Of a stretch of 64,000 bases of DNA, positions 1 through 64,000 are shown in pieces. Both the position numbers and the translations under genes were made by a program. The first letter of the stretch is position 1. Each line of letters starts with the position of its first letter. Below the pieces are notes generated by a model. The model was not told the DNA's origin, searched no databases, and was given only the letters and a program-made list of their open reading frames with translations. The stretch is from contig NZ_JAJLQZ010000003.1 in assembly GCF_020991375.1 (NCBI RefSeq), positions 1 to 64,000 of the forward strand. The letters run 5' to 3'. The DNA comes from Glycomyces amatae. GTDB taxonomy: Bacteria > Actinomycetota > Actinomycetes > Mycobacteriales > Micromonosporaceae.

Positions 1-362
1 CCCGCCCGAGCACCCGCCCGACCCCGGCAACCCACCCCGACCCCGGCCTCCACGGCTCCGTCACCGCCCGCCCGAACACCGGACACGATCCGACCCCGCC
101 CCGGCAACCCGCCCAGGGCCGCTCCCCGCTCCTCCATCATTGAGCATTTGGACGCCGACCGCAGACTGACGACCGCCCCTGACCGAGCGGTATCGCCCCT
201 AGATCTGCGCGGGACTCAAGGCCCGTCAGCGAGCGCTCACACCATCGACCACTCGCACCCCACCGTGCGGACGAGTCCCGAATATCCGCCTATATGCTCT
301 CCGGACGCGGTGCAACCCTGCCTTTCTCCGCGTTTCCCTCGCGAAAGGAGCATGTGGACTTC
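1..362. other. G+C-rich non-coding stretch upstream of the symporter
   Basis: No convincing gene is seen on either strand. The stretch is cytosine-rich and carries a 12-bp direct repeat, CCCCGGCAACCC, at 22-33 and 99-110. A TATGCT hexamer at 293-298 could be the -10 element of the following symporter gene, and an AAAGGAG ribosome binding site lies at 344-350. The open frames here are shadows caused by the high G+C content. Confidence 0.5.
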
Positions 363-1898
363 ATGGACTTCCTCGATCCCGTGACGGAGGCCGTCCAGTC
401 CTGGGCGGACGGCCTGAACGAGCAGTACGGGTCCGCCGTGACATCGGCGAGCGAAGCGGTCTGGGGGCCCTTGCTCATCTTCACGCTGTTCGGCGTGGGC
501 CTGATCTTCACGATCCAGCTCAAGGGCGTCCAGCTGCGGCGCCTCGGCTACGCCCTGTGGCTGGCCCTGTTCAAGCGCAAGGAGAACAACGAGTCCGAAG
601 GGGACCTGAGCCACTACCAGGCGCTCTCGGTGGCGCTGGCCGCGACCGTGGGCGTGGGCAACATCGGCGGCGTGGGCGCGGCGATCGCGATCGGCGGCCC
701 CGGCGCGCTGTTCTGGATGTGGGTGACCGGCTTCCTCGGCATGGCCACCAAGTACTCCGAGGCGCTGCTGGGCGTCAAGTACCGGAAGACCAACGCCCGA
801 GGCGAGCAGTCCGGCGGCCCGCAGCGGTACCTCTCGGACGGCATCCCCGGCCCCATCGGCAAGGTGCTGGCGTTCCTGTTCGCGCTGTTCGCCGTGGTCG
901 CGAGCTTCGGCATCGGCAACGCGGTGCAGTCCGGGAACGTCACGAGCGCCATCGACGCCCAGCTGCCCGCCGACTCCTGGTGGACCCCGCAGCTGACCGG
1001 CCTGGTGATCCTCGTGCTCGTGGGCGTGACGATCCTCGGCGGCATCAAGTGGATCGGGCACGTCGCCGCCGCCCTGGTGCCCTTCATGATCATCTTCTAC
1101 GTCGCCGGGGCGCTCACGGTGCTCGCGGTCAACGTCGACGTCCTGGGCACGGCCTTCGCGACGGTCTTCGAGCAGGCCTTCAGCGGCGGCGCGGCCGTGG
1201 GCGGCTTCACCGGCTCGGCGATCATGCTGACCATCCAGATCGGGTTCGCGCGCGGCATCTTCTCGAACGAGTCCGGGCTCGGCACCGGCGGTATCGCGGC
1301 CGCCGCGGCCCGCACCGACCAGCCGGTGCGCCAGGCCCTGGTGTCGATGACGCAGACCTTCATCGACACGATCATCGTGGTGACGCTGACGGGCCTGGTC
1401 ATCGTCACCACCGGCGTGCTCGGCACGATGGACGACGCGGGCGAGCTCGTCACGTCCTCGGCGCTGACGCGCCTGGCCTTCGAGGAGGGGCTGGGCGGCG
1501 CCGGCACCGCCGGGGGCGCGATCGGCGGCTTCATCGTCGCGATCGGCCTGGCGACGTTCGCGTTCTCCACCATCATCGGCTGGTCCTACTACGGCGAGAA
1601 GTGCCTGGAGCGGTACACCGGCCGGGTCCTGATCCTCCCCTACCGGATCGTGTACGTCCTGGTCTCCTACCTGGGCGCGGTCACCAGCCTCGACCTGCTG
1701 TGGGGCCTGTCGGACGTCGCGAACGGCCTCATGGCGCTGCCGAACCTCCTCGGCCTGCTCATGCTGACGCCCGTGGTGTACCGCGAGACCCGCGAGTTCT
1801 TCGCCCGCCCGGACTGGCGGCTGCTGCCGACGAACGCCGTGGAGGGCACGGACGACCCGCCCACCGCGAGCCGCAGGCTCGTGCCCGCCGACGACTAG
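363..1898 (+). CDS. Sodium/alanine symporter (AgcS) family amino-acid carrier
   Basis: The protein has 511 residues and about ten hydrophobic segments. It should import a small amino acid such as alanine or glycine with sodium across the inner membrane. Family marks include the block ATVGVGNIGGVGAAI near residue 95, the GGPGALFWMWVTGF segment after it, and the FARGIFSNESGLGTG block near residue 300, all typical of AgcS/DagA carriers. ATG 363 is chosen because the family starts close to this point; GTG 354 in the same frame is nearer to the AAAGGAG site but leaves only three bases of spacing. A strong hairpin at 1906-1941 follows, so it is probably monocistronic. No substrate-specific neighbour is present, so the actual amino acid is open. 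Confidence 0.88.
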   Translation: MDFLDPVTEAVQSWADGLNEQYGSAVTSASEAVWGPLLIFTLFGVGLIFTIQLKGVQLRRLGYALWLALFKRKENNESEGDLSHYQALSVALAATVGVGNIGGVGAAIAIGGPGALFWMWVTGFLGMATKYSEALLGVKYRKTNARGEQSGGPQRYLSDGIPGPIGKVLAFLFALFAVVASFGIGNAVQSGNVTSAIDAQLPADSWWTPQLTGLVILVLVGVTILGGIKWIGHVAAALVPFMIIFYVAGALTVLAVNVDVLGTAFATVFEQAFSGGAAVGGFTGSAIMLTIQIGFARGIFSNESGLGTGGIAAAAARTDQPVRQALVSMTQTFIDTIIVVTLTGLVIVTTGVLGTMDDAGELVTSSALTRLAFEEGLGGAGTAGGAIGGFIVAIGLATFAFSTIIGWSYYGEKCLERYTGRVLILPYRIVYVLVSYLGAVTSLDLLWGLSDVANGLMALPNLLGLLMLTPVVYRETREFFARPDWRLLPTNAVEGTDDPPTASRRLVPADD

Positions 1899-1905
1899 CG
1901 TCCGC

Positions 1906-1941
1906 CCCGCCGACCGGCGAGTCCCCTCGCCGGTCGGCGGG
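1906..1941 (+). terminator. Intrinsic terminator of the AgcS gene
   Basis: A perfect inverted repeat with 15-bp arms (1906-1920 and 1927-1941) and a GTCCCC loop begins eight bases after the stop codon. There is no T-run, as is usual for terminators in this G+C-rich group. Confidence 0.8.
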
Positions 1942-2035
1942 ACCGATGAGTTCCGCGCCCCGGAGCCGTCATAACGGGAAAGACGTGAAGGAGCCCGGCC
2001 CGGGCGACTGCGTCCCTCCCGAAAGGACGACCGCG

Positions 2036-3463
2036 ATGACCGAGGCGTCGACGCACCCCGGCGGTGCCGCACCGGCCCCCTCCGGAGGGCGCCCCGTCCC
2101 CCCGGACGGCTTCCAGACGTTCCTCCAGGTGCTGGTCAACACCGCGGTCGCCAACGTCACGACCAGCTTCCTGTGGTTCGCGCTGACGTTCTGGATCTAC
2201 GTCGAGACGCGCAACGTGATCGCCACGGGCGTCATCGGCGCCTCGTACATGCTGTTCGTCTCGGTGTTCAGCATGCTCTTCGGGACGCTGGTCGACCGGT
2301 TCCGGAAGAAGGCCGTCATGACCTGGGCGACCCTCGCCGCGCTCGCGGTCTTCGTCCTCGACGCGATGTTCTTCCTCGCCGTGGGCGAGGAGCGGATCGG
2401 GGACCTCTCGCTGCCGTGGTTCTGGATCTTCGCCGTCGTCATGCTGGCCGGGTCGGTGGTGGAGCAGCTGCGGGGCATCGCGCTGTCTACCACCGTGACG
2501 CTCCTGGTGCCCGAGGGCCGCCGCGCCAACGCCAACGGCCTCGTCGGCACCGTCCAGGGCGTCGCGATGCTGGTGACGAGCGTGTTCAGCGGGCTGTCGG
2601 TCGGCTTCCTGGGCATGGGGTGGACGCTCCTGATCGGGATCGCCGCGCTCGCGCTGACGCTCGTCCACCTCGTGCCGCTGCGCCTCCCCGAGGAGCGGCC
2701 CGCCGGCGCCGGGCCGGGGGCCTCCTGGGTGGACGTCCGCGGCGGCTGGCTCGCCGTGCGGGCGGTGCCGGGCCTGCTCGCGCTCATCCTGTTCACCTCG
2801 CTCAACAACCTGTTCGGCGGGGTCGCCATGGCCGTCATGGACCCGTACGGCATCGACATGTTCGGCGTGCAGGGCTGGGGCTTTTGGTTCGCCGTGGCCT
2901 CGACGGGGTTCATCGCCGGGGGCGCGGTCGTCGCGAAGCGGGGCGTCGGGGGGAACCCGATCCGCACGATCCTGCTCGTGGCCGTAGCCCTCGGGGCGGC
3001 GGGCGCGTTCTCGACCGTCCGCGAGTGGGGCTGGCTGTACGTCCTCGGCGTCTGGCTGTTCATGGCGCTGGTCCCGGCGGCCGAGGCCGCCGAGCAGACC
3101 GTCGTCCAGCGCGTCGTGCCCTTCGAGCGGCAGGGCCGGGTGTTCGGGTTCGCGATGACGTTCGAGGCCGCCGCCGCGCCGGTCACCGCCCTGTTCGTCG
3201 CCCCGCTCGCCGAGCTGTGGGTCATCCCGTACATGCGCACCGGCGAAGGGGTGCGGCAGTGGGAGTGGCTGCTGGGCACCGGGGACGCGCGCGGCATCGC
3301 GCTCGTCCTCCTCATCGGGGGCCTGGGCTGCGCGGCGCTCGCGCTCGCCGCCTTCCTGGCGCCGCAGTACCGCCGGCTCAGCGCGCGCTACCAGGCCGCG
3401 GTCGACGAGGTCGCGGCCGAGGAGGCGGCCGAGACCGGGACGCGCGAGAAGGTCCCGGCGTGA
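2036..3463 (+). CDS. MFS transporter
   Basis: A 475-residue protein with about twelve hydrophobic segments. The first half carries the loop FGTLVDRFRKKAVM, which matches the major facilitator motif G-x-x-x-D-R-x-G-R-R/K between helices 2 and 3. It is most like exporters of the EntS/macrolide-efflux branch, which keep the regulator-like segment FERQGRVFGF in the second half. Substrate is unknown and efflux is an inference. ATG 2036 follows a GAAAGGA site with about eight bases of spacing; the frame is open far upstream but that part does not look like protein. A perfect hairpin (3482-3513) ends the gene. Confidence 0.85.
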   Translation: MTEASTHPGGAAPAPSGGRPVPPDGFQTFLQVLVNTAVANVTTSFLWFALTFWIYVETRNVIATGVIGASYMLFVSVFSMLFGTLVDRFRKKAVMTWATLAALAVFVLDAMFFLAVGEERIGDLSLPWFWIFAVVMLAGSVVEQLRGIALSTTVTLLVPEGRRANANGLVGTVQGVAMLVTSVFSGLSVGFLGMGWTLLIGIAALALTLVHLVPLRLPEERPAGAGPGASWVDVRGGWLAVRAVPGLLALILFTSLNNLFGGVAMAVMDPYGIDMFGVQGWGFWFAVASTGFIAGGAVVAKRGVGGNPIRTILLVAVALGAAGAFSTVREWGWLYVLGVWLFMALVPAAEAAEQTVVQRVVPFERQGRVFGFAMTFEAAAAPVTALFVAPLAELWVIPYMRTGEGVRQWEWLLGTGDARGIALVLLIGGLGCAALALAAFLAPQYRRLSARYQAAVDEVAAEEAAETGTREKVPA

Positions 3464-3481
3464 CGGGGGCGGCGTCCGGGC

Positions 3482-3513
3482 CCGCGGATCGGAGCGACCG
3501 GTCCGATCCGCGG
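3482..3513 (+). terminator. Hairpin after the MFS gene
   Basis: A perfect inverted repeat with 12-bp arms (3482-3493, 3502-3513) and an 8-base loop lies 18 bases after the MFS stop. The -10 hexamer of the next gene starts only six bases later, so it separates two transcription units. Confidence 0.75.
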
Positions 3514-3518
3514 GGCCC

Positions 3519-3530
3519 TACGCTGTCGCG
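3519..3530 (+). promoter_or_regulatory. Leaderless -10 element for the sulfotransferase-fold gene
   Basis: TACGCT at 3519-3524 is followed by six bases and then GTG 3531, with no ribosome binding site. This is the spacing expected if transcription begins at the start codon. No clear -35 is visible because a terminator arm occupies that place. Confidence 0.5.
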
Positions 3531-4238
3531 GTGATCGTCTGGCTGTCGTCGTTCCCCCGCTCGGGCAACACCTTCTTCCGCATCGCCCTCCACCGCCTCT
3601 ACCGGGTGCCCACCTACGCGGTCTACGACGTCGACGGGGTGGCCGCGCAGATCGGCCCCGAGCTGATGGGCGCCCGGGACCGGCCGGGGTCGTTCGCGCG
3701 GATGCGCGCCTCGGACGAGGTCCACTTCGTCAAGACCCACCGGCAGCGCACCGATCCGGTCATAGCCGAGGAGGACCGGGCCGTCTGCCTGGTGCGGGAC
3801 GGCCGCGACTGCGTGGTCTCCTGGGCCCGGCTGCGCACCGCGCCGCTCGCGGGCAGGGAGGACTACGGGGAGCGGTTCGCCGCGGAGGCGCGCTCGATCA
3901 TCACCCGCCGGAGCGGCGGCACGGGCGGCTGGGGCCCGAACGTGCTCTCCTGGCACCGGTCGGCCGCCCCGGCGCCCGTATGGGTCCGCTTCGAGGACCT
4001 CGTCGCGGCCCCGGAGGCCGCCGTGGAGGCCGCCGTCGGCGAGATCGCCCCCGGACTGGCCCGGGTCGGCCGCGCCGGGCTGCCCGACTTCGACGAGCTC
4101 CGCGGCCGCGACCCCGGCTTCTTCCGCTCCGGGACGACGGGGGCGCACCGGACCGAGCTCGCCGAGGACCTGCACGAACTGTTCTGGCGGCAGCCGGACA
4201 ACGCCGCCGCCATGCGGCTCCTGGGCTACGCCGCGTGA
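3531..4238 (+). CDS. Sulfotransferase-fold protein
   Basis: A 235-residue protein beginning with the PAPS-binding type loop SSFPRSGNTFFR at residues 6-17, followed by a KTH segment and by CLVRDGRDCVVSWA near residue 85, which corresponds to the second cofactor motif (3'-phosphate-binding R-D-x-R-D). These are the marks of the Sulfotransfer_1 family, which moves sulfate from PAPS to an alcohol or amine. The protein is somewhat short for the family and no acceptor can be guessed. GTG 3531 starts the gene and appears leaderless. It converges on the ABC exporter gene 19 bases downstream. Confidence 0.75.
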   Translation: MIVWLSSFPRSGNTFFRIALHRLYRVPTYAVYDVDGVAAQIGPELMGARDRPGSFARMRASDEVHFVKTHRQRTDPVIAEEDRAVCLVRDGRDCVVSWARLRTAPLAGREDYGERFAAEARSIITRRSGGTGGWGPNVLSWHRSAAPAPVWVRFEDLVAAPEAAVEAAVGEIAPGLARVGRAGLPDFDELRGRDPGFFRSGTTGAHRTELAEDLHELFWRQPDNAAAMRLLGYAA

Positions 4239-4257
4239 CACGGGCCGGCCCGGGCGG

Positions 4258-6225
4258 TCAAGCGTCGTCGGGGGCGCCGGTGTACGCCCGGGACTGGAGC
4301 GCCCACAGCTCCGCGTAGGCCCCGCCCGCGGCCGCGAGGTCGGCGTGGGGGCCCAGTTCGGTGAGCTCGCCGTCCTCCAGGACCGCGATCGCGTCCGCGT
4401 GCACGACGCCCTGGAGGCGGTGGGAGATCAGGACGGTGGCGGCCTTCCCGGCCCGGGCCCGGAGGGTCGCGAACAGGAGGGCCTCGGCGCGGGCGTCGAG
4501 CGCGGCCGAGGGCTCGTCGGCGATGAGCAGTCCGTCTTCGTCGCGGTAGAGCCCGCGGGCCGACGAGAGCCGCTGCCACTGGCCGCCGCTGAGGTCGGTC
4601 CCGGCGCGGAACTGGGTGTCGAGCAGCTGGTCCCAGCCGTGGTCGAACCCTTCGACCATCGCCAGTGCGCCGGCGTCCCGCGCGGCCCGCTCCAGCCGGT
4701 CCCGGTCGGCCGGGGCCGCCGAGCGGCCGAGCCTGACCGAGAGCTCGGCGGTGAAGGGCCAGCGCTGCACCTGCTGGGCGACCACCGACACGTGCGGGCG
4801 CCACCGGTCGGGGTCGACGAGCGCGATGTCGACGCCGTCCCACAGGATCCGGCCGGAGGTGGGCGTGTACAGGCCCGCGAGGAGCTTCGCGAGCGTGGTC
4901 TTCCCGGAGCCGTTCTCGCCCACGAGGGCCACCGTCTCGCCGCGCCGGATGGTGAGCGAGACGCCGGTGAGCGCGTCGGCGTCCTTGCCCGGGTAGCGGA
5001 AGGACACGTCCTGGACCTCGATCAGCTCCGGCACCGGCAGCGCCTCCGCGGGGGCGTCCGCGGGCGCGGCCAGGTGGGGCTGCGCGGCGATCCGCTCGGC
5101 CGCGAGGTCGTCGAACTCGCGCCGGTCGGCGGCGTACAGGCCGTCCTCGTACACCTGGTTCACGGCGACCAGCAGGTTCGCCATCGCCGCCGACCCCTGG
5201 CCGAGGGCGAGGACCGCGGCGGCGGCCGCCGCGAGCGGGACCGCCCCGGCCGCGACCATCCACAGGAGCGCGCCGTAGACGGCGGCGACCGCGATCCCGG
5301 AGGCGGCCTGCCCGACCGCGCGCGTCGCGGTCTGGCTGCGGATCACGGCGAAGTCGGCGCGGGTCTCGGCGTCGACCATCGCCCGGTGCTGGCCGCGCAG
5401 CCACGTCCCGGCCTGGTGGTAGCGGAGGTCGTCGGCGGTCCAGCGGTTGTCCATCAGCCACTCGACCATCCACAGGCGACGGCGGCGCGACACCCGGGAC
5501 CGGTTCGAGACGTACATGAGCCGGGCCGAGCGCACCGCCGCCCAGCCGGTCGGCAGGGCCGCCGCGAACAGCAGCGGGATCAGGACCGGTTCGATGACCG
5601 CGAGCGCCACGGCGACCGCGGCGACGGTGACCGCGCCGGTCACCAGGTCGACGCAGTTGCCGACGAGGTCGACGACGGCGCGCGAGCCGCGGTCCTTGGC
5701 CGCTTCGAGGCGGTCGGCGAACACGTCGTCGTCGAACGCCGATCGCGGCACGCCGGTGACGAGGCGGAAGAACTCGCGCTGGGTCCGGTTGAGCACCAGC
5801 GGGTTCAGGCGCTGCTGCGCGTACCCGGCCCCGATGCCCAGGGCCGCCCGGGCGGCCGTCGCGCCGGCCAGGAGCGCGAGCGCCGGGAGCGCGCCGACGA
5901 CGCGGTCCCAGGTGGGCGCGGCCGAGAACAGCGCCACCGTCACGTCGGAGACCGCCAGGAGCGCGGTCGTGGTGGCGACCCCGGCGACGACGTTGAGCGC
6001 CAGCGCCGCCACGGTCAGGCCGGGCGCGGCCGCCCACGCGGTGCGCAGCGCCTGCGCCATGAGGCCGGGCAGGCGGCGCGCCATCCGCCAGAAGGAGGCG
6101 TTCTCGGCCTCCTCGGCGTGCGCGTACCAGGCGATGTCCTCCAGTTCGGGCAGGGCCTCGTCGCGCTCGTCGGCCGTCTCGGTCCGCCGCTGCCGCGGTA
6201 TCCTCGGCCATCGCCACTGCCGCAT
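4258..6225 (-). CDS. ABC exporter half-transporter (membrane domain fused to ATPase)
   Basis: A 655-residue protein with a six-helix membrane domain in about residues 45-340 and a C-terminal ATPase domain. Visible motifs are Walker A GENGSGKTT near residue 440, signature LSGGQWQRLSSARG near 545, Walker B LLIADEPSAALD near 563 and the switch histidine in LISHRL. It should work as a dimer to export a lipid, drug or peptide. ATG 6225 is preferred to the longer frame because GGAGG lies four bases before it. The hydrophilic N-terminal 40 residues are unusual. An RDD gene lies upstream on the same strand, 200 bases away. Confidence 0.85.
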   Translation of the reverse strand: MRQWRWPRIPRQRRTETADERDEALPELEDIAWYAHAEEAENASFWRMARRLPGLMAQALRTAWAAAPGLTVAALALNVVAGVATTTALLAVSDVTVALFSAAPTWDRVVGALPALALLAGATAARAALGIGAGYAQQRLNPLVLNRTQREFFRLVTGVPRSAFDDDVFADRLEAAKDRGSRAVVDLVGNCVDLVTGAVTVAAVAVALAVIEPVLIPLLFAAALPTGWAAVRSARLMYVSNRSRVSRRRRLWMVEWLMDNRWTADDLRYHQAGTWLRGQHRAMVDAETRADFAVIRSQTATRAVGQAASGIAVAAVYGALLWMVAAGAVPLAAAAAAVLALGQGSAAMANLLVAVNQVYEDGLYAADRREFDDLAAERIAAQPHLAAPADAPAEALPVPELIEVQDVSFRYPGKDADALTGVSLTIRRGETVALVGENGSGKTTLAKLLAGLYTPTSGRILWDGVDIALVDPDRWRPHVSVVAQQVQRWPFTAELSVRLGRSAAPADRDRLERAARDAGALAMVEGFDHGWDQLLDTQFRAGTDLSGGQWQRLSSARGLYRDEDGLLIADEPSAALDARAEALLFATLRARAGKAATVLISHRLQGVVHADAIAVLEDGELTELGPHADLAAAGGAYAELWALQSRAYTGAPDDA

Positions 6226-6315
6226 GCGTCCTCCCGAACGTCGACGCTCCAAAGTGCCCGGCAGGCATCATCGCAGGAGCGGCCGACAGGACGGGGTCCC
6301 GGACGGGCGCGGCGC

Positions 6316-6333
6316 CTGTCGGAAACGCGACAG
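6316..6333. repeat. Small inverted repeat between the RDD and ABC exporter genes
   Basis: CTGTCG-GAAACG-CGACAG is a perfect 6-bp dyad in the 202-base gap between two minus-strand genes. It may be a weak terminator of the RDD gene or an operator for the exporter. Nothing else is seen in the gap. Confidence 0.3.
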
Positions 6334-6427
6334 ATCCTCGTGGAGGTGCCCGGTCCGCCGGGCCGAGGTCGCCCGGGTCCGCATGCGCGTCGGGCGCGCT
6401 CCGCCGCGAGGGAGCCCCGGTCCGCGG

Positions 6428-6904
6428 TCAGCGGGGCGTCAGCAGGTGGCCTTCGGCGTGGAGGCGGCGGGTCCGGGCGATGTCGATGCTGCCGCGCTTG
6501 AGCGTCCCGTCCGCGTAGCCGCCGCCGACGACGATCGCGATGATCAGCAGCGGCAGCAGGACCGTGCGGACGAGCATGGCCCACGGGCCCTTGGCGCCGA
6601 GGCGCCCGCCGTCGCGGAGGCGCACGAGCCGCGTGCCGGTGACCACGGCCCCGAGCGCGCGGCCGTTGGTGTAGCACAGGCCGTAGAGCAGGGGCACGGC
6701 GAACGGCAGCGTGACCAGCCCGATCCCGATGAGCGTGTTGCCGAGGTCCAGCGCCAGGTCGAGGGCCGCCAGGACCACGACGCCGGCGGCGACCCCGAGC
6801 GCGAAGACGACGAAGTCGATGAGCCAGGTGAAGAACATGGCCCAGTCCCCCGCCGGGACGTAGCGGGTGCCGTCGGAGAACGCCTTGACCTTCGCTGCTG
6901 CCAT
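6428..6904 (-). CDS. RDD family membrane protein
   Basis: A 158-residue protein. Three hydrophobic stretches (about residues 20-60 as two helices, and 110-130) surround the loop TNGRALGAVVTGTRLVRL. The name-giving Arg-Asp-Asp pattern is poorly kept: the first helix has WLIDFVV and the arginine of the motif is absent. RDD proteins are inner membrane proteins of uncertain function, sometimes linked to ion exchange. ATG 6904 is chosen over the longer frame because a TAGGGT hexamer lies seven bases upstream and the longer N-terminus is low-complexity. It sits downstream of one STAND regulator gene on the same strand. Confidence 0.65.
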   Translation of the reverse strand: MAAAKVKAFSDGTRYVPAGDWAMFFTWLIDFVVFALGVAAGVVVLAALDLALDLGNTLIGIGLVTLPFAVPLLYGLCYTNGRALGAVVTGTRLVRLRDGGRLGAKGPWAMLVRTVLLPLLIIAIVVGGGYADGTLKRGSIDIARTRRLHAEGHLLTPR

Positions 6905-6917
6905 GGGGAGAACCCTA
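6905..6917 (-). promoter_or_regulatory. Leaderless -10 element for the RDD gene
   Basis: On the minus strand TAGGGT (6917-6912) is followed by seven bases and then ATG 6904. No ribosome binding site is present. Confidence 0.45.
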
Positions 6918-7022
6918 GCGTTCCCCTGCGGAGGGGCTCCTTCCTCGCCGCCGGTCCCGGCCGCGGTCGCGTCTCGGACGGGCTGCTCACGGACGCGCGC
7001 CGGCGCGCGGTCGGGATTTCCT

Positions 7023-7047
7023 GCCGGTTTCCCGCCGGTCTCCCGCC
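7023..7047 (+). repeat. 11-bp iterated element, copy 1
   Basis: Two 11-bp units, GCCGGTTTCCC and GCCGGTCTCCC, stand head to tail and end with a further GCC. The element starts ten bases beyond the stop codon of the first STAND regulator gene and 118 bases upstream of the RDD gene. Related copies occur at 11065-11089 and 13647-13671. Confidence 0.5.
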
Positions 7048-7056
7048 TGCGGCCCG

Positions 7057-9498
7057 TCAGGGCCCGGTCCCCTCCAGGGCGGCCGCGACCGGCCCGGCCT
7101 CGGGCACGCCGCACGCCGCGTAGCCCTCGGCGGCCGCGCGCAGGTGGCGGTGCGCGGCGGCCGCGTCGCCGAGGGCGCCGAGGGCGTCGGCGAGGCCGTG
7201 GTGCGCCCGGGCCAGCTCGTAGGCGTCCTCATGGGACTCGGCGAGCGCCGCCGCCCGCTCGTGCTGGGCGAGGGCCGCCTCGGCGTCCCCCGAGGTGGTC
7301 AGCGCCCGGCCCAGGTCGTTGCGGGCCGCGCGTTCCAGCGAGGGGTCGACGAGCTTCACCGCGTACTCGACGGCGCGGTCGAGGTGCTTCGCGGCCTCGG
7401 CGCCCTCGCCCAGGCGCAGCAGGTCCTCGCCGAGCTCGATGAGCGTCGCGGTCACATCGGCCGTGTCGCCCTCGCCGCCGTAGGCCTCCAGGCAGGCGGC
7501 GTGGACGTCGGCGGCCCGCGCCGGGTCGCCGTGCTCGCGCACCAGCACCCCGCGGAACGACTCGATGCGGACGCGGTTGTGCTCGTCGCCGATGTCGAGC
7601 CGCCGCTCCGCCGCGGCGAGCCGGCGCTCGACCTCGTCGAAGCGGCCGAGCCGCAGCAGCGGGACGACCATGTTCGTCCTGATGAGCGCGGCCGCCGCCG
7701 CGTCCCCGACCGCCTCGGCCTGCTCCAGGGCCGCCTCGTGGACGGCCACCGACTCGGCGAACCGCCCGGACCGGCGGTGGAGGACGCCGATGTTGGCGAG
7801 CGTCAGCGCCGCGTCGCCGAACTCGCCCAGTTCCCGCTTGAGCGCGACGGACCGGTCGAGGTGGTCGATCGCCTCGCGGTTCCGGCCCGCGGCCAGCAGC
7901 CGGCGGCCGGTGTCGCCGAGGGTGTAGGCCTCCTTGCGGTCGTCGCCGGTGCGGCGGGCGATGCCGAGGGCGATCCCGTTGACCGTGGCGTGGGGGCCGA
8001 TGTCGGAGTCGTGGACGAAGAACGCGTTGAACGCCGTCGCCAGGTGCCAGGCCTCCTCGTCGAGCCCGGCGGCCTCGGCGGCGACCACGGCGGCCTCGAG
8101 GTTGCCGCGCTCGGTCTGGAACCACGCCAGGGCGTCGGGCTGGCCGGTGAAGCCGGGCAGGCCGAGGTCGTGGGCGGCGGCGCCGTCGGTGAAGCGGCGC
8201 TTGTTCGGGTGCAGCCGCGCCGCCGCCCGGTAGGCGCTGTGCAGGTGGACGGCGACCAGGCGCCGGAACGCCGCGTCCCGCTCGGCCTCGGTCTCCTCCA
8301 CGGCCGCGAGGCGCGCGGCGAAGAGCCGCACCAGGTCGTGCAGCCGGTAGCGGCCCGGGGAGCGGGTCTCGACCAGGTGCACGTCCACCAGGTCCTCGAG
8401 CGTCCTCGACGCGCGTTCGGCGTCCACCCCGGCCAGTGCGGCGGCGGCCTGGACGTCCGCGTCGTCGCCGGGGGCGAGGCCGAGGCGCCGCAGCAGGCGC
8501 CGGTGCGCGTCGTCGAGCTCGCGGTAGGAGGCGCCCAGGGCGGCGGCGACGCCGCGGTGCCCCATGTCGAGCTCGTCCAAGAGCCGGTCCTCGTCGTCGA
8601 GCCGCTCCAGCAGGTCCCGGGCGCGCCACAGCGGGCGGCTGCGCAGCCGCGCCGCGGCCAGCCCCATCGCCAGCGGCAGGCGCCCGCAGCGCTCCGCGAT
8701 CGCGGCGGCCTCCTGCTCGGTGACCCGGCCCTCGGCCGCGGCGCCGAGCATCGCCACCGCCTCGCGCATCGGCGGCGGCTCCAGCGGCACCGAGTGGGCA
8801 CCGGACAGCACGGACAGGTCGCGGCGGCTCGTGGCGAGGACGAGGCCGTCGGGCGTGCCCGGCAGCAGCGCCTCCACCTGGTCGGCGCTCGCGGCGTTGT
8901 CGAAGAGCAGGAGCACGCGCCTGCCCGCCAGGACGCTCCGGTAGGTCGCGGCGAGCTCGTCGAACTCCTCGGGGCGGGCCCGACTGGCCGGGTCGAGGCT
9001 GCGGATCACGCGCGTGAGCACCGACTCCAGGTCCGGGCGCAGCCCGGCGGCGTGCGTGAAGCCGTGGAGGTCCACGAACAGCTGCCCGTCGGGGTACCGG
9101 GGGGCGAGGACGTGGGCGGCGCGCACGATCAGGGAGGTCTTGCCGACGCCGGCCATGCCGTGCACCGCCACGACCTCGGCGCCGTCCTCGACGGCGGCGA
9201 CGAGCGCGTCGAGCAGGGGCTCGCGGCCGGCGAACCCGGCGAGCGAGCGGGGCAGCTCGCGGGGCACCGGCGCGGTCGGTCCGGCCGGTGCCAGGGGGCC
9301 CCGGTCGGCCTCGTCGAGTCCCAGCGCCCGCAGGAGCAGGCGCAGGGTGCGCGGCTGCGGCCGCGTCCGCCCCGCCTCGATGTCCCGGATCGTGCGGATG
9401 CCGATGCCCGCCTTCGCGGCGAGCTCCTCCTGGGTCATCATCGCCCGCGACCGGAGCCGCCGGAGTTCGAGGGAGGCTTCGGGCACTCGGTCAGGCAT
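7057..9498 (-). CDS. STAND regulator A: XRE-type HTH, NB-ARC ATPase, TPR repeats
   Basis: An 813-residue protein. Residues 12-62 form an XRE/Cro-type helix-turn-helix containing TQEELAAKAGIGIRTIRDIE. Residues 90-330 form an NB-ARC/STAND ATPase with Walker A GMAGVGKTS at 114-122, a Walker B-like VLLLFDNA and the GxP block RCGRLPLAMGL. The rest has a winged-helix-like piece (GRYRLHDLVRL) and repeated TPR-like helices, for example GDAALTLANIGVLHRRSGRFAESVAVHEAAL. Such proteins sense an unknown ligand through the repeats and switch by nucleotide exchange. It is a close paralogue of the gene at 11201-13630. ATG 9498 has no ribosome binding site and a TACCAT hexamer six bases before it. Confidence 0.85.
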   Translation of the reverse strand: MPDRVPEASLELRRLRSRAMMTQEELAAKAGIGIRTIRDIEAGRTRPQPRTLRLLLRALGLDEADRGPLAPAGPTAPVPRELPRSLAGFAGREPLLDALVAAVEDGAEVVAVHGMAGVGKTSLIVRAAHVLAPRYPDGQLFVDLHGFTHAAGLRPDLESVLTRVIRSLDPASRARPEEFDELAATYRSVLAGRRVLLLFDNAASADQVEALLPGTPDGLVLATSRRDLSVLSGAHSVPLEPPPMREAVAMLGAAAEGRVTEQEAAAIAERCGRLPLAMGLAAARLRSRPLWRARDLLERLDDEDRLLDELDMGHRGVAAALGASYRELDDAHRRLLRRLGLAPGDDADVQAAAALAGVDAERASRTLEDLVDVHLVETRSPGRYRLHDLVRLFAARLAAVEETEAERDAAFRRLVAVHLHSAYRAAARLHPNKRRFTDGAAAHDLGLPGFTGQPDALAWFQTERGNLEAAVVAAEAAGLDEEAWHLATAFNAFFVHDSDIGPHATVNGIALGIARRTGDDRKEAYTLGDTGRRLLAAGRNREAIDHLDRSVALKRELGEFGDAALTLANIGVLHRRSGRFAESVAVHEAALEQAEAVGDAAAAALIRTNMVVPLLRLGRFDEVERRLAAAERRLDIGDEHNRVRIESFRGVLVREHGDPARAADVHAACLEAYGGEGDTADVTATLIELGEDLLRLGEGAEAAKHLDRAVEYAVKLVDPSLERAARNDLGRALTTSGDAEAALAQHERAAALAESHEDAYELARAHHGLADALGALGDAAAAHRHLRAAAEGYAACGVPEAGPVAAALEGTGP

Positions 9499-9510
9499 GT
9501 CGCAATGGTA
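9499..9510 (-). promoter_or_regulatory. Leaderless -10 element for STAND regulator A
   Basis: CCCTACCAT precedes the start on the minus strand; TACCAT (9510-9505) is six bases from ATG 9498. The same CCCTACCAT block is kept seven bases before the start of the paralogue at 11201. Confidence 0.55.
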
Positions 9511-9525
9511 GGGCAGCGGGGCGAA

Positions 9526-9547
9526 TCGGGATCGTCCCGACGGGACG
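9526..9547. promoter_or_regulatory. Overlapping palindromes, candidate operator of STAND regulator A
   Basis: TCGGGA-TCG-TCCCGA (9526-9540) and CGTCCCG-A-CGGGACG (9533-9547) are two perfect dyads sharing the TCCCGA block. They lie 28-50 bases upstream of the presumed transcription start, over the -35 region, as expected for an autoregulatory XRE operator. Confidence 0.45.
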
Positions 9548-9622
9548 TTCCGCGGCGGTGTCAGGACCGATGGTCACCCGTGCCGCGCCGCCCGCGGTCC
9601 TTCGTCGGCGGGCGGAGCCCGG

Positions 9623-10150
9623 TCACCGGTCGCACCAGCGTTTCGAGTCCGGGAGCGCCAGCAGGACGATGATGGCGATGGACAGGAGGACGCCGGGGCA
9701 GCTGGAGGCCACCGTGGTGACGTCCGGGGCGTACGCGCTCGTCGTCTCGAGGCCGGCACCCGTGTCGGTGGTGGTCGTGACCGGGCCGATGAGCGCGCTG
9801 TTGACGAACCAGACCGCCGCCGTGATCGCCAGGCCGACCGCCTCCACCGCGATCGCCCCGACCCTCGCCTTGGCGCGGCGGCGCCTGATGCCGACGGCGA
9901 GCACGCCGCGCGCGGCGGACCACGCGACCAGGATCACCGAGACCGCCGCGATCACCGCGCCGAGTCCGGGCTCCAGGCCGTCGTCGGTCCAGGCGTCCGC
10001 CAGGTAGCCGAAGACGGGGAAGAGGGCGCCGCCGCAGACGCCGAGGGCGAGCATGATCCACAGGAGCACCACGGCCGTGGTGGTCGCTCCGGGCATCCGC
10101 TCGGGTGCGGGCGGGTACGGCGGCGGGACCGGTGGTCGCGCTTCGGGCAT
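9623..10150 (-). CDS. Small membrane protein with proline-rich N-terminus
   Basis: A 175-residue protein with no family I recognise. A cytosolic N-terminus rich in proline (MPEARPPVPPPYPPAPER) is followed by four hydrophobic segments at about residues 25-50, 63-90, 98-122 and 150-168, with the basic loop RRRRAKAR between the second and third. GGAAGG stands seven bases before ATG 10150. It lies between the two STAND regulators on the same strand as regulator A, 124 bases upstream of that gene. Function is unknown. Confidence 0.6.
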   Translation of the reverse strand: MPEARPPVPPPYPPAPERMPGATTTAVVLLWIMLALGVCGGALFPVFGYLADAWTDDGLEPGLGAVIAAVSVILVAWSAARGVLAVGIRRRRAKARVGAIAVEAVGLAITAAVWFVNSALIGPVTTTTDTGAGLETTSAYAPDVTTVASSCPGVLLSIAIIVLLALPDSKRWCDR

Positions 10151-10212
10151 CGCTGGACCTTCCGTGGGATCGATCGGGGCGCGTCCGCGCCCCTGCCGGG
10201 CGGGGGACGCGC

Positions 10213-10250
10213 ACCGGACCGATCATGCCCGAAGGCGCGACCGGTCCGGT
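10213..10250. repeat. Inverted repeat between the lipoprotein and membrane protein genes
   Basis: ACCGGACC (10213-10220) and GGTCCGGT (10243-10250) are complementary across a 22-base gap, 47 bases past the lipoprotein stop codon. It could be a weak terminator for the lipoprotein or part of the control region of the membrane protein. Confidence 0.3.
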
Positions 10251-10296
10251 ACGGGCGCTCGGCTCTGAGCGCGGAGGGGCCTGCGGGGGGGACAGG

Positions 10297-10914
10297 CTAA
10301 TTCTTTGGCGTGTCGGCCACTTGGACGTCGAATTCGAACTGCTCGCCCTGGATGCTCGTGATGGTGAGGGTCACCTCGTACTCCGAGCCGGTCGCGGCGT
10401 CGATCAGCGTGCAGTAGGTCTGCCGGTCCACGTAGACGGTGAGGTTCAGTTCGCCGCAGTCGATCTCGGGGCGCGAGCCGACCTGGGCCTCCAGGGCGTC
10501 CTCGGCGGCCTCGGCGAGGCGCTCGGCCTCGACCTCGAGGCCGGCGTCGTCGGCGGGCGGCGCCGTGGTCTCGGCCGGGTCGGAGGCGGCGCCGCCGTTG
10601 GGCTCGGAGGCCACCTCGACGTCGGCGTTCCACTCGCCGCCGTCGACGCCGGTGAAGGTCACCGCGGCGTCGAACTCCGAACCCGTGGACGGGTCGGTCA
10701 GCACGCAGTCGACCTCCTCGCCCTCGGTGACGATGATCGAGTCGTCGTCGCCGCAGTCGATCTCGGGGCGCGAGCCGATCTCGCCCTCCAGGGCGTCCTC
10801 GGCCGCCGCCGCGACGTCCTCGCTCGAGACGGTGGGTCCGGCTTCGACGCTGCACGCGGCGAGGCCGACGGCCGCGAGGGCGAGGGGCAGGAGGGCGAGT
10901 GTTCGGATGGGCAC
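10297..10914 (-). CDS. Lipoprotein with two tandem DUF4333 domains
   Basis: A 205-residue secreted lipoprotein. The signal peptide ends in the lipobox GLAAC with the lipidated cysteine at residue 21. Two similar modules follow, each with the pattern A-AEDALE-x-x-x-GSRPEIDCG, then a second cysteine (EVDCVLTD in the first, QTYCTLID in the second) and a terminal beta hairpin. This matches DUF4333, which usually occurs once per protein; each module probably has one disulfide. The linker is acidic and rich in Ala, Pro and Thr. GTG 10914 follows GAAAGG by about seven bases; the longer upstream frame is antisense to regulator B and is rejected. Function is unknown. Confidence 0.75.
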   Translation of the reverse strand: MPIRTLALLPLALAAVGLAACSVEAGPTVSSEDVAAAAEDALEGEIGSRPEIDCGDDDSIIVTEGEEVDCVLTDPSTGSEFDAAVTFTGVDGGEWNADVEVASEPNGGAASDPAETTAPPADDAGLEVEAERLAEAAEDALEAQVGSRPEIDCGELNLTVYVDRQTYCTLIDAATGSEYEVTLTITSIQGEQFEFDVQVADTPKN

Positions 10915-11064
10915 GGTTCGGCCTTTCGTTCGCTGACTGGTTGCCGCCGTCCCGCTGCGGGGCGGCGCTCGATCCGGCGGCGACCGCGCGGCCGGGCGCA
11001 CTGGCCCCGGCGCGCCGTGCGTCCCCGCCGCGACCAGTGTGTCCCGGGCGGGGTCGGGTTTCGA

Positions 11065-11089
11065 GGCGGGCGACAGGCGGGACACCGGC
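11065..11089 (-). repeat. 11-bp iterated element, copy 2
   Basis: Read on the minus strand, GCCGGTGTCCC (11089-11079) is followed directly by GCCTGTCGCCC (11078-11068) and GCC. It lies in the 286-base region between the divergent lipoprotein and STAND regulator B genes. The unit length and core match the elements at 7023 and 13647. Confidence 0.45.
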
Positions 11090-11187
11090 GGGATCGCCGC
11101 CCCTCGGCGGCGGGCGGTCGCGCCGAGAGCACGGGGCCGGGGCGGCGGCCCGCGCCCGTGGCCGGGTGTCCACCTGCCGGTCCGCCC

Positions 11188-11200
11188 TACCATGGGCACC
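11188..11200 (+). promoter_or_regulatory. Leaderless -10 element for STAND regulator B
   Basis: TACCAT at 11188-11193 ends seven bases before ATG 11201 and sits in the block CCCTACCAT shared with the paralogue. There is no ribosome binding site. Confidence 0.5.
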
Positions 11201-13630
11201 ATGCCCGACCGAGCGCCCGACGCCCGCAGCCTCCGCCCGCTGCGGCTGCGGGCGATGCTGACGCAGGAGGAGCTCGCGCTGAAGGCGGGCGTCGGGACGC
11301 GGACCGTCCGCGACATCGAGTCGGGACGGGTCCGGCCGCAGCCGAAGACGCTGCGGCTGATCGTCGAGGCGCTGGGGCTGGGCGAGGAGGACCGGGCGCT
11401 GCTGGCCGGGACGCCCCGCGCCGGGGCGCCGGCGCCCCGCGAGCTGCCCCGCTCGCTCGCCGCGTTCGCCGGGCGGGAGCGGCACCTCGGGGACCTGCTC
11501 GCGGCGGTCGACGCCGGGGCCGCCGTGGTCGCCGTGCACGGCATGGCGGGCGTCGGCAAGACCGCCCTGGCGGTGCGGGCCGCCCACGCCCTCGCGCCCC
11601 GGTACCCCGACGGGCAGCTGTTCGTGGACCTCCAGGGCTTCACCCGCGCCGCGGGGCACCGGCCGAGCCGGGAGTCCGTCCTGGCGCGGGTGCTGCGCGT
11701 CCTCGGCGCGGACGAGCAGGACCTCCCCGCCGGCGCCGGGGAGCTCGCCGCGGCCTACCGCAGCGCCCTCGCGGGCCGCCGCGTCCTCCTGCTGCTCGAC
11801 AACGCCGCGGGCGCCGAGGAGGTGGAGGCGCTGCTGCCGGGGACGGCGGACGTGCTCACGCTGGCGACGAGCAGGCGCGACCTGTCCGCGGTGGCGGACG
11901 CGGTCCCGGTGCCGCTGGGGCCGCCGCCGATGCGCGAGGCCGTCGCGATGTTCGAGGCCGCCGCCGGGGACCGGGTCACGGCGGCCGAGGCGGCCGCGGT
12001 CGCGGAGCGCTGCGGGCGCCTGCCGCTGGCGATGGGCCTGGCGGCGGCGCGGCTGCGCAGCCGCCCGCTGTGGAGCGTCGAGGACCTGCTGCGGCGGTTG
12101 GACGACGAGGAGCGGCTGCTGGACGAGCTCGACATGGGGCACCGCGGCGTCGCCGCCGCCCTGCGCGCCTCCTACCGCGAGCTCGACGCGGACCAGCGGC
12201 GGCTCCTGCGGCGCCTCGGCCTGGTCCCGGGCGAGGACGTGGACGCCCGCGCCGCCGCGGCCCTGTGCGGGACCGGCCCGGAGGAGGCCTCGGCGGCACT
12301 GGAGTCCCTGGTGGACGTGCACCTGGTCGAGACGCACGCGCCGGGGCGGTACCGGCTGCACGACCTGGTGCGGGTCTTCGCGGCCGGGCGCGCGGACGCC
12401 GAGGAGACCGGGGCCGGGCGGGACGCGGCGTTCCGGCGCCTGCTCGGCGGCTACCTGCACTTCGCGTTCCAGGCGGCGGTCCGGGTGCCGTCGCAGTACC
12501 AGCGGATGCTCGCGAAGGAGGCGGCGGCGCACGACCTCGGCCTGCCCGGCTTCGACGGGCAGGCCGAGGCCATAGCGTGGTTCCAGGCCGAGCGCGGCAA
12601 CCTGGCGGCCGCCGTGCACGCGGCGGAGCGCGCCGGGCTGCTCGAGCCTGCCTGGCACCTCGCGAACGCGTTCAGCGCCTTCCGGATGCACGGCCGGGAC
12701 GCCCGGCGGCACCTCGAGGTCAACGGCATGGCCCTGGGGATCGCGCGCCGGCTCGGCGACGAGCGGAAGACCGCGCACAGCCTGGGCGACCGGGGGCGGC
12801 ACCTCATGTTCGCGGGCAGGAACCGGGAGGCCGCGGGCTGCCTCGAAGAGGTCGCCGCGCTCAGGAGGGGCCTCGGCGACGCCGGCGGGGCCGCGCTGGC
12901 GCTGCGGAGCATCGGCATCCTGCACCGGCAGTCGGGGCGGTTCGCCGAGGCGCTCGAGGTCTACCGCTCCGCGTTCGCGCTGGCCGAGTCCGCCTCGGAC
13001 ACCAGGACGATGGTGAACATCGCGGTGAACGCGGTCGACCCGCTGCTGTCGCTGGGCCGCCTGGCGGAGGCCGAGCGCAGCGCCGCGGAGGCGGAGCGGC
13101 ACCTGGGCGCCGACGACGACTACAACCCCGTGCGCATCGAGGTCTGCCGCGGGACCTTCGCCCGCATGCACGGCGACCCGGCCGCGGCCCTGGCGGTGCA
13201 CACCGCGTGCCTGGAGCGCTGCCGCCGGGCGGGGCTGCTGGGCGGTTTCACGCCGACGCTCATCGAGCTGGGCGAGGACCTGCTGGCCCTGGGCCGGACC
13301 GGCGAAGCGGTGGCCCGCCTGGGCCAGGCCGTGGAGCAGGCGGAGGAGATGGCGTACCTGTCGTTCGAGCGCACCGCCCGGAACGCGCTCGGGCGCGCGC
13401 TCGCCGCCTCCGGCGACCTGGCGGGGGCGGTCGACCAGCACGAGCGCGTGCTGCGGCTGGCCGAGTCCCAAGAGGACGCCTACCAGCTCGCGGAGGCCCA
13501 CCACGGGCTCGCCGAGGCCCGCCGGGCCGAGGGCGACGCCGCGGCCGCGCAACGGCACCTGCGCAGCGCCGCAGCGGGTTACGAGCGGTGCGGCGTGCCC
13601 GGGTCCGGGCTGCTCCCCCGCGTGCGGTGA
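11201..13630 (+). CDS. STAND regulator B: XRE-type HTH, NB-ARC ATPase, TPR repeats
   Basis: An 809-residue paralogue of the protein encoded at 7057-9498, aligned over its whole length. Shared blocks include TQEELALKAG in the HTH, VVAVHGMAGVGKT at the P-loop, LAPRYPDGQLFVDL, DELDMGHRGVAAAL and RCGRLPLAMGLAAARLRSR. The C-terminal half has TPR-like helices but has diverged more, for example the segment VPSQYQRMLAKEAAAHD replaces a different region in A, which suggests another ligand. ATG 11201 is chosen because MPDRAPD aligns with the start MPDRVPE of paralogue A; the longer frame upstream would overlap the promoter. A and B point away from each other. Confidence 0.85.
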   Translation: MPDRAPDARSLRPLRLRAMLTQEELALKAGVGTRTVRDIESGRVRPQPKTLRLIVEALGLGEEDRALLAGTPRAGAPAPRELPRSLAAFAGRERHLGDLLAAVDAGAAVVAVHGMAGVGKTALAVRAAHALAPRYPDGQLFVDLQGFTRAAGHRPSRESVLARVLRVLGADEQDLPAGAGELAAAYRSALAGRRVLLLLDNAAGAEEVEALLPGTADVLTLATSRRDLSAVADAVPVPLGPPPMREAVAMFEAAAGDRVTAAEAAAVAERCGRLPLAMGLAAARLRSRPLWSVEDLLRRLDDEERLLDELDMGHRGVAAALRASYRELDADQRRLLRRLGLVPGEDVDARAAAALCGTGPEEASAALESLVDVHLVETHAPGRYRLHDLVRVFAAGRADAEETGAGRDAAFRRLLGGYLHFAFQAAVRVPSQYQRMLAKEAAAHDLGLPGFDGQAEAIAWFQAERGNLAAAVHAAERAGLLEPAWHLANAFSAFRMHGRDARRHLEVNGMALGIARRLGDERKTAHSLGDRGRHLMFAGRNREAAGCLEEVAALRRGLGDAGGAALALRSIGILHRQSGRFAEALEVYRSAFALAESASDTRTMVNIAVNAVDPLLSLGRLAEAERSAAEAERHLGADDDYNPVRIEVCRGTFARMHGDPAAALAVHTACLERCRRAGLLGGFTPTLIELGEDLLALGRTGEAVARLGQAVEQAEEMAYLSFERTARNALGRALAASGDLAGAVDQHERVLRLAESQEDAYQLAEAHHGLAEARRAEGDAAAAQRHLRSAAAGYERCGVPGSGLLPRVR

Positions 13631-13937
13631 CGGCCCGGACCCGGCTGCCGGTTTTCTGCCGGTGTCCCGCCGCACGCCTCCGGCTCGCCGGGCCGGCGGC
13701 GTCGCGGACTGCGGGCCAGGGTCGCGCGGACCGACCGGGAGGCGCCTCGGCCGCCCCGTCCACCTGCCCGGACACGCGAACCGCAGGCCCCCGCCGCGCA
13801 GGCGGGACGGCCGCGCACCGGCCCGCGGGGCCGGCTTCGGCGCCCTTTCGCCGCCCGGTCCCGGTCGACCCGGCTGACTACGCTGGAGGGCGCCCTTCGG
13901 CGGCCCCCGGACACCCTCTTCTCGGCTTGGAGCGGAC
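13631..13937. other. Intergenic region between STAND regulator B and the AAA ATPase gene
   Basis: No gene is seen. The 5' part holds the third 11-bp element (13647-13671). TACGCT at 13879-13884 is a plausible -10 for the ATPase gene, giving a leader of about 47 bases with a GGAG site before ATG 13938. The middle is G+C-rich without a clear terminator. Confidence 0.45.
13647..13671 (+). repeat. 11-bp iterated element, copy 3
   Basis: GCCGGTTTTCT and GCCGGTGTCCC stand head to tail, followed by GCC. Including the preceding T, 23 of 26 positions match the element at 7022-7047. It begins 16 bases after the stop of STAND regulator B. Confidence 0.5.
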
Positions 13938-15605
13938 ATGCCCTTCTCTGGCGCAACGGAAACCTGGGCGCGCGGAGTCGAACTCCTCCACGACGGCGAC
14001 CGCGTGCGCGCGTCGGACTGCTTCGAGTTCGTCCTCGACTACGACCCCCGCGCCGCGGACGCCTGGCTCGGCCTCCACGCCTGCGGCGAGCGAAAGGAGG
14101 AGGCGCTGCTCCGCATGCTCGAGCACCGGGACCGCCTGGGCGACCTGCGGGGCGACACGGGGCTCGCGCTCGAGTCGTCGTACGCCATCGGGATGTTCGT
14201 CGACTACCGGCTCACCGGCCCCTACGAGATCTGGCTGGCCTACGTGGCGGGGCTGCTGGACGCCGACGAGACCGACCTCGCCTGGGAGCAGCTCACCCTC
14301 GTGCGCGAGGGCGACCTGGAGGACAAGGCCAGGTTCCTGCGGACCCGCTGCCGCTTCGAGCAGGACGACTGGAAGGAGGTGCTCAAGGCGGCGCACGGCA
14401 TCGAGGACCCGCGGCTGCGCGACGAGGCCCAGTTCTACGTCGCCGCGTCCCTGGTGCACCTCGAGACCCCTTACGAGGCCTTGAACACCCTCCAGGACCT
14501 GCCGGGCGGGCTGCGCGACCCCCTGTACGAGGCCCACCTCGCCTTCGTGCGGGGCGCGGCGATGGAGTCGCTCGGGGAGGCCGAGGAGGCGGCGCAGGCG
14601 TTCCAGCGCGCCTACCGGCTCGCCCCCGACATCGAGGTGTTCGCCGAGCGCGTCCGGACCGTCCGCCCCGCCAAGGCGGTGGAGCTGGACTTCGACCCGG
14701 ACCCGTCGAAGGCGGCCGCCGAGGTCGAGCGGGACCGCGCCGACCGCGCGACGCTGCTCGAGGAGGCCGGGCGGCGGCTCGACGCCATGATCGGGCTCCA
14801 GCCGGTCAAGGAGCGGATCCAGGCCCTGAAGGCGCAGTTCAGGATGGCGGCGCTGCGGGCCGAGCGCGGGCTGCCGGCCTCGAACCGGCCGCACCACTTC
14901 GTGTTCACCGGACCGCCCGGCACCGGGAAGACCACGGTCGCCCGCATCACGGGCGAGATCCTCGCGGGCCTGGGCCTGCTCGAGCACGGACGGGTCGTGG
15001 AGGTCCAGCGCGGCGACCTGGTGGGCGGCTACCTGGGGCACACCGCGATGAAGACCCGCGCGAAGATCGACGAGGCGACCGGCGGCGTCCTGTTCGTCGA
15101 CGAGGCGTACTCGCTGGCCGGGCAGGGGTACGAGGGCGACAGGGACGCGTTCGGCGAGGAGGCGATGCAGGAGATCCTGACGGCGGCCGAGAACCGGCGC
15201 GACCGGCTCGTCATCGTCCTGGCCGGGTACACCGAGGAGATCCGCGAGCTGCTGTCCACCAACCCCGGCCTGCGGTCGCGGTTCTCCACGGTGATCGAGT
15301 TCCCGTCGTACTCGACCGAGGAGCTCGCCGGCATCGCCGTCTCGATCCTCGCGGGGGCGGGCGAGACGCTCACGGCCGAGGCCGAGCACGCCCTGCGGGT
15401 GAGCTTCTCGATCGCGATCGGCATGGGGAGGATCGACGCGCTCGGGAACGGCCGGTTCGCCCGCGAGCTCTGCCGGAAGGCCGCGGCGCAGCGGGACCTG
15501 CGCCTGCTGGTCGGGTACGGCGACGACGGGACCCCGACCTCCGCCGAGATGACCACGATCGAGGCCGTCGACGTCACGACCGCCTACGCCGAGTTCGGCG
15601 TCTGA
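13938..15605 (+). CDS. EccA/CbbX-like AAA+ ATPase with helical N-terminal domain
   Basis: A 555-residue cytosolic protein. The N-terminal 270 residues are TPR-like helices; the C-terminal part is an AAA+ ATPase of the CbxX/CfqX family with Walker A GPPGTGKTT near residue 327, Walker B GVLFVDEAYSL near 385, a sensor-1 region VIVLAGY and the arginine-containing end NPGLRSRF. Length and domain order match EccA of type VII (ESX) secretion, about 570 residues. No ESX membrane component, WXG100 protein or mycosin is within the window, so a role in type VII secretion is only a family inference. It converges on the methyltransferase gene with almost no gap. Confidence 0.8.
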   Translation: MPFSGATETWARGVELLHDGDRVRASDCFEFVLDYDPRAADAWLGLHACGERKEEALLRMLEHRDRLGDLRGDTGLALESSYAIGMFVDYRLTGPYEIWLAYVAGLLDADETDLAWEQLTLVREGDLEDKARFLRTRCRFEQDDWKEVLKAAHGIEDPRLRDEAQFYVAASLVHLETPYEALNTLQDLPGGLRDPLYEAHLAFVRGAAMESLGEAEEAAQAFQRAYRLAPDIEVFAERVRTVRPAKAVELDFDPDPSKAAAEVERDRADRATLLEEAGRRLDAMIGLQPVKERIQALKAQFRMAALRAERGLPASNRPHHFVFTGPPGTGKTTVARITGEILAGLGLLEHGRVVEVQRGDLVGGYLGHTAMKTRAKIDEATGGVLFVDEAYSLAGQGYEGDRDAFGEEAMQEILTAAENRRDRLVIVLAGYTEEIRELLSTNPGLRSRFSTVIEFPSYSTEELAGIAVSILAGAGETLTAEAEHALRVSFSIAIGMGRIDALGNGRFARELCRKAAAQRDLRLLVGYGDDGTPTSAEMTTIEAVDVTTAYAEFGV

Positions 15606-15606
15606 C

Positions 15607-16395
15607 TCACCGGCGGGTGCGGCGGGCGGTGTAGACGACCGTCGAGCGCGGGTCCTCGACCGTGCCGCCCGGCTCGTCGTCGACGAGCGCGCCGAGCCGC
15701 GAGAGGAACTCGGTCCGGGCGGGCGGGGCGAGTTCGGCGATGTTCGGGAACGTCGACCACAGGTCGCGGGCGGTCGCCGCGGTCAAGGTCTGGTGCCAGG
15801 CGACGACGTCGACGGCGACGCCCGCGAACCGGCCGCCGGCGGTCAGCACGCGGCTCCAGCGCTCGGTGTCGTGGGCGTGCGAACGGGAGTCCCGGTAGCC
15901 GGGTTCGGCGGGGAGCAGGTCGCGGTAGACGTCGTCGAGCCGGTCGCGGAACCGGGTGGGGCGGTCGGCGTCGCCGAACTCGGTCCACCAGGCGGCCAAC
16001 CACCCGCCCGGTTCGACCAGGGCGCCGAGCTTCGCGATCGCGGCGACCGGGTCGAGCCAGTGCAGCGAGGTCGCCGCCACCGCCAGGTCGAATCCGCCCG
16101 GCAGGTCGGCGGTCTCGAAATCGTCGATCGTCACCTGTAGACGGTCGCCGGGGAAGCGGGCGGTGAGGATCGCGGCGAGGTCCGCGCCGGGTTCGACCGC
16201 GACCACCTGCGCGCCCGCGGCCAGGAGGGGCCCGGTCGCCAGGCCGCTGCCCGCGCCGATCTCGAGCACCCGCGTGCCGGGCGCGAGCCCGCAGCGGTCG
16301 GCCAGGAGGTCGAACACCGCCCGCGGGTAGGGCGGGCGGCCGCGGTGGTAGGCGTCCGCCGCGGCGTTGAACGACATCCGCCGCTCGCCGGTCAT
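15607..16395 (-). CDS. Class I SAM-dependent methyltransferase
   Basis: A 262-residue protein. Motif I is VLEIGAGSGLATGPL near residue 43, followed by VVAVEPGADLA (motif post-I acidic position) and the motif IV region DLAVAATSLHWLD. The N-terminus FNAAADAYHRGRPPYP is typical of small-molecule methyltransferases of the UbiE/Tam-like type. The acceptor is unknown. The start is uncertain: ATG 16395 gives the longest product, whereas ATG 16377 (MSFNAAAD) fits the usual family start better; neither has a strong ribosome binding site. It ends one base from the end of the AAA ATPase gene. Confidence 0.8.
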   Translation of the reverse strand: MTGERRMSFNAAADAYHRGRPPYPRAVFDLLADRCGLAPGTRVLEIGAGSGLATGPLLAAGAQVVAVEPGADLAAILTARFPGDRLQVTIDDFETADLPGGFDLAVAATSLHWLDPVAAIAKLGALVEPGGWLAAWWTEFGDADRPTRFRDRLDDVYRDLLPAEPGYRDSRSHAHDTERWSRVLTAGGRFAGVAVDVVAWHQTLTAATARDLWSTFPNIAELAPPARTEFLSRLGALVDDEPGGTVEDPRSTVVYTARRTRR

Positions 16396-16429
16396 GTCAA
16401 GGGCCCCAACGGCTGCGGTCCGATCGCGC

Positions 16430-17107
16430 TCACCTGCCGTAGGGCGGCTGGGGCGGATGCGGCTGAGACGGGTAGGGCTGCTGCCCGTACGGCTGCTGCG
16501 CGTGCGGGACCATGACGACGAGCGCGGCCGCGGGCCTCGTCGGCGTCCAGGCCCGCACGCCGGGCGTCAGCATGAGGACGAAGATCAAGAGCGCCAGGGC
16601 AAGGCGGGCGGCGCCCCACCCGAAGATCGAGATCCGCAGGTCCGGTTCCCCCGGCAGCGGCGGGAACAGGGCCAGGGCCTGGTAGTTGAGCACCGTGTAG
16701 GTCACGAACACGGGGATCGCGACGCTCGTCCAGACGATGCCGAAGATCCGCGCGCCCGCCCTGCCCTTCGCCAGGCCGGGCGCGGTGGCCACCGCGCAGA
16801 CCAGGAAGACCGCGTAGGTGATCATGACGACCCCGACCTGCGGGAAGTCGCCGAGGAACAGCATCTCGACGTACCCGTACTCGTCGAAGAAGTGCCGCTG
16901 GTCCATCGAGGTGAGCACCAGGTCGACCGTGAAGTAGGCCATGAGCGCGGCGAGCGCCCACACGGCGAGCACCGCGAGCGTCGCCGGGCCGGGCCGCTCG
17001 GGCCCGCCGGCCGGAGGGAGGACGCCGGGGCCCTGGTGCGGCTGCGGGGGCGGTACGGGCTGGTACTGGAGGTGCGTCCGGTCGGGCGGAGGGGGCGGGT
17101 AGCTCAT
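16430..17107 (-). CDS. Four-helix membrane protein with proline-rich ends
   Basis: A 225-residue protein not assigned to a named family. The N-terminus (MSYPPPPPDRTHLQYQPVPP) and C-terminus (repeats of Q-Q-P-Y-G and Q-P-Y-P) are rich in Pro, Gln and Tyr and should be cytosolic. Between them are four hydrophobic segments at about 45-65, 85-108, 120-145 and 165-185. The last helix ends in LMLTPGVRAWTP, a mark also found in the protein at 25106-26476, so the two belong to one family. GAGGACC precedes ATG 17107. Function is unknown. Confidence 0.6.
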   Translation of the reverse strand: MSYPPPPPDRTHLQYQPVPPPQPHQGPGVLPPAGGPERPGPATLAVLAVWALAALMAYFTVDLVLTSMDQRHFFDEYGYVEMLFLGDFPQVGVVMITYAVFLVCAVATAPGLAKGRAGARIFGIVWTSVAIPVFVTYTVLNYQALALFPPLPGEPDLRISIFGWGAARLALALLIFVLMLTPGVRAWTPTRPAAALVVMVPHAQQPYGQQPYPSQPHPPQPPYGR

Positions 17108-17284
17108 CGGGGTCCTCGCAGTTCAGGAGTGCAGTAGCGGTCACCTTACCGGATGGGCACGGGGACCGAGACCGTCGCAGACCGGACGTTTCACGTCTCG
17201 GGCGCGGCGGGTCCGAACCGCCTCCCTCATGGCCCGCATCGTGTTGAGCCGGTTCGCGATAGGGTCTGGCGGGAGGTGGGCGGG

Positions 17285-17752
17285 GTGAGTGTGCGGTTGG
17301 CGGCGTACGCCGTGTGCGTCGAGGACGGACGGGTGCTGCTCGCCCGTTACGTCGCCCCCGGGGGCGGGACGCACTGGACGCTTCCGGGCGGCGGGGTCGA
17401 GCAGTCGGAGGACCCGTTCGACGCGGTCGTCCGCGAGCTCGCCGAGGAGACCGGCTGCGACGGGGTGGTCGAGCGGCTGCTCGGCGTCGACTCGAGGGTA
17501 ATCCCCGCGTCGATCGCGCGGGCGGGCGTCGAGCATCAGAACATCGGCGTCTTCTACCGGGTCCGCATCACCGGCGGCCGCCTCCGGCCCGAGCCGAACG
17601 GCGAGACCGACGAGTCGGTCTGGACGCCGATCCCCGAGGTCGCCGGCCTGCACCGGTCGGGCCTGGTGGACGTCGGCATCGCCTTGGCGCAGCGCCTTCC
17701 CGCGACCGGCCGCGTCGCCCCCGTCCCGGTCGGCGGCCTGATCCAGCACTGA
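17285..17752 (+). CDS. Nudix hydrolase
   Basis: A 155-residue protein with a complete Nudix box: GGVEQSE, seven residues, then RELAEETGC, which fits G-x5-E-x7-R-E-U-x-E-E-x-G-U. Nudix enzymes hydrolyse a nucleoside diphosphate linked to another group, using the box glutamates to bind magnesium. Substrate cannot be read from the sequence. GTG 17285 is chosen over the longer frame because GGAGG lies eight bases before it and the fold starts right there (VRLAAYAVCVEDGRVLLARY). A TAGGGT hexamer at 17260-17265 may be its -10. Confidence 0.85.
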   Translation: MSVRLAAYAVCVEDGRVLLARYVAPGGGTHWTLPGGGVEQSEDPFDAVVRELAEETGCDGVVERLLGVDSRVIPASIARAGVEHQNIGVFYRVRITGGRLRPEPNGETDESVWTPIPEVAGLHRSGLVDVGIALAQRLPATGRVAPVPVGGLIQH

Positions 17753-18000
17753 GCCGCGAGGCCGGCGGGGAGCCGGTGGTCCACCGCGCTCGGCGCACCG
17801 GCCGCGACCGTGAAGCGGCGCTTCGGATGCGAACTCCTCGCCTCCGGCCCCGGCCGCGCGGCCCGCTCCCGCCCGGCTCCGGCCGATCCGCCGCAGCGCC
17901 TCGCCTCCCTCGGGACCGGGGAGGCGCGAGCGGTCCCAGCAGGCGTCGATATCGTTGCGGCACCGCCGCCACCGGCCACCGCACGCTCCGAGGAGCAGAC

Positions 18001-18705
18001 ATGGACGCGCTCGACCTGCAGAACACGTACCTCGACCTGACCACGCCGCACGTCGCCGACGCCCTCATCCGCCTCGGCCTCCTGCTCCGCTGCGCGCCAC
18101 CGGACGTCCGCCCGCTCTGGGACGGCGTCCACTTCGCCGGGCGGGCCCGGCCCGCGCGCCACTACGGCAGCGTCGACGTCTTCCTCGAGGCCCTCGGGCA
18201 CGCCGGCCCCGGCGACGTCCTGGTCGTCGACAACGCCGGCCGCCGCGACGAGTCCTGCGTCGGCGACCTCATCGCCCTCGAAGCCCGCCACGCCGGGCTC
18301 TCCGGCGTCGTGATCTGGGGCCTCCACCGCGACACCCCGGAACTGCGCGCCATCCGCCTGCCCGTCCACAGCCAGGGCGCGCTCCCCGCCGGGCCCCAGC
18401 GCCTCGACCCCCAGGAGCCGGACGCGCTGGCCTGGGCCCGCGTCGGCGAGCACCGCGTCACCGGCGACGACTTCGTGCTGGCCGACGACGACGGCGTCCT
18501 GTTCCTGCCCCTGGACCGGGCCGCCGACATCGCCGCGGCCGCCGCCGCGATCCGCGACACCGAGCACCGCCAGGCCGGGCTCCTGCGCCTCGGCACCAGT
18601 CTGCGCGAACAGGTCCGATTCGCCGACTACCTCGCCGGGCGGGACCGCAATGGGACCACGTTCCGGCAGCACCTCCGGTCGCTGGGCGGCGCGATCGAGG
18701 AGTGA
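18001..18705 (+). CDS. RraA-like / demethylmenaquinone methyltransferase-family protein
   Basis: A 234-residue protein. The run GDVLVVDNAG, then VGDLIALEARHAGLSGVVIW and HRD, follows the RraA fold pattern with the conserved glycine-rich turn and the R-D pair that binds metal and an alpha-keto acid in aldolase members. Members include RNase E inhibitor RraA and 4-hydroxy-4-methyl-2-oxoglutarate aldolases; the motif G-x20-R-D needed for aldolase activity seems present. No neighbouring pathway gene supports one choice. The C-terminal 40 residues, with RFADYLAGRDRNGTTFRQHLR, extend the core. GAGGAG precedes ATG 18001 by five bases. Confidence 0.7.
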   Translation: MDALDLQNTYLDLTTPHVADALIRLGLLLRCAPPDVRPLWDGVHFAGRARPARHYGSVDVFLEALGHAGPGDVLVVDNAGRRDESCVGDLIALEARHAGLSGVVIWGLHRDTPELRAIRLPVHSQGALPAGPQRLDPQEPDALAWARVGEHRVTGDDFVLADDDGVLFLPLDRAADIAAAAAAIRDTEHRQAGLLRLGTSLREQVRFADYLAGRDRNGTTFRQHLRSLGGAIEE

Positions 18706-19041
18706 CGGCGCCGGCCCCGGACCGCCCGGCGCACCGTCGGCGACCGGGGTCTCGGCTCGGCGTCGCCCGACCGGGGAACCGGTGGCACCGCTCGGACGCC
18801 CGGTCCGGTTCCCGCCCGGTGCTTCCCGGATCGAGCTCGGCGGTTCTCGCGTGGACGCCTTCGGCGTCGGGACGCTCGATGAGGAACGTGCCGAGCGTCC
18901 GCAGCCGGGCCCCTTGCGCGGGCTGGACGCCGCCGGGCGTGCGCGGAGACGGCGGACATCGAGGAGCAACGACGGCAACGGTTCGAGGCGCCGCCGGGCG
19001 TGCGCGGAGACGGCCGCCGCGTGGCGCCCGTGCGCACGGGG
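18706..19041. other. Gene-free stretch with a 26-bp direct repeat
   Basis: No protein-like frame is seen between the RraA-like gene and the convergent kinase gene. The stretch contains two identical 26-bp copies at 18928-18953 and 18989-19014. No hairpin of terminator type is obvious. Confidence 0.45.
18928..19014 (+). repeat. 26-bp direct repeat, two copies 61 bp apart
   Basis: Positions 18928-18953 and 18989-19014 are identical and contain the core CGGGCGTGCGCGGAGACGGC. The bases outside the copies differ. It lies outside any gene and may be a duplication relic or protein-binding site. Confidence 0.6.
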
Positions 19042-19893
19042 TCAGCGGTGGGGGTCCCCGCCCTGGTCGAGCATCGCTCGGATCTGGTCGAGCCACTGCG
19101 CGGCCAGTCGGCGTCCGTTCGGGAGCTGGTCGTCCGGGTCCCAGCGCCATGACGTGGCTATCGCGAGCGTGAGGATTCGGCACTGGCGCAGCAGGTCCGG
19201 GTCGGCCCCGGGGTAGTGCCCGCCGACTTCCTCAGGCGCGTGGGCGATGTCGAACTCGACGGGCCCGCGGCAGCAGGTCTCCAGGTCGATGAACAGCGGC
19301 CCTCCCCCGGTCTCCAGGAGGTTGCCCGGATGCGGTTCGCCGTGCAGCAGCTGCATCTCGGCGCCGCTGTCGGCGATGGCGCGGCTCAGGTCCGCCAGCG
19401 TGCCGCCGAGCAGCCTGCGGTCGGCCTCGCCGAGATCGGGGGTGAGCGCGGGGGCGTCGACCAGCCGCCGCGCCTGGGCGACCCGGTCGGTGAAGTGCGG
19501 TGCGGGGACGTCGATCCGCCGCATCCCCTCGTGCAGCCGCGCGAGCGACCGCGCGTACTCCGCGGGCGCGATGTCCTGCGACGGCAGCGGCTCGCAGTAC
19601 TGCCACAGTGTGATCGCGAAGCCGTCGCGCACATGGACGCCGGGTTCGACCCGGGGCGCGAGTCCGGCGACCGGGGCGTCGGTCTCGGCGAGCCGGCGGG
19701 CGACCTCGACTTCGAACTCGGCGCCCGCGCGGTGCTCGACGTGCGCGACCCGGGCGAGCACGTCGCAGGGCAGCAGGCGCACCGCGATCCGGTTCGAGTC
19801 GTGCAGGACGGCGGCGTCGTCGGCGCTCAGGCCGAGCTCTGCGGCGGTGGAGACCGCCGCGGCCACCGCGCGCCGGAGGTCGGAGGGCTTCAT
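19042..19893 (-). CDS. Aminoglycoside phosphotransferase (APH)-fold kinase
   Basis: A 283-residue protein of the APH/choline kinase superfamily. It has the catalytic-loop pattern LLHGEPHPGNLL near residue 180 and the metal-binding FIDLETCCRGPVEFDIA after it. The usual catalytic aspartate of H-G-D is glutamate here, a change seen in many environmental relatives, so activity on aminoglycosides is unlikely; the true small-molecule substrate is unknown. The frame is open far upstream, but ATG 19893 with an AAGGGA site nine bases before it begins the recognisable fold (ELGLSADDAAVLHDSNRIAVRL). Confidence 0.75.
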   Translation of the reverse strand: MKPSDLRRAVAAAVSTAAELGLSADDAAVLHDSNRIAVRLLPCDVLARVAHVEHRAGAEFEVEVARRLAETDAPVAGLAPRVEPGVHVRDGFAITLWQYCEPLPSQDIAPAEYARSLARLHEGMRRIDVPAPHFTDRVAQARRLVDAPALTPDLGEADRRLLGGTLADLSRAIADSGAEMQLLHGEPHPGNLLETGGGPLFIDLETCCRGPVEFDIAHAPEEVGGHYPGADPDLLRQCRILTLAIATSWRWDPDDQLPNGRRLAAQWLDQIRAMLDQGGDPHR

Positions 19894-20304
19894 CGCGTCG
19901 TATCCCTTCTCAACGGCCGCAGTAGAACGAGGGCGGTGCGACCGGTCGTCGCCGCGTCCCGCCGGGTACACCCTACGGGTCGCCGCTCCGCCTGGCGACG
20001 GCATTTCCCGATGCGCGGGGCGGGCGCCGGAGCCGTTGGGGGAAGATGGGACCGGATTCGCTTCGGGCGCTCGGCGGGGCCTGGCCTCGGAGCCGGTCAG
20101 TGCGGCGCAGCGGCCGCCGACCGGGCCGGTCCGGCTCGACCGCAGCCACATCGCCGACCGCTCGCCCTCTGCGACCGCGGCCGGGCGCACGCTGCCGCCG
20201 CTTCCGGGCCCGTGCCGGCGTCTCGGCCGCACTGCGGGCCTTCTGCGACGCGACTGGGACGTCGGGGGGACGGGCACCCGACATCGGGCCGGAAGGCTCG
20301 GCGC
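19894..20304. other. Intergenic region between the kinase and acyltransferase genes
   Basis: This divergent gap of 411 bases holds no protein-like frame that I can support. GGAAGG at 20291-20296 is the ribosome binding site of the acyltransferase. No repeat, riboswitch or clear promoter pair was recognised. Confidence 0.4.
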
Positions 20305-21501
20305 ATGAGCGAACTCCGATCCGCCCCGCCCGTCGCACCGGCCCGGCCCCGGCACGTGGCCGCGCTCGACGTCGTGCGCGGCGCCGCGATCACCGGCGTA
20401 CTGCTGTTCCACACCGGGCACCTGCCCGGGGGCTTCCTCGGGGTGGACCTGTTCTTCGTCCTGTCCGGTCACCTCATCACCGATCTGCTGCTGCGCGAGG
20501 CCGCGGCGACCGGGCGGGTCTCCCTGGCCGCCTTCTGGGGCAGGCGGATACGGCGGCTGCTGCCCGCGCTGGCGGTCATGCTCGCCGTCGTCACGGCCGT
20601 CACGTGGGCGGTCGCGCCGCCCGGCCTGGTGCGGACGACCCTCGCGGACCTGCCGTGGGCGCAGCTGCAGCTGTTCAACTGGCATCTGATCGCCGAGTCG
20701 TCGGACTACTGGGACCGCTTCGGCCAGGACCGGGTGTTCGAGCACCTGTGGAGCATCGCCGTCGAGGAGCAGTTCTACCTCGTGTGGCCCGCTCTGGTGG
20801 CGGTCTTCGCCCTGGGCTGGCGGCGGGTGGACCGCCCGGTCGCCGCGGCCGCGGGCCTCGTCTCGGTCTTCTCGGTGCTGTTCATGGCCTTGGGGGCCGA
20901 CCCGAGCCGGGTCTACATGGGCACGGACACGCGGGCGTTCTCGCTGCTGCTGGGCGCCCTGGTCGCCGCTCCGGCGGTGCGCCGAGGACTGGTGCGGGCG
21001 TGCGGTCGCCGCCCGGGTGCGGCGGCCGCGCTGGCGGCCTCGGGGATCGGCGCGATGTGGCTGCTGGTGGACGGGACGGGCGGGCCGTGGCTGTTCGACG
21101 GCGGCCTGTTCGCGCACGCGCTGCTGTCGGCCGTCCTGATCGCGCTGCTGGCGTCCGCGCCGGACGCCGGGTGGCCCCGTGCCCTCGCGGCGCGGCCGCT
21201 GCGGTGGCTCGGGCTGGTCTCCTACAGCCTGTACCTGTGGCACTGGCCGGTGATCGTGCTGCTCTCGCCGGAGGCGACGGGATTCGGAAGGTGGTCGTGG
21301 ACGGCGCTCGTCTGCGCAGTGTCGATCGCCCTCGCGGCGGTGTCGAAGTACCTGGTGGAGGACCCGATCCGGTACCGCGCGGGCTGGGCGAGGGGGCGGC
21401 GCGGCGCCTTGGCGCTCACCGCGGCCATGGTCGCGCTCGCTCTCCTGTGGACACTGCTGCCGGAACCGGCGCCGCCCGTCGTGGACGTCGGCGGGCTCTA
21501 G
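20305..21501 (+). CDS. OafA/YrhL-type membrane acyltransferase
   Basis: A 398-residue integral membrane protein of the Acyltransferase_3 family, which transfers acyl groups to cell-surface sugars. Family marks: RHVAALDVVRGAAI at residues 16-29, GVDLFFVLSGHLIT around 50, the helix-flanking RRIRRLLPAL, and VEEQFYLVWP near 153 with the conserved glutamate-rich motif. About ten hydrophobic segments follow and the protein ends after the last helix, so the periplasmic SGNH domain found in longer members is missing. ATG 20305 has GGAAGG eight bases upstream. Its stop codon shares bases with the stop of the convergent GerMN lipoprotein gene (CTAG). Confidence 0.85.
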   Translation: MSELRSAPPVAPARPRHVAALDVVRGAAITGVLLFHTGHLPGGFLGVDLFFVLSGHLITDLLLREAAATGRVSLAAFWGRRIRRLLPALAVMLAVVTAVTWAVAPPGLVRTTLADLPWAQLQLFNWHLIAESSDYWDRFGQDRVFEHLWSIAVEEQFYLVWPALVAVFALGWRRVDRPVAAAAGLVSVFSVLFMALGADPSRVYMGTDTRAFSLLLGALVAAPAVRRGLVRACGRRPGAAAALAASGIGAMWLLVDGTGGPWLFDGGLFAHALLSAVLIALLASAPDAGWPRALAARPLRWLGLVSYSLYLWHWPVIVLLSPEATGFGRWSWTALVCAVSIALAAVSKYLVEDPIRYRAGWARGRRGALALTAAMVALALLWTLLPEPAPPVVDVGGL

Positions 21502-21965
21502 AGCAGCGGGCAGGTGCGGGGGTCGCGCGAACCGGGCTCCTCCAAGGTGAACCTGAGGCGCACCGTCGCCTCGGTCGAGCCGCCGTTCTGGACGTGCGCG
21601 GCCAGTGCCGTGCACACGATCTGGTCGATGCCCAGCGGCGTCACCTCCTCGGTCGACAGCGGCACCCGCAGTTCGACCTCCTGCCCGGTGACGGTCACCT
21701 CGACCTTCGCGAACGCGGTCGGCGCGATCTCGGTGTCCAGGTCCGCGTCGCCGGGGCCCGACAGCAGCAGCGACAGCGCCTCGGCGATCGTGCCGAGGCG
21801 CCCGGTGTCGCGCACCGTCGCGCGCAGCTCGCCGCCGTCGACGAAGTACAGCGTGGGGCCGGGGGCGACGCCGGTCGGGGCGGGCCCCCCGTCGGTCACG
21901 CCGGAGGGTTCGACGCCGCAGCCCGCCAGCAGCAGCACCGCGGCCGCGATCCAGATCCGCCTCAC
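21498..21965 (-). CDS. GerMN-domain lipoprotein of the two-component operon
   Basis: A 155-residue lipoprotein. The signal peptide ends in LLLAGC with the lipidated cysteine at residue 16. The body ([47 protein letters not shown]) has the alternating beta/alpha pattern of a GerMN domain, here a single copy. The gene overlaps the kinase gene by ATGA. LpqB of the MtrAB system has GerMN domains and modulates its kinase, so a similar extracytoplasmic role is plausible, but this protein is much smaller and lacks the propeller. Confidence 0.7.
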
Positions 21966-23362
21966 GGCGCCTCCTTCGGGAGGCGCAGCACGAAGCGCGC
22001 GCCGCCGTCGTCGCCGTTGCCCGCGGTGAGGCCGCCGCCGTGGAGGCGGGCGTTCTCCAGCGCGATCGCGAGGCCGAGTCCGCTGCCGGGCGTGCGGGCG
22101 CGGGCGTCGTCGGCCTTGTAGAAGCGGTCGAACACGTGCGGCAGCACGTGGTCGGGCAGGCCCGGTCCGGCGTCGGCGACCTCGATGCGGACCTCGGGCC
22201 CGGCCTCGCGGACGCGGACGCGCACCGGCGGGGCGCCGTGCCGCAGGGCGTTGCCGACGAGGTTGGCGACGATGACGTCGAGGCGGCGCCGCTCGGCCCG
22301 CAGCGCGATCCCGTCCGGGCCGGTCAGCTCGACGCGGTCGAGCCAGCCCCGGGCGCGCAGGGTGTCGCGCACGGCCTCGGCGGCGTCGATCTCCTCCAGC
22401 CGCGGCCGGACGGTGCCGGCGTCGAAGCGGGAGACCTCCATCAGGTCCTCCGCGAGCCGCACCATCCGGTGGATCTCGGTGACGGCCAGCCGCGCGGACT
22501 CCCTCGCGTCGGTCTCCTCCATGCGGTCGGCCGCGTCCGCGAGCACTTCGGCGACCGCCGTGAGCGTGGTCAGCGGGGTGCGCAGCTCGTGGGAGACGTC
22601 GGCGGCGAACCGCCTGGCGTCGGACTGCATCCGCCGCATCGCCGCCATCGAGGCCTGGAGGGACCCGGCCATCTCGTTGACCGTGGCGGTGAGCTGCGCG
22701 AGCTCGTCGGCGCCCTGCGGCGGGGTGCGGGCGTCGAGGTCGCCGTCGGCGAGGCGCTGGGCGGTGTCGCGGAGTTCGCGCACGGGGCGCAGGACGCCGC
22801 CCGCGGCCAGCAGCGCGATCACGCCCGCGACCGGGAGCGCCAGCGCGGCGGTGCCGATCGCCGTGGCCGCGAGGTCGTCGATCCGCGCCTCGACCTCGCC
22901 GAGGTCGCGCGCGGCGTACACCTCGATGCCCGAGGGAGTGCGCGAGCCGTCGGGCGCGGTGGTCATGACGGGGGCGCCGATGAGCAGGAGGGGCCGGCCG
23001 TCGGCGGTGATCCGCTGGGTCGCGATCCGGTCCCGTTCGCGGACGGCGCCGCGGAGTTCGGCGGTGGCCCGGTCGGCGCCGTCCGAGGACCGCAGGTCCT
23101 CGAAGGACACGGTCGTGTCGGGGCCGACCGCCGCGCGGAGCCGGTCGAGCACGGCCTGGTCGGGCGGGTAGGTGAGGGTGGGGGCGATGGCGGCGATCTG
23201 CTCGGCGAGGGTCCGGGTGAGCTGGCGCTGGTGCGACTCCACCAGCGCGTCGCTCGCGGACTCGGCGCCGGCCCAGGAGGCCGCGCCCGCGCCGATCATG
23301 GTGGCCAGCGCGAACGCCACGATCATGCGGGCGCGCAGTCCCCGCAGCGGGAACCGGGTCAT
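21962..23362 (-). CDS. Sensor histidine kinase
   Basis: A 466-residue membrane kinase. Helix 1 spans about 12-33, the extracytoplasmic sensor about 34-165, helix 2 about 168-189, then HAMP (190-240). The H-box [16 protein letters not shown] places the phosphorylated histidine at 258. ATP-binding boxes follow: N-box [11 protein letters not shown]1 DAGPGLP and G2 [18 protein letters not shown]. It starts at ATG 23362, overlapping the stop of the response regulator by four bases. The signal sensed is unknown. Confidence 0.9.
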
Positions 23363-24033
23363 ACCGGCCCGAAGCGGTAGCCGAAGCCGCGCACGGTCTG
23401 GACGTACACGGGGTCGGCGCCGTCGGTCTCGATCTTGGCGCGCAGCCGCTGGACGCAGTTGTCGACCAGGCGCGAGTCGCCGAGGTAGTCGTGCTCCCAG
23501 ACCGCTTCGAGGAGCTGGCGGCGGCTGAAGACGCGGCCGGGCGAACCGGAGAGGGTCAGCAGGAGCCGCAGCTCGGTCGCGGTGAGCGCGACCGGCGCGC
23601 CGTCGAGGGACACGGTCAGCGAGACGGTGTCGACGCGCAGGCCGCGGAACTCGCGCACGCCGTCGGGCCCGGTTCCGCCGCGGCGCAGGACGGCCCTGAT
23701 GCGGGCGTCGAGCACGGTGGGCTGCACCGGTTTGACGATGTAGTCGTCGGCGCCGGCCTCCAGGCCGCCGACGATGTCGAAGTCGTCGCCGCGGGCGGTC
23801 AGCATGATGATCGGCACCGTGCCGCGGGCCCGGATGCGGCGGCACACGGTGAATCCGTCGATGCCGGGGAGCATCAGGTCGAGCACCACCAGCTGGGGCG
23901 GTGCGGCGTCGAACGCCGCCACGCCGTCCTCGCCGGTCGCCGCCGCCTCGACCTCGTGGCCGTGGCGGCCGAGGGCGAGCTGGAGCCCGCGCCGGACGAG
24001 GGGGTCGTCTTCGATGAGCAGGATTGCGGCCAC
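23359..24033 (-). CDS. OmpR/PhoB-family response regulator
   Basis: A 224-residue regulator. The receiver domain has acidic residues in LIEDDP, the phosphoacceptor Asp52 in VVLDLMLPG, the conserved threonine in MLTARG and Lys101 in YIVKPV. The C-terminal winged helix carries [13 protein letters not shown] and [17 protein letters not shown], typical of the OmpR branch. GTG 24033 is chosen because the fold begins immediately ([11 protein letters not shown]). CATACT stands six bases before it and no ribosome binding site is evident, so it may be leaderless. It is the first gene of a three-gene overlapping operon with the kinase and GerMN lipoprotein. Confidence 0.9.
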
Positions 24034-24145
24034 CGGGCCAGTATGCACATCGGGGCGCCGGTCCGGCGGGGTCGGCGCCGCTCTGCGACACGATCGCGAC
24101 ATCGCGGCGGCGGCCCCGGGACGCGGGCGCGTCAACGTGGGGTCC

Positions 24146-24916
24146 ATGACCAAGATGCGAACACTCACCACCGGCCTGTGCGGACTCCTGCTCGTCGCCG
24201 CGGCCGCCTGCGGCGGCCGCGCGGACGCCGAGCGCCCCGAGGAGGGGGCGACGGCCCTGCCGGAACCGGGCCCGGGGCTGTCCCGGGTGATCATGCTGGG
24301 GGACTCGATCGCCGTCGGCGAGGCGCTGCCCCTGGGCTTCGCGCTCGACGCGGCGGGCGTGGAGTTCCACTCGATGGCCGCCGAAGGCGGCGGCAACGTC
24401 GTCGGCCCGGGGGCCGAGGAGCGGTGGGCGACCCTGCCCGAGGAGCTCGGCTCCGCCAGGCCCGGCACCGTCGTCTACCAGATCACCACCTACGACTGGG
24501 GCACCGAGGAGGAGCAGCGGGAGGCCTACGGGCGCCTGGTGGACACGGTCGCGGGCCTGGGGGCGACGCTGGTGTTCGTCAGCGCCCCGCCGATCGTGCC
24601 GGACGAGTTCTACGAGCCGCACATGGCCGACCTGGAGCGCGCCCCCGAGGTCGCGGCCGAGGCGGCCAAGGCGTCGGACGGCGCGGCGGTCATGCTCGAC
24701 GCCGCCGAGGTGTGGGGCGAGGAGTACGCGCAGACCGTGGACGGCAGGCCCGACCGGAGTACCGACGGCGTCCACACCTGCCCGCAGGGGGCCGCGCGCT
24801 TCACGCAGTGGCTGCTCACCGGGTTCGCGGAGCTGTACCCGGACTTCACGCCGCCCGAACCGCAGGAGTGGGCGAACGTCGGCTGGTCCGGGGACGAGCA
24901 CTTCACGGGCTGCTGA
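24146..24916 (+). CDS. Secreted SGNH-type hydrolase, probable lipoprotein
   Basis: A 256-residue exported protein. The N-terminus has a hydrophobic segment ending in VAAAACGG, a loose lipobox with cysteine 22. The body starts with [14 protein letters not shown], the GDS block with nucleophile Ser54, and ends with [15 protein letters not shown], the D-x-x-H block with the other two catalytic residues. The asparagine block is less clear (VSAPPIVPD). This is the SGNH/GDSL fold, whose members remove acyl groups from lipids or cell-surface sugars. ATG 24146 is used; ATG 24155 is an alternative. It diverges from the two-component operon. Confidence 0.7.
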
Positions 24917-25105
24917 GGGGCCCTCGCGGAGGGGCGGGCCGTCTCGGCCGCGCGGGGCCGGCACGGCGCGTCGACCTCGCGGCTGAGGTGACCGGATGCG
25001 GCCGTAGGATTCTCGGCGGGCCGCGCCCCCGGTGCGGGGACCGGATACCATGGGCCCGCGCACGACCCCGCCCCGGTCCTGAACGACAACCCTTGAGAGG
25101 GAACC

Positions 25106-26476
25106 TTGTCGCAGCAACAGCTCCTCCCGCCCCCTGTGGACTGGATGCGGCTCAGAAGCGGCCCGGCGAGCCCGGGCGACGCCCCCGCCGGACGGCCGGC
25201 CCCGGCGTTCGCGATGGCGAAGCCGCGGTCCCTCACCTGGGTCCAGACCCTGCTGTGGGTCTTCGCGGCCGTCGCCTCCGTCGCGGACCTCCTGTCCGCG
25301 CTGATCATGGCCCGCGACTTCCAGCCGCTGAGCCTCGCCGGACTCGCCTACGCGCTGTACGCCACGGTCCAGTCGTTCATCACGCCCGCGCAGATCGGGC
25401 GCGGTAAGCGCTGGGCCTGGCTGTGGGCCCTCGCCAGCGCCGTCATCGGGCTGGTGCTGTCGGTCGGCACCACGATGGTCGGGATGAGCCTGCTCGGCAT
25501 GGCGCCGGGGACGGTGCTCTTCGCCGCGGGCGTCGGCGTGCTCTACCTGGTGCTCGTGGTGCTGCTGTGCTCGAAGCCGGTGCGCGAGTGGATCCTCATG
25601 CACCGCGTGCTGCGCGGCGAGGTGCGGGTCCAGGGCGTCCCGGGCCCGGGCATGATGCTCATGGCGGAGCGTTCGGGCGCGAAGCGGACGCCGTCCCGGC
25701 CGCGCTCGCTGGCGTGGGCGCAGGTGCTGTTCTGGGCGGTCGCCTTGACGCCGCTGGCCTGGTCCGTCGCGACGCCGTGGGCGGTCGGGGTCGCCGCGGC
25801 CCTCGGGGGCCTGGCGCTGACCTCGTCGGTCGGCCTGGTGCGGGGGCGGTTCTGGGCGCGGGTGTTCACGCTGGTGTGGGTGGGCGCCGCGGGCGTCGCG
25901 GCCGGTGGCGCGATCGCGCCCGGCCTGCTGCTGGCGACCGGCACGCTCGGGACCAACACCGTCGAGATGCGGACCGGCACGGCTCTCGCGCTGGCGTTCG
26001 GCCTGGAGTTCGCGCTGGCGTGCGTCGCGTTCGGGCTCATGTTCGCCCCGGGGGTGCGGCACTGGACGCCGCCGACGGAGCTGGTCATGGCCTATCGCGA
26101 AGCCGCGCCGGTGATCCCGCCGCAGCCGGGGGCCCCGGCCGTGTCGCGTGCCGAGACGCTGAGGCACGGGACTCCCGTTCCCGGGGCGGCTCCGCCCGTG
26201 CAGGTGGAGGCACCGGTCCCGCCCGCTCCTGCGGCGCCGCCCGCGCCAGCCGCACCGCCTGCGGCGTCGCCTGCTGCTCCGGCCCCGTCCGCGGCACCGC
26301 CGGGGAATCCTCCCGGGCCGCTTCGCAGGCCACCGCATAGTCTTGGGCCGCAATGGAATCCGCCCGGCCCGCCGGTACCGCTCTGCCCGCCTCGCCACCA
26401 CCATCACCACCACCCGGTGCCGCCGCAGCGGCCTCCGGTCCCGCCGCGGCGGGGCGGGCAGCCGCCCCGCCGCTGA
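25106..26476 (+). CDS. Membrane protein with two helical halves and a long proline-rich tail
   Basis: A 456-residue protein. Two blocks of four hydrophobic segments (about 45-165 and 205-325) each begin with a similar phrase ([12 protein letters not shown] and [12 protein letters not shown]), so the membrane part is an internal duplication. The second block ends in [13 protein letters not shown], matching the end of the small membrane protein at 16430-17107. The tail of about 120 residues is mostly Pro and Ala and contains six consecutive histidines (codons 26396-26413). The TTG start at 25106 has GAGAGGG before it; the next ATG (25145) lacks a site. Function is unknown. Confidence 0.6.
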
Positions 26477-26538
26477 ACGGCGCCGCTACCGGAACCGGCG
26501 GTGGAGCTGGACGCCCTCGGACGCCACCGGGGCGGTCC

Positions 26539-27015
26539 TCACCGCGCCACCAGGCTCTCCGCGAGTTCGGCGAGCTGACAGGTGACCGCGCCCCAGCCGT
26601 CGGCGAAGCCGAGTTCCTCGTGGCGGGCGCGGGCGGCCGGGTCGCCGTGCCGGACGATGATGCGGTAGTCCGTGCCGTCCGCGTGGTCGCCCATCGTGAC
26701 CTCGGCCGTCATCGGGACCGGCGCGGGGTCCGCGGGGCGCCAGGCGCTGTCGATCGCGTTGGTGAACACGATCCGCTCGAGTTCGTCGACGACGAGGAAG
26801 GTCGCGTCCATGTGCGGGGCGAACGCCGCCCCGTCGTCGCTCATGCGCGTCACCAGGCCGCCGCCGGGCCGGACGTCCAGGCGGTCGACGCGGCACACGG
26901 TCGGCGCGGGGACCCACCACCGGGCGAAGCGGTCCGGATCGGTCCACGCGCGCCAGACCGCGGCGCGGGGGGCGCGGATGATCCGCTCCAGGGTCAGGTC
27001 GAGATCGGGATTCAC
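26539..27015 (-). CDS. SRPBCC/AHSA1-family protein paired with ArsR regulator
   Basis: A 158-residue protein of the START-like fold used to hold hydrophobic ligands. The opening LERIIRAPRAAVWRAWTDPDRFARWWVP is the typical AHSA1-type start, and the long C-terminal helix (GWGAVTCQLAELAESL) closes the cavity. Its GTG start at 27015 overlaps the ArsR stop by GTGA and has GAGGAG five bases upstream. ArsR regulators fused or coupled to this fold are common and often control their own pair; the ligand is unknown. Confidence 0.85.
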   Translation of the reverse strand: MNPDLDLTLERIIRAPRAAVWRAWTDPDRFARWWVPAPTVCRVDRLDVRPGGGLVTRMSDDGAAFAPHMDATFLVVDELERIVFTNAIDSAWRPADPAPVPMTAEVTMGDHADGTDYRIIVRHGDPAARARHEELGFADGWGAVTCQLAELAESLVAR

Positions 27016-27347
27016 TGCTGCTCCTCGGGTTCGGTGACGAGTCGTTCAAGGCGGTCGGTGCGCTCCTCCCAGATCCGGCGCTGCTCCGCGAGCCAGTCGT
27101 CGACGACGGCGAGGCGGTCGCGCCGGAGTTCGCAGGTGCGCACCCGGCCGGACTTGGCCGTGCGGATCAGGCCGTTCGCCTCGAGCATCCGCACGTGCTT
27201 CATGAAGGACGGCAGGGTCATCGGGAAGTCGCGGGCGAGGTCGCCCACGCTCGCCGGGCCGCGTCCGAGGCGCCGGACGACCTCGCGCCGGGTCGGGTCG
27301 GCGAGCGCGACGAACACGCCGTCGAGCTCCTCCAAATACTGTGCCAT
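27012..27347 (-). CDS. ArsR-family winged-helix regulator
   Basis: A 111-residue repressor-type protein. The block LADPTRREVVRRLGRGPASV and the recognition region TLPSFMKHVRMLEANGLI are typical of the ArsR subgroup that partners SRPBCC proteins. No metal-binding cysteine motif (C-V-C) is present, so it is not a classic metal sensor. ATG 27347 is chosen over the long upstream extension because MAQYLEELDGVFVALADPTRR is the conserved start. The next gene downstream overlaps and is presumably co-transcribed. Confidence 0.85.
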   Translation of the reverse strand: MAQYLEELDGVFVALADPTRREVVRRLGRGPASVGDLARDFPMTLPSFMKHVRMLEANGLIRTAKSGRVRTCELRRDRLAVVDDWLAEQRRIWEERTDRLERLVTEPEEQQ

Positions 27348-27468
27348 GAGGCTAAGTATTGCGCATCGGAACACTGAGCGCAAGGGTTGAGCGTCGGCGC
27401 CCTCGAGCGGTGGGCCCGCGCCGCCGAGGCCCGTGGGGCCACGGTCGGCGAAGGCTGGGTTCATGGTC

Positions 27469-27481
27469 TAGACTCTGGACT
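27469..27481 (+). promoter_or_regulatory. Leaderless -10 element for the HxlR-type regulator gene
   Basis: TAGACT at 27469-27474 ends seven bases before GTG 27482; there is no ribosome binding site. The same hexamer is used by the LacI gene at 38611. Confidence 0.55.
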
Positions 27482-27907
27482 GTGGATCACGGAATGGCGG
27501 AAGTGCTCGGTGTCGTCGGGGACCGGTGGGCCCTGCTCATCGTCCGCGAGACGGCGCTCGGGCTGCGGCGCTTCGACCAGCTCCAGGCGTCGACCGGGGC
27601 GCCCCGGCAGGTGCTCTCCGACCGCCTGCACCGCCTCACCGAGGCGGGGCTGCTCAGCACGCGCCCCTACCGCACGCCCGGGCAGCGGACCCGCCACGAG
27701 TACGTGCTCACCGAGGCCGGCATCGACCTGATCCCCGTCCTGGCGGCGCTGTCCGACTGGGGCGAGCGCCACCGCGGCGCCGGGGCCCTCCCCGAGATCG
27801 TGTACCGGCACAGCAGCTGCGGGGGCCGCGTCACCGCGGCGCTGCAATGCGAGTGCGGCGAGCGGATCGACCCGCACGGGCGGCTCATCGCCGAGGTGCG
27901 CCGCTGA
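27482..27907 (+). CDS. HxlR-family winged-helix regulator
   Basis: A 141-residue protein. VVGDRWALLIVRETALGLRRFDQLQ, split here as VVGDRWALLIVRE and RRFDQLQ, plus LSDRLHRLTEAGLL and the wing RHEYVLTEAG are the HxlR signature. A C-terminal extension carries cysteines in SSCGG and CECGE, which could bind metal or sense redox state and are not part of the minimal family. The gene lies directly upstream of a thioredoxin gene on the same strand (52 bases), which supports a redox link. GTG 27482 is supported by the leaderless -10. Confidence 0.85.
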   Translation: MDHGMAEVLGVVGDRWALLIVRETALGLRRFDQLQASTGAPRQVLSDRLHRLTEAGLLSTRPYRTPGQRTRHEYVLTEAGIDLIPVLAALSDWGERHRGAGALPEIVYRHSSCGGRVTAALQCECGERIDPHGRLIAEVRR

Positions 27908-27959
27908 CCGCCGTCCTGTGGAAGCGCATCACCACGACCATCTGAACATAGGAGTACGC

Positions 27960-28304
27960 ATGCCGCTCAACGCGACCACCGACGCCGCCTTCACCGACGA
28001 CGTCCTGGCGAGCCCCCTCCCGGTCCTCGTCGAGTTCACCGCCGAATGGTGCCCGCCGTGCAAGACGATCGCCCCGGTGCTCGAGCAGATCGCCGACAGC
28101 GAGCGCGACCGGATGCGGGTGGTGGCGCTCGACGTCGACGCCAACCCGGAGACGACCATGAAGTACCAGGTCATGGGGATGCCGACGCTGGCGCTGTTCG
28201 TCTCCGGCGAAGTCGTCGCGCAGATCGTGGGCGCCCGCCCGCGGGCCGCGATCATGCGCGAACTGGAACCGCACCTGCGCCGGTCCGCGCCGTCCGTCGG
28301 CTGA
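27960..28304 (+). CDS. Thioredoxin-fold protein with CPPC active site
   Basis: A 114-residue cytosolic protein of normal thioredoxin length. The active site is EWCPPC (Cys31 and Cys34) rather than the usual WCGPC; a proline in place of glycine lowers or alters the redox potential in known variants. The cis-proline loop GMPTLALF and the central strand VLVEFTAEW are intact. GGAG lies six bases before ATG 27960. It follows the HxlR regulator and may share its transcript. Reducing partner proteins with dithiols is the expected role. Confidence 0.88.
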   Translation: MPLNATTDAAFTDDVLASPLPVLVEFTAEWCPPCKTIAPVLEQIADSERDRMRVVALDVDANPETTMKYQVMGMPTLALFVSGEVVAQIVGARPRAAIMRELEPHLRRSAPSVG

Positions 28305-28326
28305 GGTCCGCCGCGGCCGCATCGGG

Positions 28327-28354
28327 CCCCGGTCCGGCCCCGGCCGGACCGGGG
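28327..28354. terminator. Bidirectional terminator between thioredoxin and YesL genes
   Basis: A perfect hairpin with 11-bp arms (28327-28337, 28344-28354) and a CCCCGG loop fills most of the 51-base gap between two convergent stop codons. Confidence 0.8.
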
Positions 28355-28355
28355 G

Positions 28356-29042
28356 TCAGCCCCCGGTCGTGAACCGCTCGGTGACATCGGCGACCGCCGG
28401 GCGCACGACCAGCCACAGCAGACCGGCGAACGCCCAGCCCAGCGGGAGCAGCAGCGCCTCCGAGCCGGCGACCGCGGTGGCGGCGGCGACCACCAGGATC
28501 GCCAGGACGCCCAGGGACGTCCGCCAGGAGAGGAAGCACTCCGCCGCCGCCACGCGGAGGACGTCCCTGAACCGGAACGAGAAGAACGAGGTCACCGCGA
28601 GCAGGTGCCCCGACCACACGGCCAGCGCCGCCAGAAGCACGAAGGCGACCGGCCGCAGGGGCGCGCCCCCGGGGACGCCCTCGGCGAAGAGGACGTTCAC
28701 GGCCAGCACCGTCGCCAGCGCGAGCACGGGGACCCACCAGGCGAGCGTGTCCCGCAGGTTCAGCCGGAGCCCGCGCAGCAGCGGCCGCGCCGGGCTCAGG
28801 TCCGGTTCCCGCGACCACGCCCGCTGGCCGTACAGCGCCGCCGAGAGCGCGGGCGCGACGGGCAGCAGCGCGGCCATGAAGAACGCGACGTTCGCGGGCT
28901 CGGGCGACAGCAGGGTCCACAGCAGCAGGGTCGGCAGGCCCGCCGCCGCGAGGAACAGCCCGAGGACGAGGTACCGGTAGACCGCGGCGGTCAACCGGGA
29001 GAGCGCCCCCGGGCCGATCTCGTCGGCGTCGGTGCGCGTCAC
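28356..29042 (-). CDS. YesL-family (DUF624) membrane protein
   Basis: A 228-residue protein with about six hydrophobic segments. The N-terminal region (LSRLTAAVYRYLVLGLFLAA) and the repeated W-rich helices match YesL/DUF624, proteins of unknown function that accompany LplABC/YteP-type sugar ABC transporters in Bacillus and actinomycetes. The GTG start at 29042 overlaps the permease stop by GTGA, making it the last gene of the transporter operon. A terminator lies at 28327-28354. Confidence 0.75.
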   Translation of the reverse strand: MTRTDADEIGPGALSRLTAAVYRYLVLGLFLAAAGLPTLLLWTLLSPEPANVAFFMAALLPVAPALSAALYGQRAWSREPDLSPARPLLRGLRLNLRDTLAWWVPVLALATVLAVNVLFAEGVPGGAPLRPVAFVLLAALAVWSGHLLAVTSFFSFRFRDVLRVAAAECFLSWRTSLGVLAILVVAAATAVAGSEALLLPLGWAFAGLLWLVVRPAVADVTERFTTGG

Positions 29043-29968
29043 CCCTTCACCGACCCCAGCATCACGCCCGACACGAAGTAGCGCTGCACGAAGGGGTAGA
29101 CGCACAGGATGGGGATGACGGTGAGGATCATCGTCACCGCCTGGATGTTCGTGGACACCAGCGCGGTCGTCGTCCCCGCGGCCGCCGCCCCCTCGGAGGC
29201 CGATGTGGACGCCCCCGCGATGAGGTTCCGCAGGAACAGCGTGACGGGGAACAGCTCGGTCTTGTCGAGGTAGAGGAACGCGGCGAACCAGTCGTTCCAG
29301 TAGGCGACCGAGTAGAACAGCACCATCGTGGCGATGACCGCCTTGGACAGCGGCAGCGTGATCCGCCCGAAGATGCCGTACCAGCCGAGCCCGTCGATCT
29401 GCGCGGCCTCCTCGAGCTCCTTCGGCAGGCTCTCGAAGAACGACTTCATGACCAGGAGGTTGAACACCGAGATCGCACCGGGGAGCACGATCGCCCACAT
29501 GGTGTTCTTCATGCCCAGCGAGGAGATGAGCACGTAGTTCGGCACGAGGCCGCCGTTGAAGAACATCGTGAACACGGCGATGCCGATGAGCGCCTTGCGG
29601 CCCTTGAGGTGCTTCTTCGACAGCACGTACGCGTAGGTGGTGGTGAGCAGCATGGCGATCACCGTGCCGACCACCGTGTACAGCACGGTGTTGCCGTAGT
29701 TGCGCCAGAAGGTGTCGTTCGACATCACCGCGGCGTAGGTGTCGGTGTTGAAGCCGACGGGCCAGAAGCTGACCTGGCCGGCGTTGATCGCGCCCGGCGA
29801 GCTGAACGACTGCGCGAGCACCGTGACGAACGGGTACAGCATCGCCGCGCACAGGAGGACGAGGAGGACCGTGTTGACGGCGCCGAAGGCGCGCGTCCCG
29901 CGGGTCTCCCGCACTGGACGGGGGCGCCTCGGCGTCCTCGTCGCGTTCTCGGAGATCACGTCGGTCAC
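29039..29968 (-). CDS. Carbohydrate ABC transporter permease (LplC/YtcP type)
   Basis: A 309-residue inner-membrane protein with six hydrophobic segments. The EAA loop ELEEAAQIDGLGWYGIFGRITLP, quoted in part as EEAAQIDGLG, is the contact point for the ATPase subunit. It ends with the family-typical FVQRYFVSGVMLGSVKG. It pairs with the permease encoded upstream to form the membrane channel for an oligosaccharide, here likely xylan-derived because of the neighbouring enzymes. No ATPase gene is nearby, which fits use of a shared MsmK-like ATPase. GTG 29968 overlaps the previous stop by GTGA. Confidence 0.88.
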   Translation of the reverse strand: MTDVISENATRTPRRPRPVRETRGTRAFGAVNTVLLVLLCAAMLYPFVTVLAQSFSSPGAINAGQVSFWPVGFNTDTYAAVMSNDTFWRNYGNTVLYTVVGTVIAMLLTTTYAYVLSKKHLKGRKALIGIAVFTMFFNGGLVPNYVLISSLGMKNTMWAIVLPGAISVFNLLVMKSFFESLPKELEEAAQIDGLGWYGIFGRITLPLSKAVIATMVLFYSVAYWNDWFAAFLYLDKTELFPVTLFLRNLIAGASTSASEGAAAAGTTTALVSTNIQAVTMILTVIPILCVYPFVQRYFVSGVMLGSVKG

Positions 29969-30987
29969 CACAGGCTCGTCCCCACCATCCGCCGCGAGAT
30001 CAGGTTCGCGGAAAGCACCATCACGAGGCCGATCACCGCCTGGAACAGGCCGATCGCCGCCGCATAACTGAGATTGTTCGACACGAGGCCGACCCGGTAG
30101 AGGTACGTGGAGATGACGTCGGCCGTCTCGTACGTCAGCGGGTTGTACAGCAGGAGCACCTTCTCGAAGCCGACGTTGAGGAACGTGCCGATGTTGAGGA
30201 CCAGGAGCGTCATCATGGTCGGGCGGATGCCGGGGAGCGTGACGTGCCAGGTCTGGCGCCACCGGCCCGCCCCGTCGATCCTCGCCGCCTCGTACAGGGA
30301 GTCGTCGACCGTGGTGAGCGCCGCCAGGTAGAGGATCGTGCCCCACCCGACGGTCTGCCACACCTCGGAGCCGACGTAGACGGCGCGGAACCACTCGGGC
30401 CGCTGGAGGAACGGGATGCCCTCGCCGCCGAACGCCCCGATGACCTGGTTGACCGTGCCCTGCAACGAGAGCAGTTGCATGAGCATGCCGACGACGATGA
30501 CGACCGAGAGGAAGTGCGGCAGGTAGGAGATCGACTGCACGATCTTCTTGAAGTGCCGCTTGCGCACCTCGTTCAGCAGGAGCGCGAGCACGATCGGGAG
30601 CGGGAAGCAGACCACGAGGGTCAGTCCGCCCAGGATCGCGGTGTTCGCGAACACGTGCCAGAACGTGGGGTCGTTGATGAACATCTCGATGTATCGGAGG
30701 CCGACCCACTCGTCGCCGAACATGCTGCCGCCGGGGCGGAACCTCCGGAACGCGATGACGTTCCCGATCATGGGGCCGTACTTGAAGATCGCGAAGAAGA
30801 TCAGGGGGACCAGGGCGAGGCTGTACAGCTGCCAGTCGCGCCGGAAGGCCTCCCGCCAGGTCTGCTTGCGCTTGCGGGGCCGGGGGCCCGGCCCCGCGGC
30901 GCCCGGTCGCGTCGCGGGCCGCTCGGGGGCGGTCTTCCCGGTCGCGTCGGCCGGCCGCGGAGCCGTTTCGTCTCGTGTGAGGGGCAT
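29965..30987 (-). CDS. Carbohydrate ABC transporter permease (LplB/YteP type)
   Basis: A 340-residue permease with a basic, proline-rich cytosolic N-terminus of about 45 residues and six hydrophobic segments. The EAA loop is LYEAARIDGAGRWRQTWHVTLPG (core YEAARIDGAG). Members of this branch are long at the N-terminus and end in NLISRRMVGTSLW. ATG 30987 has GGAGGA seven bases upstream. It forms a heterodimer with the permease encoded at 29039-29968. Confidence 0.88.
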   Translation of the reverse strand: MPLTRDETAPRPADATGKTAPERPATRPGAAGPGPRPRKRKQTWREAFRRDWQLYSLALVPLIFFAIFKYGPMIGNVIAFRRFRPGGSMFGDEWVGLRYIEMFINDPTFWHVFANTAILGGLTLVVCFPLPIVLALLLNEVRKRHFKKIVQSISYLPHFLSVVIVVGMLMQLLSLQGTVNQVIGAFGGEGIPFLQRPEWFRAVYVGSEVWQTVGWGTILYLAALTTVDDSLYEAARIDGAGRWRQTWHVTLPGIRPTMMTLLVLNIGTFLNVGFEKVLLLYNPLTYETADVISTYLYRVGLVSNNLSYAAAIGLFQAVIGLVMVLSANLISRRMVGTSLW

Positions 30988-31034
30988 GTGCGCTTCCTCC
31001 CGTCCGGGCCGGGGCGGGTGCCCCGGCCGGCGGA

Positions 31035-32714
31035 TCAGGAGTTCTCCTCCTCGAAGCGGTCGCGGGCGCCGTTGATGAGGTCGACGTACTGCTGGAGGCC
31101 CTGGGCCTCGAGCTCGGCCACGTAGTCGTCCCATTCGGCGATGTCGCGCTCGCCCATGATGAACCGCAGCGTGTTCGTGTCGACGGTGTCCTTGATCGGC
31201 GTGGCGAGGAGCGACGCCTGCTCGAGCTCCATCTCGTCGAGGGGGGCGGGCGGGTTCGGGTCGCGCGGGGTCCGCGTGGCGAGCACGGAGTCGATGTACT
31301 CGACGAACGTGGGGGTGTTGTAGGACTCCTTGAGGGCGCGCGACTCGGTCGAGTCGGCGAACACCGCGTTGGACCAGCCGAGGTCCTCCTGGATGTCCGT
31401 GGCCGCGCCGGGGTTGATGTTGTAGGCGTTGAGGGAGTACTCGGGCTTGAGGGTGATCGTGCCGTCGGCGTCCTTGGTGTAGGTCTCGTCGAGGACGCCC
31501 CAGCGGACCAGTTCGCGCGCTTCGGGGTTGTAGTAGAGCCAGTCGAGGAACTGGAGCGTGGCGAGGAAGTGCTCGGACTCGGCGACCTCGGAGTTGAGCA
31601 TGAACCCGTTCCAGAAGTTGCGCGGCTCGCAGACCTGGCCGGCCGGGCCCCCGGGCGGGGCGATCTGGAGGACCTCGTAGTTGCCTTCGCCGACCGTCTC
31701 GTTCAGGGCCTGCGCGAACTCGATGGCGGTGCCGCTGGAGCCGGAGGCGGCGAACACGAGCTCGTTGGCGAACTTCTCGGCGACGCTGCCGCCGCCCCCG
31801 CCGTCGTTGGCGGCCGTGAGCGACTCGGTGTCGAGGAGGCCGTCGGCGACGAGGCCGCGGAAGTACTCGACCATCTGCTTGTACCCCTCGGACACGGCGG
31901 TGTACTGGAGCTTGCCGGAGCCGTCGTCCATCATGCCGTCGCCGAAGCCCCAGCCGGCCTGCGCGCCGAACGCGTGCGCGGCGTAGTTGAGCATCGACGC
32001 CGCCTCGAAGCCGTCGGCGAGGGGCTTGGAGTCGGGGTACTCGGCCTTGATCTTGACGAGGGCCTCGCGCATCTCGTCCCAGGTCTCGGGGATGCCGCCC
32101 GCGACGCTCTCGAAGACGTCCTTGCGGACGACGAGCGTGAAGACGGGGACCGAGACCTCCTGGAGGCCGGGGAGCATGTAGTACTTGCCGTCGGCCTGCT
32201 TGAGGTTGTCGATCATCTCGCCGAGGTCCCACTCCTCCACGTACTTCTGGAAGTGCGGCATGTGCTCGACGTAGTCGCTGATCGGGAGGATCGCGCCCGA
32301 GGAGACGAAGGAGTCCTCGTCGCCGGTGTAGATCAGCGGGATGACGGAGGGGGCGTCGCCCGCGCTGATCAGGAGGCTGCGCTTCTCGACCGCGTCGCTG
32401 AAGGGGATGGTCGTGACCTCGAGCTTCACGTTGGTGCGCTTCTCGATCTCGGTGAAGAACTGCCACGAGTCGGTGATGGGGACTTCGGGCCACTCCGTCC
32501 ACAGGAGCGAGAGGGTGAACGCCTCGGTGGCCGTGAACTGGGAGTCGGCGGCGTAGTCGTCCATCGCGCCCTTGGACTGCGCCTCGAGGTCCACTTCGGT
32601 GTCGCCGTCGTCGCTGCACGCCGCGAGTGCGAGCGCGCCGGAGGCGGCGATCGAGATACCGATAACACCACGACGGGTCGCTCTCATGGGCGTACGCCCG
32701 AACACGTCTGACAT
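31035..32714 (-). CDS. Sugar-binding lipoprotein of the ABC transporter (LplA/YtcQ type)
   Basis: A 559-residue solute-binding lipoprotein. A twin-arginine-like stretch (ATRRGVIGIS) precedes the lipobox LALAAC with the lipidated cysteine at residue 33. The mature part has the two-lobed pattern of large oligosaccharide-binding proteins, with PISDYVEHMPHFQKYV and DGKYYMLPGLQE as recognisable family segments. It should capture xylo- or arabinoxylo-oligosaccharides outside the membrane and deliver them to the two permeases. AAGGAG stands about five bases before ATG 32714. An operator-like dyad lies 85 bases upstream, in common with the xylanase operon. Confidence 0.88.
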   Translation of the reverse strand: MSDVFGRTPMRATRRGVIGISIAASGALALAACSDDGDTEVDLEAQSKGAMDDYAADSQFTATEAFTLSLLWTEWPEVPITDSWQFFTEIEKRTNVKLEVTTIPFSDAVEKRSLLISAGDAPSVIPLIYTGDEDSFVSSGAILPISDYVEHMPHFQKYVEEWDLGEMIDNLKQADGKYYMLPGLQEVSVPVFTLVVRKDVFESVAGGIPETWDEMREALVKIKAEYPDSKPLADGFEAASMLNYAAHAFGAQAGWGFGDGMMDDGSGKLQYTAVSEGYKQMVEYFRGLVADGLLDTESLTAANDGGGGGSVAEKFANELVFAASGSSGTAIEFAQALNETVGEGNYEVLQIAPPGGPAGQVCEPRNFWNGFMLNSEVAESEHFLATLQFLDWLYYNPEARELVRWGVLDETYTKDADGTITLKPEYSLNAYNINPGAATDIQEDLGWSNAVFADSTESRALKESYNTPTFVEYIDSVLATRTPRDPNPPAPLDEMELEQASLLATPIKDTVDTNTLRFIMGERDIAEWDDYVAELEAQGLQQYVDLINGARDRFEEENS

Positions 32715-32767
32715 GTCTCTCCTTATGGGGGGTTGTCTTCGTTCCGCCCGGGGTCGGCACGGCGTCC

Positions 32768-32787
32768 GCTGCGAGAGGGATCGCAGC
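32768..32787. repeat. 7-bp inverted repeat in the leader of the binding-protein gene
   Basis: GCTGCGA-GAGGGA-TCGCAGC is a perfect dyad 54 bases upstream of the binding-protein start. It may form a hairpin in the 5' leader or serve as a second operator. Confidence 0.35.
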
Positions 32788-32798
32788 ACCGCGCTGAG

Positions 32799-32809
32799 CG
32801 AAAGTTTCG
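32799..32809. promoter_or_regulatory. CGAAAGTTTCG dyad, candidate LacI operator of the transporter operon
   Basis: A perfect palindrome CGAAA-G-TTTCG lies 85 bases upstream of the binding-protein start. It has the GTTTCGAA core also present in the larger dyad at 38487-38517 ahead of the glycosidase operon, and fits the general CGAAA-N-TTTCG form that I recall for xylan or xyloside repressors in streptomycetes. Confidence 0.55.
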
Positions 32810-32923
32810 AAGAGATTTCCGATACTTTCCAGAGCGTAGTTTCACGGAGCGCCCGTGTCAATGAGTGTTTTCCGCGAGCACTCCGTCACCTCGTGTGGCG
32901 GGAGGTGGCGGAGGGACGCGGGC

Positions 32924-32961
32924 GGCCTCGGGGAGCCCCAGGCACGAGGCTCCCCGAGGCC
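32924..32961 (-). terminator. Terminator of the glycosidase operon
   Basis: A perfect hairpin with 14-bp arms (32924-32937, 32948-32961) and a ten-base loop begins eight bases past the GH10 stop codon. It separates the enzyme operon from the transporter operon. Confidence 0.85.
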
Positions 32962-32969
32962 GGAGCGGT

Positions 32970-34019
<1,050 letters not shown>

Positions 34020-35627
34020 TTACGTGGTGATGGAGAAACGGTTGACGGTGACGGCACCGCCGAGGGACTGGGTGGCGTGGTTGAAGACGGCGAAGCGGTA
34101 GCCCATGAAGAACTGCCAGGCGTTGTCGAGGGTGAAGGCGGGGCCGAGCTGGGTGAAGCCGGAGCCGTCGGTGCTGTAGGAGAAGACCGCCTGCCGTCCG
34201 GAGCCGGGCCGGATGTCGGCGGTGACGCGCAGCCAGACGGTGGCGCCGCACAGCTCCTCGGACGCCCGTTCGGTGCCGGTGCCGGTGGTGTTCCAGTTCG
34301 AGTCCATGGTCAGGCCGTCGGTCATGGAGAGGCGGGTGGTGCCGTTGTCGCGGCGCAGCCCGATCCAGGCCGAGGCGTGGCGGAGCATGGCGAGGCCGGC
34401 GCGGTCGCCGTCGCGCATGGCGGACGGGTCGATCTCGACCGTCGCGGTCGAGGAGGGCCCTTGGATGCGGTGGGTGAGCGTGTTGCGGGCCGAGTAGAGG
34501 TCGTTGGTGACCGTGGCCGTCTGGAGGTGGAGGCCGTTCCCGGTGGACCACTTCGAGTCGTCGGGGTCGTGGTTCCACTCCCACTTCGCCGCGAGCGCCG
34601 CGCCGGTGAACTCGTCGGTGCCGATGAGGGACGGGACGGGGTGCGGTGCGAGGTCCGGGAACGGGTAGGTGCTCCCCCAGGCGCCGTTGACGGTGGCGAC
34701 CTGCGGCCAGCCGTCGCCGGTCCAGGTGATGGGCGCGAGCGCGGGCATCCGGCCGCCGGGGTAGGCGTCGACGAACGCCATGTAGTACCAGTCGCCGCCC
34801 GGGGTCGAGACGAGGCCGCCCTGGTGGGGGACGCCGCCGCCCGCGATCGGTCCGGGCATGTCGAGCAGGACCTGCCGGAGTGTGTAAGGGCCCCAAGGCG
34901 AGGAGGACTTGAGGATGTACTGGCCGTTGGCCGGGCGGGTCAGGAAGATGTAGTAGCTGCCGTTGATCTTGTAGAACCGGGCGCCCTCCAGGGTGCCGAT
35001 GCTCGACGGGGTCGAGTAGACCTGCTGGTTGCGGACCTCGGACCGGCCGTCGGCCGAGAGCTGGGCGACCGAGATCTGGGTGTTGCCGTAGGCGACGTAC
35101 ATCGTGCCGTCGGTGTCGACGAGCATCCCGGCGTCGTAGTAGGCGCGGGAGAGCTCGGCGTGGCGCGTCCAGGGCCCGGCCGGGTCCGTAGCGGTGTACA
35201 TGTAGGACCGGGCGAAGTCGATCTGGCCGAGCCAGTAGAACCGGTCCTCGCTGGGACGGTGGGCGAGCGTGGAGGCCCAGATGCCGCGGACGTACCCGCG
35301 GGCGCCGTTCAGGTCGTACTTGTCCCCGAAGTCGAGCGAGGGCACCGAGTGGCCGATGAACTCCCAGTTCACGAGGTCGCGGGAGTGCAGGACGGGTGCG
35401 CCCGGCGAGTAGTGCATCGTGGACGCGGTCATGTAGAAGTCCGCGCCGACCCGGATGACCTCGACGTCGGCGAAGTCCTGCCACACGACCGGGTTCGCGT
35501 ACGTGGTCTGCTGGGCCTCGGCCGCGGCGAACGGGACGAGCGCGGTCGCGGCGGCGGCTCCGGCGAGCAGGCCGGCCCCGCCGATGAACACGCTTCTGCG
35601 GCTCTGGGGGGTTCTCAGCCAGGACAT
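34020..35627 (-). CDS. Secreted GH43-family glycosidase with C-terminal beta-sandwich
   Basis: A 535-residue exported enzyme. The N-terminus SRRSVFIGGAGLLAG is a twin-arginine-type signal. The five-bladed propeller follows, with the presumed base Asp in WQDFADVEVIRVG, the pKa-modulating Asp in YYDAGMLVD and the acid Glu in TLEGARFYKING. From about residue 340 a concanavalin-like sandwich domain begins (DEFTGAALAAKWEWNH). This arrangement is typical of beta-xylosidase/alpha-L-arabinofuranosidase members. GAAAGGA lies six bases before ATG 35627; the longer frame upstream is antisense-like. It probably trims side chains or short xylo-oligomers outside the cell. Confidence 0.9.
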   Translation of the reverse strand: MSWLRTPQSRRSVFIGGAGLLAGAAAATALVPFAAAEAQQTTYANPVVWQDFADVEVIRVGADFYMTASTMHYSPGAPVLHSRDLVNWEFIGHSVPSLDFGDKYDLNGARGYVRGIWASTLAHRPSEDRFYWLGQIDFARSYMYTATDPAGPWTRHAELSRAYYDAGMLVDTDGTMYVAYGNTQISVAQLSADGRSEVRNQQVYSTPSSIGTLEGARFYKINGSYYIFLTRPANGQYILKSSSPWGPYTLRQVLLDMPGPIAGGGVPHQGGLVSTPGGDWYYMAFVDAYPGGRMPALAPITWTGDGWPQVATVNGAWGSTYPFPDLAPHPVPSLIGTDEFTGAALAAKWEWNHDPDDSKWSTGNGLHLQTATVTNDLYSARNTLTHRIQGPSSTATVEIDPSAMRDGDRAGLAMLRHASAWIGLRRDNGTTRLSMTDGLTMDSNWNTTGTGTERASEELCGATVWLRVTADIRPGSGRQAVFSYSTDGSGFTQLGPAFTLDNAWQFFMGYRFAVFNHATQSLGGAVTVNRFSITT

Positions 35628-35647
35628 GGACGTTCCTTTCGGTCCGG

Positions 35648-36562
35648 TCATGAGAGGGCGGCCTCCCAGACGATGCCGCCGCCGGTGGCGTCGGAGGCGA
35701 GCCGGTCGCGGGCGGCGGTGTCGCCGTACAGGCCCCAACGCATCCAGTCGAGACTGGTCGCGACGGTCTGGCCGTAGGTGGGGCCGTTCCAGATGAACTC
35801 GTCGTGGCCCTGCCCGGTGTGGGTCATGAAGGCCTTCGGCGCCGGCAGTTCCGCGTACGCCTGCCGGGCGAGGCCGTAGTCGCAGATCGGGTCCTGGTCC
35901 CCGTGGACGAACAGGACCTTCGCGTCCACCGCCCCGGTCGGGTTCCCCATGTCGACGCAGGCGTAGGGGATCGCGGCGGTGATGCGCGGGTCGGGCCAGG
36001 CGGTGAGCAGGCCGTGCGTGGTCATGCCGCCCAGGGAGTGCCCGGCGGCGCCGACGCCGAGCGTCGTGTCCATGCGCCCCTCGAAGGGGTCGCACGAGCC
36101 GGTCTCGCCGAGGGCGAGGGTCCGGGTGAGGACCTCGGTGACGTCCTTGGACTGGTTGCCGTTGTAGACGTCGCCGATGTTCCCCTCGGCGCCGGTGGTC
36201 GTGGTCGGGAAGACGGGAGCCGGGACGATGAACCCGGCGGCGGCCAAGGGGCGGATGCAGACGCCGTAGCTCTCGGGGTTGCCGCCGAGGCCGTGGCTCC
36301 ACTCCACGACGGGGAAGGGCCCGTCCGCGATCGGGGCGTCGGGCACCGGGTCACCGCCGGGAGTGCCGGAGGCGGCCGGGTAGAAGACGCGGGTGACCAG
36401 GGTCCGGCCGGCGCGGTTCCAGGTGAACTGGCGGACGCCCAGCGGGAAGGTCTGCGTCGGGGCGGTCCGGGCCTGCGCGGGCGCGGGCGCGGCGGATCCG
36501 ATCAGCGCCGCCGCGCCGACGGCGGTGCCGAGGCCGAGGACGGTGCGTCGGGACATGGTCAT
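35648..36562 (-). CDS. Secreted alpha/beta hydrolase (esterase/cutinase-like)
   Basis: A 304-residue exported hydrolase. SRRTVLGLG at the start is a twin-arginine-type signal ending near PAQA. The nucleophile elbow is GHSLGG, the acid lies in VHGDQDPICDY and the histidine in GQGHDEF. The fold resembles dienelactone hydrolase, cutinase and PET-hydrolase relatives; in this operon it may remove acetyl or feruloyl groups from arabinoxylan, which is an inference from position. GAAAGGA is six bases before ATG 36562. It overlaps no neighbour but lies 20 bases from the GH43 gene. Confidence 0.8.
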   Translation of the reverse strand: MTMSRRTVLGLGTAVGAAALIGSAAPAPAQARTAPTQTFPLGVRQFTWNRAGRTLVTRVFYPAASGTPGGDPVPDAPIADGPFPVVEWSHGLGGNPESYGVCIRPLAAAGFIVPAPVFPTTTTGAEGNIGDVYNGNQSKDVTEVLTRTLALGETGSCDPFEGRMDTTLGVGAAGHSLGGMTTHGLLTAWPDPRITAAIPYACVDMGNPTGAVDAKVLFVHGDQDPICDYGLARQAYAELPAPKAFMTHTGQGHDEFIWNGPTYGQTVATSLDWMRWGLYGDTAARDRLASDATGGGIVWEAALS

Positions 36563-36582
36563 GCGTGGTCCTTTCGGAAGGC

Positions 36583-36644
36583 GGGACCGGGCCGGGTTCG
36601 GCGCGGCGCCGGTGCGCGCGGCGCGCTTCGCCCGGTCCGGTCCC
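36583..36644 (-). terminator. Large intercistronic hairpin after the CBM13 gene
   Basis: Arms of 14 bases (36583-36596 and 36631-36644) pair with one mismatch around a 34-base G+C-rich loop. Placed 19 bases past the CBM13 stop, it may reduce read-through into the esterase, GH43 and GH10 genes or protect transcripts. Confidence 0.45.
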
Positions 36645-36663
36645 GGGTCGGTCACTCGTCCGG

Positions 36664-37287
36664 CTACTCGACGGCCGAGGCGGCGGCGATGTCGGCGAGG
36701 ACGGTGTCCGCCCCGCAGGTCGCGCCCACCGGGACGAGGGAGAACTGCTGGTTGGTGGCGCCCGTGGGGGCCCACTGGCGGATCGGGTCGCCGGCGGTGG
36801 TCGACCAGTTGTAGACGTCCAGGGCCTTGCCCGAGTGGCGGTTGACGAAGGTGTAGTAGCCGGCCGAGTTCCGGTTGACCTGCCACTGCTGGTTGTTGCC
36901 GTTCAGGTTGGTGTACTGGGCGATGGTGCCGCCGTCGGCGGTCGACCAGTTGTAGACGTCGAGCACCTGGCCGGAGTGGCGGACCTGGATGCGGTAGTAG
37001 CCGCCGCCGGAGTCGATGAACCGGAACTGCTGGTTGGTGCCCTCGTAGTTGGTGTACTGGGTGAGGATCGCGCCGGTCGCGGTCGAGGCGCCCTGGATGT
37101 CGAAGGCGAGCCCGGAGTGGCGGGAGACGATCGTGTACCAGTCGCTGGTGTTCGGCGGCTGCGCGTCGGCGCGGTCGGCGGCGAGGGCGACGAGCCCGGC
37201 CGTGGCGAGCACGATGGCCGCCGCGAGCGCGGCGAGGCCGCGGGTCCAGCGGGCCAGGATCGAGAAGTCGGGTGCGGCCGAGGTCAT
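36664..37287 (-). CDS. Secreted CBM13 (ricin-B-type lectin) protein without catalytic domain
   Basis: A 207-residue exported protein. A signal peptide with a long hydrophobic run ends near DRADA. The rest is a beta-trefoil with three repeats, each with HSG, a VYNWST-type turn and the Q-x-W-type end (NQQFRF, NQQWQV, NQQFSL). CBM13 binds xylan or galactose. After the trefoil comes a short tail, GATCGADTVLADIAAASAVE, that I do not recognise and that suggests a lost or shortened downstream domain. AAGGAG is six bases before ATG 37287. It could keep enzymes or cells close to xylan. Confidence 0.85.
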   Translation of the reverse strand: MTSAAPDFSILARWTRGLAALAAAIVLATAGLVALAADRADAQPPNTSDWYTIVSRHSGLAFDIQGASTATGAILTQYTNYEGTNQQFRFIDSGGGYYRIQVRHSGQVLDVYNWSTADGGTIAQYTNLNGNNQQWQVNRNSAGYYTFVNRHSGKALDVYNWSTTAGDPIRQWAPTGATNQQFSLVPVGATCGADTVLADIAAASAVE

Positions 37288-37337
37288 CGGGAACTCCTTG
37301 ACGGTGTGGGAGACGGGGGACGAGGGATTCCGAGGGG

Positions 37338-38429
37338 TCAGCACGAGCCGCCGCCCCCTTCGAGGGTGGCGAGGCCGAGGCGGTAGGGCAGCTGCGAGTA
37401 CTCGCCGCCCGAGTTCGGGTCGCGGCCCTGGTAGAGCAGTTGGAGGTTGTCGGTGTCGATGGTCATGGTCTGGTCGCGGCCGGACCGCAGGAGTTCGCCG
37501 TGGCTGATGTCCCTCGTCCAGGCGCCGCCCGGGAACGACACGTTCGCGGCCCCGGCGAAGGGCGCGTTCTGGCTCGTCGCCAGCGGCTGCCACTGGCTGG
37601 TGAGGGTGCCGGCGGTGTACGCCCGGTAGTAGCGGGCGCCGTCGGAGCCGATCGACTCCCATATGAGCATGTAGTCGTCGGTGCCGTCCACGTTGTAGAC
37701 CGCGCCGCCCTCGAACAGGTTGTTCTTGCTGTCCTGCAGGACGATCTGGGTGTTGGTGAACCCGTTCGGGAAGTTCCCGAGGGTGGTCTGGGCGCGGTAG
37801 ACGTGGCCGTTGTCGTCGGCGGAGAACAGGTAGCACATGGCGTCGTCGCAGATGACCCAGTAGTCGAGCCAGTGGCCGTTGCCGATGTTGTCCCTGACGA
37901 TGTCGGGCATCGAGCTCTGGAAGTTCCGCGGCGCCGACCACGAGCCCGGGTCGTCGATGTTCGACGTGGTCGAGTACGAGGGCAGGCCCGTCTGGTAGAC
38001 GAGGTACCACAGCCCCTGGGGCTCGAAGTAGAACACGTGCGGCGCAGCGGCGTACCGGGAGCCGATGTTGGGGTTCGTGTCGAGGAAGGTGTGCGGGGCG
38101 GACCCGGCCTGGGACCAGTCGTTGAAGCTGGTGTGGGCCAGGCTCCAGTTCCCGGCGGTGTTGGCGACGGTGAAGAACACGTGCCACTTGCCGTTCGCGT
38201 CCTGGACCACGGTGGGGTCCTTGGCGGAGACGACGTTGTGGCTCGAGTTCGGCTTCGGGCCGATGAGCGCGCCGGTCGACTCCCAGTTGAAGGTCGACGG
38301 CAGCGCCTGGGCCTCGACCGCGTCCTCGGTGGTCTGGGCGCCGGCGGTGAGCATGCTCGCGGCGAGTGCCGCAGCGGCCGCGAGGGCGGCGAGCGCCCCC
38401 AGGGTCCTGGTGCGCAGTGTCCGTTGCAT
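37338..38429 (-). CDS. Secreted GH62 alpha-L-arabinofuranosidase
   Basis: A 363-residue exported enzyme that removes arabinose from arabinoxylan. After the signal peptide (ends near TAGAQ) the catalytic domain starts with STFNWESTGALIGPKP and has SAKDPTVVQ, the calcium/substrate loops (DGTDDYMLIWESIG) and FEGGAVYNVDG with the presumed acid. These are GH62 hallmarks. It ends in LEGGGGSC, just where a linker and CBM13 usually begin; a CBM13 protein is encoded separately 50 bases downstream. ATG 38429 has AAAGG six bases upstream. It heads the enzyme operon under the LacI-type operators. Confidence 0.93.
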   Translation of the reverse strand: MQRTLRTRTLGALAALAAAAALAASMLTAGAQTTEDAVEAQALPSTFNWESTGALIGPKPNSSHNVVSAKDPTVVQDANGKWHVFFTVANTAGNWSLAHTSFNDWSQAGSAPHTFLDTNPNIGSRYAAAPHVFYFEPQGLWYLVYQTGLPSYSTTSNIDDPGSWSAPRNFQSSMPDIVRDNIGNGHWLDYWVICDDAMCYLFSADDNGHVYRAQTTLGNFPNGFTNTQIVLQDSKNNLFEGGAVYNVDGTDDYMLIWESIGSDGARYYRAYTAGTLTSQWQPLATSQNAPFAGAANVSFPGGAWTRDISHGELLRSGRDQTMTIDTDNLQLLYQGRDPNSGGEYSQLPYRLGLATLEGGGGSC

Positions 38430-38461
38430 GGAGTGCCTTTCATCGGAAGGGTCGTGAGCTC

Positions 38462-38477
38462 TGTTATCGCTCACAAT
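38462..38477. promoter_or_regulatory. lac-operator-like sequence in the GH62 leader
   Basis: TGTTATCGCTCACAAT, read on the minus strand as ATTGTGAGCGATAACA, closely resembles the natural E. coli lac operator but lacks one base at the centre. It lies 33-48 bases upstream of the GH62 start, downstream of the likely promoter, so binding would block elongation or initiation. Confidence 0.45.
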
Positions 38478-38486
38478 CGCGAGCGG

Positions 38487-38517
38487 ATTTCGAAACGTTC
38501 GGAGTTTGTTTCGAAAT
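38487..38517. promoter_or_regulatory. Large dyad, candidate LacI operator between GH62 and lacI-type genes
   Basis: ATTTCGAAAC (38487-38496) and GTTTCGAAAT (38508-38517) are perfect reverse complements around 11 bases. Each arm also contains the palindrome TTTCGAAA. It lies between the divergent GH62 operon and repressor gene, and shares GTTTCGAA with the dyad at 32799-32809. Confidence 0.6.
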
Positions 38518-38573
38518 CTAGATGATCCAAACTATAGAGAATCATCGATATCTGGTCAACGCCTCCCGCGAAG

Positions 38574-38610
38574 TTGAAACGCGTGTGGCGACTGGCGCTA
38601 GACTGCCGCG
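38574..38610 (+). promoter_or_regulatory. Promoter of the LacI-type gene, leaderless
   Basis: TTGAAA (38574-38579) and TAGACT (38599-38604) are separated by 19 bases; six bases later ATG 38611 starts the gene without a ribosome binding site. Confidence 0.6.
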
Positions 38611-39645
38611 ATGAGCGTCTCCCCCGAACCGGCCGAACCTCCCAAGGGCCCCCTGACGATCGCGCAGCTCGCCGCCCTCGCCGGCGTCTCGACCGCCACG
38701 GTGTCCAAGGTGGTCAACGGGCGCTCGGACGTCGCCGCCGCCACCCGGGAGCAGATCGAGGCGCTCATCCGCGAGCGCGGCTACCGGCGCCAGCGGCGCG
38801 CCTCCAAATCGGCCCCGCTCATCGACGTGCTCTTCCACGAGCTGCGGGGGCTCTACGCGATCGAGGTCCTCAACGGCTTCGAGGAGGTCGCCCGCGAGCA
38901 CCGCCTCGGCGTCGTGCTCTCGGAACTGGGCGGGCGCCACACCCCCGGGCAGGGCTGGGTCGAGGACGTGCTGGCGCGGCGCCCGAAGGGCGTCGTCTCG
39001 GTCTTCTCGGCGCTCACCCTGGAGCAGTCCGAACGCCTCTACAGCCGCGACATCCCGCTGGTCCTGCTCGACCCGACCGGCGACCCCGACCACGACGCGC
39101 CCTCGATCGGCGCGAGCAACTGGAACGGCGGCCTCACCGCCGCCCGGCACCTGGTGGGCCTGGGGCACCGGCGGATCGCGGTCGTCACCGGCCCCGACCG
39201 GATGGAGGCGAGCCGCGCCCGCCTCGACGGCTTCCGCGCGGGCCTGGACCTGGCGGGGGCGACCCTGGACCCGGCGCTGGTGCGCAACGGCGGCTTCGAG
39301 ATCGTGGGCGGGCGCGAGCACACCCTCGAACTCCTGCGGCTCGACGACCCGCCCACGGCGATCTTCGCCTGCAACGACGGGATGGCCCTGGGGGTCTACC
39401 ACGCCGCCGCGATGCTGGGTGTGCGCGTGCCCCGGGATCTGAGCGTCGTCGGGTTCGACGACATGCCGCAGGCCCGGTGGATGATCCCGCCGCTGACCAC
39501 GGTCCACCAGCCGCTCAAGGAGATGGGGGCCGCGGCCGCGCGGATGATCGTCGCCCTCGCCGCGGGCGAGGCCCTGGAGCAGCAGCGCCTCGACCTCGCC
39601 ACCGAGCTCGTGGTGCGCGACAGCACCGCCGCCCCGGCCGGGTGA
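38611..39645 (+). CDS. LacI-family repressor of the arabinoxylan locus
   Basis: A 344-residue regulator. The N-terminal helix-turn-helix (about 16-37) contains LAALAGVSTATVSKVVNG, followed by the hinge region and a periplasmic-binding-protein-like sensor with FACNDGMALGVYHAA and LSVVGFDDMPQARWMIPPLTTV. It is transcribed away from the GH62 operon and very likely controls both that operon and the transporter operon through the dyads at 38487-38517, 38462-38477 and 32799-32809. A xylan- or arabinoxylan-derived sugar is the expected inducer. Start is fixed by the leaderless promoter. Confidence 0.9.
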   Translation: MSVSPEPAEPPKGPLTIAQLAALAGVSTATVSKVVNGRSDVAAATREQIEALIRERGYRRQRRASKSAPLIDVLFHELRGLYAIEVLNGFEEVAREHRLGVVLSELGGRHTPGQGWVEDVLARRPKGVVSVFSALTLEQSERLYSRDIPLVLLDPTGDPDHDAPSIGASNWNGGLTAARHLVGLGHRRIAVVTGPDRMEASRARLDGFRAGLDLAGATLDPALVRNGGFEIVGGREHTLELLRLDDPPTAIFACNDGMALGVYHAAAMLGVRVPRDLSVVGFDDMPQARWMIPPLTTVHQPLKEMGAAAARMIVALAAGEALEQQRLDLATELVVRDSTAAPAG

Positions 39646-39729
39646 GCGGCCGGCCGGCGAAGGAGTCGCCGGCCATGCTCAACCGCACCGATTACATCGT
39701 TGCAGATATATCTTGAATGACTCCGAGGA

Positions 39730-40878
39730 TCAGAGCGAGCGCGGCCGGGGGACGCGGGCGATGTCCTTGTTCATGGCCTTCCACTTCGGATAGCCCTTGA
39801 GCAGCTGCCCGGTCCTGCGCTCCAGGTACGGCACGGCCTCGAGCGGCACGTCGGTGACGCCGGCCGCCCAGGTCACGAAGTCCGGCATGAGCTCTCTGAC
39901 CGCGCGGACCACCGGGTCGCGCGGCCCGTACTTCCCCGGCAGGTAGCGCTCCAGGAAGACGAACGAGCTGACGGGGCTGACCGAGAAGCCGTTGAAGCCG
40001 TGGAACCAGCACATCTCGTCGATCGCCTTCATGTGCGGCTCGTCGAGCGCGCGGCGGCCGCCGAGCAGGTGCGTCAGGAACGCGCCGTTGCGCAGCCCCT
40101 GCTCCTCGTCGGTCGGCGCGACCATCTCGCCGGGGTCCACCTCGACCTGCGGGAGCATCCGCAGCCGGGCCTTCCACAGGGCGCGGACCGCCACGTAGCT
40201 GAAGTCGAGCTTGCCCGGGTCGCCGCCGACGCAGAACAGGTCCCAGTCGGTCAGGGACCGCGCGGTCCCCCGGTAGACCTCCTCCGGCTCGCACCGGCGC
40301 GGCACGTAGAGCCGGTCGCTGAAGACCGCGTTCCGCTCGCGGTGCGGGCGCAGCAGCTCCTCGAGGTCGGGGTGGTGCCCGCAGGCGGTGACCATGTCGA
40401 AGTGGAAGTCGGAGTAGTCCACCGTGTACGAGAGGGCGCAGTCGCCGCTGGGGGCGTGGAAGGACATGAAGTAGGTGCGGCAGTCGCCGTAGACGTCGCC
40501 GCCCTCCCAGCACTCCCCCAGGACCAGCTCCTCGCCGTGCCAGCCGGGCGCGGGGACGCCGAGGCCCACCAGCCGCTCGAGGGCCTTGGCGGCGGCGCGG
40601 CGCCCGCCCGGGCGCTCCGCGAGCTCCGCCATCGACGCCAGGCTCGCCGCCGCGTACGCGTCGGCCCGGCCCAGGAAGTACTGCACCGCGACGATCTGGA
40701 GCTCGGCCACCGAGACGCCCTGGACCTCGGGGATCGTGGCGTTCAACCACATGCTGCCCAGGAACGCCGAGAGGTTGGCCTCGACGGCCATCCGGTCCTC
40801 GGGGTCGGGGGTCTGGTCGGCGGGCAGTCCGTCGAGGTGCTTGATCCACCGCTCGCGGTCGTCCTCGGTCATCGGCAC
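39730..40878 (-). CDS. Hypothetical protein, 382 residues
   Basis: I do not recognise this protein. It is soluble, acidic, rich in aromatic residues and has no signal peptide or membrane helix. Notable segments are GDVYGDCRTYFMSFHAP, CALSYTVDYSDFHFDMV and MCWFHGFNGFSVSPVSSFVFLERYLP; several cysteines and histidines could bind metal but no known motif is formed. GTG 40878 is chosen because AAAGGGG lies seven bases before it; ATG 40872 is the alternative. It diverges from another unrecognised gene at 41109, and the two may be functionally linked. Confidence 0.6.
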   Translation of the reverse strand: MPMTEDDRERWIKHLDGLPADQTPDPEDRMAVEANLSAFLGSMWLNATIPEVQGVSVAELQIVAVQYFLGRADAYAAASLASMAELAERPGGRRAAAKALERLVGLGVPAPGWHGEELVLGECWEGGDVYGDCRTYFMSFHAPSGDCALSYTVDYSDFHFDMVTACGHHPDLEELLRPHRERNAVFSDRLYVPRRCEPEEVYRGTARSLTDWDLFCVGGDPGKLDFSYVAVRALWKARLRMLPQVEVDPGEMVAPTDEEQGLRNGAFLTHLLGGRRALDEPHMKAIDEMCWFHGFNGFSVSPVSSFVFLERYLPGKYGPRDPVVRAVRELMPDFVTWAAGVTDVPLEAVPYLERRTGQLLKGYPKWKAMNKDIARVPRPRSL

Positions 40879-41108
40879 CGGGGGTCCCCTTTCACAGGTC
40901 CTGGAAGGCGAGTATGCCCGTCGACACTAAGCGTGTTCGATCCTCATTCGCGGCACGCGGGCGGCAGGCGTGTCACCGCCCGGCGGCCGCGCCCTCGGCC
41001 CGGGGCCCTGTCGGGGGCTTCGGTTACGGTGGCTTCGGTTGGCCGCCAGAGGAACCGCGGCCGACGCGGCGCGGGCGGGGCCTGCGCCGGGCCTATCGAG
41101 AGGACGCG

Positions 41109-42179
41109 ATGACCGACGCACCGGACGAGCGCATGACCGACGGCGAGATCGCCGCCGTCGCGAGCACCGTCGAAGGGGTCCTGCCGCACTACAGCGCCGA
41201 CGAGGAGGGGATGCGCAAGCTCGCCTCCCACCTCCGCTGGGAGCCCGCCGACCCGGCCGAGTGGCCGCGGGACGGCCAGGGCCGGCCGGCCGGGGTGGTC
41301 TGCGCGCTGCCGGGCGGCGGCCGCAAGGTGACCGTCCACTGCGGCCCGAGCGGCGTCGTGGCGCCGCTCTCGCGGATCAGCGGGGACGCGGCGGCGCAGG
41401 CCGCGGAGTTCCGGCGGGTGTACGCCGCCGTCCACGGGGCCGTCGGCTTCCCCGACTTCTTCGGGACCTACACGCGCGGCGGAGCCAAGGCGCCCTCCTG
41501 GGGCACCCCGTACGTGCGGTGGCGCGGCAAGTACACCACCCTCGCGCTCCGCGCCGGCGTGCACGGGACCGAGCTGGTCCTGGACTACACCGACATCTGG
41601 GAGGAGGACTACGTCGACGCCGTGCGGGACGCGCCGAACGGCTTCATCGGCTCGGTCGTCGGCGACAAGCTGATGCACGTCTCCGGTGCCGAGGCGGCCG
41701 ACTGGGACGAGTGCGCCGACGCCCTCGCCGGCCTGTTCGCCGCGCTGCCGGCCGAGACCGCCGCGCTCGGCGTGCGGCTCGCCCTGGGGCTGTACGGCAC
41801 CGTCACGCAGTCCGACGGCACCCGCAGCAGCCCGTTCATGTTCGACATCCGCTGCCAGGACCACCTCCACATCGGCTACGACGCGCCCGCGCCCGTCGCC
41901 GAGGCGGCCCGCGGCGGCGGCGCGGCGGCCCTCGGCTGGAGGCCCACCACCCCTGAGGCCCTGCAGGTCGGGACCGAACCCGAGCACTTCGACTCGCCCT
42001 GGCACTTCGACGGGGGCGGGCCGGGCGCCGCGCGCGCCCGCGAGGCCGCCGAGCTCATCGTCGCCACCGCGCGGGCCGCCGGGGTCCGCGAGGCGGGCGA
42101 CCTGCGCCTGGGCGGTGAGGCGGAGCGGATCGACAAGACGTACTTCCGCTTCCCGGGGCTGCGCATGGCGACGGTCTGA
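41109..42179 (+). CDS. Hypothetical protein, 356 residues
   Basis: I do not recognise this protein with confidence. It is soluble and appears to have two or three alpha/beta modules; the last one (ARAREAAELIVATARAAGVREAG, then KTYFRFPGLRMATV) resembles the small chaperone-like YbjN/TY-Chap type folds that occur in tandem in actinomycete proteins, which is a weak resemblance. ATG 41109 is chosen for the GAGAGGA site four bases upstream; the longer frame runs into the promoter region of the divergent gene. A perfect palindromic terminator follows the stop codon. Confidence 0.55.
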   Translation: MTDAPDERMTDGEIAAVASTVEGVLPHYSADEEGMRKLASHLRWEPADPAEWPRDGQGRPAGVVCALPGGGRKVTVHCGPSGVVAPLSRISGDAAAQAAEFRRVYAAVHGAVGFPDFFGTYTRGGAKAPSWGTPYVRWRGKYTTLALRAGVHGTELVLDYTDIWEEDYVDAVRDAPNGFIGSVVGDKLMHVSGAEAADWDECADALAGLFAALPAETAALGVRLALGLYGTVTQSDGTRSSPFMFDIRCQDHLHIGYDAPAPVAEAARGGGAAALGWRPTTPEALQVGTEPEHFDSPWHFDGGGPGAARAREAAELIVATARAAGVREAGDLRLGGEAERIDKTYFRFPGLRMATV

Positions 42180-42183
42180 GGAG

Positions 42184-42211
42184 GGCCGGTCGGCGCGCGC
42201 GCCGACCGGCC
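42184..42211 (+). terminator. Terminator after the 356-residue hypothetical gene
   Basis: A 28-bp perfect palindrome (14-bp half-sites, alternating GC centre) starts four bases past the stop codon. Confidence 0.75.
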
Positions 42212-42335
42212 GGGCGCCGGCTCCCGGTCGGAGGCCGGGCTTGGTCCGCGAAATGGCACGGCGGGGCGCCGCGTGCCCGACGATGGCAGAGGGGCTCCGC
42301 CCCGCAGCCGGACCACAGTGAAGGGGGCGCTCAGG

Positions 42336-44444
42336 ATGGCGCACGATGCCGCACGCGACCGCAAGGACCAGCAGCTCGACCGCGACCGGGTCGTCGACGA
42401 CGACCAGGCGCTGACCACGCAGCAGGGCGTCCGCGTCGACCACACCGACGACTCGCTCACCGCGGGCGAGCGCGGCCCGACGCTGATGGAGGACTTCCAC
42501 GTCCGGGAGAAGATCACCCACTTCGACCACGAGCGCATCCCCGAGCGGGTGGTCCACGCGCGCGGCGCGGGCGCCTACGGCGTCTTCCAGCCCTACGACG
42601 ACTGGCTGGGCGCCCACACGTGCGCCCGGTTCCTGACCGACCCGAACGAGGCCACGCCGGTGTTCGTGCGCTTCTCGACCGTGGCCGGCTCGCGCGGCTC
42701 GGCCGACACGGTGCGCGACGTGCGCGGCTTCGCCGTCAAGTTCTACACCGAGGCGGGCAACTACGACCTGGTGGGCAACAACTTCCCGGTCTTCTTCATC
42801 CAGGACGGGGCCAAGTTCCCCGACTTCGTGCACGCGGTCAAGCCCGAGCCGAGGAACGAGATCCCGCAGGCCGCCTCCGCGCACGACACCCTCTGGGACT
42901 TCGTGTCGCTCCAACCCGAGACGCTCCACACGATCATGTGGCTCATGTCCGACCGGGCCCTGCCGCGCTCCTACCGGATGATGCAGGGCTTCGGGGTCCA
43001 CACGTTCCGCCTGGTCGACGCGAGCGGGCACGGCACCTTCGTGAAGTTCCACTGGACGCCGGCCCTCGGCACGCACTCGCTGATCTGGGACGAGGTCCAG
43101 AAGGTCGCCGGGGCCGACCCCGACTTCAACCGCCGGGACCTGTGGGACGCCATCGAGGCCGGGGCGTTCCCGGAGTGGGAGCTGGGCGTGCAGCTGGTGC
43201 CCGAGGAGGACGAGTTCGCGTTCGGCTTCGACCTGCTCGACGCCACCAAGATCATCCCCGAGGAGCAGGTGCCGGTGCGCCCGGTCGGGCGGCTCACGCT
43301 CAACCGCAACCCGGACAACTTCTTCGCCGAGACCGAGCAGATCGCCTTCCACACCGCGAACGTCGTGCCCGGCATCGACTTCACCAACGACCCGCTGCTC
43401 CAGGCCCGGAACTTCTCCTACCTGGACACGCAGCTGATCCGGCTGGGGGGCCCGAACTTCGCGCAGCTGCCGGTCAACCGGCCCGTGGCCGAGGTCCACA
43501 ACGACCAGCGCGACGGGTACGGCCAGCACCGCGTCCACACCTCGGCGACCTCCTACAGCAAGAACTCGATCAGCGACGACGCGCCGACGCCGGGGTGCCC
43601 GGGCGCGTTCGCGCACTACACCGAGAAGGTCGAGGGCGCCACGGTCCGCAGGCGCTCGGAGAGCTTCAAGGACTTCTACAGCCAGGCCACGCTGTTCTGG
43701 AACTCCATGAGCGGGGTCGAGGCCGAGCACATCGTGGCCGCCTTCCGCTTCGAGCTGGGCAAGGTGAACGACCGCGGCATCCGCGCGCGCGTGGTCGACC
43801 AGCTGCGCCTGGTCGACCTGGACCTGGCGACGAGGGTGGCCGCGGGCATCGGCGTGCCCGCGCCGGCCGCGGCCGGCGAGCCCAACCACGGCCGCACCTC
43901 CCCGGCGCTCTCCCAGTTGACGGACCCGGTCATGAGCGTCGCGACCCGCAAGGTCGCCGTCCTCGCCGCCGACGGCGTGGACGGCGCCGGGGTCGCGCGC
44001 CTCGTGGAGGACCTGCGGGCCCGGGGCGCGATGCCGGAGGTCGTGGGGCTCGCGGACGGGGTGGTCCGGGGCGCCGACGGCACCGAGGTGGAGGCCGACA
44101 AGGCGCTGCCGACGACGGCGTCGGTCCTGTACGACGCGGTCGCCGTCCCCTGCGGTCCCGAGAGCGCCGCCTCGCTCGCGCGCGACGGCCGCGCCCTGCA
44201 CTTCGTGGCCGAGGCGTTCAAGCACGCCAAGGCGGTGGCCGGGTTCGGCGCGGGGCTCGACGTGCTGCGCGCCGCGCGGGTCGAGGCGGCCTACGCCGAG
44301 GGCCCCGACCCGGTGGAGGACCAGGGCGTCGTCACCACGACCGCGCACGGCGGGGACCTCCCGGCGGGCTTCCTCGACGCCTTCGCGAACGCGATCGCGG
44401 CGCACCGGGCCTGGGGGCGCGTCACCGACGAGGTCGCGGCCTGA
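42336..44444 (+). CDS. katE: Large-subunit (clade II) catalase, HPII type
   Basis: A 702-residue haem enzyme that splits hydrogen peroxide. Catalytic His74 is in [11 protein letters not shown], Asn148 in [17 protein letters not shown], and the haem-ligand tyrosine in [17 protein letters not shown]. After the core, from about residue 540, comes the flavodoxin/DJ-1-like C-terminal domain ([28 protein letters not shown]) that defines the large clade II. ATG 42336 follows AAGGGGG by eight bases; the longer frame adds an arginine-rich segment that is not family-like. A strong hairpin at 44449-44480 ends the gene. No OxyR gene is adjacent. Confidence 0.95.
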
Positions 44445-44448
44445 CGAA

Positions 44449-44480
44449 GCCGCCCCGGGCCTCGAAAGGCCCGGGGCGGC
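44449..44480 (+). terminator. Catalase terminator
   Basis: A perfect hairpin with 14-bp arms (44449-44462, 44467-44480) and a CGAA tetraloop begins five bases after the catalase stop codon. Confidence 0.85.
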
Positions 44481-44490
44481 AAGGAAATCG

Positions 44491-44521
44491 ATCGGGACCG
44501 GGCCTGCGGCCCGGTCCCGAT
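44491..44521 (-). terminator. Terminator of the DinB-family gene
   Basis: A perfect hairpin with 14-bp arms (44491-44504, 44508-44521) and a three-base loop lies five bases past the stop of the convergent DinB gene. Together with the catalase hairpin it forms a convergent pair of insulators. Confidence 0.8.
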
Positions 44522-44525
44522 GCCG

Positions 44526-45026
44526 CTATTCGCCGGTGACGCCGTCGGCCAGCTCGCGGATGAGGTCGAGGTGGCCGTTGTGGCGGGCGGTCTCCTCGAT
44601 CAGGTGCAGCAGGACCCACCGCAGCGAGCAGGGCTCCCGGCCGGGCGGCGGCGCCGCCTCGAGCCCGTCGAGCGCCATGCCGTCGGCGATCTCGACGGAG
44701 CGGGCGCACTGCTCGTCGTACTCGTCGAGCAGCCGCGCCAGCGGGACGCCGTCGACCCGCATCTCCGCGTCGGGGTCCTCGTCGGTCCAGGGCCCCCGGT
44801 CGGGCAGGCCGAGGAGGTCCACCTCGAACCAGGCGTGCTCGACCCAGCGCAGGTGCGAGACGAGTCCCGCCGCGGTCATGAGCGGGGAGGGCAGGAAGGC
44901 CCGGTGGGCGAGGTCCTCGGCGAGGCCCTCGGTCTTCTTTCGGACGGTCTGGCGCTGCCAGCGGAGCCGTTCGTAGAGCGCGGTGCGCTCATCGGGCGGT
45001 TGGGGTCGGGCTCGGTCGCGTTTCAT
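44526..45026 (-). CDS. DinB-family protein (DUF664, mycothiol-transferase-like)
   Basis: A 166-residue four-helix-bundle protein. Histidines at the expected metal positions are in GLVSHLRWVEHAWFE and in LLHLIEETARHNGHLDLIRELADG, the classic C-terminal signature of DinB/DUF664. Members in actinomycetes are metal-dependent thiol-S-transferases that attach mycothiol or similar thiols to electrophiles. ATG 45026 has GGAG seven bases upstream. The leader is unusually long (about 130 bases) and may contain a 15-codon reading frame at 45075-45122. Confidence 0.88.
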   Translation of the reverse strand: MKRDRARPQPPDERTALYERLRWQRQTVRKKTEGLAEDLAHRAFLPSPLMTAAGLVSHLRWVEHAWFEVDLLGLPDRGPWTDEDPDAEMRVDGVPLARLLDEYDEQCARSVEIADGMALDGLEAAPPPGREPCSLRWVLLHLIEETARHNGHLDLIRELADGVTGE

Positions 45027-45074
45027 CGATGCGCTCCAGGTTGACGGGATGCCCCCCGCCCGTGGAGCGACGCG

Positions 45075-45122
45075 TCAGCGCACTCGGGGGGAGGGGGACA
45101 CCGGATTGTTCGTTTTCGACAC
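45075..45122 (-). CDS. Possible 15-residue leader peptide upstream of the DinB gene
   Basis: On the minus strand, a very strong ribosome binding site, AAGGAGGT, stands nine bases before GTG 45122, which opens a short frame MSKTNNPVSPSPRVR ending in TGA at 45077-45075. A TAGACT hexamer (45167-45162) would start the transcript about 30 bases earlier. The frame ends 48 bases before the DinB start, which has its own weaker site. The strength of the first site is hard to explain unless something is translated; serine, proline and arginine codons are concentrated near the end. Confidence 0.3.
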   Translation of the reverse strand: MSKTNNPVSPSPRVR

Positions 45123-45244
45123 CGCGTCACACCTCCTTCCCGTTCTCGTGCGGTCGGGTGCAGTCTAGCGCCGGGAGCCGCCCGTGCCGCCCCGGGGCCG
45201 GGCGAGCCGGTGCGCCCGACCCGGACACGGCACGGGACGCCGGC

Positions 45245-45679
45245 CTAGCGGGGCGGCCGGGCCGGGGCCTGCTCGACGATCTCGATCGCGATCCCCGGCG
45301 GGGCGTGCTCGACGAAGGCGCACGGCAGGCCGTACCCGCCGGCGAAGACCTGGTCCTCGCTCTCCCCCCGTGCGCGCAGGAAGTCGGCGGCGTCGTCCAC
45401 CGCGAAGCAGACGTGGTGCAGCCCTTCGCCGCGCGCGGCCAGGTGGTCGGCCACGGGGCCGGGTCCCAGCGGCTGCACGATCTGGAAGCTCGCGCCGCCC
45501 TCGTCGGCTTCGGCGGCGAGCCACAGGAGCCGGACGCCGGCCGCGTCGACGACCTCGTCGTGGACGCGGCGCAGTCCGAGCGACGCCTCGTACCACCGCG
45601 CGGCGCCGTCCGCGTCGTGCGCGGCCACCGCCACGTGGTCGATGCGCCGGACGGCGTCGGGTCGTCCGTTCGCGGTCAT
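45245..45679 (-). CDS. VOC-fold protein resembling methylmalonyl-CoA epimerase
   Basis: A 144-residue protein of the glyoxalase/VOC fold. The metal-ligand positions of methylmalonyl-CoA epimerase appear to be kept: His in RIDHVAVAA, Gln in SFQIVQPL, His in HHVCFAVDD and Glu in IAIEIVEQ. The stretch HLAARGEGLHHVCF also matches that family. It overlaps the dehydrogenase gene by ATGA and so belongs to the organic-acid operon. Another VOC function, such as a dioxygenase or lyase, cannot be ruled out. Confidence 0.75.
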   Translation of the reverse strand: MTANGRPDAVRRIDHVAVAAHDADGAARWYEASLGLRRVHDEVVDAAGVRLLWLAAEADEGGASFQIVQPLGPGPVADHLAARGEGLHHVCFAVDDAADFLRARGESEDQVFAGGYGLPCAFVEHAPPGIAIEIVEQAPARPPR

Positions 45680-46767
45680 GCCCCGATGGCCCCGACGATC
45701 GCCTCGCCCATCGCCGAGCAGGTCGCCTCGCCGCCGAGGTCGGCGGTGACCGACCCGCCGTCGGCGAGGACGGCGAGGACGGCGTCGTCGATGAGCCCGG
45801 CGGCGCGGATCGCCCGCTCGTCGCCGTGGCGGCGGCCGAGCCAGTCGAGCATCATGGCGGTGGACAGCACCATCGCGGTGGGGTTGGCCTTGTTCCGGCC
45901 GGCGATGTCCGGCGCCGAGCCGTGGGCGGGCTGGAACATGCCGTGCTCGTCGCCCACGTCGCCGGAGGCGGCGAGCCCCAGGCCGCCGACCGTGGCCGCC
46001 GCGAGGTCGGAGATGATGTCGCCGAACATGTTCTCGGCGACCACGACGTCGAAGTGCGAGGGGCGCTGGACCTGGAAGGCCGTCATGGCGTCCACGTACA
46101 CGTGGTCCGCGCCGATCTCGGGGTGCCCCTTCGCGACGTCGTCGAACACCGAGCGGAAGAAGGCGTAGGAGCTGAGCACGTTCGCCTTGTCGACGCAGGT
46201 GACCATGCGGCGCCCGTCGAGCGGGCGGCCCCCGCGCCCCGCGGCGAGGCCGAAGGCGACCTGCGAGACCTTGCGGGTGCCGGTGTCGGTGATGACGATC
46301 GTGTCGGTCGCGACCTCGCCGCGCACGTTCGTGCCGCCCGTGCGCGAGGCGTAGAGGCCTTCGACGTTCTCGCGCACCACCACGTAGTCGATGGGGTCGT
46401 CCGCGGCGAGGGTCGGGCGCACGCCCGGCAGGGAGCGCACGGGGCGGATGCCCGCGTACAGGTCCAGGGCGAAGCGGAGGCGGAAGATCACGTCCCCGTT
46501 GACCTCGCGGCCGTCGGGGTGGCGCGCCTCGGGCAGGCCGATGGCGCCCATGAGGATCGCGTCGGCGGCGCCGCAGGCGTCGAAGGTCGCCTCGGACATC
46601 GCCTCCCCGGTGCGCTGCCAGCGGAGGGCGCCGGCGTCGTGGGTGTCGACGTTCACCGTCAGGCCGCCCACGGCCGAGGCCGCCCGGTCCAGGACGGCCT
46701 CGGCCACCTCGGTGATCTCCGGGCCGATCCCGTCCCCGGGCAGGGACACCACTGTGTACGTGCTCAT
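45676..46767 (-). CDS. Isocitrate/isopropylmalate-type beta-decarboxylating dehydrogenase
   Basis: A 363-residue NAD(P)-dependent enzyme oxidising and decarboxylating a 2-hydroxy acid. PGDGIGPEI at residues 10-18, the substrate loop VVRENVEGLYASR near 135, KANVL, and the metal-binding VAENMFGDIISDLAA plus the cofactor segment AHGSAPDIAGRNKANPTA are typical. RENVEGLY resembles the isocitrate, homoisocitrate and tartrate/D-malate branch rather than LeuB. No leucine gene is near; the divergent dicarboxylate transporter and the GntR regulator suggest catabolism of an imported organic acid. Start is ATG 46767 with GAGGGAG upstream. Confidence 0.85.
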   Translation of the reverse strand: MSTYTVVSLPGDGIGPEITEVAEAVLDRAASAVGGLTVNVDTHDAGALRWQRTGEAMSEATFDACGAADAILMGAIGLPEARHPDGREVNGDVIFRLRFALDLYAGIRPVRSLPGVRPTLAADDPIDYVVVRENVEGLYASRTGGTNVRGEVATDTIVITDTGTRKVSQVAFGLAAGRGGRPLDGRRMVTCVDKANVLSSYAFFRSVFDDVAKGHPEIGADHVYVDAMTAFQVQRPSHFDVVVAENMFGDIISDLAAATVGGLGLAASGDVGDEHGMFQPAHGSAPDIAGRNKANPTAMVLSTAMMLDWLGRRHGDERAIRAAGLIDDAVLAVLADGGSVTADLGGEATCSAMGEAIVGAIGA

Positions 46768-46787
46768 GACACTCCCTCGTGCAAAAA

Positions 46788-46800
46788 TTGGTATTACCGA
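46788..46800. promoter_or_regulatory. GntR operator 1, upstream of the dehydrogenase operon
   Basis: TTGGTATTACCGA matches the operator at 46874-46886 at 11 of 13 positions. It lies 21 bases before the dehydrogenase start. The TGGT-N3-ACCA form is typical for FadR/FCD-type GntR proteins. Confidence 0.6.
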
Positions 46801-46859
46801 TTTTATCGTATCAGATCAAAGAAGCTGGGATTTAATCGTGAAGACTCGCGTCTTGAGAC

Positions 46860-46889
46860 TTGACAACCGCTAGTTGGTATGACCAATAT
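46860..46889 (+). promoter_or_regulatory. Promoter and GntR operator 2 of the DASS transporter gene
   Basis: TTGACA (46860-46865) and CAATAT (46884-46889) are spaced by 18 bases. The perfect dyad TTGGT-ATG-ACCAA (46874-46886) lies between and over them, so a bound repressor would exclude RNA polymerase. A/T content is clearly above the surroundings. Confidence 0.65.
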
Positions 46890-46919
46890 ACGAGTGCAGT
46901 CTACTCAAGGAAGAGTTCA

Positions 46920-48515
46920 ATGAGCGATCAGCCATCGACCCGCCCGGTCGATTCCCCAGCCCGAGGGGCCGACGAAGGCCTGGAGCAGTTCCGCGCCTAC
47001 CGGCCGATCGACGAGTCCGGCATGACCGAGGGCGAGGCGCGGTTCGAGCGCCGGCGCCAGACGATCGGCCTGTTCGCGGGCCCCCTCGCCGCCGTCGTCC
47101 TGCTCCTGCTCCCCCTCGACCTGCCGTGGAACCAGCAGGCCCTGGCCGCCGTGTTCACCCTGACGGTGGTCTTCTGGCTCACCGAGGCCATCCCGATCCC
47201 CGCGGCCGCGCTGCTCGGCGTCGCCCTCATGATCGTGCTCGGCGTGGCCCCGGCGGGCGACGTCCTGAGCTCCTTCGGCAACACGATCGTCCTGCTGTAC
47301 CTCGGGGCGTTCTTCCTGTCGCAGGCCCTGCTCAAGCACGGGCTCGCGCAGCGCGTCGCCTTCTCGATCCTGGCCACGCGCTGGGTCGGGAACTCCATCA
47401 CGCGGCTGATCATCGCGATCGGCGTCGTCACGTGCCTGTTCTCGGCGTTCGTCAGCAACACGGTCACCGTGGCGATGCTGCTGCCCACGGCGCTGGGCAT
47501 CATCGTCGCCATCAGCAAGCAGCTCGGCCAGGAGGACCCGACCCGGCTGCGCATCGGCACCGGCCTGCTCCTCATGCTCGCCTTCAGCGCCAGCATCGGC
47601 GGGGCCGTCACCCCGGTCGGCGCCCCGCACCAGCTCATCGGGCGCGACCTCCTCGAGCAGGCGACCGGGACGAAGGTCTCGTTCTTCCACTGGACGGCCA
47701 TCGCCCTGACGTTCGCGATCCCGCTGTTCATCGCACTCGTGCTGCTCCTGCTCAAGCTCAACCGGCCCGAGACCACGCGACTGGAGGGGCTGGGCGAGGA
47801 CATGGCCGCCAGGCGCGCGCAGGCCGGGCGCATGAGCCGCGGCGAGGTCAACACCCTCGTCGTCTTCTTCCTCGTCCTCATCGGATGGCTGCTGCCGGGC
47901 TTCACCGGCCTCGTGGTCGGCACCGACTCGGCCGCCTACACCGCCGTCTCGGACGCCCTGGACGAAGGCGTCGTCGCCGTCCTCGGCGCGGCCCTGCTCT
48001 TCCTGCTCCCGGTGGACTGGAAGCAGCGGAGCTACACGATCACCTGGCAGGACGCCGCCAAGACCGACTGGGGCACGCTGCTGTTCATCATCTGCGGGGC
48101 GGCCTTCGGCACGCAGCTCACCGACACCGGCCTCGCCGAGCGCGTCGGCGGCGCGCTCGGGTCGACGTTCGGCTCCGCCAACCTGATCCTCCTGACGTTC
48201 TTCGCGGTGCTCCTGGCGATCCTCATCTCCGAGATCGGCAGCAACCTGGCCGCGGTGGGCATCGTGGTGCCGATCGTGATCCCGATCTGCATGGCCGCGG
48301 GCATCGACCCGCTGCTGCCGGGCCTGGCGGCGACGTTCGGGTCCTCCTTCGGGTTCATGATGCCGATCTCGACGCCGCAGAACGCCCTGGTGTACGCCAC
48401 CGGCGCGGTGCCGATCACCAAGATGGTCCGCACCGGGCTCGTCTTCGACGTGATCGGCGCCGTCCTGATCACCGCGGGGGTGCTGGGCATGGGCAGGCTG
48501 CTGGGGATCGGCTGA
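46920..48515 (+). CDS. DASS (SLC13) family di- or tricarboxylate transporter
   Basis: A 531-residue membrane protein with a 50-residue cytosolic start and about eleven hydrophobic segments. FWLTEAIPIPAAALLG marks the family; the first sodium/substrate motif is FVSNTVTVAMLLP, the second occurs as IGSNLAAVGIVVPI with SNL instead of SNT, followed by the conserved PISTPQNALVYATG loop. It should import succinate, malate, citrate or a related acid with sodium. AAGGA lies before ATG 46920; the longer frame reads through the operator and is rejected. It is divergent from the dehydrogenase/VOC operon and followed by the regulator gene. Confidence 0.9.
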   Translation: MSDQPSTRPVDSPARGADEGLEQFRAYRPIDESGMTEGEARFERRRQTIGLFAGPLAAVVLLLLPLDLPWNQQALAAVFTLTVVFWLTEAIPIPAAALLGVALMIVLGVAPAGDVLSSFGNTIVLLYLGAFFLSQALLKHGLAQRVAFSILATRWVGNSITRLIIAIGVVTCLFSAFVSNTVTVAMLLPTALGIIVAISKQLGQEDPTRLRIGTGLLLMLAFSASIGGAVTPVGAPHQLIGRDLLEQATGTKVSFFHWTAIALTFAIPLFIALVLLLLKLNRPETTRLEGLGEDMAARRAQAGRMSRGEVNTLVVFFLVLIGWLLPGFTGLVVGTDSAAYTAVSDALDEGVVAVLGAALLFLLPVDWKQRSYTITWQDAAKTDWGTLLFIICGAAFGTQLTDTGLAERVGGALGSTFGSANLILLTFFAVLLAILISEIGSNLAAVGIVVPIVIPICMAAGIDPLLPGLAATFGSSFGFMMPISTPQNALVYATGAVPITKMVRTGLVFDVIGAVLITAGVLGMGRLLGIG

Positions 48516-48613
48516 CGCCGCCATCGACTAGGGTCTGTTGACGGACTCCGCCACCCCGGAGTTCGTCGACGGGCCCCGAGCCCCGGTGGGCCCGCGGTCA
48601 CGGAAGGGTAGGC

Positions 48614-49315
48614 ATGGCAGACCAGGCGGCCGACGCGCCGATCGAGGGGCGGCGGAGCGACGACGTCGCCCGCCGCCTCCTCGACCGCATCCGCAAAGGC
48701 GAACTGCGGCCCGGCGACAGGCTGCCGAACGAACGCGAGCTCGCCGCCGACCTCGGCGTCTCGCGACCGGTCGTCCGCGAGGCGATCAGCAACCTGATCG
48801 GGCGGGGCGTCGTCACCCCCCGCGGCGGCAGCGGCTCCACGGTGACCGCCATCGGCCCCGCCCACGTCCAGGAGTCGCTGGCGCTGTACCTCAGCGGCAA
48901 CGCCCTGGACTACCGCTCGATCCACGAGGTCCGGGAGCTCGTCGAGACCTACGCCGCCGGGATCGCCGCCCGGCGGGCGCAGCCGGACGACGTCGCCCGC
49001 CTGTCCGCCCTGGTCGAGCGCCTGGAGGACGAGCGGCTCGACGTCGCCGAGCACACGCGGGCCGACGTCGAGTTCCACGCCGCGATCACCCGCCTCACCG
49101 GCAACGAGATCTTCGGCCTGATCCTGGCCTCGCTCCACCACGGCCTCGTGGAGGTCCGCGAGCACAACCTCGGGCTCCCCGTGGCGCACCGCGAGGCGGT
49201 CCGCTCGCACCGGGCGATCCTGGAGGCGATCACCGACGGCGAGGAGATCGCCGCGCGGACCGCGATGGCCGCGCACCTGCACGCGGTCTTCATGTTCTGG
49301 CAGGAGCGCGGCTGA
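48614..49315 (+). CDS. GntR/FCD-family regulator of the organic-acid locus
   Basis: A 233-residue regulator. The N-terminal winged helix has RPGDRLPNERELAADLGVSRP and GRGVVTPRGGSGSTV; the C-terminal FCD domain has HEVRELVETYAA, the metal-site residues in ADVEFHAAI, and HREAVRSHRAILEAI with AMAAHLHAV. FCD domains bind small carboxylic acids through a metal ion. It is expected to bind the TTGGTATnACCgA sites at 46788 and 46874, releasing them when the transported acid accumulates. GAAGGG stands before ATG 48614. Confidence 0.88.
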   Translation: MADQAADAPIEGRRSDDVARRLLDRIRKGELRPGDRLPNERELAADLGVSRPVVREAISNLIGRGVVTPRGGSGSTVTAIGPAHVQESLALYLSGNALDYRSIHEVRELVETYAAGIAARRAQPDDVARLSALVERLEDERLDVAEHTRADVEFHAAITRLTGNEIFGLILASLHHGLVEVREHNLGLPVAHREAVRSHRAILEAITDGEEIAARTAMAAHLHAVFMFWQERG

Positions 49316-49327
49316 GCGGCGCCGGCC

Positions 49328-49789
49328 TCACGCGGCGTCGATGCGCGCCGCGACCTTCGCGGAGAGGCGGCCGAGTTCGGCGAACTCCTCGGCGGTGAGG
49401 TGGTCCAGGACCAGGCGGCGGACGGTGGCGACGTGCCTGGGGGCGGCGGCCTCGATGGCGGTGCGGCCGTGCGCGGTGATCGCGACGTAGGCGCCGCGGC
49501 CGTCCTCCTCGCACTCCTCGCGGGCGACGAGGTCGCGCTTGGACATGCGGCGGATCTGGTGGGACAGGCGGCTCTGCTCCCAGTCGATCTCCCTGGCGAG
49601 ATCCTGGAAGCGGACGCGGCCCTCGGCGGTGTCGGTGAGGGCGACGAGGACCTCGAAGTCGGCGCTGGACAGCCCCGAGTGCGCCTGGAGGTCGGCGGCC
49701 ATGCGGGCGGAGAGCTTCATATGGAGGCGCACGAAGGCGCGCCAGGAGCGCTGCTCGTCGTCGCTCAGCCAGGGGACGGTGTCGTTCAC
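49328..49789 (-). CDS. MarR-family regulator of the redox cluster
   Basis: A 153-residue winged-helix repressor. LSSADFEVLVALTD, REIDWEQSRLSHQIRRMSKRDLV and the wing EEDGRGAYVAITAHGR are typical. One cysteine (REECEEDGR) lies in the wing region, which could be redox-active, but this is only a guess. GTG 49789 has no ribosome binding site; TAGCAT lies six bases before it. An operator-like element at 49808-49827 overlaps its -35 region, indicating autoregulation, and matching elements stand before the pirin/AhpD and monooxygenase genes. Confidence 0.88.
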   Translation of the reverse strand: MNDTVPWLSDDEQRSWRAFVRLHMKLSARMAADLQAHSGLSSADFEVLVALTDTAEGRVRFQDLAREIDWEQSRLSHQIRRMSKRDLVAREECEEDGRGAYVAITAHGRTAIEAAAPRHVATVRRLVLDHLTAEEFAELGRLSAKVAARIDAA

Positions 49790-49801
49790 CAGCCGATGCT
49801 A
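49790..49801 (-). promoter_or_regulatory. Leaderless -10 element for the MarR gene
   Basis: TAGCAT (49801-49796 on the minus strand) is followed by six bases and then GTG 49789. Confidence 0.5.
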
Positions 49802-49807
49802 TCCCTG

Positions 49808-49827
49808 GTTGACAGGTCATCTATCAA
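49808..49827. promoter_or_regulatory. MarR operator A (autoregulatory)
   Basis: GTTGACAGGTCATCTATCAA has the dyad TTGAcAG / CTaTCAA with one mismatch. It lies 19-38 bases before the MarR start codon. The same element appears at 51346-51365 and 51940-51959. Confidence 0.6.
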
Positions 49828-49837
49828 GTGCCGGGGT

Positions 49838-49853
49838 GATCGACGCGTCGATC
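49838..49853. repeat. 16-bp perfect palindrome downstream of operator A
   Basis: GATCGACGCGTCGATC is self-complementary over all 16 bases. It lies in the gap between the MarR start and the pirin-GNAT stop and could be a second binding site or a short hairpin. Confidence 0.4.
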
Positions 49854-49962
49854 GGCGCATCGCCCGCGGAGGTTCCCGATGCCACGGCGGCGGAACCGCG
49901 CCGCGCCCGCCCGCGCCGAGCCGGACGGTCGGCGCGGGTTCGCCGAGGACCGGCGCGCGGCT

Positions 49963-49988
49963 CCCGCCGGGCCCGGGAGCCCGGCGGG
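49963..49988 (-). terminator. Terminator of the pirin-GNAT gene
   Basis: A perfect hairpin with 10-bp arms (49963-49972, 49979-49988) and a CCGGGA loop begins 11 bases past the stop codon. Confidence 0.75.
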
Positions 49989-49998
49989 GGCCGCTCGA

Positions 49999-51321
49999 TC
50001 AGCTCCGCGGGCCGAGTTCGGCTCGCAGCCAGTCCAGGAGCTCGGGGGTGGCCCGGTCGACCGCGTCGGCGAACTCGGGGTGGCGCTTGACGAACCGCGC
50101 GACGTACGGGCAGACCGGCACGATGCGCTTCCCGGCCGCGCGCGCGTCGAGCAGCGCCTGCTCGACCAGAGTGGAGGCCAGGCCCTTGCGGGCGAAGCCC
50201 TGGTCCACCTCGGTGTGGTAGAAGACCCGCCGGTCGCCGCGGTCGCGGTAGGCGGTCAGTCCGGCGCGCGCGCCGTCGACCGCGATCTCGTACAGGCGCT
50301 CGGCGTCCACCCGCCGCACGACCGGCTCGCCCGGGTCCCCGGCCCGTTCGCGGGCCGGCGGGTTGCGCCGCGGCATGATGACCGCGTTGGGCAGGGGCGG
50401 GGCGGGGAGGCGGCGGCCGGGGTAGCCCTCGACGGCGCCGAAGCGGTCGGAGGCGGCCTCCCAGTCCTCGCGGGCGCGCACGATCTCGTCGTGGGTGCGG
50501 GCGATGAAGTTCCACCACATGACGATCTCCTCCTCGAACGGCGGCCCGCCGAGCAGGAGGGTCCGCGCCGGGGCGTCCGCGTCGTTCACCAGCGTCAGGG
50601 TGTCCGCGCCGGTGGCCGCGTAGCCGAGTTCGGCCGGGCGGACCACCGTGCCCTCCAAGCGGACGTCCCCGGCGTCGACGAGCAGGCCGTGCTCGAAACC
50701 GGGGTCGACGGCGAGGGTGACGGCGGCGCGCGGTTCGAGGTCGATCTGGGCGCCCAGCAGCGGCGTGAAGGTGCGGACCGGTGCGGTGTCCCCGGCGAGC
50801 GAGCCGAGGAAGACCCGGAGTTCGGCCCCGTCGACCCGCACCGGCTCGGGCACGTAGTGCTGGAAGTCGCGGTCGGCGCCGCGGTGGGCCTCGGGGAGCG
50901 CGACCCACAGCTGGACGCCGTGGAGGACGTCGGTGCCGGGGGTGGAGACCTCGGAGTGGGCGATGCCGCGGCCGCCGGTCATCAGGTTCATCTCGCCGGG
51001 GCGGATGAGGGCGTGGCTGCCGAGGCTGTCGCGGTGCTCGATCTCGCCGCTGAAGAGCCAGCTGACGGTCTGGAGGCCGGTGTGGGGGTGCGGGGGCATG
51101 TCCATGCCGCCGGCGGCGGGCACGCGGACCGGGCCGTAGTGGTCGGCGAAGCACCAGGCGCCGATGAGGGTCCGGGCCCGCTGCGGGATCGTGCGCCGCA
51201 CCAGCAGCGCCCGCGGACCGCCGAGGGGGACCTCGCGCGCCGAGAGCACTTCGACCCCGGCCGCGGCGCGGTCCGGCGAGCCGCACCGCACCGCTTCGGG
51301 AGTCGCTTCCGCGTTGCTCAC
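49999..51321 (-). CDS. Pirin fused to a GNAT-fold (YidJ/YjdJ-type) domain
   Basis: A 440-residue fusion. Residues 1-300 are a bicupin pirin with metal ligands His78 and His80 in MPPHPHTG and His122/Glu124 in GIAHSE; the second cupin carries FEEEIVMWWNFIARTHDEI. Bacterial pirins are iron proteins, some with quercetinase activity. From about residue 335 a small GNAT-like domain follows (AGLTAYRDRG, FYHTEVDQGFARKGLASTLVEQAL, VPVCPYVARFVKRHPEFAD), the N-acetyltransferase-like type found free elsewhere. GTG 51321 is used because AGGTGG lies five bases before it; GTG 51330 is possible. It diverges from the AhpD-like gene across operator B. Confidence 0.85.
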   Translation of the reverse strand: MSNAEATPEAVRCGSPDRAAAGVEVLSAREVPLGGPRALLVRRTIPQRARTLIGAWCFADHYGPVRVPAAGGMDMPPHPHTGLQTVSWLFSGEIEHRDSLGSHALIRPGEMNLMTGGRGIAHSEVSTPGTDVLHGVQLWVALPEAHRGADRDFQHYVPEPVRVDGAELRVFLGSLAGDTAPVRTFTPLLGAQIDLEPRAAVTLAVDPGFEHGLLVDAGDVRLEGTVVRPAELGYAATGADTLTLVNDADAPARTLLLGGPPFEEEIVMWWNFIARTHDEIVRAREDWEAASDRFGAVEGYPGRRLPAPPLPNAVIMPRRNPPARERAGDPGEPVVRRVDAERLYEIAVDGARAGLTAYRDRGDRRVFYHTEVDQGFARKGLASTLVEQALLDARAAGKRIVPVCPYVARFVKRHPEFADAVDRATPELLDWLRAELGPRS

Positions 51322-51345
51322 TTGGACCACCTGCCATCCGAACTA

Positions 51346-51365
51346 GTTGTCACATCATCTATATT
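51346..51365. promoter_or_regulatory. MarR operator B, between pirin-GNAT and AhpD-like genes
   Basis: GTTGTCACATCATCTATATT shares the ATCATCTATAT core with operator C and the GTTG-x5-RTCATCTAT frame with operator A. TTGTCA within it could be a -35 for the rightward gene. It lies 25 bases before the pirin-GNAT start and 69 before the AhpD-like start. Confidence 0.6.
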
Positions 51366-51433
51366 CGCACCAGCATAACCCCGCGATCATCGGACGCCGA
51401 CCGGTTCCGGTCGGCGACGCGAAGGAGGCGACC

Positions 51434-51901
51434 GTGAACGGCGACGGACCCGAGAGGATCTTCATCGACCGGCAGACCCCGGAGGCGTTCGCGGCGCTGC
51501 GGGAGGCCTCCCGCGCGGTGCGCGACGCCGCGGCCGCGGCCGGGCTCGACCGGGTCCTGGTCGAACTGGTCAACCTGCGCGTCTCGCAGATGAACCGCTG
51601 CGCCTACTGCCTCGACGTGCACACGAAGGCGGCGCTGAAGGCGGGCGAGTCGGCGCGGCGGCTGGGGGTCCTGGCGGCCTGGCGCGACACCGGGCTGTTC
51701 TCCCCCGCCGAGCGGGCCGCGCTCGCGCTGGCCGAGGCGACCACCGAGCCGGCGGACGCCGGCGCGCGGGAGGCGGCGTACGGGGAAGCGCGCGGCGCGC
51801 TGACCGAGGACCAGATCGCCGCGGTCGTCTGGGCGGCGATCGCCATCAACGCGTTCAACCGGGTCTCGATCATGAGCGGGCACCCGGTGCGGCCGGAGTG
51901 A
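51434..51901 (+). CDS. AhpD-like carboxymuconolactone decarboxylase-fold protein
   Basis: A 155-residue all-helical protein. MNRCAYCLDVHTKAAL holds the redox pair Cys56/Cys59 and His63, the catalytic set of alkylhydroperoxidase AhpD. The C-terminal helix EDQIAAVVWAAIAINAFNRVSI is typical of this branch. It would reduce peroxides or act on an electrophile by thiol chemistry. GTG 51434 has GAAGGAGG about six bases upstream. It is controlled together with pirin-GNAT if operator B is real. Confidence 0.88.
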   Translation: MNGDGPERIFIDRQTPEAFAALREASRAVRDAAAAAGLDRVLVELVNLRVSQMNRCAYCLDVHTKAALKAGESARRLGVLAAWRDTGLFSPAERAALALAEATTEPADAGAREAAYGEARGALTEDQIAAVVWAAIAINAFNRVSIMSGHPVRPE

Positions 51902-51939
51902 GCCGGACGGTGTCGCCCGTCGCAGTGGCGGCCCATATA

Positions 51940-51969
51940 GTTGATGCATCATCTATATGAACTTAGGAT
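51940..51969 (+). promoter_or_regulatory. Promoter with MarR operator C for the monooxygenase operon
   Basis: TTGATG (51941-51946) and TAGGAT (51964-51969) are spaced by 17 bases. The operator GTTGATGCATCATCTATATG (51940-51959), with a GATGCATC centre, covers the -35 and most of the spacer. Confidence 0.65.
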
Positions 51970-52020
51970 TGACGCGTCAACCAGTTCCCGGCCGGGCGCC
52001 GGGCGATCGAGGAGAGCACC

Positions 52021-53076
52021 GTGAACGGCATCGAGTTCGGCATCGACAGCTTCGGGGACCTGCCCCGGGACGAGCAGGGCGAGGTCGTCTCGTACGCCCG
52101 GGCCATCCGCGCCGCCGTCGACGAGGCGGTCCTGGCCGACGAGACCGGCGTCGACGTGGTGGCGCTCGGCGAGCACCACCGGCCCGAGTTCGCGATCTCC
52201 TCCCCCGAGACCGTCCTGGCGGGCATCGCCACCCGGACCTCCCGCATCCGCCTCTCCTCCGGCGTGACCGTGCTCAGCTCCGACGACCCGGTGCGGGTCT
52301 TCCAGCGGTTCGCCACGGTCGACGCGCTCTCGGACGGGCGCGCCGAGATCATCCTCGGCCGCGGCTCCTTCACCGAGTCGTTCCCGCTGTTCGGCTACGA
52401 CATGGCCGACTACGACGCCCTGTTCGAGGAGAAGATCGACCTCTTCCACAAGCTCCTCGACGAGAAGCCCGTGACCTGGAAGGGCACCCAGCGCCCCACC
52501 CTGCTCGACCAGGACGTGTTCCCCAAGACCGAGTCGGGGCGCCTGCCCACGTGGGTCGGCGTGGGCGGCAGCCCGCAGTCGGTGGTGCGCACCGCGAAGT
52601 ACGGGTTCCGGCTCATGCTCGCCGTCATCGGCGGCCCGGCCGAGCGCTTCGCCCCGTACGTCGACCTGTACCGGCGCGCGACCGACCAGCTGGGCACCAC
52701 CGCCTACCCGGTGGGCCTCCACTCCCCCGGGTTCGTCGCCGACACCGACGACGAGGCCAAGGCGCTGTTCTACCCGGGCTACAAGGTGGTCCGCGACCGC
52801 ATCGGGAGGCTGCGCGGCTGGCAGCCGCTCCAGCGCGAGGAGTTCGACCGCGAGGTCGAGCACGGCTCGCTCTACGTCGGATCGCCCGAGACCGTGGCCC
52901 GCAAGATCGCCAAGTCGGTCCGCGCGCTCGACGTCGGCCGCTTCGACCTCATCTACTCCTCGGCGGGGGCCGTCGCCGCGAGCGCCCGCATGCGCGCCGT
53001 CGAGCTGTACGGCGCGAAGGTCATCCCGCTCGTCCGCGAGCTCCTCGCCGAGGCGCCCGAGCGGAAGGGCGCCTGA
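52021..53076 (+). CDS. Luciferase-like (LLM class) flavin-dependent oxidoreductase
   Basis: A 351-residue TIM-barrel oxidoreductase using FMN or F420. [41 protein letters not shown] and [17 protein letters not shown] are classic for the LLM group that is close to bacterial luciferase alpha chains; the C-terminal [15 protein letters not shown] is also typical. Its substrate is unknown; in this cluster an aromatic or quinone electrophile is plausible. GTG 52021 has GAGGAG six bases upstream. The stop overlaps the next start (TGATG), so the two genes are translationally coupled. Confidence 0.9.
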
Positions 53077-53729
53077 TGGGCGGTGCGACCGTCGGCGTCC
53101 TCGGCGCCGGGAAGGTGGGCACCGTCCTGGCCCGGCTGGCGGTCGCGGCCGGGCACCGGGTCCTCGTCGCCGGGTCGGGCGACCCGGAGAAGATCGCCCT
53201 CACCGTCGAGGTCCTCACGCCCGGCGCGGTCGCGGTGCGCGCCGAGGAGGCCGCGGGCGAGGCCGACATCGCGATCCTGGCGCTGCCGCTGGGCAAGTAC
53301 CGGTCCCTCCCCGCCGAGCGCCTCGGCGGCGCGCTCGTCGTGGACGCCATGAACCACTGGTGGGAGGTGGACGGGCCGCGCGAGCGGATCCTGGAGCCGG
53401 GCGTCTCGTCGAGCGAGTTCGTGCGGCGGTTCCTCGGGGTCGAGCGCTTCGTCAAGGCGTTCAACCACATGGGCTACCACGACCTCGAGGACGGGGCCCG
53501 GCCCGCGGGGGCCCCGGACCGCAAGGCGATCGCGGTCGCCGGCGACGAGGACGGCGACCTGGCGGCCGTCTCGCGGCTCGTGGACGGTCTCGGCTTCGAC
53601 CCCGTCGTCGCCGGTCCGCTCGCCGAGGGCGTCCGCATGGAGCCGGGCAGCCCGGTCTTCGGCGCCCACGTCGACGCCGGGCGCCTCCGGGAGCTCCTGG
53701 AGGCGGCGCCCGGGGCCCGGGCGGGCTGA
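53076..53729 (+). CDS. NADP oxidoreductase (coenzyme F420-dependent type fold)
   Basis: A 217-residue Rossmann-fold protein. The nucleotide-binding [21 protein letters not shown] is near the N-terminus (core GAGKVG), followed by [24 protein letters not shown], and [15 protein letters not shown], the pattern of the F420-NADP reductase-like family (PF03807 fold). It may supply reduced cofactor for the luciferase-like partner or be a dehydrogenase itself. It is coupled to the monooxygenase gene by TGATG overlap. Confidence 0.8.
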
Positions 53730-53741
53730 GACGTCCGTCCC

Positions 53742-53769
53742 CGGGCGCAGGCGCTCGCCGCGGCGCCCG
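53742..53769. terminator. Composite hairpin between the NADP oxidoreductase and LysR genes
   Basis: CGGGCGC (53742-53748) pairs with GCGCCCG (53763-53769), with a small inner stem between. It is in the 68-base gap between two convergent genes. The 12-mer CGTCCCCGGGCG also occurs twice here, at 53736 and 53768. Confidence 0.45.
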
Positions 53770-53797
53770 TCCCCGGGCGGGCCGAGGCGCGCCCGCG

Positions 53798-54703
53798 TCA
53801 GCGGTGGCGGCGCTCGACGTCGGCGGCCACCCGCCGGAAGGCGTCCAGGACCCGCTTGACCGCCAGGCGCTCGGCGCGGTCGGGCCGCAGGATCGCGGTG
53901 ATGTGGCGCCGGGTCGGGATGCCGGCGATCTCGCGGAGGACGAGGCCGGCGCCGGTGGGGGTGGTGAAGCGGGGCAGGACGGCGACCCGGCGGCTCCCGG
54001 CCACCAGCGACTCGACCAGGCGGTTGTCGCGGATCCGCTGCACCACCCGCAAGGAGGCGCCGGTCGCGCGTTCGACCGACTCGAGCACCGAGTCGAAGGG
54101 GTAGCCCTTCGGCACGCCGATCCACTCGCAGTCGACCAGGTCCTCGGCGCGGACGGTCCCGCGGGCGGCGAGCGGGTGGTCCGCGGCCATCGCCACGTCG
54201 AGGGGCTCGCGCGCCAGCGGCACGGCGGCCAGCGCGTCCGTCCCCGCCGGGCGCACGCCGGTGAAGCTGTGCGCGATCACGATGTCGTGGTCGGCGGCGA
54301 GCGCGGCGTACTCGGCCTCGGCGATGTCGATGTCGCCGCACCGCAGCTCGATCGCGCCGCCGTCGATCTCCCGCAGCACCGCCGCGAGCAGGAAGGTCGC
54401 GGCGCTGGGGAGGGCCGCGACGGTGACGGTGCCGGAGGGTTCGCCGCGGAAGGCGTCCCACCGGGCCCGGGCCTGCTCGAGCGCGGCGGCGACCGCCGCC
54501 CCGCCCTCGGCGAGCACGCGGCCCGCCTCGGTCAGGCGCAGGCCGCGGCCCGAGGGCTCGACCAGGGCCATCCCGAACTCGCGCTGGGCGGCCTTGAGCT
54601 GCTGCGAGACCGCGGACGGGGTCCGGTGCGCGGCGCGGGCGACCTCGGTGACGCTGCCGCGCAGGGCCAGTTCGCGGAGCAGTTCCAGGTGGCGCACGTC
54701 CAT
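53798..54703 (-). CDS. LysR-family regulator
   Basis: A 301-residue regulator. The N-terminal helix-turn-helix contains LALRGSVTEVARAAHRTPSAVSQQ (core SVTEVARAAHRTPSAVSQQL), and the rest is a periplasmic-binding-like sensor (DHDIVIAHSFTGV, HPLAARGTVRAEDL). It is divergent from an EamA transporter gene and probably controls it, as is common for LysR/EamA pairs. ATG 54703 has no ribosome binding site; a full promoter with six bases between -10 and the start supports leaderless expression. Confidence 0.9.
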   Translation of the reverse strand: MDVRHLELLRELALRGSVTEVARAAHRTPSAVSQQLKAAQREFGMALVEPSGRGLRLTEAGRVLAEGGAAVAAALEQARARWDAFRGEPSGTVTVAALPSAATFLLAAVLREIDGGAIELRCGDIDIAEAEYAALAADHDIVIAHSFTGVRPAGTDALAAVPLAREPLDVAMAADHPLAARGTVRAEDLVDCEWIGVPKGYPFDSVLESVERATGASLRVVQRIRDNRLVESLVAGSRRVAVLPRFTTPTGAGLVLREIAGIPTRRHITAILRPDRAERLAVKRVLDAFRRVAADVERRHR

Positions 54704-54739
54704 GCAGCGATGCTACATAATGCCTTAAGTATTTTTCAA
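54704..54739 (-). promoter_or_regulatory. Leaderless promoter of the LysR gene
   Basis: On the minus strand TTGAAA (54739-54734), 18 bases, TAGCAT (54715-54710), six bases, then ATG 54703. The region is A/T-rich compared with its surroundings and includes CTTAAG, a possible LysR contact. Confidence 0.65.
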
Positions 54740-54774
54740 TTGTGCTTTACAGTCGCGGCGCCGATGATGGACCC

Positions 54775-55698
54775 ATGCCTGCTCGCCATGTACTGCTCGC
54801 GATGGCCGTCGCCCTCATGTGGGGACTCAACTTCATCGCCATCGACGCCTCGCTGCGGCACTTCCCCCCGATGCTCCTCGTCGCGCTCCGCTTCGCCCTG
54901 ATCGCCGTCCCCGCGGTGCTGCTGGTCAAGCGGCCCGACGTGCCGCTGCGCTGGCTGATCGGGTACGGGCTCGGCTTCGGCACCCTCCAGTTCCTGTTCC
55001 TGTACTGGGGCATGGCCTCGGGGATGCCCGCCGGCCTGGCCTCACTGGTGCTCCAGGCCTCCGGGCCCTTCACCGTGCTGCTGGGCGCCACGTTCCTGCG
55101 CGAACGCGTGACCGGCCCCCAGGTGCTGGGGATCCTGGTCGCGGTCGGCGGGCTGGCGGTGGTCGGCTGGCAGCGCGCCGAGCACGCCAGCGTCGTCCCG
55201 TTCCTGCTGACGCTCGCCGGGGCCCTCGGCTGGGCGGTCGGCAACGTCTGCAACCGGCAGGCGCGGGCGGCGAACCCGCTGCACCTGACGCTGTGGATGT
55301 CGGTGGTCCCGCCGCTGCCGATGCTGGCGCTGTCGCTGGCGGTGGAGGGCCCCTCGCGCATCGCCGGCGCGCTGACCGGCTTCGGCGAGCCCGGCGCGGT
55401 CGGCGCCGTGGTCGGCCTGCTCTACACCGTGGTGATCGGGACCGTCCTCGGCTCGGGGCTGTGGACCTGGCTCATGTCGCGCCACCCCGCGGGCGTCGTG
55501 GCGCCGTTCTCGATGCTGGTGCCGGTCGTCGGGATGACCGCGGCGTGGCTGGTCCTGGGCGAGACCGTGACGCCCCCCGAGGCCCTCGGCGGGGTCCTGG
55601 TCGTCGGCGGTGTCCTCCTCGGGGGCCTGCGGCGGCGCTCGGACCGCGACCGGGCGCGTTCGGCCGAGCTGATCGCCGCGGCCCGGACCGGGCCGTGA
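54775..55698 (+). CDS. EamA/DMT-family transporter
   Basis: A 307-residue membrane protein with ten predicted helices in two EamA repeats: ALMWGLNFIAIDASLRHFPP opens the first (core ALMWGLNFIA) and AGALGWAVGNVCNRQA the second. The conserved A-x-x-x-x-E-R and E-x-x-x-x-E loops are FLRERVTGPQ and VLGETVTPPEALGG. Members export amino acids or other metabolites, EamA itself cysteine pathway products. ATG 54775 is chosen because the first helix starts right after it. Likely controlled by the divergent LysR protein. Confidence 0.9.
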   Translation: MPARHVLLAMAVALMWGLNFIAIDASLRHFPPMLLVALRFALIAVPAVLLVKRPDVPLRWLIGYGLGFGTLQFLFLYWGMASGMPAGLASLVLQASGPFTVLLGATFLRERVTGPQVLGILVAVGGLAVVGWQRAEHASVVPFLLTLAGALGWAVGNVCNRQARAANPLHLTLWMSVVPPLPMLALSLAVEGPSRIAGALTGFGEPGAVGAVVGLLYTVVIGTVLGSGLWTWLMSRHPAGVVAPFSMLVPVVGMTAAWLVLGETVTPPEALGGVLVVGGVLLGGLRRRSDRDRARSAELIAAARTGP

Positions 55699-55726
55699 CC
55701 TCCGGCCCCCGGGGCGCGCCGGCCCT

Positions 55727-55738
55727 TATGATCCGGCT
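55727..55738 (+). promoter_or_regulatory. Leaderless -10 element for the wax-ester-synthase-like gene
   Basis: TATGAT at 55727-55732, six bases, then GTG 55739. No ribosome binding site is present. This is the closest match to a consensus -10 among the leaderless genes here. Confidence 0.55.
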
Positions 55739-56989
55739 GTGAACGGAACTGCAAGGCCCACCGGCGTCCTCGGAACGGGTGCGCGGACCACGGCGCCGCG
55801 GGGGGCGATGGACCGGGCGCTGCTGTCGGCGCCGGTGGCTTCGGCGGCCACGCGGCCGCACATCGGCGCGGTCCTGCACTGCGAGGGGCCGCCGCCGAGC
55901 CTGGAGCGGCTCGCCGCCCACGTCGTGGCGCGGCTGCCGCGGGTCCCGGCGCTGCGGAGCGTCCCGGCCGGGTCGCGGTGGCGCGTCGAGGCGGGCCTCG
56001 ACCTGGAGGCGCACGTGGTCGAGCGGCGGCTCGAGCCGGGCCCGGCGCCGCTCGAGGCGGCGGTGGGCGAGCTCATCGGCTCGCCCCTGCCCGAGGGCGG
56101 TCCCGCCTGGCGGCTCCATCTGCTGCACGGCCGCACGGGGGACGGCTTCGCGCTGCTCTACCGGGTCCACCACGCGCTCCAGGACGGCGGCGGGATGCTC
56201 CACACGCTGGAGGCGCTGTTCGCCGACGACGCGGACGCGCCCTCCTCGGCGGTGTACCCGGGATTCGCCGCACCGGCGCGGGCGTCGCTGCGGGACTTCG
56301 CCACCGGCGCGGGCGCGCTCCTGGGCGGGGCCCTGCGGGCCGGGAGCTGGGCGTCCCTTCCCGCGGGGTTCTCCGCCGAGCGGGAGCACCGCTGGTGCGA
56401 GGTGCCGGTCGACCTGCTCCGCGGCGCCGCCCGCCGCCACGGCGCCTCCGTGAACGACGCCTTCCTCGCCGCGCTCGCCCACGCGCTGGCGCCGGCGGCG
56501 GCCCCGCCGCGCGTGCCGTTCCTGGTCCCGGTGAACCTGCGCCGACCGGGAGAGGAGGCCGCGCCCGGCAACCGGGTCGTCCTCGCCTCCGTCGCGCTGC
56601 CCGGCGGGGAGCGCGGCGCCGCCGGGCGCCTCGGTCGCGCACCGGGCGCGACCGGCGCGCTGAAGTCGGCGGGCGTGCGCGAGGCCGTGCGGCGCGTCAC
56701 GGCGCTGACGCCGGCCGCCGTGATGACCGGGATGCTCAAGGCCGTGTCGCGGCCCGCCCGCTCGGCGACGCTCGCGTCCAACCTGCCGCTGCGGCGACGC
56801 CTCGGCTTCCAGGGCGCGCCGGTCGTCCGCGTCGCGCCGGTGATGTGGGCGCCGCTCGGCGTCCCGGCGGCAGCGTTGATGCTGACCTACCGGGGCACGG
56901 CCGCGGTGTGCTTCACGACCGACCCGGCCATGCCGGGCCTCGACGGGCTGCGCGACCGGTGGCGGGCGGCCGTGGAGTCCTGGGGCTGA
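55739..56989 (+). CDS. WS/DGAT-type O-acyltransferase
   Basis: A 416-residue acyltransferase of the wax ester synthase/diacylglycerol acyltransferase family. The active-site motif H-H-x-x-x-D-G is present as HHALQDGGG near residue 145, and the C-terminal half has the family segment VPVNLRRPGEEAAPGNRV and NLPLRRRLGF before a strand-rich end. It would join acyl-CoA to an alcohol or diacylglycerol and make storage lipid or a surface ester. It is somewhat shorter than characterised enzymes (about 450). It converges on the CPBP protease gene with a 13-base gap. Confidence 0.8.
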   Translation: MNGTARPTGVLGTGARTTAPRGAMDRALLSAPVASAATRPHIGAVLHCEGPPPSLERLAAHVVARLPRVPALRSVPAGSRWRVEAGLDLEAHVVERRLEPGPAPLEAAVGELIGSPLPEGGPAWRLHLLHGRTGDGFALLYRVHHALQDGGGMLHTLEALFADDADAPSSAVYPGFAAPARASLRDFATGAGALLGGALRAGSWASLPAGFSAEREHRWCEVPVDLLRGAARRHGASVNDAFLAALAHALAPAAAPPRVPFLVPVNLRRPGEEAAPGNRVVLASVALPGGERGAAGRLGRAPGATGALKSAGVREAVRRVTALTPAAVMTGMLKAVSRPARSATLASNLPLRRRLGFQGAPVVRVAPVMWAPLGVPAAALMLTYRGTAAVCFTTDPAMPGLDGLRDRWRAAVESWG

Positions 56990-57002
56990 GCCGGGCGCGG
57001 CG

Positions 57003-57956
57003 TCACCGGTCGGACGGCGTGAGCGCGGGCCCGGTCCTGCGGGTGGACCACCAGACGATCGCGGTGATGACCACGACGGCGGCGGCGGGGACGAGCTGGG
57101 CCGCCGAGCCGGCGCCGGAGGACCGGTCGGCGAGTTCGGCGCCGAGGTCGATGCGCAGCAGCGGGGCGCCGAGGAGGGCGACCGTGTTGAGGACGGCGTG
57201 GAGCGCGACCGCGGTCTCCAGGCCGCCGGTGCGCCAGGTGAGGACCGCCAGGCACGTCCAGAGCACGAAGTACCAGGCGTTGATGTAGAGGTCGGTGGAC
57301 CCGTGCGCGGCGGTGAACAGCGCGCTCGAGACGAGCACCCCGGCGATCAGCCCGGCCCGGGGGCTGCGGGCCCAGCCGCCGACGACGCGGAAGAGCAGCC
57401 CGCGCACGCCGTACTCCTCCCCCGCCGTCTGGAGGGGCGTGAGCAGGAGGGTGCCGACGAAGACGCCGATGAGGTCGAGGCGGGACCAGGCCGCCTCGGT
57501 GCTCGGCGCGAGGAACCCGATCGCGTTGACGAGCAGCCAGGCGGGGCCGAACGCGATGAGCGCCTTGCCGAGCACGTCGAACCGGAAGCGGGAGGCCACC
57601 GAGTGCAGGGAGGCGCCGGGGACGCCGTAGAGCCACCGCTGGATGAGCATGCTCCACGGGACGAGCAGGCCGAGGGCGAGCATGGAGCCCGCGTGGTGGA
57701 GGGGCGTGTAGTCGGTGCCGCCGAGGCTCGGGGGCGTGTGGCCCAGCCGCGTGTCGAGGGGCGCGAGCGCCAGGCCGACCGCGGCGGGGAAGAGGACGAA
57801 CCCGGCCAGCAGGAGCGCGATCGCGAGCAGGCCGCGCCCGATGCGGCGCCGGTCGCCGGCGAGGACGCGGTGGTACTCGACGCCGCCGGGCACCGCGGGC
57901 GCGCGGCGCGGCGCGCCGGGGTCGAGCAGCCAGGGCCGTGGGGTGGTGGTCGCCAT
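57003..57956 (-). CDS. CPBP-family intramembrane metalloprotease
   Basis: A 317-residue membrane protein with about eight helices. Motif 1 is GEEYGVRG (E-E-x-x-x-R), motif 2 is FTAAHG, motif 3 is the HAVLN segment; these supply the glutamate and histidine metal ligands of CPBP/Abi proteases. Such enzymes process prenylated or small membrane proteins or confer immunity to peptides, but no bacteriocin gene is next to it. GAGAAGGA lies four bases before ATG 57956. It forms an operon with the membrane protein encoded just upstream. Confidence 0.85.
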   Translation of the reverse strand: MATTTPRPWLLDPGAPRRAPAVPGGVEYHRVLAGDRRRIGRGLLAIALLLAGFVLFPAAVGLALAPLDTRLGHTPPSLGGTDYTPLHHAGSMLALGLLVPWSMLIQRWLYGVPGASLHSVASRFRFDVLGKALIAFGPAWLLVNAIGFLAPSTEAAWSRLDLIGVFVGTLLLTPLQTAGEEYGVRGLLFRVVGGWARSPRAGLIAGVLVSSALFTAAHGSTDLYINAWYFVLWTCLAVLTWRTGGLETAVALHAVLNTVALLGAPLLRIDLGAELADRSSGAGSAAQLVPAAAVVVITAIVWWSTRRTGPALTPSDR

Positions 57957-57977
57957 GTGTTCCTTCTCCTGGTTCGG

Positions 57978-58625
57978 TCAGTTGCCGGCGAGGTCGAGCA
58001 GGGGCGTGTAGCGCAGGCGGAGCGCGCGCTCCATGCTCGCCAGCGCGGCCCCAGCGGCGAGGGCGATGTTCAGCCACAGCGGCAGTCGGACGGGGGAGGT
58101 GAAAGTGCCGACGCGTTCGGCGATCGGGGGGATCTGCGAGATCGGTTCGGCGAGCTGGAGCAGGTTCAGGCCCAGGCCGACCACGAGCATCAGGACCGAG
58201 GCGGCCCCGATCCCGCGGCTCAGGCCCGGATGCGCCGCCTCCAGGCGGGCGCGGCGCCCCTCGGCCGAGGCGGGGTCCGGGGCGAGCCGGCGGGCCGGCC
58301 CGGCGGCGGGGACGTAGTGGCAGCGCTTGATCCCGTAGGCGCTCATCGCCACCTCGACGGTGCCGCCCTCGACGGGGAACGCCGCGGGCAGCTTCGACTC
58401 GGCCGCGTGCCTGCCGTTCACGAACAGGTGCGCCCGGACCTTGGCGTCGTCGAGCTGCGCCCAGTGGCGCACGTCCACCGCGTAGGCGGCGCCACGGGGG
58501 CCGCCGCCGGTCGGGCGGAGCCAGAACAGCGACCGGAGCGGCAGTTGCCACCAGCGGAAACGCTGGAGCGCGCGCCCGTCTCCCGGTTTGAGCCGCCTTC
58601 GCGCCGGCCAGTGCGTCCCCGCCAT
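57978..58625 (-). CDS. Membrane protein co-encoded with the CPBP protease
   Basis: A 215-residue protein. The first 130 residues look soluble (AAYAVDVRHWAQLDDAKVRAHLFVNGRHAAES, in short the beta-rich AKVRAHLFVNGRH part) and are followed by two hydrophobic segments at about 138-155 and 180-200. I recognise no family. ATG 58625 is used, but the site GGAG is only three bases away, so TTG 58634 is possible. The gene diverges from the TetR gene across two operator dyads and lies 21 bases upstream of the protease gene, so both are probably repressed by the TetR protein. Confidence 0.5.
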   Translation of the reverse strand: MAGTHWPARRRLKPGDGRALQRFRWWQLPLRSLFWLRPTGGGPRGAAYAVDVRHWAQLDDAKVRAHLFVNGRHAAESKLPAAFPVEGGTVEVAMSAYGIKRCHYVPAAGPARRLAPDPASAEGRRARLEAAHPGLSRGIGAASVLMLVVGLGLNLLQLAEPISQIPPIAERVGTFTSPVRLPLWLNIALAAGAALASMERALRLRYTPLLDLAGN

Positions 58626-58658
58626 CCGCTCCAACGCCTTCGGTTCGCCGCCAGATCA

Positions 58659-58675
58659 CTAATACACTGTGTTAG
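58659..58675. promoter_or_regulatory. TetR operator 1
   Basis: CTAATACACTGTGTTAG is a dyad with 7 of 8 paired positions. It lies 34 bases before the membrane protein start. The sequence matches operator 2 at 12 of 17 positions within the form CTARYACACYGTGYTAG. Confidence 0.6.
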
Positions 58676-58683
58676 CCGTGATG

Positions 58684-58700
58684 CTAGCACACCGTGCTAG
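58684..58700. promoter_or_regulatory. TetR operator 2
   Basis: CTAGCAC-ACC-GTGCTAG is a perfect dyad with 7-bp arms. Its centre is 25 bp from that of operator 1. TACGAT directly follows (58701-58706) and may be the -10 of the TetR gene. Confidence 0.65.
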
Positions 58701-58742
58701 TACGATGGAGGGGAAGGGGCGGACACGGACGGGGGAACGGGC

Positions 58743-59324
58743 ATGGGGTCGCGGGAGAAGATCCTCGAGGCGGCGGCCGCGATGATCGCCGAGGACATGA
58801 CGGCGACACTGAGCGTCAGGGCGGTCGCGGCGCGCGCCGGGGTGAGCACCGGCTCGCTCCGGTTCCACTTCCCCACCCAGCGGGCGCTCCAGGACACCCT
58901 GCTGGCGCGGATCTACGAGCACACCTTCCCCGACGACCCGATCCGGGACCGGTCGCTCCCCGCCCGCGACCGGCTCGTGAGCTGCCTGCGGCAGGTGCTC
59001 GCGCCCGCCGGCGTCGGCGAAGCGGCGCGCAAGGCGTGGGAGCAGGCGTACCGGACCTTCATCGCCCCCGACCCGACCGAGCAGGTGCGCGCAGCGTACC
59101 TCGCCCACGAGCGGGAGGCCGCCCGCCGCGTCGAGTACTGGCTCAGCGCGCTCGCCGCCGAGGGCGCGCTCCCCCAGGGGGACTACGCCCCGAAGGTGCG
59201 GTTCCTGCTCACCGTCCTCAACGGACTCTCCGTGGAGCGCGCGCTCCCCGCCGACGGGTCCCTCCTGAAGGCCGAGACCGAGACCCTCTACATGGCCGTC
59301 GACCACGTCCTCGGCACCGGCTGA
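58743..59324 (+). CDS. TetR-family repressor
   Basis: A 193-residue regulator. The N-terminal helix-turn-helix holds LSVRAVAARAGVSTGSLRFHFPT (core VAARAGVSTGSLRFHF), followed by the usual all-helical ligand domain. It is transcribed away from the CPBP operon and the two dyads between them are almost certainly its targets. GGGGGAA precedes ATG 58743. A hairpin terminator follows at 59327-59351. Confidence 0.9.
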   Translation: MGSREKILEAAAAMIAEDMTATLSVRAVAARAGVSTGSLRFHFPTQRALQDTLLARIYEHTFPDDPIRDRSLPARDRLVSCLRQVLAPAGVGEAARKAWEQAYRTFIAPDPTEQVRAAYLAHEREAARRVEYWLSALAAEGALPQGDYAPKVRFLLTVLNGLSVERALPADGSLLKAETETLYMAVDHVLGTG

Positions 59325-59326
59325 CC

Positions 59327-59351
59327 CGCGCCGCCCGCCCTCCGGGCGGCG
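59327..59351 (+). terminator. Terminator of the TetR gene
   Basis: A perfect hairpin with 10-bp arms (59327-59336, 59342-59351) and a five-base loop begins just past the stop codon. Confidence 0.75.
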
Positions 59352-59416
59352 CAGGTGAGGCAGGCCCTACCACGCTTACGGCGGCCTGCGGCAATGTGCC
59401 ACGGCGGGATCCTCCG

Positions 59417-59428
59417 TAGCGTGTGGAC
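59417..59428 (+). promoter_or_regulatory. Leaderless -10 element for the 338-residue membrane protein gene
   Basis: TAGCGT at 59417-59422, six bases, then ATG 59429; no ribosome binding site. Confidence 0.5.
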
Positions 59429-60445
59429 ATGACCGACACCCCCTCCTCCATCGACCAAGGCGCCGCCGCGGACCGCGCGGCCGGGACCGGCCCGGCGCTC
59501 ACGCGGGGCGGCCGCCGATGGCACCGCCCGCTCGTGGCGCTCGGGATCTTCGGCGGCGCCGTCGCCCTCTTCTCGCTCGCCGCCATGCCCTTCGACGACC
59601 GCGCGCTCCTGGGCGACAGCGTCTGGGCCAAACCGTTCAAGTTCGGCTTCGCGTTCTTCGCGTACGCCCTCAGCCTCGCCTGGCTCCTGTCGCACCTGAC
59701 GCGGCTGCGGCGCACCGGCTGGGCCGTCGGCACCGTGTTCGCCGTCGTCGGCGCCGTCGACTTCGCGGTCGTCGTCGCCGCTGCCGCGGCGGGCACCTAC
59801 AGCCACTTCAACGGCGCCGACACCGCGCTGAACCGGATCGTCCAGACCGCGTTCGACTCCGTGCCCGTGCTGTTCCTCGCGAACGCCGCCATCGGCGTCC
59901 TGGTCCTGTTCCAGCGCATCGGCGACCGCGCCGCGACCACTGTGGTCCGCTGGGGCCTGGCGCTGTCGAGCCTCGGCATGGCGGCGGCGTTCTTCATCCT
60001 CGGCGTCGCCGACGAGGAGGAGCGGACGCGGTCGGACGCCAACGGGGACGCGATCCCGCTGAGCGGCGGGCACGGCGTGGGCGACCCGGACGGCAACGGC
60101 ATGTTCCTCACCGGCTGGTCCACCACCGGCGGCGACCTGCGCGTCTCGCACTTCATCGGCCTGCACGGCATCCAGGTCCTCATCGGACTCGCCATGCTCC
60201 TCGGCGTCCTCGCCGCGCGCCGCGCCTGGCTGCGCGACGACCGGGTGCGCGGCGGGATCGTGCGCTGGTTCGCGGTCGGCTACCTCGGGGTCTTCGCGAC
60301 CACGGTGTGGCAGGCCGTGCGCGGCCAGTCGTTCACCGCGCCCGACGCGGCGACGCTCGCCGCCTTCGCGGCCGCCGTCCTCACCGCCGCCGCCGGCATC
60401 GCGGTCACCGCCGCGCGGGCCCGCAGGGCCGCCGCGGCGCATTGA
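59429..60445 (+). CDS. Multi-helix membrane protein of unknown function
   Basis: A 338-residue protein with about eight hydrophobic segments beginning near residue 35. The third and fourth surround AAGTYSHFNGADTALNRIVQ. Between helices 5 and 6 lies an acidic, glycine-rich loop with DANGDAIP and DPDGNGMF, which resemble calcium-binding loops but are not full EF hands. FIGLHGIQVLIGLAMLLG follows. I do not recognise the family. The start is fixed by a TAGCGT hexamer six bases upstream. It converges on the GH127 gene across a shared hairpin. Confidence 0.6.
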   Translation: MTDTPSSIDQGAAADRAAGTGPALTRGGRRWHRPLVALGIFGGAVALFSLAAMPFDDRALLGDSVWAKPFKFGFAFFAYALSLAWLLSHLTRLRRTGWAVGTVFAVVGAVDFAVVVAAAAAGTYSHFNGADTALNRIVQTAFDSVPVLFLANAAIGVLVLFQRIGDRAATTVVRWGLALSSLGMAAAFFILGVADEEERTRSDANGDAIPLSGGHGVGDPDGNGMFLTGWSTTGGDLRVSHFIGLHGIQVLIGLAMLLGVLAARRAWLRDDRVRGGIVRWFAVGYLGVFATTVWQAVRGQSFTAPDAATLAAFAAAVLTAAAGIAVTAARARRAAAAH

Positions 60446-60452
60446 CGGGAGC

Positions 60453-60487
60453 GACCGCCGGGGCCGGTGAAGGCGGCCTCGGCGGTC
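60453..60487. terminator. Bidirectional hairpin between membrane protein and GH127 genes
   Basis: Arms of 13 bases (60453-60465, 60475-60487) pair with a single G-T wobble around a nine-base loop in the 76-base gap between convergent stop codons. Confidence 0.7.
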
Positions 60488-60521
60488 GGCGAGCGTATCG
60501 CTTCGCGTGCGGCGGCAGCCC

Positions 60522-62444
60522 TCAGGAGCGCTCGGCGCCGGGCAGGAAGACGCGCATCGCGGAGCCGCCGCGCCGGGCCCGGCGGTGGTAGGGCACGAGC
60601 CGCACCTCCCGGGGCGGCGCGTCCCAGCCCGACCGCTGCGGGCCGGCGCGGAAGGGGACCCGTCCGGCGGGGGCCTCGGGTTCGGTTCGCGCGGCCATGC
60701 GCACCACCGCGCCGTCGCCCTCGGCGCGCGGCGCGGCCCGGGTGTCGACGCGGAGGCGCTCGATCGGCAGGTCGCCGGGGAGGTCCAGGTCCTCCGCGCA
60801 GAGCACCAGCGGACCGCGCTCGACGGCGACGCATCCGCGCACGGCGTCGATGCGCTCGTCGGGCCAGGTGAAGCGCGGGCCGACGGGCAGTTCGAGCGTC
60901 AGGGCGGCACCGGGTTCGAACACCGCCCGGACCGCGGCCCAGCCGGGCCCGACCGCGCGGCGGCCGCCCCCGTCCGTCAGAGCGGCGCCCTCGGCCCAGT
61001 CCGGGACGCGAAGGCGCAGTTCGACTTCGCTCCCGGGCGCCTCGACGACTTCGATGTGGACGGTGCCTTCGAGCGGGTAGGCCGTGGTCACGCGCAGGGC
61101 GAGCGCGCCGCCGTCGAGTTCGGCGCGGATCTCGCCGGGGGCGTACTGGAGCAGCGCGAGGGTGTCGCCCTCGACCGACGCGGCGCAGGCCTGCCACGAG
61201 GCGAGGGTGCGGGCGAGGTTGGTGGGGCAGCAGGAGACGTCGAACCAGGGGGCGCGGACGCCGCCCTCGGCGCGGGGGTTGACCTGGTCGGGCTTGACGT
61301 CGGCCGCCGAGGCGCGCTGCTGCAGCGGGTTCGCGTAGAAGAAGGACCGGCCGTCCTCGCCCGGGGAGGCGGCGACGACGTTGTAGAGGGTCCGCTCGAT
61401 GAGGTCGGCGTACTCGACGCGGCCGGTGGCCAGGTACAGGCGCCAGGACACCATGTTCGAGGCGATGCCCGCGCAGGTCTCGCAGTAGGCGCGGTCGGGC
61501 GGCAGCTCCCAGTCCTCCCCGAAGCCCTCGTCCTGGTGGCGCGAGCCCATGCCGCCGGTGAGGTAGGTGCGGCGCTCGACGGTGCGCGCCCACTGGCGTT
61601 CGAGGGCGCCGAGCAGTTCGCGGTCGCCGGTGTCGACGGCGACGTCGACGGCGCCCGCGGCGAGATACAGGGCCCGGACGGCGTGGCCGCGCCAGGCGTC
61701 GGCCTCGACCACGGGGACGTCGTCCTGGAAGTAGGACCCGTCGAGGAGCGCGACGGGTTCGAGCGTGCCGCGGCCGCGGCGGTCGATGAACCGCCGCGCC
61801 TGCTCGGTGTAGCGGGGCTCGCCGAGGGCGCGGCCGAACTCGGCCAGGCCGACCTCGATCTCCGGGTGGCCGCAGATCCCTTGGCGGCCTTCGGGTCCGA
61901 ACTCGCGGCAGACGTGGTCGGCGGCGCGGCGGGCGACCTCGACGAGCTTGTCCTCGCCGGTGGTGCGGGCGCGGGCGACGGCGGCCTGGAGGAGGTGGCC
62001 GGTGCAGTAGAGCTCGTGGCCGGAGGAGAGGTCCGCGTAGCGCGGCTCCTGGCCGGGGCCCCCGTAGCAGGTGTTGAGGTAGCCGTCGTCGGCCTGGGCC
62101 GCGGCGATCCGGTCCACCAGGACCTCGAGCGTCTCGTTGGCCCAGGCGTCCCCGGTGCGGCCGTGCTCCCAGGCGAGCGCCTCGACGAGCTTGTAGACCT
62201 CCGAGTCGGAGAACTGCCAGCCGGGCCGGGGGCCGCCGGTGTCGCCCGCGGCCGCGCGGTCGAAGTTCGCGGTCCAGCCGAGGCGCTCCATCCACTCCAG
62301 GCAGTGGCGCAGGGTCGCGGCCGAGTTGACCGCCTGGAGGCCGCCCCAGAAGCCGCCGGCGAGGCGGTACTCGTCGAGTGCGATGCCGCGGCGGTTCGCG
62401 GGCGGGGCGACGGGAAGGGGCCGGGAGGTGTTGCCGGGGTTCAC
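60522..62444 (-). CDS. GH127-family beta-L-arabinofuranosidase
   Basis: A 640-residue enzyme without signal peptide, so cytosolic. DEYRLAGGFWGGLQAVNSAATLRH (core GGFWGGLQAVN) opens the alpha/alpha barrel; the zinc and nucleophile region is kept as ELPPDRAYCETCAGIASN and FDVSCCPTN, giving the Glu and Cys ligands and the catalytic Cys known in HypBA1. A beta-sandwich follows from about residue 430. GH127 releases L-arabinose from beta-linked arabino-disaccharides. GTG 62444 is preceded by GAAGGA. It is encoded three bases downstream of an ABC permease, implying uptake of the short sugar and cleavage inside. Confidence 0.9.
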   Translation of the reverse strand: MNPGNTSRPLPVAPPANRRGIALDEYRLAGGFWGGLQAVNSAATLRHCLEWMERLGWTANFDRAAAGDTGGPRPGWQFSDSEVYKLVEALAWEHGRTGDAWANETLEVLVDRIAAAQADDGYLNTCYGGPGQEPRYADLSSGHELYCTGHLLQAAVARARTTGEDKLVEVARRAADHVCREFGPEGRQGICGHPEIEVGLAEFGRALGEPRYTEQARRFIDRRGRGTLEPVALLDGSYFQDDVPVVEADAWRGHAVRALYLAAGAVDVAVDTGDRELLGALERQWARTVERRTYLTGGMGSRHQDEGFGEDWELPPDRAYCETCAGIASNMVSWRLYLATGRVEYADLIERTLYNVVAASPGEDGRSFFYANPLQQRASAADVKPDQVNPRAEGGVRAPWFDVSCCPTNLARTLASWQACAASVEGDTLALLQYAPGEIRAELDGGALALRVTTAYPLEGTVHIEVVEAPGSEVELRLRVPDWAEGAALTDGGGRRAVGPGWAAVRAVFEPGAALTLELPVGPRFTWPDERIDAVRGCVAVERGPLVLCAEDLDLPGDLPIERLRVDTRAAPRAEGDGAVVRMAARTEPEAPAGRVPFRAGPQRSGWDAPPREVRLVPYHRRARRGGSAMRVFLPGAERS

Positions 62445-62447
62445 GGT

Positions 62448-63257
62448 TCAGTCCTTCACGGCCCCGGCGGTCACGCCGGCGGCCACATAGCGCTGGGCGA
62501 CGACCAGGAGGACCGCCGCGGGGAGGGAGGCGACCACGGCGGTGGCCATGATCGCGTTCCACTGGGTCGTGTTGTTGCCGATGTACTGGTAGATGCCGAG
62601 GGTGATGGGGACGAACTCGCCCGAGCGGTTGAGGGTCGAGGCGAAGATGAAGTCCGACCAGGCCCACAGGAACGCGAAGAGCGCCACGGTCAGGGTCGAG
62701 TTGCGGCTCACCGGCAGCACGATCCTGGCGAACGTGCCCCAGGCGCCGGCGCCGTCGACGCGGGCGGCCTGGACGAGCTCGCGCGGGATGCCGGCCATGA
62801 ACGCGGTGTACAGCAGGACGCCGAAGGGGACGGCCACGGTGGAGTCCGCGATGATGAGGCCCCACACGGTGTTGAGCATCCCGAGGCGCACGTAGATCGC
62901 GTAGAACCCCATGGCCATGACCACGGCCGGGATCATCTGCGCCACCAGGAGGAGGAAGTTCAGCGCCTTCCCGCCGCGCAGGTTGAGGATCGCGAGCGCG
63001 TAGCCCGCGGGGGCGGCGATGACCACGGTCAGGAGCACGCAGCCGATGCCCACGGCGAGGCTGGTCCCGAGGGCGGGGAGCTGCTGGGCCAGCGCCGCCT
63101 CGAAGCCCTCGAGCGTCGGGTGGGCCGGGAACCAGTTGGTCTGGCGCAGTTCGTTGGTGGGCGTGAGGGAGACGTTCACCATCCAGTAGACGGGGAACAG
63201 CATGATCGCGGTGAAGACGACGCCGAGGGCGGTCTTCCACCAGGGCCGGGCGGTCAT
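62448..63257 (-). CDS. Carbohydrate ABC transporter permease (MalG type)
   Basis: A 269-residue permease with six hydrophobic segments. The EAA loop is ELVQAARVDGAGAWGTFARIVLP (core QAARVDGAG). It ends in AAGVTAGAVKD, the usual MalG-type end. ATG 63257 overlaps the preceding permease stop by ATGA. With the upstream permease and an unseen binding protein it should import the arabino-oligosaccharide handled by the GH127 enzyme. Confidence 0.9.
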   Translation of the reverse strand: MTARPWWKTALGVVFTAIMLFPVYWMVNVSLTPTNELRQTNWFPAHPTLEGFEAALAQQLPALGTSLAVGIGCVLLTVVIAAPAGYALAILNLRGGKALNFLLLVAQMIPAVVMAMGFYAIYVRLGMLNTVWGLIIADSTVAVPFGVLLYTAFMAGIPRELVQAARVDGAGAWGTFARIVLPVSRNSTLTVALFAFLWAWSDFIFASTLNRSGEFVPITLGIYQYIGNNTTQWNAIMATAVVASLPAAVLLVVAQRYVAAGVTAGAVKD

Positions 63258-64000
63258 CGGCGGGCCTCCGTCCGCTGGAGCCGGAGGTGGAGGAAGCCGA
63301 AGACGAGCGCGATGACGATGAGCAGGTTGCCGATCGCGGCCGCGGGCGAGAAGTCGGGCTGGCCGGTGCCGAACGCCTCCCGGTAGGACCACACCGCGAG
63401 GGTGAGCGAGGCGTCGCCGGGGCCGCCGGTCGTCATGATCCAGATGACGTCCACCACCTTGAGCGTGTAGATGAAGCCGAGCAGCAGCGTGATGGCCGAG
63501 ACGGGGCGCAGCAGCGGGAGGGTGATGTGCCAGAACCGCTCGCGGGCGCCGGCCCCGTCGAGCGAGGCGGCCTCGTAGGTCTCGGGCGGGATCTGCTGGA
63601 GTCCCGAGTAGAGGATGACGAGGTTGAAGGGGATGCCGAGCCAGATGTTCGCGATGACGACGGCGGTGAGCGCGGTGTCGGGCGAGGTGAGCCAGTTGAC
63701 CTGCTCGCCGCCGAACGCCTCGATCACGGAGTTGACGATGCCGTTCTCGCTGTTGAGCATCCACGCCCAGGTCGAGGACGAGACGATGAGCGGCAGGAGC
63801 CAGGGCACTAGGAACAGCGCGCGGAGCACGCCCGAGAGCCGGAAGTTGTCGCGGAAGAACACCGCCAGGGCCAGGCCGATCGTGTACTGGAACGCGATGG
63901 AGACGACGGTGAACAGCGCGGTGTTGAGCGCGGCGGTCCCGAAGGAGTCGGAGCCGAAGACCTCGGCGTACTTGGCGAGCCCGGCGAACTCGGGGTTCCC
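63254..64000 (-). CDS. Carbohydrate ABC transporter permease (MalF type), 5' end beyond the window
   Basis: The last 248 residues are visible; the frame stays open to base 64000 (reading GNPEFAGLAKYAEVFGSDSF at the edge). Five hydrophobic segments remain and the EAA loop is TYEAASLDGAGARERFWHITLP (core YEAASLDGAG). The N-terminal helix and start lie outside the window, as probably does a solute-binding protein gene. ATG 63862 inside the frame is not the real start because conserved permease sequence continues upstream of it. Confidence 0.88.
   Translation of the reverse strand, partial: GNPEFAGLAKYAEVFGSDSFGTAALNTALFTVVSIAFQYTIGLALAVFFRDNFRLSGVLRALFLVPWLLPLIVSSSTWAWMLNSENGIVNSVIEAFGGEQVNWLTSPDTALTAVVIANIWLGIPFNLVILYSGLQQIPPETYEAASLDGAGARERFWHITLPLLRPVSAITLLLGFIYTLKVVDVIWIMTTGGPGDASLTLAVWSYREAFGTGQPDFSPAAAIGNLLIVIALVFGFLHLRLQRTEARR

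Follow-up and report, generated by a model that had tools for sequence, protein, structure and literature searches.

A 33-bp operator composed of three 11-bp direct repeats (CRAGGCGGnnn-ACCGGCGGGAn-ACCGGCRGGAn) recurs in intergenic regions of Glycomyces genomes, and both the operator and the dispersed regulon predicted from it are strongly supported by genome comparison. We lean towards the reading that this operator is recognized by STAND activators headed by an XRE-type helix-turn-helix (HTH) domain, which would run a dispersed set of envelope and secreted-protein genes, including the divergent cluster analyzed here.

The window is a 64,000-nucleotide stretch of a Glycomyces genome, in which six genes were called anew from codon usage and third-position GC and were present as the sequence-only reading had listed them. 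Four genes, in the order L-H-S1-R, run leftwards and two, S2-E, rightwards, in what would be a divergent cluster arranged around a control region at 10915-11200 that holds a triple-repeat operator. Gene calls and Pfam matches confirm two full-length, mutually divergent HTH/NB-ARC/TPR paralogues with H and L between them. These are the STAND regulators S1 (7057..9498, reverse strand, 813 aa) and S2 (11201..13630, forward strand, 809 aa); leaderless-type TACCAT boxes are located at 9505-9510 for S1 and at 11188..11193 (forward strand) for S2, the latter 7 nt 5' of the ATG at 11201, and a leaderless-type -10 box is found in 24 of 26 S genes. H (9623..10150, reverse strand) has the expected four hydrophobic, predicted transmembrane helices, with no Pfam match at E<=1 and no NCBIfam match at E<=0.1. 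L (10297..10914, reverse strand; GTG start, RBS-like GAAAGG) is, as had been proposed, a lipoprotein: two stretches match DUF4333, and inspection of the sequence shows a lipobox, LAAC. R (6428..6904, reverse strand; leaderless-type TAGGGT box at 6912-6917) is a 158-aa membrane protein with three TM-like segments; its earlier assignment to the RDD family found no Pfam match at E<=1. E (13938..15605, forward strand, 555 aa) is an EccA-like TPR-AAA ATPase.

Operator placement and promoter geometry

The element was first noticed upstream of S genes and R. It occupies nine intergenic places in the genome that contains the window, three of them in this block. Operator 1 (7018..7050, reverse strand), in the gap between the 3' end of S1 and R, has the top PWM score (43.6) among the places found by pattern in this genome, and a weak additional repeat unit extends it to 7061. 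Operator 2 (11062..11094, forward strand; PWM 39.7) lies in the divergent L/S2 control region, 20 bp from CACACT, the -10-like box of the L promoter (11036..11041, reverse strand). Operator 3 (13642..13674, reverse strand; PWM 20.5), in the S2/E gap, consists of degenerate repeats and showed no -10-like box at the 20-bp distance. A scan for consensus promoters and terminators yielded nothing clearly above shuffled sequences (0 promoters; 2 terminators vs 1.0).

Across the genus, with at most one mismatch, there were 70 matches in 17 of the 22 Glycomyces genomes, compared with 2 for the reversed pattern. Only 1 of the 70 instances falls inside a called gene, although 83% of the loci are called coding. 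With the same tolerance, the element is located upstream of 8/13 R, 8/15 L, 2/3 H and 6/28 S orthologues vs 8/689 other genes, and it recurs there even where these genes are unlinked; for E, the figures are 1/11 and, with up to two mismatches, 3/11. Other targets encode HAF-repeat-like, P450-like and small secreted proteins, labels that, like that of a Tat-like secreted protein, were assigned by inspection. Two full-length HAF-repeat-like targets had no Pfam match at E<=0.01, and a short peptide scan of one secreted target gave nothing useful. The element is concentrated in Glycomyces; outside the genus, matches in 134 further genomes from the family were still above control (37, one of them exact, vs 10).

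The sequence-only reading had proposed to check whether the six genes stay together in related genomes. The complete set was found in none of the 21 other Glycomyces genomes searched, and we rejected a conserved six-gene unit. STAND genes standing singly in unrelated neighbourhoods, the pattern that reading had named as contrary to its proposal, are largely what is seen: at 18 of 25 STAND places, the surrounding stretch analyzed contains none of R, H, L and E. Some pairs are linked repeatedly: S-R in four genomes, H-S in two and S-E in two. The idea that the regulators and envelope genes belong together has little support from linkage; it is upheld by the operator for R, L, H and S, with E weakly linked.

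The element has a preferred distance to a promoter. A -10-like nAnnnT box follows at a gap of exactly 20 bp in 42 of 76 sites, with every other gap represented at most 8 times, and this geometry would place the transcription start about 33 nt after the operator. A point against the reading preferred here is that, in 14 R and S genes, the element has the other orientation and is separated by 46-117 bp from the leaderless box of the gene itself, at distances of 46-47 (3 genes), 80-81 (5), 89-93 (3), 100 (1) and 116-117 bp (2). Judged by its sequence, the 20-bp arrangement appears to be of an activator type similar to that of MalT and not of SARPs or AfsR. For SARPs, the 3' repeat is stated to lie 8 bp from the -10 box, which weakens a SARP reading of the operator.

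Architecture of S1 and S2 and comparison with known regulators

Both S1 and S2 match HTH_3/HTH_31, NB-ARC and TPR_12 above the Pfam cut-offs and share the Walker A motif GMAGVGKT, and the NB-ARC core followed by TPRs identifies them as STAND NTPase regulators. Each begins with a DNA-binding XRE domain, and Pfam detected no effector domain. XRE proteins usually bind inverted repeats, which speaks against their reading this operator. Overall, S1 and S2 are 65% identical; identity is 70% in the HTH and 73-74% in the nucleotide-binding and winged-helix parts vs 58% in the TPR part, bearing out the earlier suggestion that the HTH and ATPase are kept and the repeats have diverged. A third close paralogue (60%) is encoded at G000:C21, so that the apparent pair is two of three; a stop codon (TAG) suspected in this gene was rejected, because it marks the end of the called gene (L067, 89-2431), past which the match continues. 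Close XRE-NB-ARC-TPR proteins occupy at least 25 places in 15 of the 22 Glycomyces genomes. We take the STAND counts as lower bounds because the same search missed the DUF4333 of L, returning for the window's own genome a zero that we disregarded; likewise, an 888-aa S protein (G008:C12) is absent from the list. In an AlphaFold model of S2 built from two sequences (mean pLDDT 60.4), only the HTH and the TPR superhelix are well modelled; most of the nucleotide-binding part scores below 50.

The closest solved relative is AfsR (phmmer E 9.7e-57 to 8k60), a large Streptomyces SARP with NOD and TPR parts, whose NB-ARC and TPR regions are homologous to those of S1 and S2 and which also uses 11-bp direct repeats at its promoter. 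S1 and S2 differ from it in carrying an XRE HTH in place of Trans_reg_C and BTAD, which gave no match in S1 at E<=0.01 or in S2 at E<=1 and are present in the protein encoded at L063:11552-14767. The AfsR family model SARPRegAfsRStmc scores 281 and 305.5 bits, far under its equivalog cut-off of 1430, and the last repeat of AfsR and SARP sites is 8 bp from the -10 box rather than 20 bp. The best NCBIfam match over NB-ARC-TPR is HaaT, the cyclophane RiPP TPR protein (NF041717), with 312.5 and 343.4 bits, below the cut-off of 1125. In general plan, S1 and S2 resemble GutR of Bacillus subtilis, which combines an N-terminal HTH, a nucleotide-binding part and TPRs and binds ATP upon ligand induction.

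MalT is likewise a STAND activator, and its sites in Escherichia coli are known in direct repeat. In Actinoplanes, the MalT motif ends 34.4 +/- 1.0 nt 5' of the transcription start (PMC7567727), close to the approximately 33 nt deduced for Glycomyces from sequence alone; if transcription starts where predicted, the 20-bp geometry would be compatible with a site overlapping the -35 region, as in MalT target promoters. The DNA-binding domain of MalT is, however, C-terminal (PMC6468293), with GGA(T/G)GA core sites that form a palindrome in Actinoplanes (PMC7567727), whereas S1 and S2 have an N-terminal XRE HTH and ACCGGCGGGAn repeats, and Pfam detected in them no C-terminal LuxR-type HTH of the kind that defines MalT/LAL proteins.

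Candidate readers of the operator

That S1/S2-type STAND proteins read the operator seems fairly probable from the distribution of genes and sites. A site lies within 350 bp of 12 of 26 XRE-type STAND genes vs 20 of 733 other genes; the remaining 14 S genes have none within that distance. Across the 22 genomes, STAND copy number correlates with site number (Spearman 0.67, p 0.0007), also when sites near STAND genes are excluded (0.50, p 0.018), both values ignoring kinship; in presence/absence form, p=0.054. In G004, a genome with no close STAND gene, the element is absent from L, E and R. Another genome (G021) has two S genes and zero sites with at most one mismatch.

A different regulator, either an XRE-SARP-NB-ARC-TPR hybrid or a global activator, might instead read the operator, with S1 and S2 merely targets or chance neighbours, an explanation we consider rather unlikely but the most serious competitor. 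Hybrids are encoded directly downstream of sites in three loci, L164 (by Pfam), L158 and L169 (both by inspection), which leaves room for a reader from another STAND class. Sites are also present in three genomes that have no close S gene, G002, G007 and G019, and R of the latter two carries one; direct repeats of 11 bp in the -35 region are characteristic of SARPs (PMC10936776, PMC10972967). Against this, the -10-like box lies 20 bp away and not the 8 bp given for SARPs; site number tracks S copy number, a count that leaves out the hybrids; and none of four other STAND-type cluster members has the element within 350 bp. Two of these four are located directly upstream of L, and those two L promoters bear a different 11-bp repeat, TCCGTGCGGAA.

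It is improbable that the cluster is an accidental one in an accessory region and the repeats a dispersed element without regulatory function. The absence of the six-gene set from every other genome searched and the fluid gene order favour such an explanation, but conservation is limited to the repeats and the -10-like box at a fixed distance, and the element remains intergenic and tracks orthologous promoters across unlinked loci. Least probable is an anti-phage defence island in which S1 and S2 would be NLR-like sensors that use R, H or L to kill the cell or damage its membrane. The STAND fold, the adjoining membrane proteins and E, which in PADLOC partially resembles IetA ATPases (best E 1e-9), point that way; however, the PADLOC matches are fragmentary, at the level of HTH, TPR or ATPase, with no system recognized and no Avs-type assignment, so the defence reading, earlier considered possible, was dropped. 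The XRE N-terminus without a detected effector domain and the dispersal of genes and operators among such targets as P450-like proteins also argue against it.

In the preferred reading, with XRE-headed STAND activators at the operator, the TPR part of S1 and S2 would sense a ligand, NB-ARC would pass from the ADP to the ATP state and the protein would then oligomerize; the resulting row of HTH heads could line up along the phased repeats, around position -35 of weak promoters, and recruit RNA polymerase. One operator would control genes for envelope and secreted proteins that are dispersed through Glycomyces genomes, and paralogues with near-identical HTH helices and divergent TPR parts could convert several inputs into one output. 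More tentatively, the system might be an NLR-like hub, in which different TPR sensors place three HTH heads on one 3 x 11-bp operator, any cue switches on the regulon together with the sensors, and a sister SARP-headed STAND protein reads the other 11-bp repeat at the same lipoprotein promoter. In the titles, abstract openings and passages of the open literature covered, we found no operator described for the XRE-NB-ARC-TPR class. The defined operator, fixed promoter geometry and list of target families make this class directly testable, and it may represent, among bacterial transcription factors, a counterpart of NLR sensors whose several paralogues could act on a common output.

The EccA-like protein

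The description of E as an EccA-like AAA ATPase holds at the level of domains, T7SS_EccA1_N and AAA, which it shares with EccA of type VII secretion, but not of family membership: E scores 348.6 bits against the EccA equivalog TIGR03922, below the cut-off of 466.65. It is found full-length in 11 of 22 genomes vs 22 of 22 for EccB, which in the window's own genome is encoded on another contig. E adjoins a STAND gene only in this genome and in G021; in three genomes, it adjoins a gene labelled, by inspection, as pyruvate-dehydrogenase-like.

Gene content and conservation of the block

Codon-usage calls and a six-frame list place R (membrane protein), S1, H (four-TM protein) and L (DUF4333 lipoprotein) on the reverse strand at 6428-10914, and S2 and E (EccA-like TPR-AAA ATPase) on the forward strand at 11201-15605, the start of S2 having been moved to 11201 because of a leaderless-type box. 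Both S1 and S2 are STAND regulators with an XRE-type HTH, NB-ARC and TPR (proteins of this type are denoted S). They are 65% identical overall and, with domain limits set by hand, 70% identical in the HTH, 73% in the nucleotide-binding, 74% in the winged-helix and 58% in the TPR part; the middle TPRs are least alike (52%), and the recognition-helix region is almost identical (RTIRDIE and RTVRDIE). The window lies on contig C23 of a 6.17-Mb genome, and a third close copy (60% identity) on contig C21; the genome also holds 15 further matches, more distant or partial. A tree of 26 S proteins, with two SARP-STAND proteins as outgroups, places S1 and S2 in separate clades, and that of S1 (support 0.95) includes three other R-linked S genes and the H-linked S of genome G013. 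S1 and S2 are old paralogues and not products of a recent tandem duplication.

L contains two DUF4333 stretches, and H and R contain four and three hydrophobic segments, respectively. The sequence-only reading had described R as an RDD protein, a label left unsupported by a Pfam search (no match at E<=1); its assignment of E as EccA-like was borne out, with a score below the equivalog cut-off. Close relatives of E encoded at six named loci are from Glycomyces (61-72% identity). Full-length E is present in 11 of the 22 Glycomyces genomes compared, adjoining in three a gene that appears pyruvate-dehydrogenase-like by inspection, whereas EccB is present in all 22 and at another place; E is therefore outside the core secretion locus.

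The 22 genomes were searched with E, S2, L, H and R (the E search spanned 61 genomes), and genes were called and clustered in 51 neighbourhoods comprising every place of S, E or full-length R and a portion of the partial L and weak H matches. The six genes, proposed earlier to form one block, are together in the window only, and thus are not a conserved unit among these genomes. At 18 of 25 S places, none of R, H, L and E occurs within the fetched stretch. Parts of the arrangement recur: R behind S, both on one strand, in the own genome, G006, G011 and G016 (in the last with one gene between); H preceding S in the own genome and G013; S preceding E in the own genome and G021; H preceding E in G016; R adjoining L in G007 and G010; and, in G008, L and an S gene in convergent orientation. 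The E-adjacent S gene of G021 is not a member of the S2 clade, and simple inheritance therefore does not account for the S-E pairing.

A triple direct repeat and its candidate regulon

Tandem ACCGGCGGGA repeats were noticed in a listing of 26 S upstream regions. When the window and 51 loci were scanned with up to two mismatches, the matches fell between called genes, many of them adjoining S, R, L, E, H or a few other families. At the same threshold, the own genome yields 13 matches versus one for the reversed pattern, at 11 places, nine intergenic and two weak ones within genes. Three of these nine lie in the 9.2-kb block, where the other six, spread over 6.17 Mb, would by arithmetic predict about 0.01. 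With up to one mismatch, there are 70 matches in the genus versus 2 for the control, and 37 element matches, one of them exact, versus 10 control matches in 134 further genomes of the family (about 3.2 versus 0.3 element matches per genome). The conserved columns of 70 non-redundant instances, CRAGGCGGnnn-ACCGGCGGGAn-ACCGGCRGGAn, describe three 11-bp units; the search pattern did not include the first unit, whose conservation is therefore an independent sign. Although called genes cover 83% of that DNA, a single one of the 70 instances is within such a gene.

In loci retrieved through homology rather than through the motif, a site with at most one mismatch was found within 400 bp upstream of 8/13 R (Fisher p 1e-11), 8/15 L (5e-11), 2/3 H (6e-4), 6/28 S (5e-6) and 1/11 E genes (0.13), versus 8/689 other genes; these p-values overstate independence, because S and R are where the element was first noticed and the promoters are orthologous. 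Despite that orthology, the DNA around the element is not conserved. Scores of a weight matrix exceed the 98% background quantile at 10/15 L, 9/13 R, 3/11 E and 2/3 H genes. We are highly confident that the candidate operator and its regulon are real. In the window, the upstream regions of S1 and H showed no operator. Among genomes without close S genes, G004 has no site at L, R or E and G002 none at R; in G007 and G019, R carries the site.

Read on the opposite strand, 42 of 76 sites have a -10-like nAnnnT box exactly 20 bp after the element (next best gaps, 8 sites), so that the nearest repeat would cover the -35 position and transcription would start about 33 nt away. This position suggests activation rather than repression. 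In the promoter direction, the target table holds 13 L rows (11 loci), six P450-like proteins and four HAF-repeat-like secreted proteins (both labelled by inspection), three small secreted proteins, two H, two E (one weak) and further families; R and S flank the element on its opposite side. Apart from the P450-like enzymes, which clearly do not fit, most of the recognised outputs are lipoproteins, membrane proteins or secreted proteins. The HAF-like-repeat family ('GMSDDGSVIAY') was seen at L157, L186, L178, L075, L079 and L073; L157 and L186 are the own-genome copies with the operator, and neither has a Pfam match. Two zero-mismatch operators with a correctly spaced -10-like box, L068:7036 and L069:9724, lack a nearby called gene on the same strand in the direction of the promoter and perhaps serve small genes or RNAs.

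On the other side, 24 of 26 S genes have a TANNNT box 5-8 nt ahead of an in-frame start, versus 82 of 719 called genes in a rough control at the called start, a stricter test; the S promoters thus appear to be leaderless-type. In all 14 R or S genes with an upstream site, the repeats are oriented towards the gene, with 46-117 bp between their end and the leaderless box. These distances seem to fall into a few groups, at 46-47, 80-81, 89-93 and 116-117 bp, perhaps reflecting helical phasing.

The probable reader of the operator and related systems

A site lies within 350 bp of 12/26 XRE-type STAND genes versus 20/733 other genes, and of none of the four further STAND-type members of the cluster, one of which (L063:11552) is SARP-STAND by Pfam. 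Across 22 genomes, the number of sites correlates with S copy number (Spearman 0.67, falling to 0.50 without sites near S; presence/absence form, p=0.054). In G021 and G012, the DUF4333 lipoprotein genes (L063:15027-15608 and L097:7290-7913) lie directly behind SARP-NB-ARC-TPR-type genes and have upstream not the operator of the window but another 11-bp repeat, TCCGTGCGGAA, twice. TCCGTGCGGAA is possibly a SARP-specific site, and in these two cases it looks as if the operator follows the regulator class. A unique assignment to S is, however, countered by XRE-SARP-NB-ARC-TPR hybrids near sites: L164 (by Pfam), L158 and L169 (by inspection), with an XRE HTH and a SARP domain ahead of NB-ARC-TPR, each adjoin an operator. 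On balance, we lean towards S-type STAND proteins as the readers.

The divergent region 10915-11200 of the window would drive L-H-S1-R leftwards and, through a separate leaderless promoter, S2-E rightwards; S1 and R also have leaderless boxes of their own. The three phased repeats would suit HTH heads lined up on a single oligomer.

By sequence, the nearest solved protein to the S type is AfsR. PMC10936776 describes SARP sites as direct repeats spaced by 11 or 22 bp, the last 8 bp from the -10, and the afs box as centred at -29.5; here, in contrast, the gap is 20 bp, not 8 bp, and S1 and S2 lack a SARP domain. MalT of Actinoplanes, a bacterium of the Micromonosporaceae, is a STAND activator whose motif, according to PMC7567727, overlaps the -35 and ends 34.4 +/- 1.0 nt upstream of the start; this geometry is close to that predicted for the element, but sequence and HTH differ. 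PMC10427625 presents oligomerisation as important for DNA binding by MalT. We conclude that the system probably works like MalT and is built as AfsR with an XRE head, belonging to neither.

A Tat-like (by inspection) secreted family of about 180 aa is found repeatedly beside or close to XRE-type STAND genes (L067:2529-3068 on C21 of the own genome, L087:6399-6941, L074:10880-11416 and L158:4193-4744), convergent with the third STAND paralogue of the own genome and with its G010 orthologue. At 21962-24033 of the window, adjacent two-component kinase-like and response regulator-like genes lie beside a small lipoprotein.
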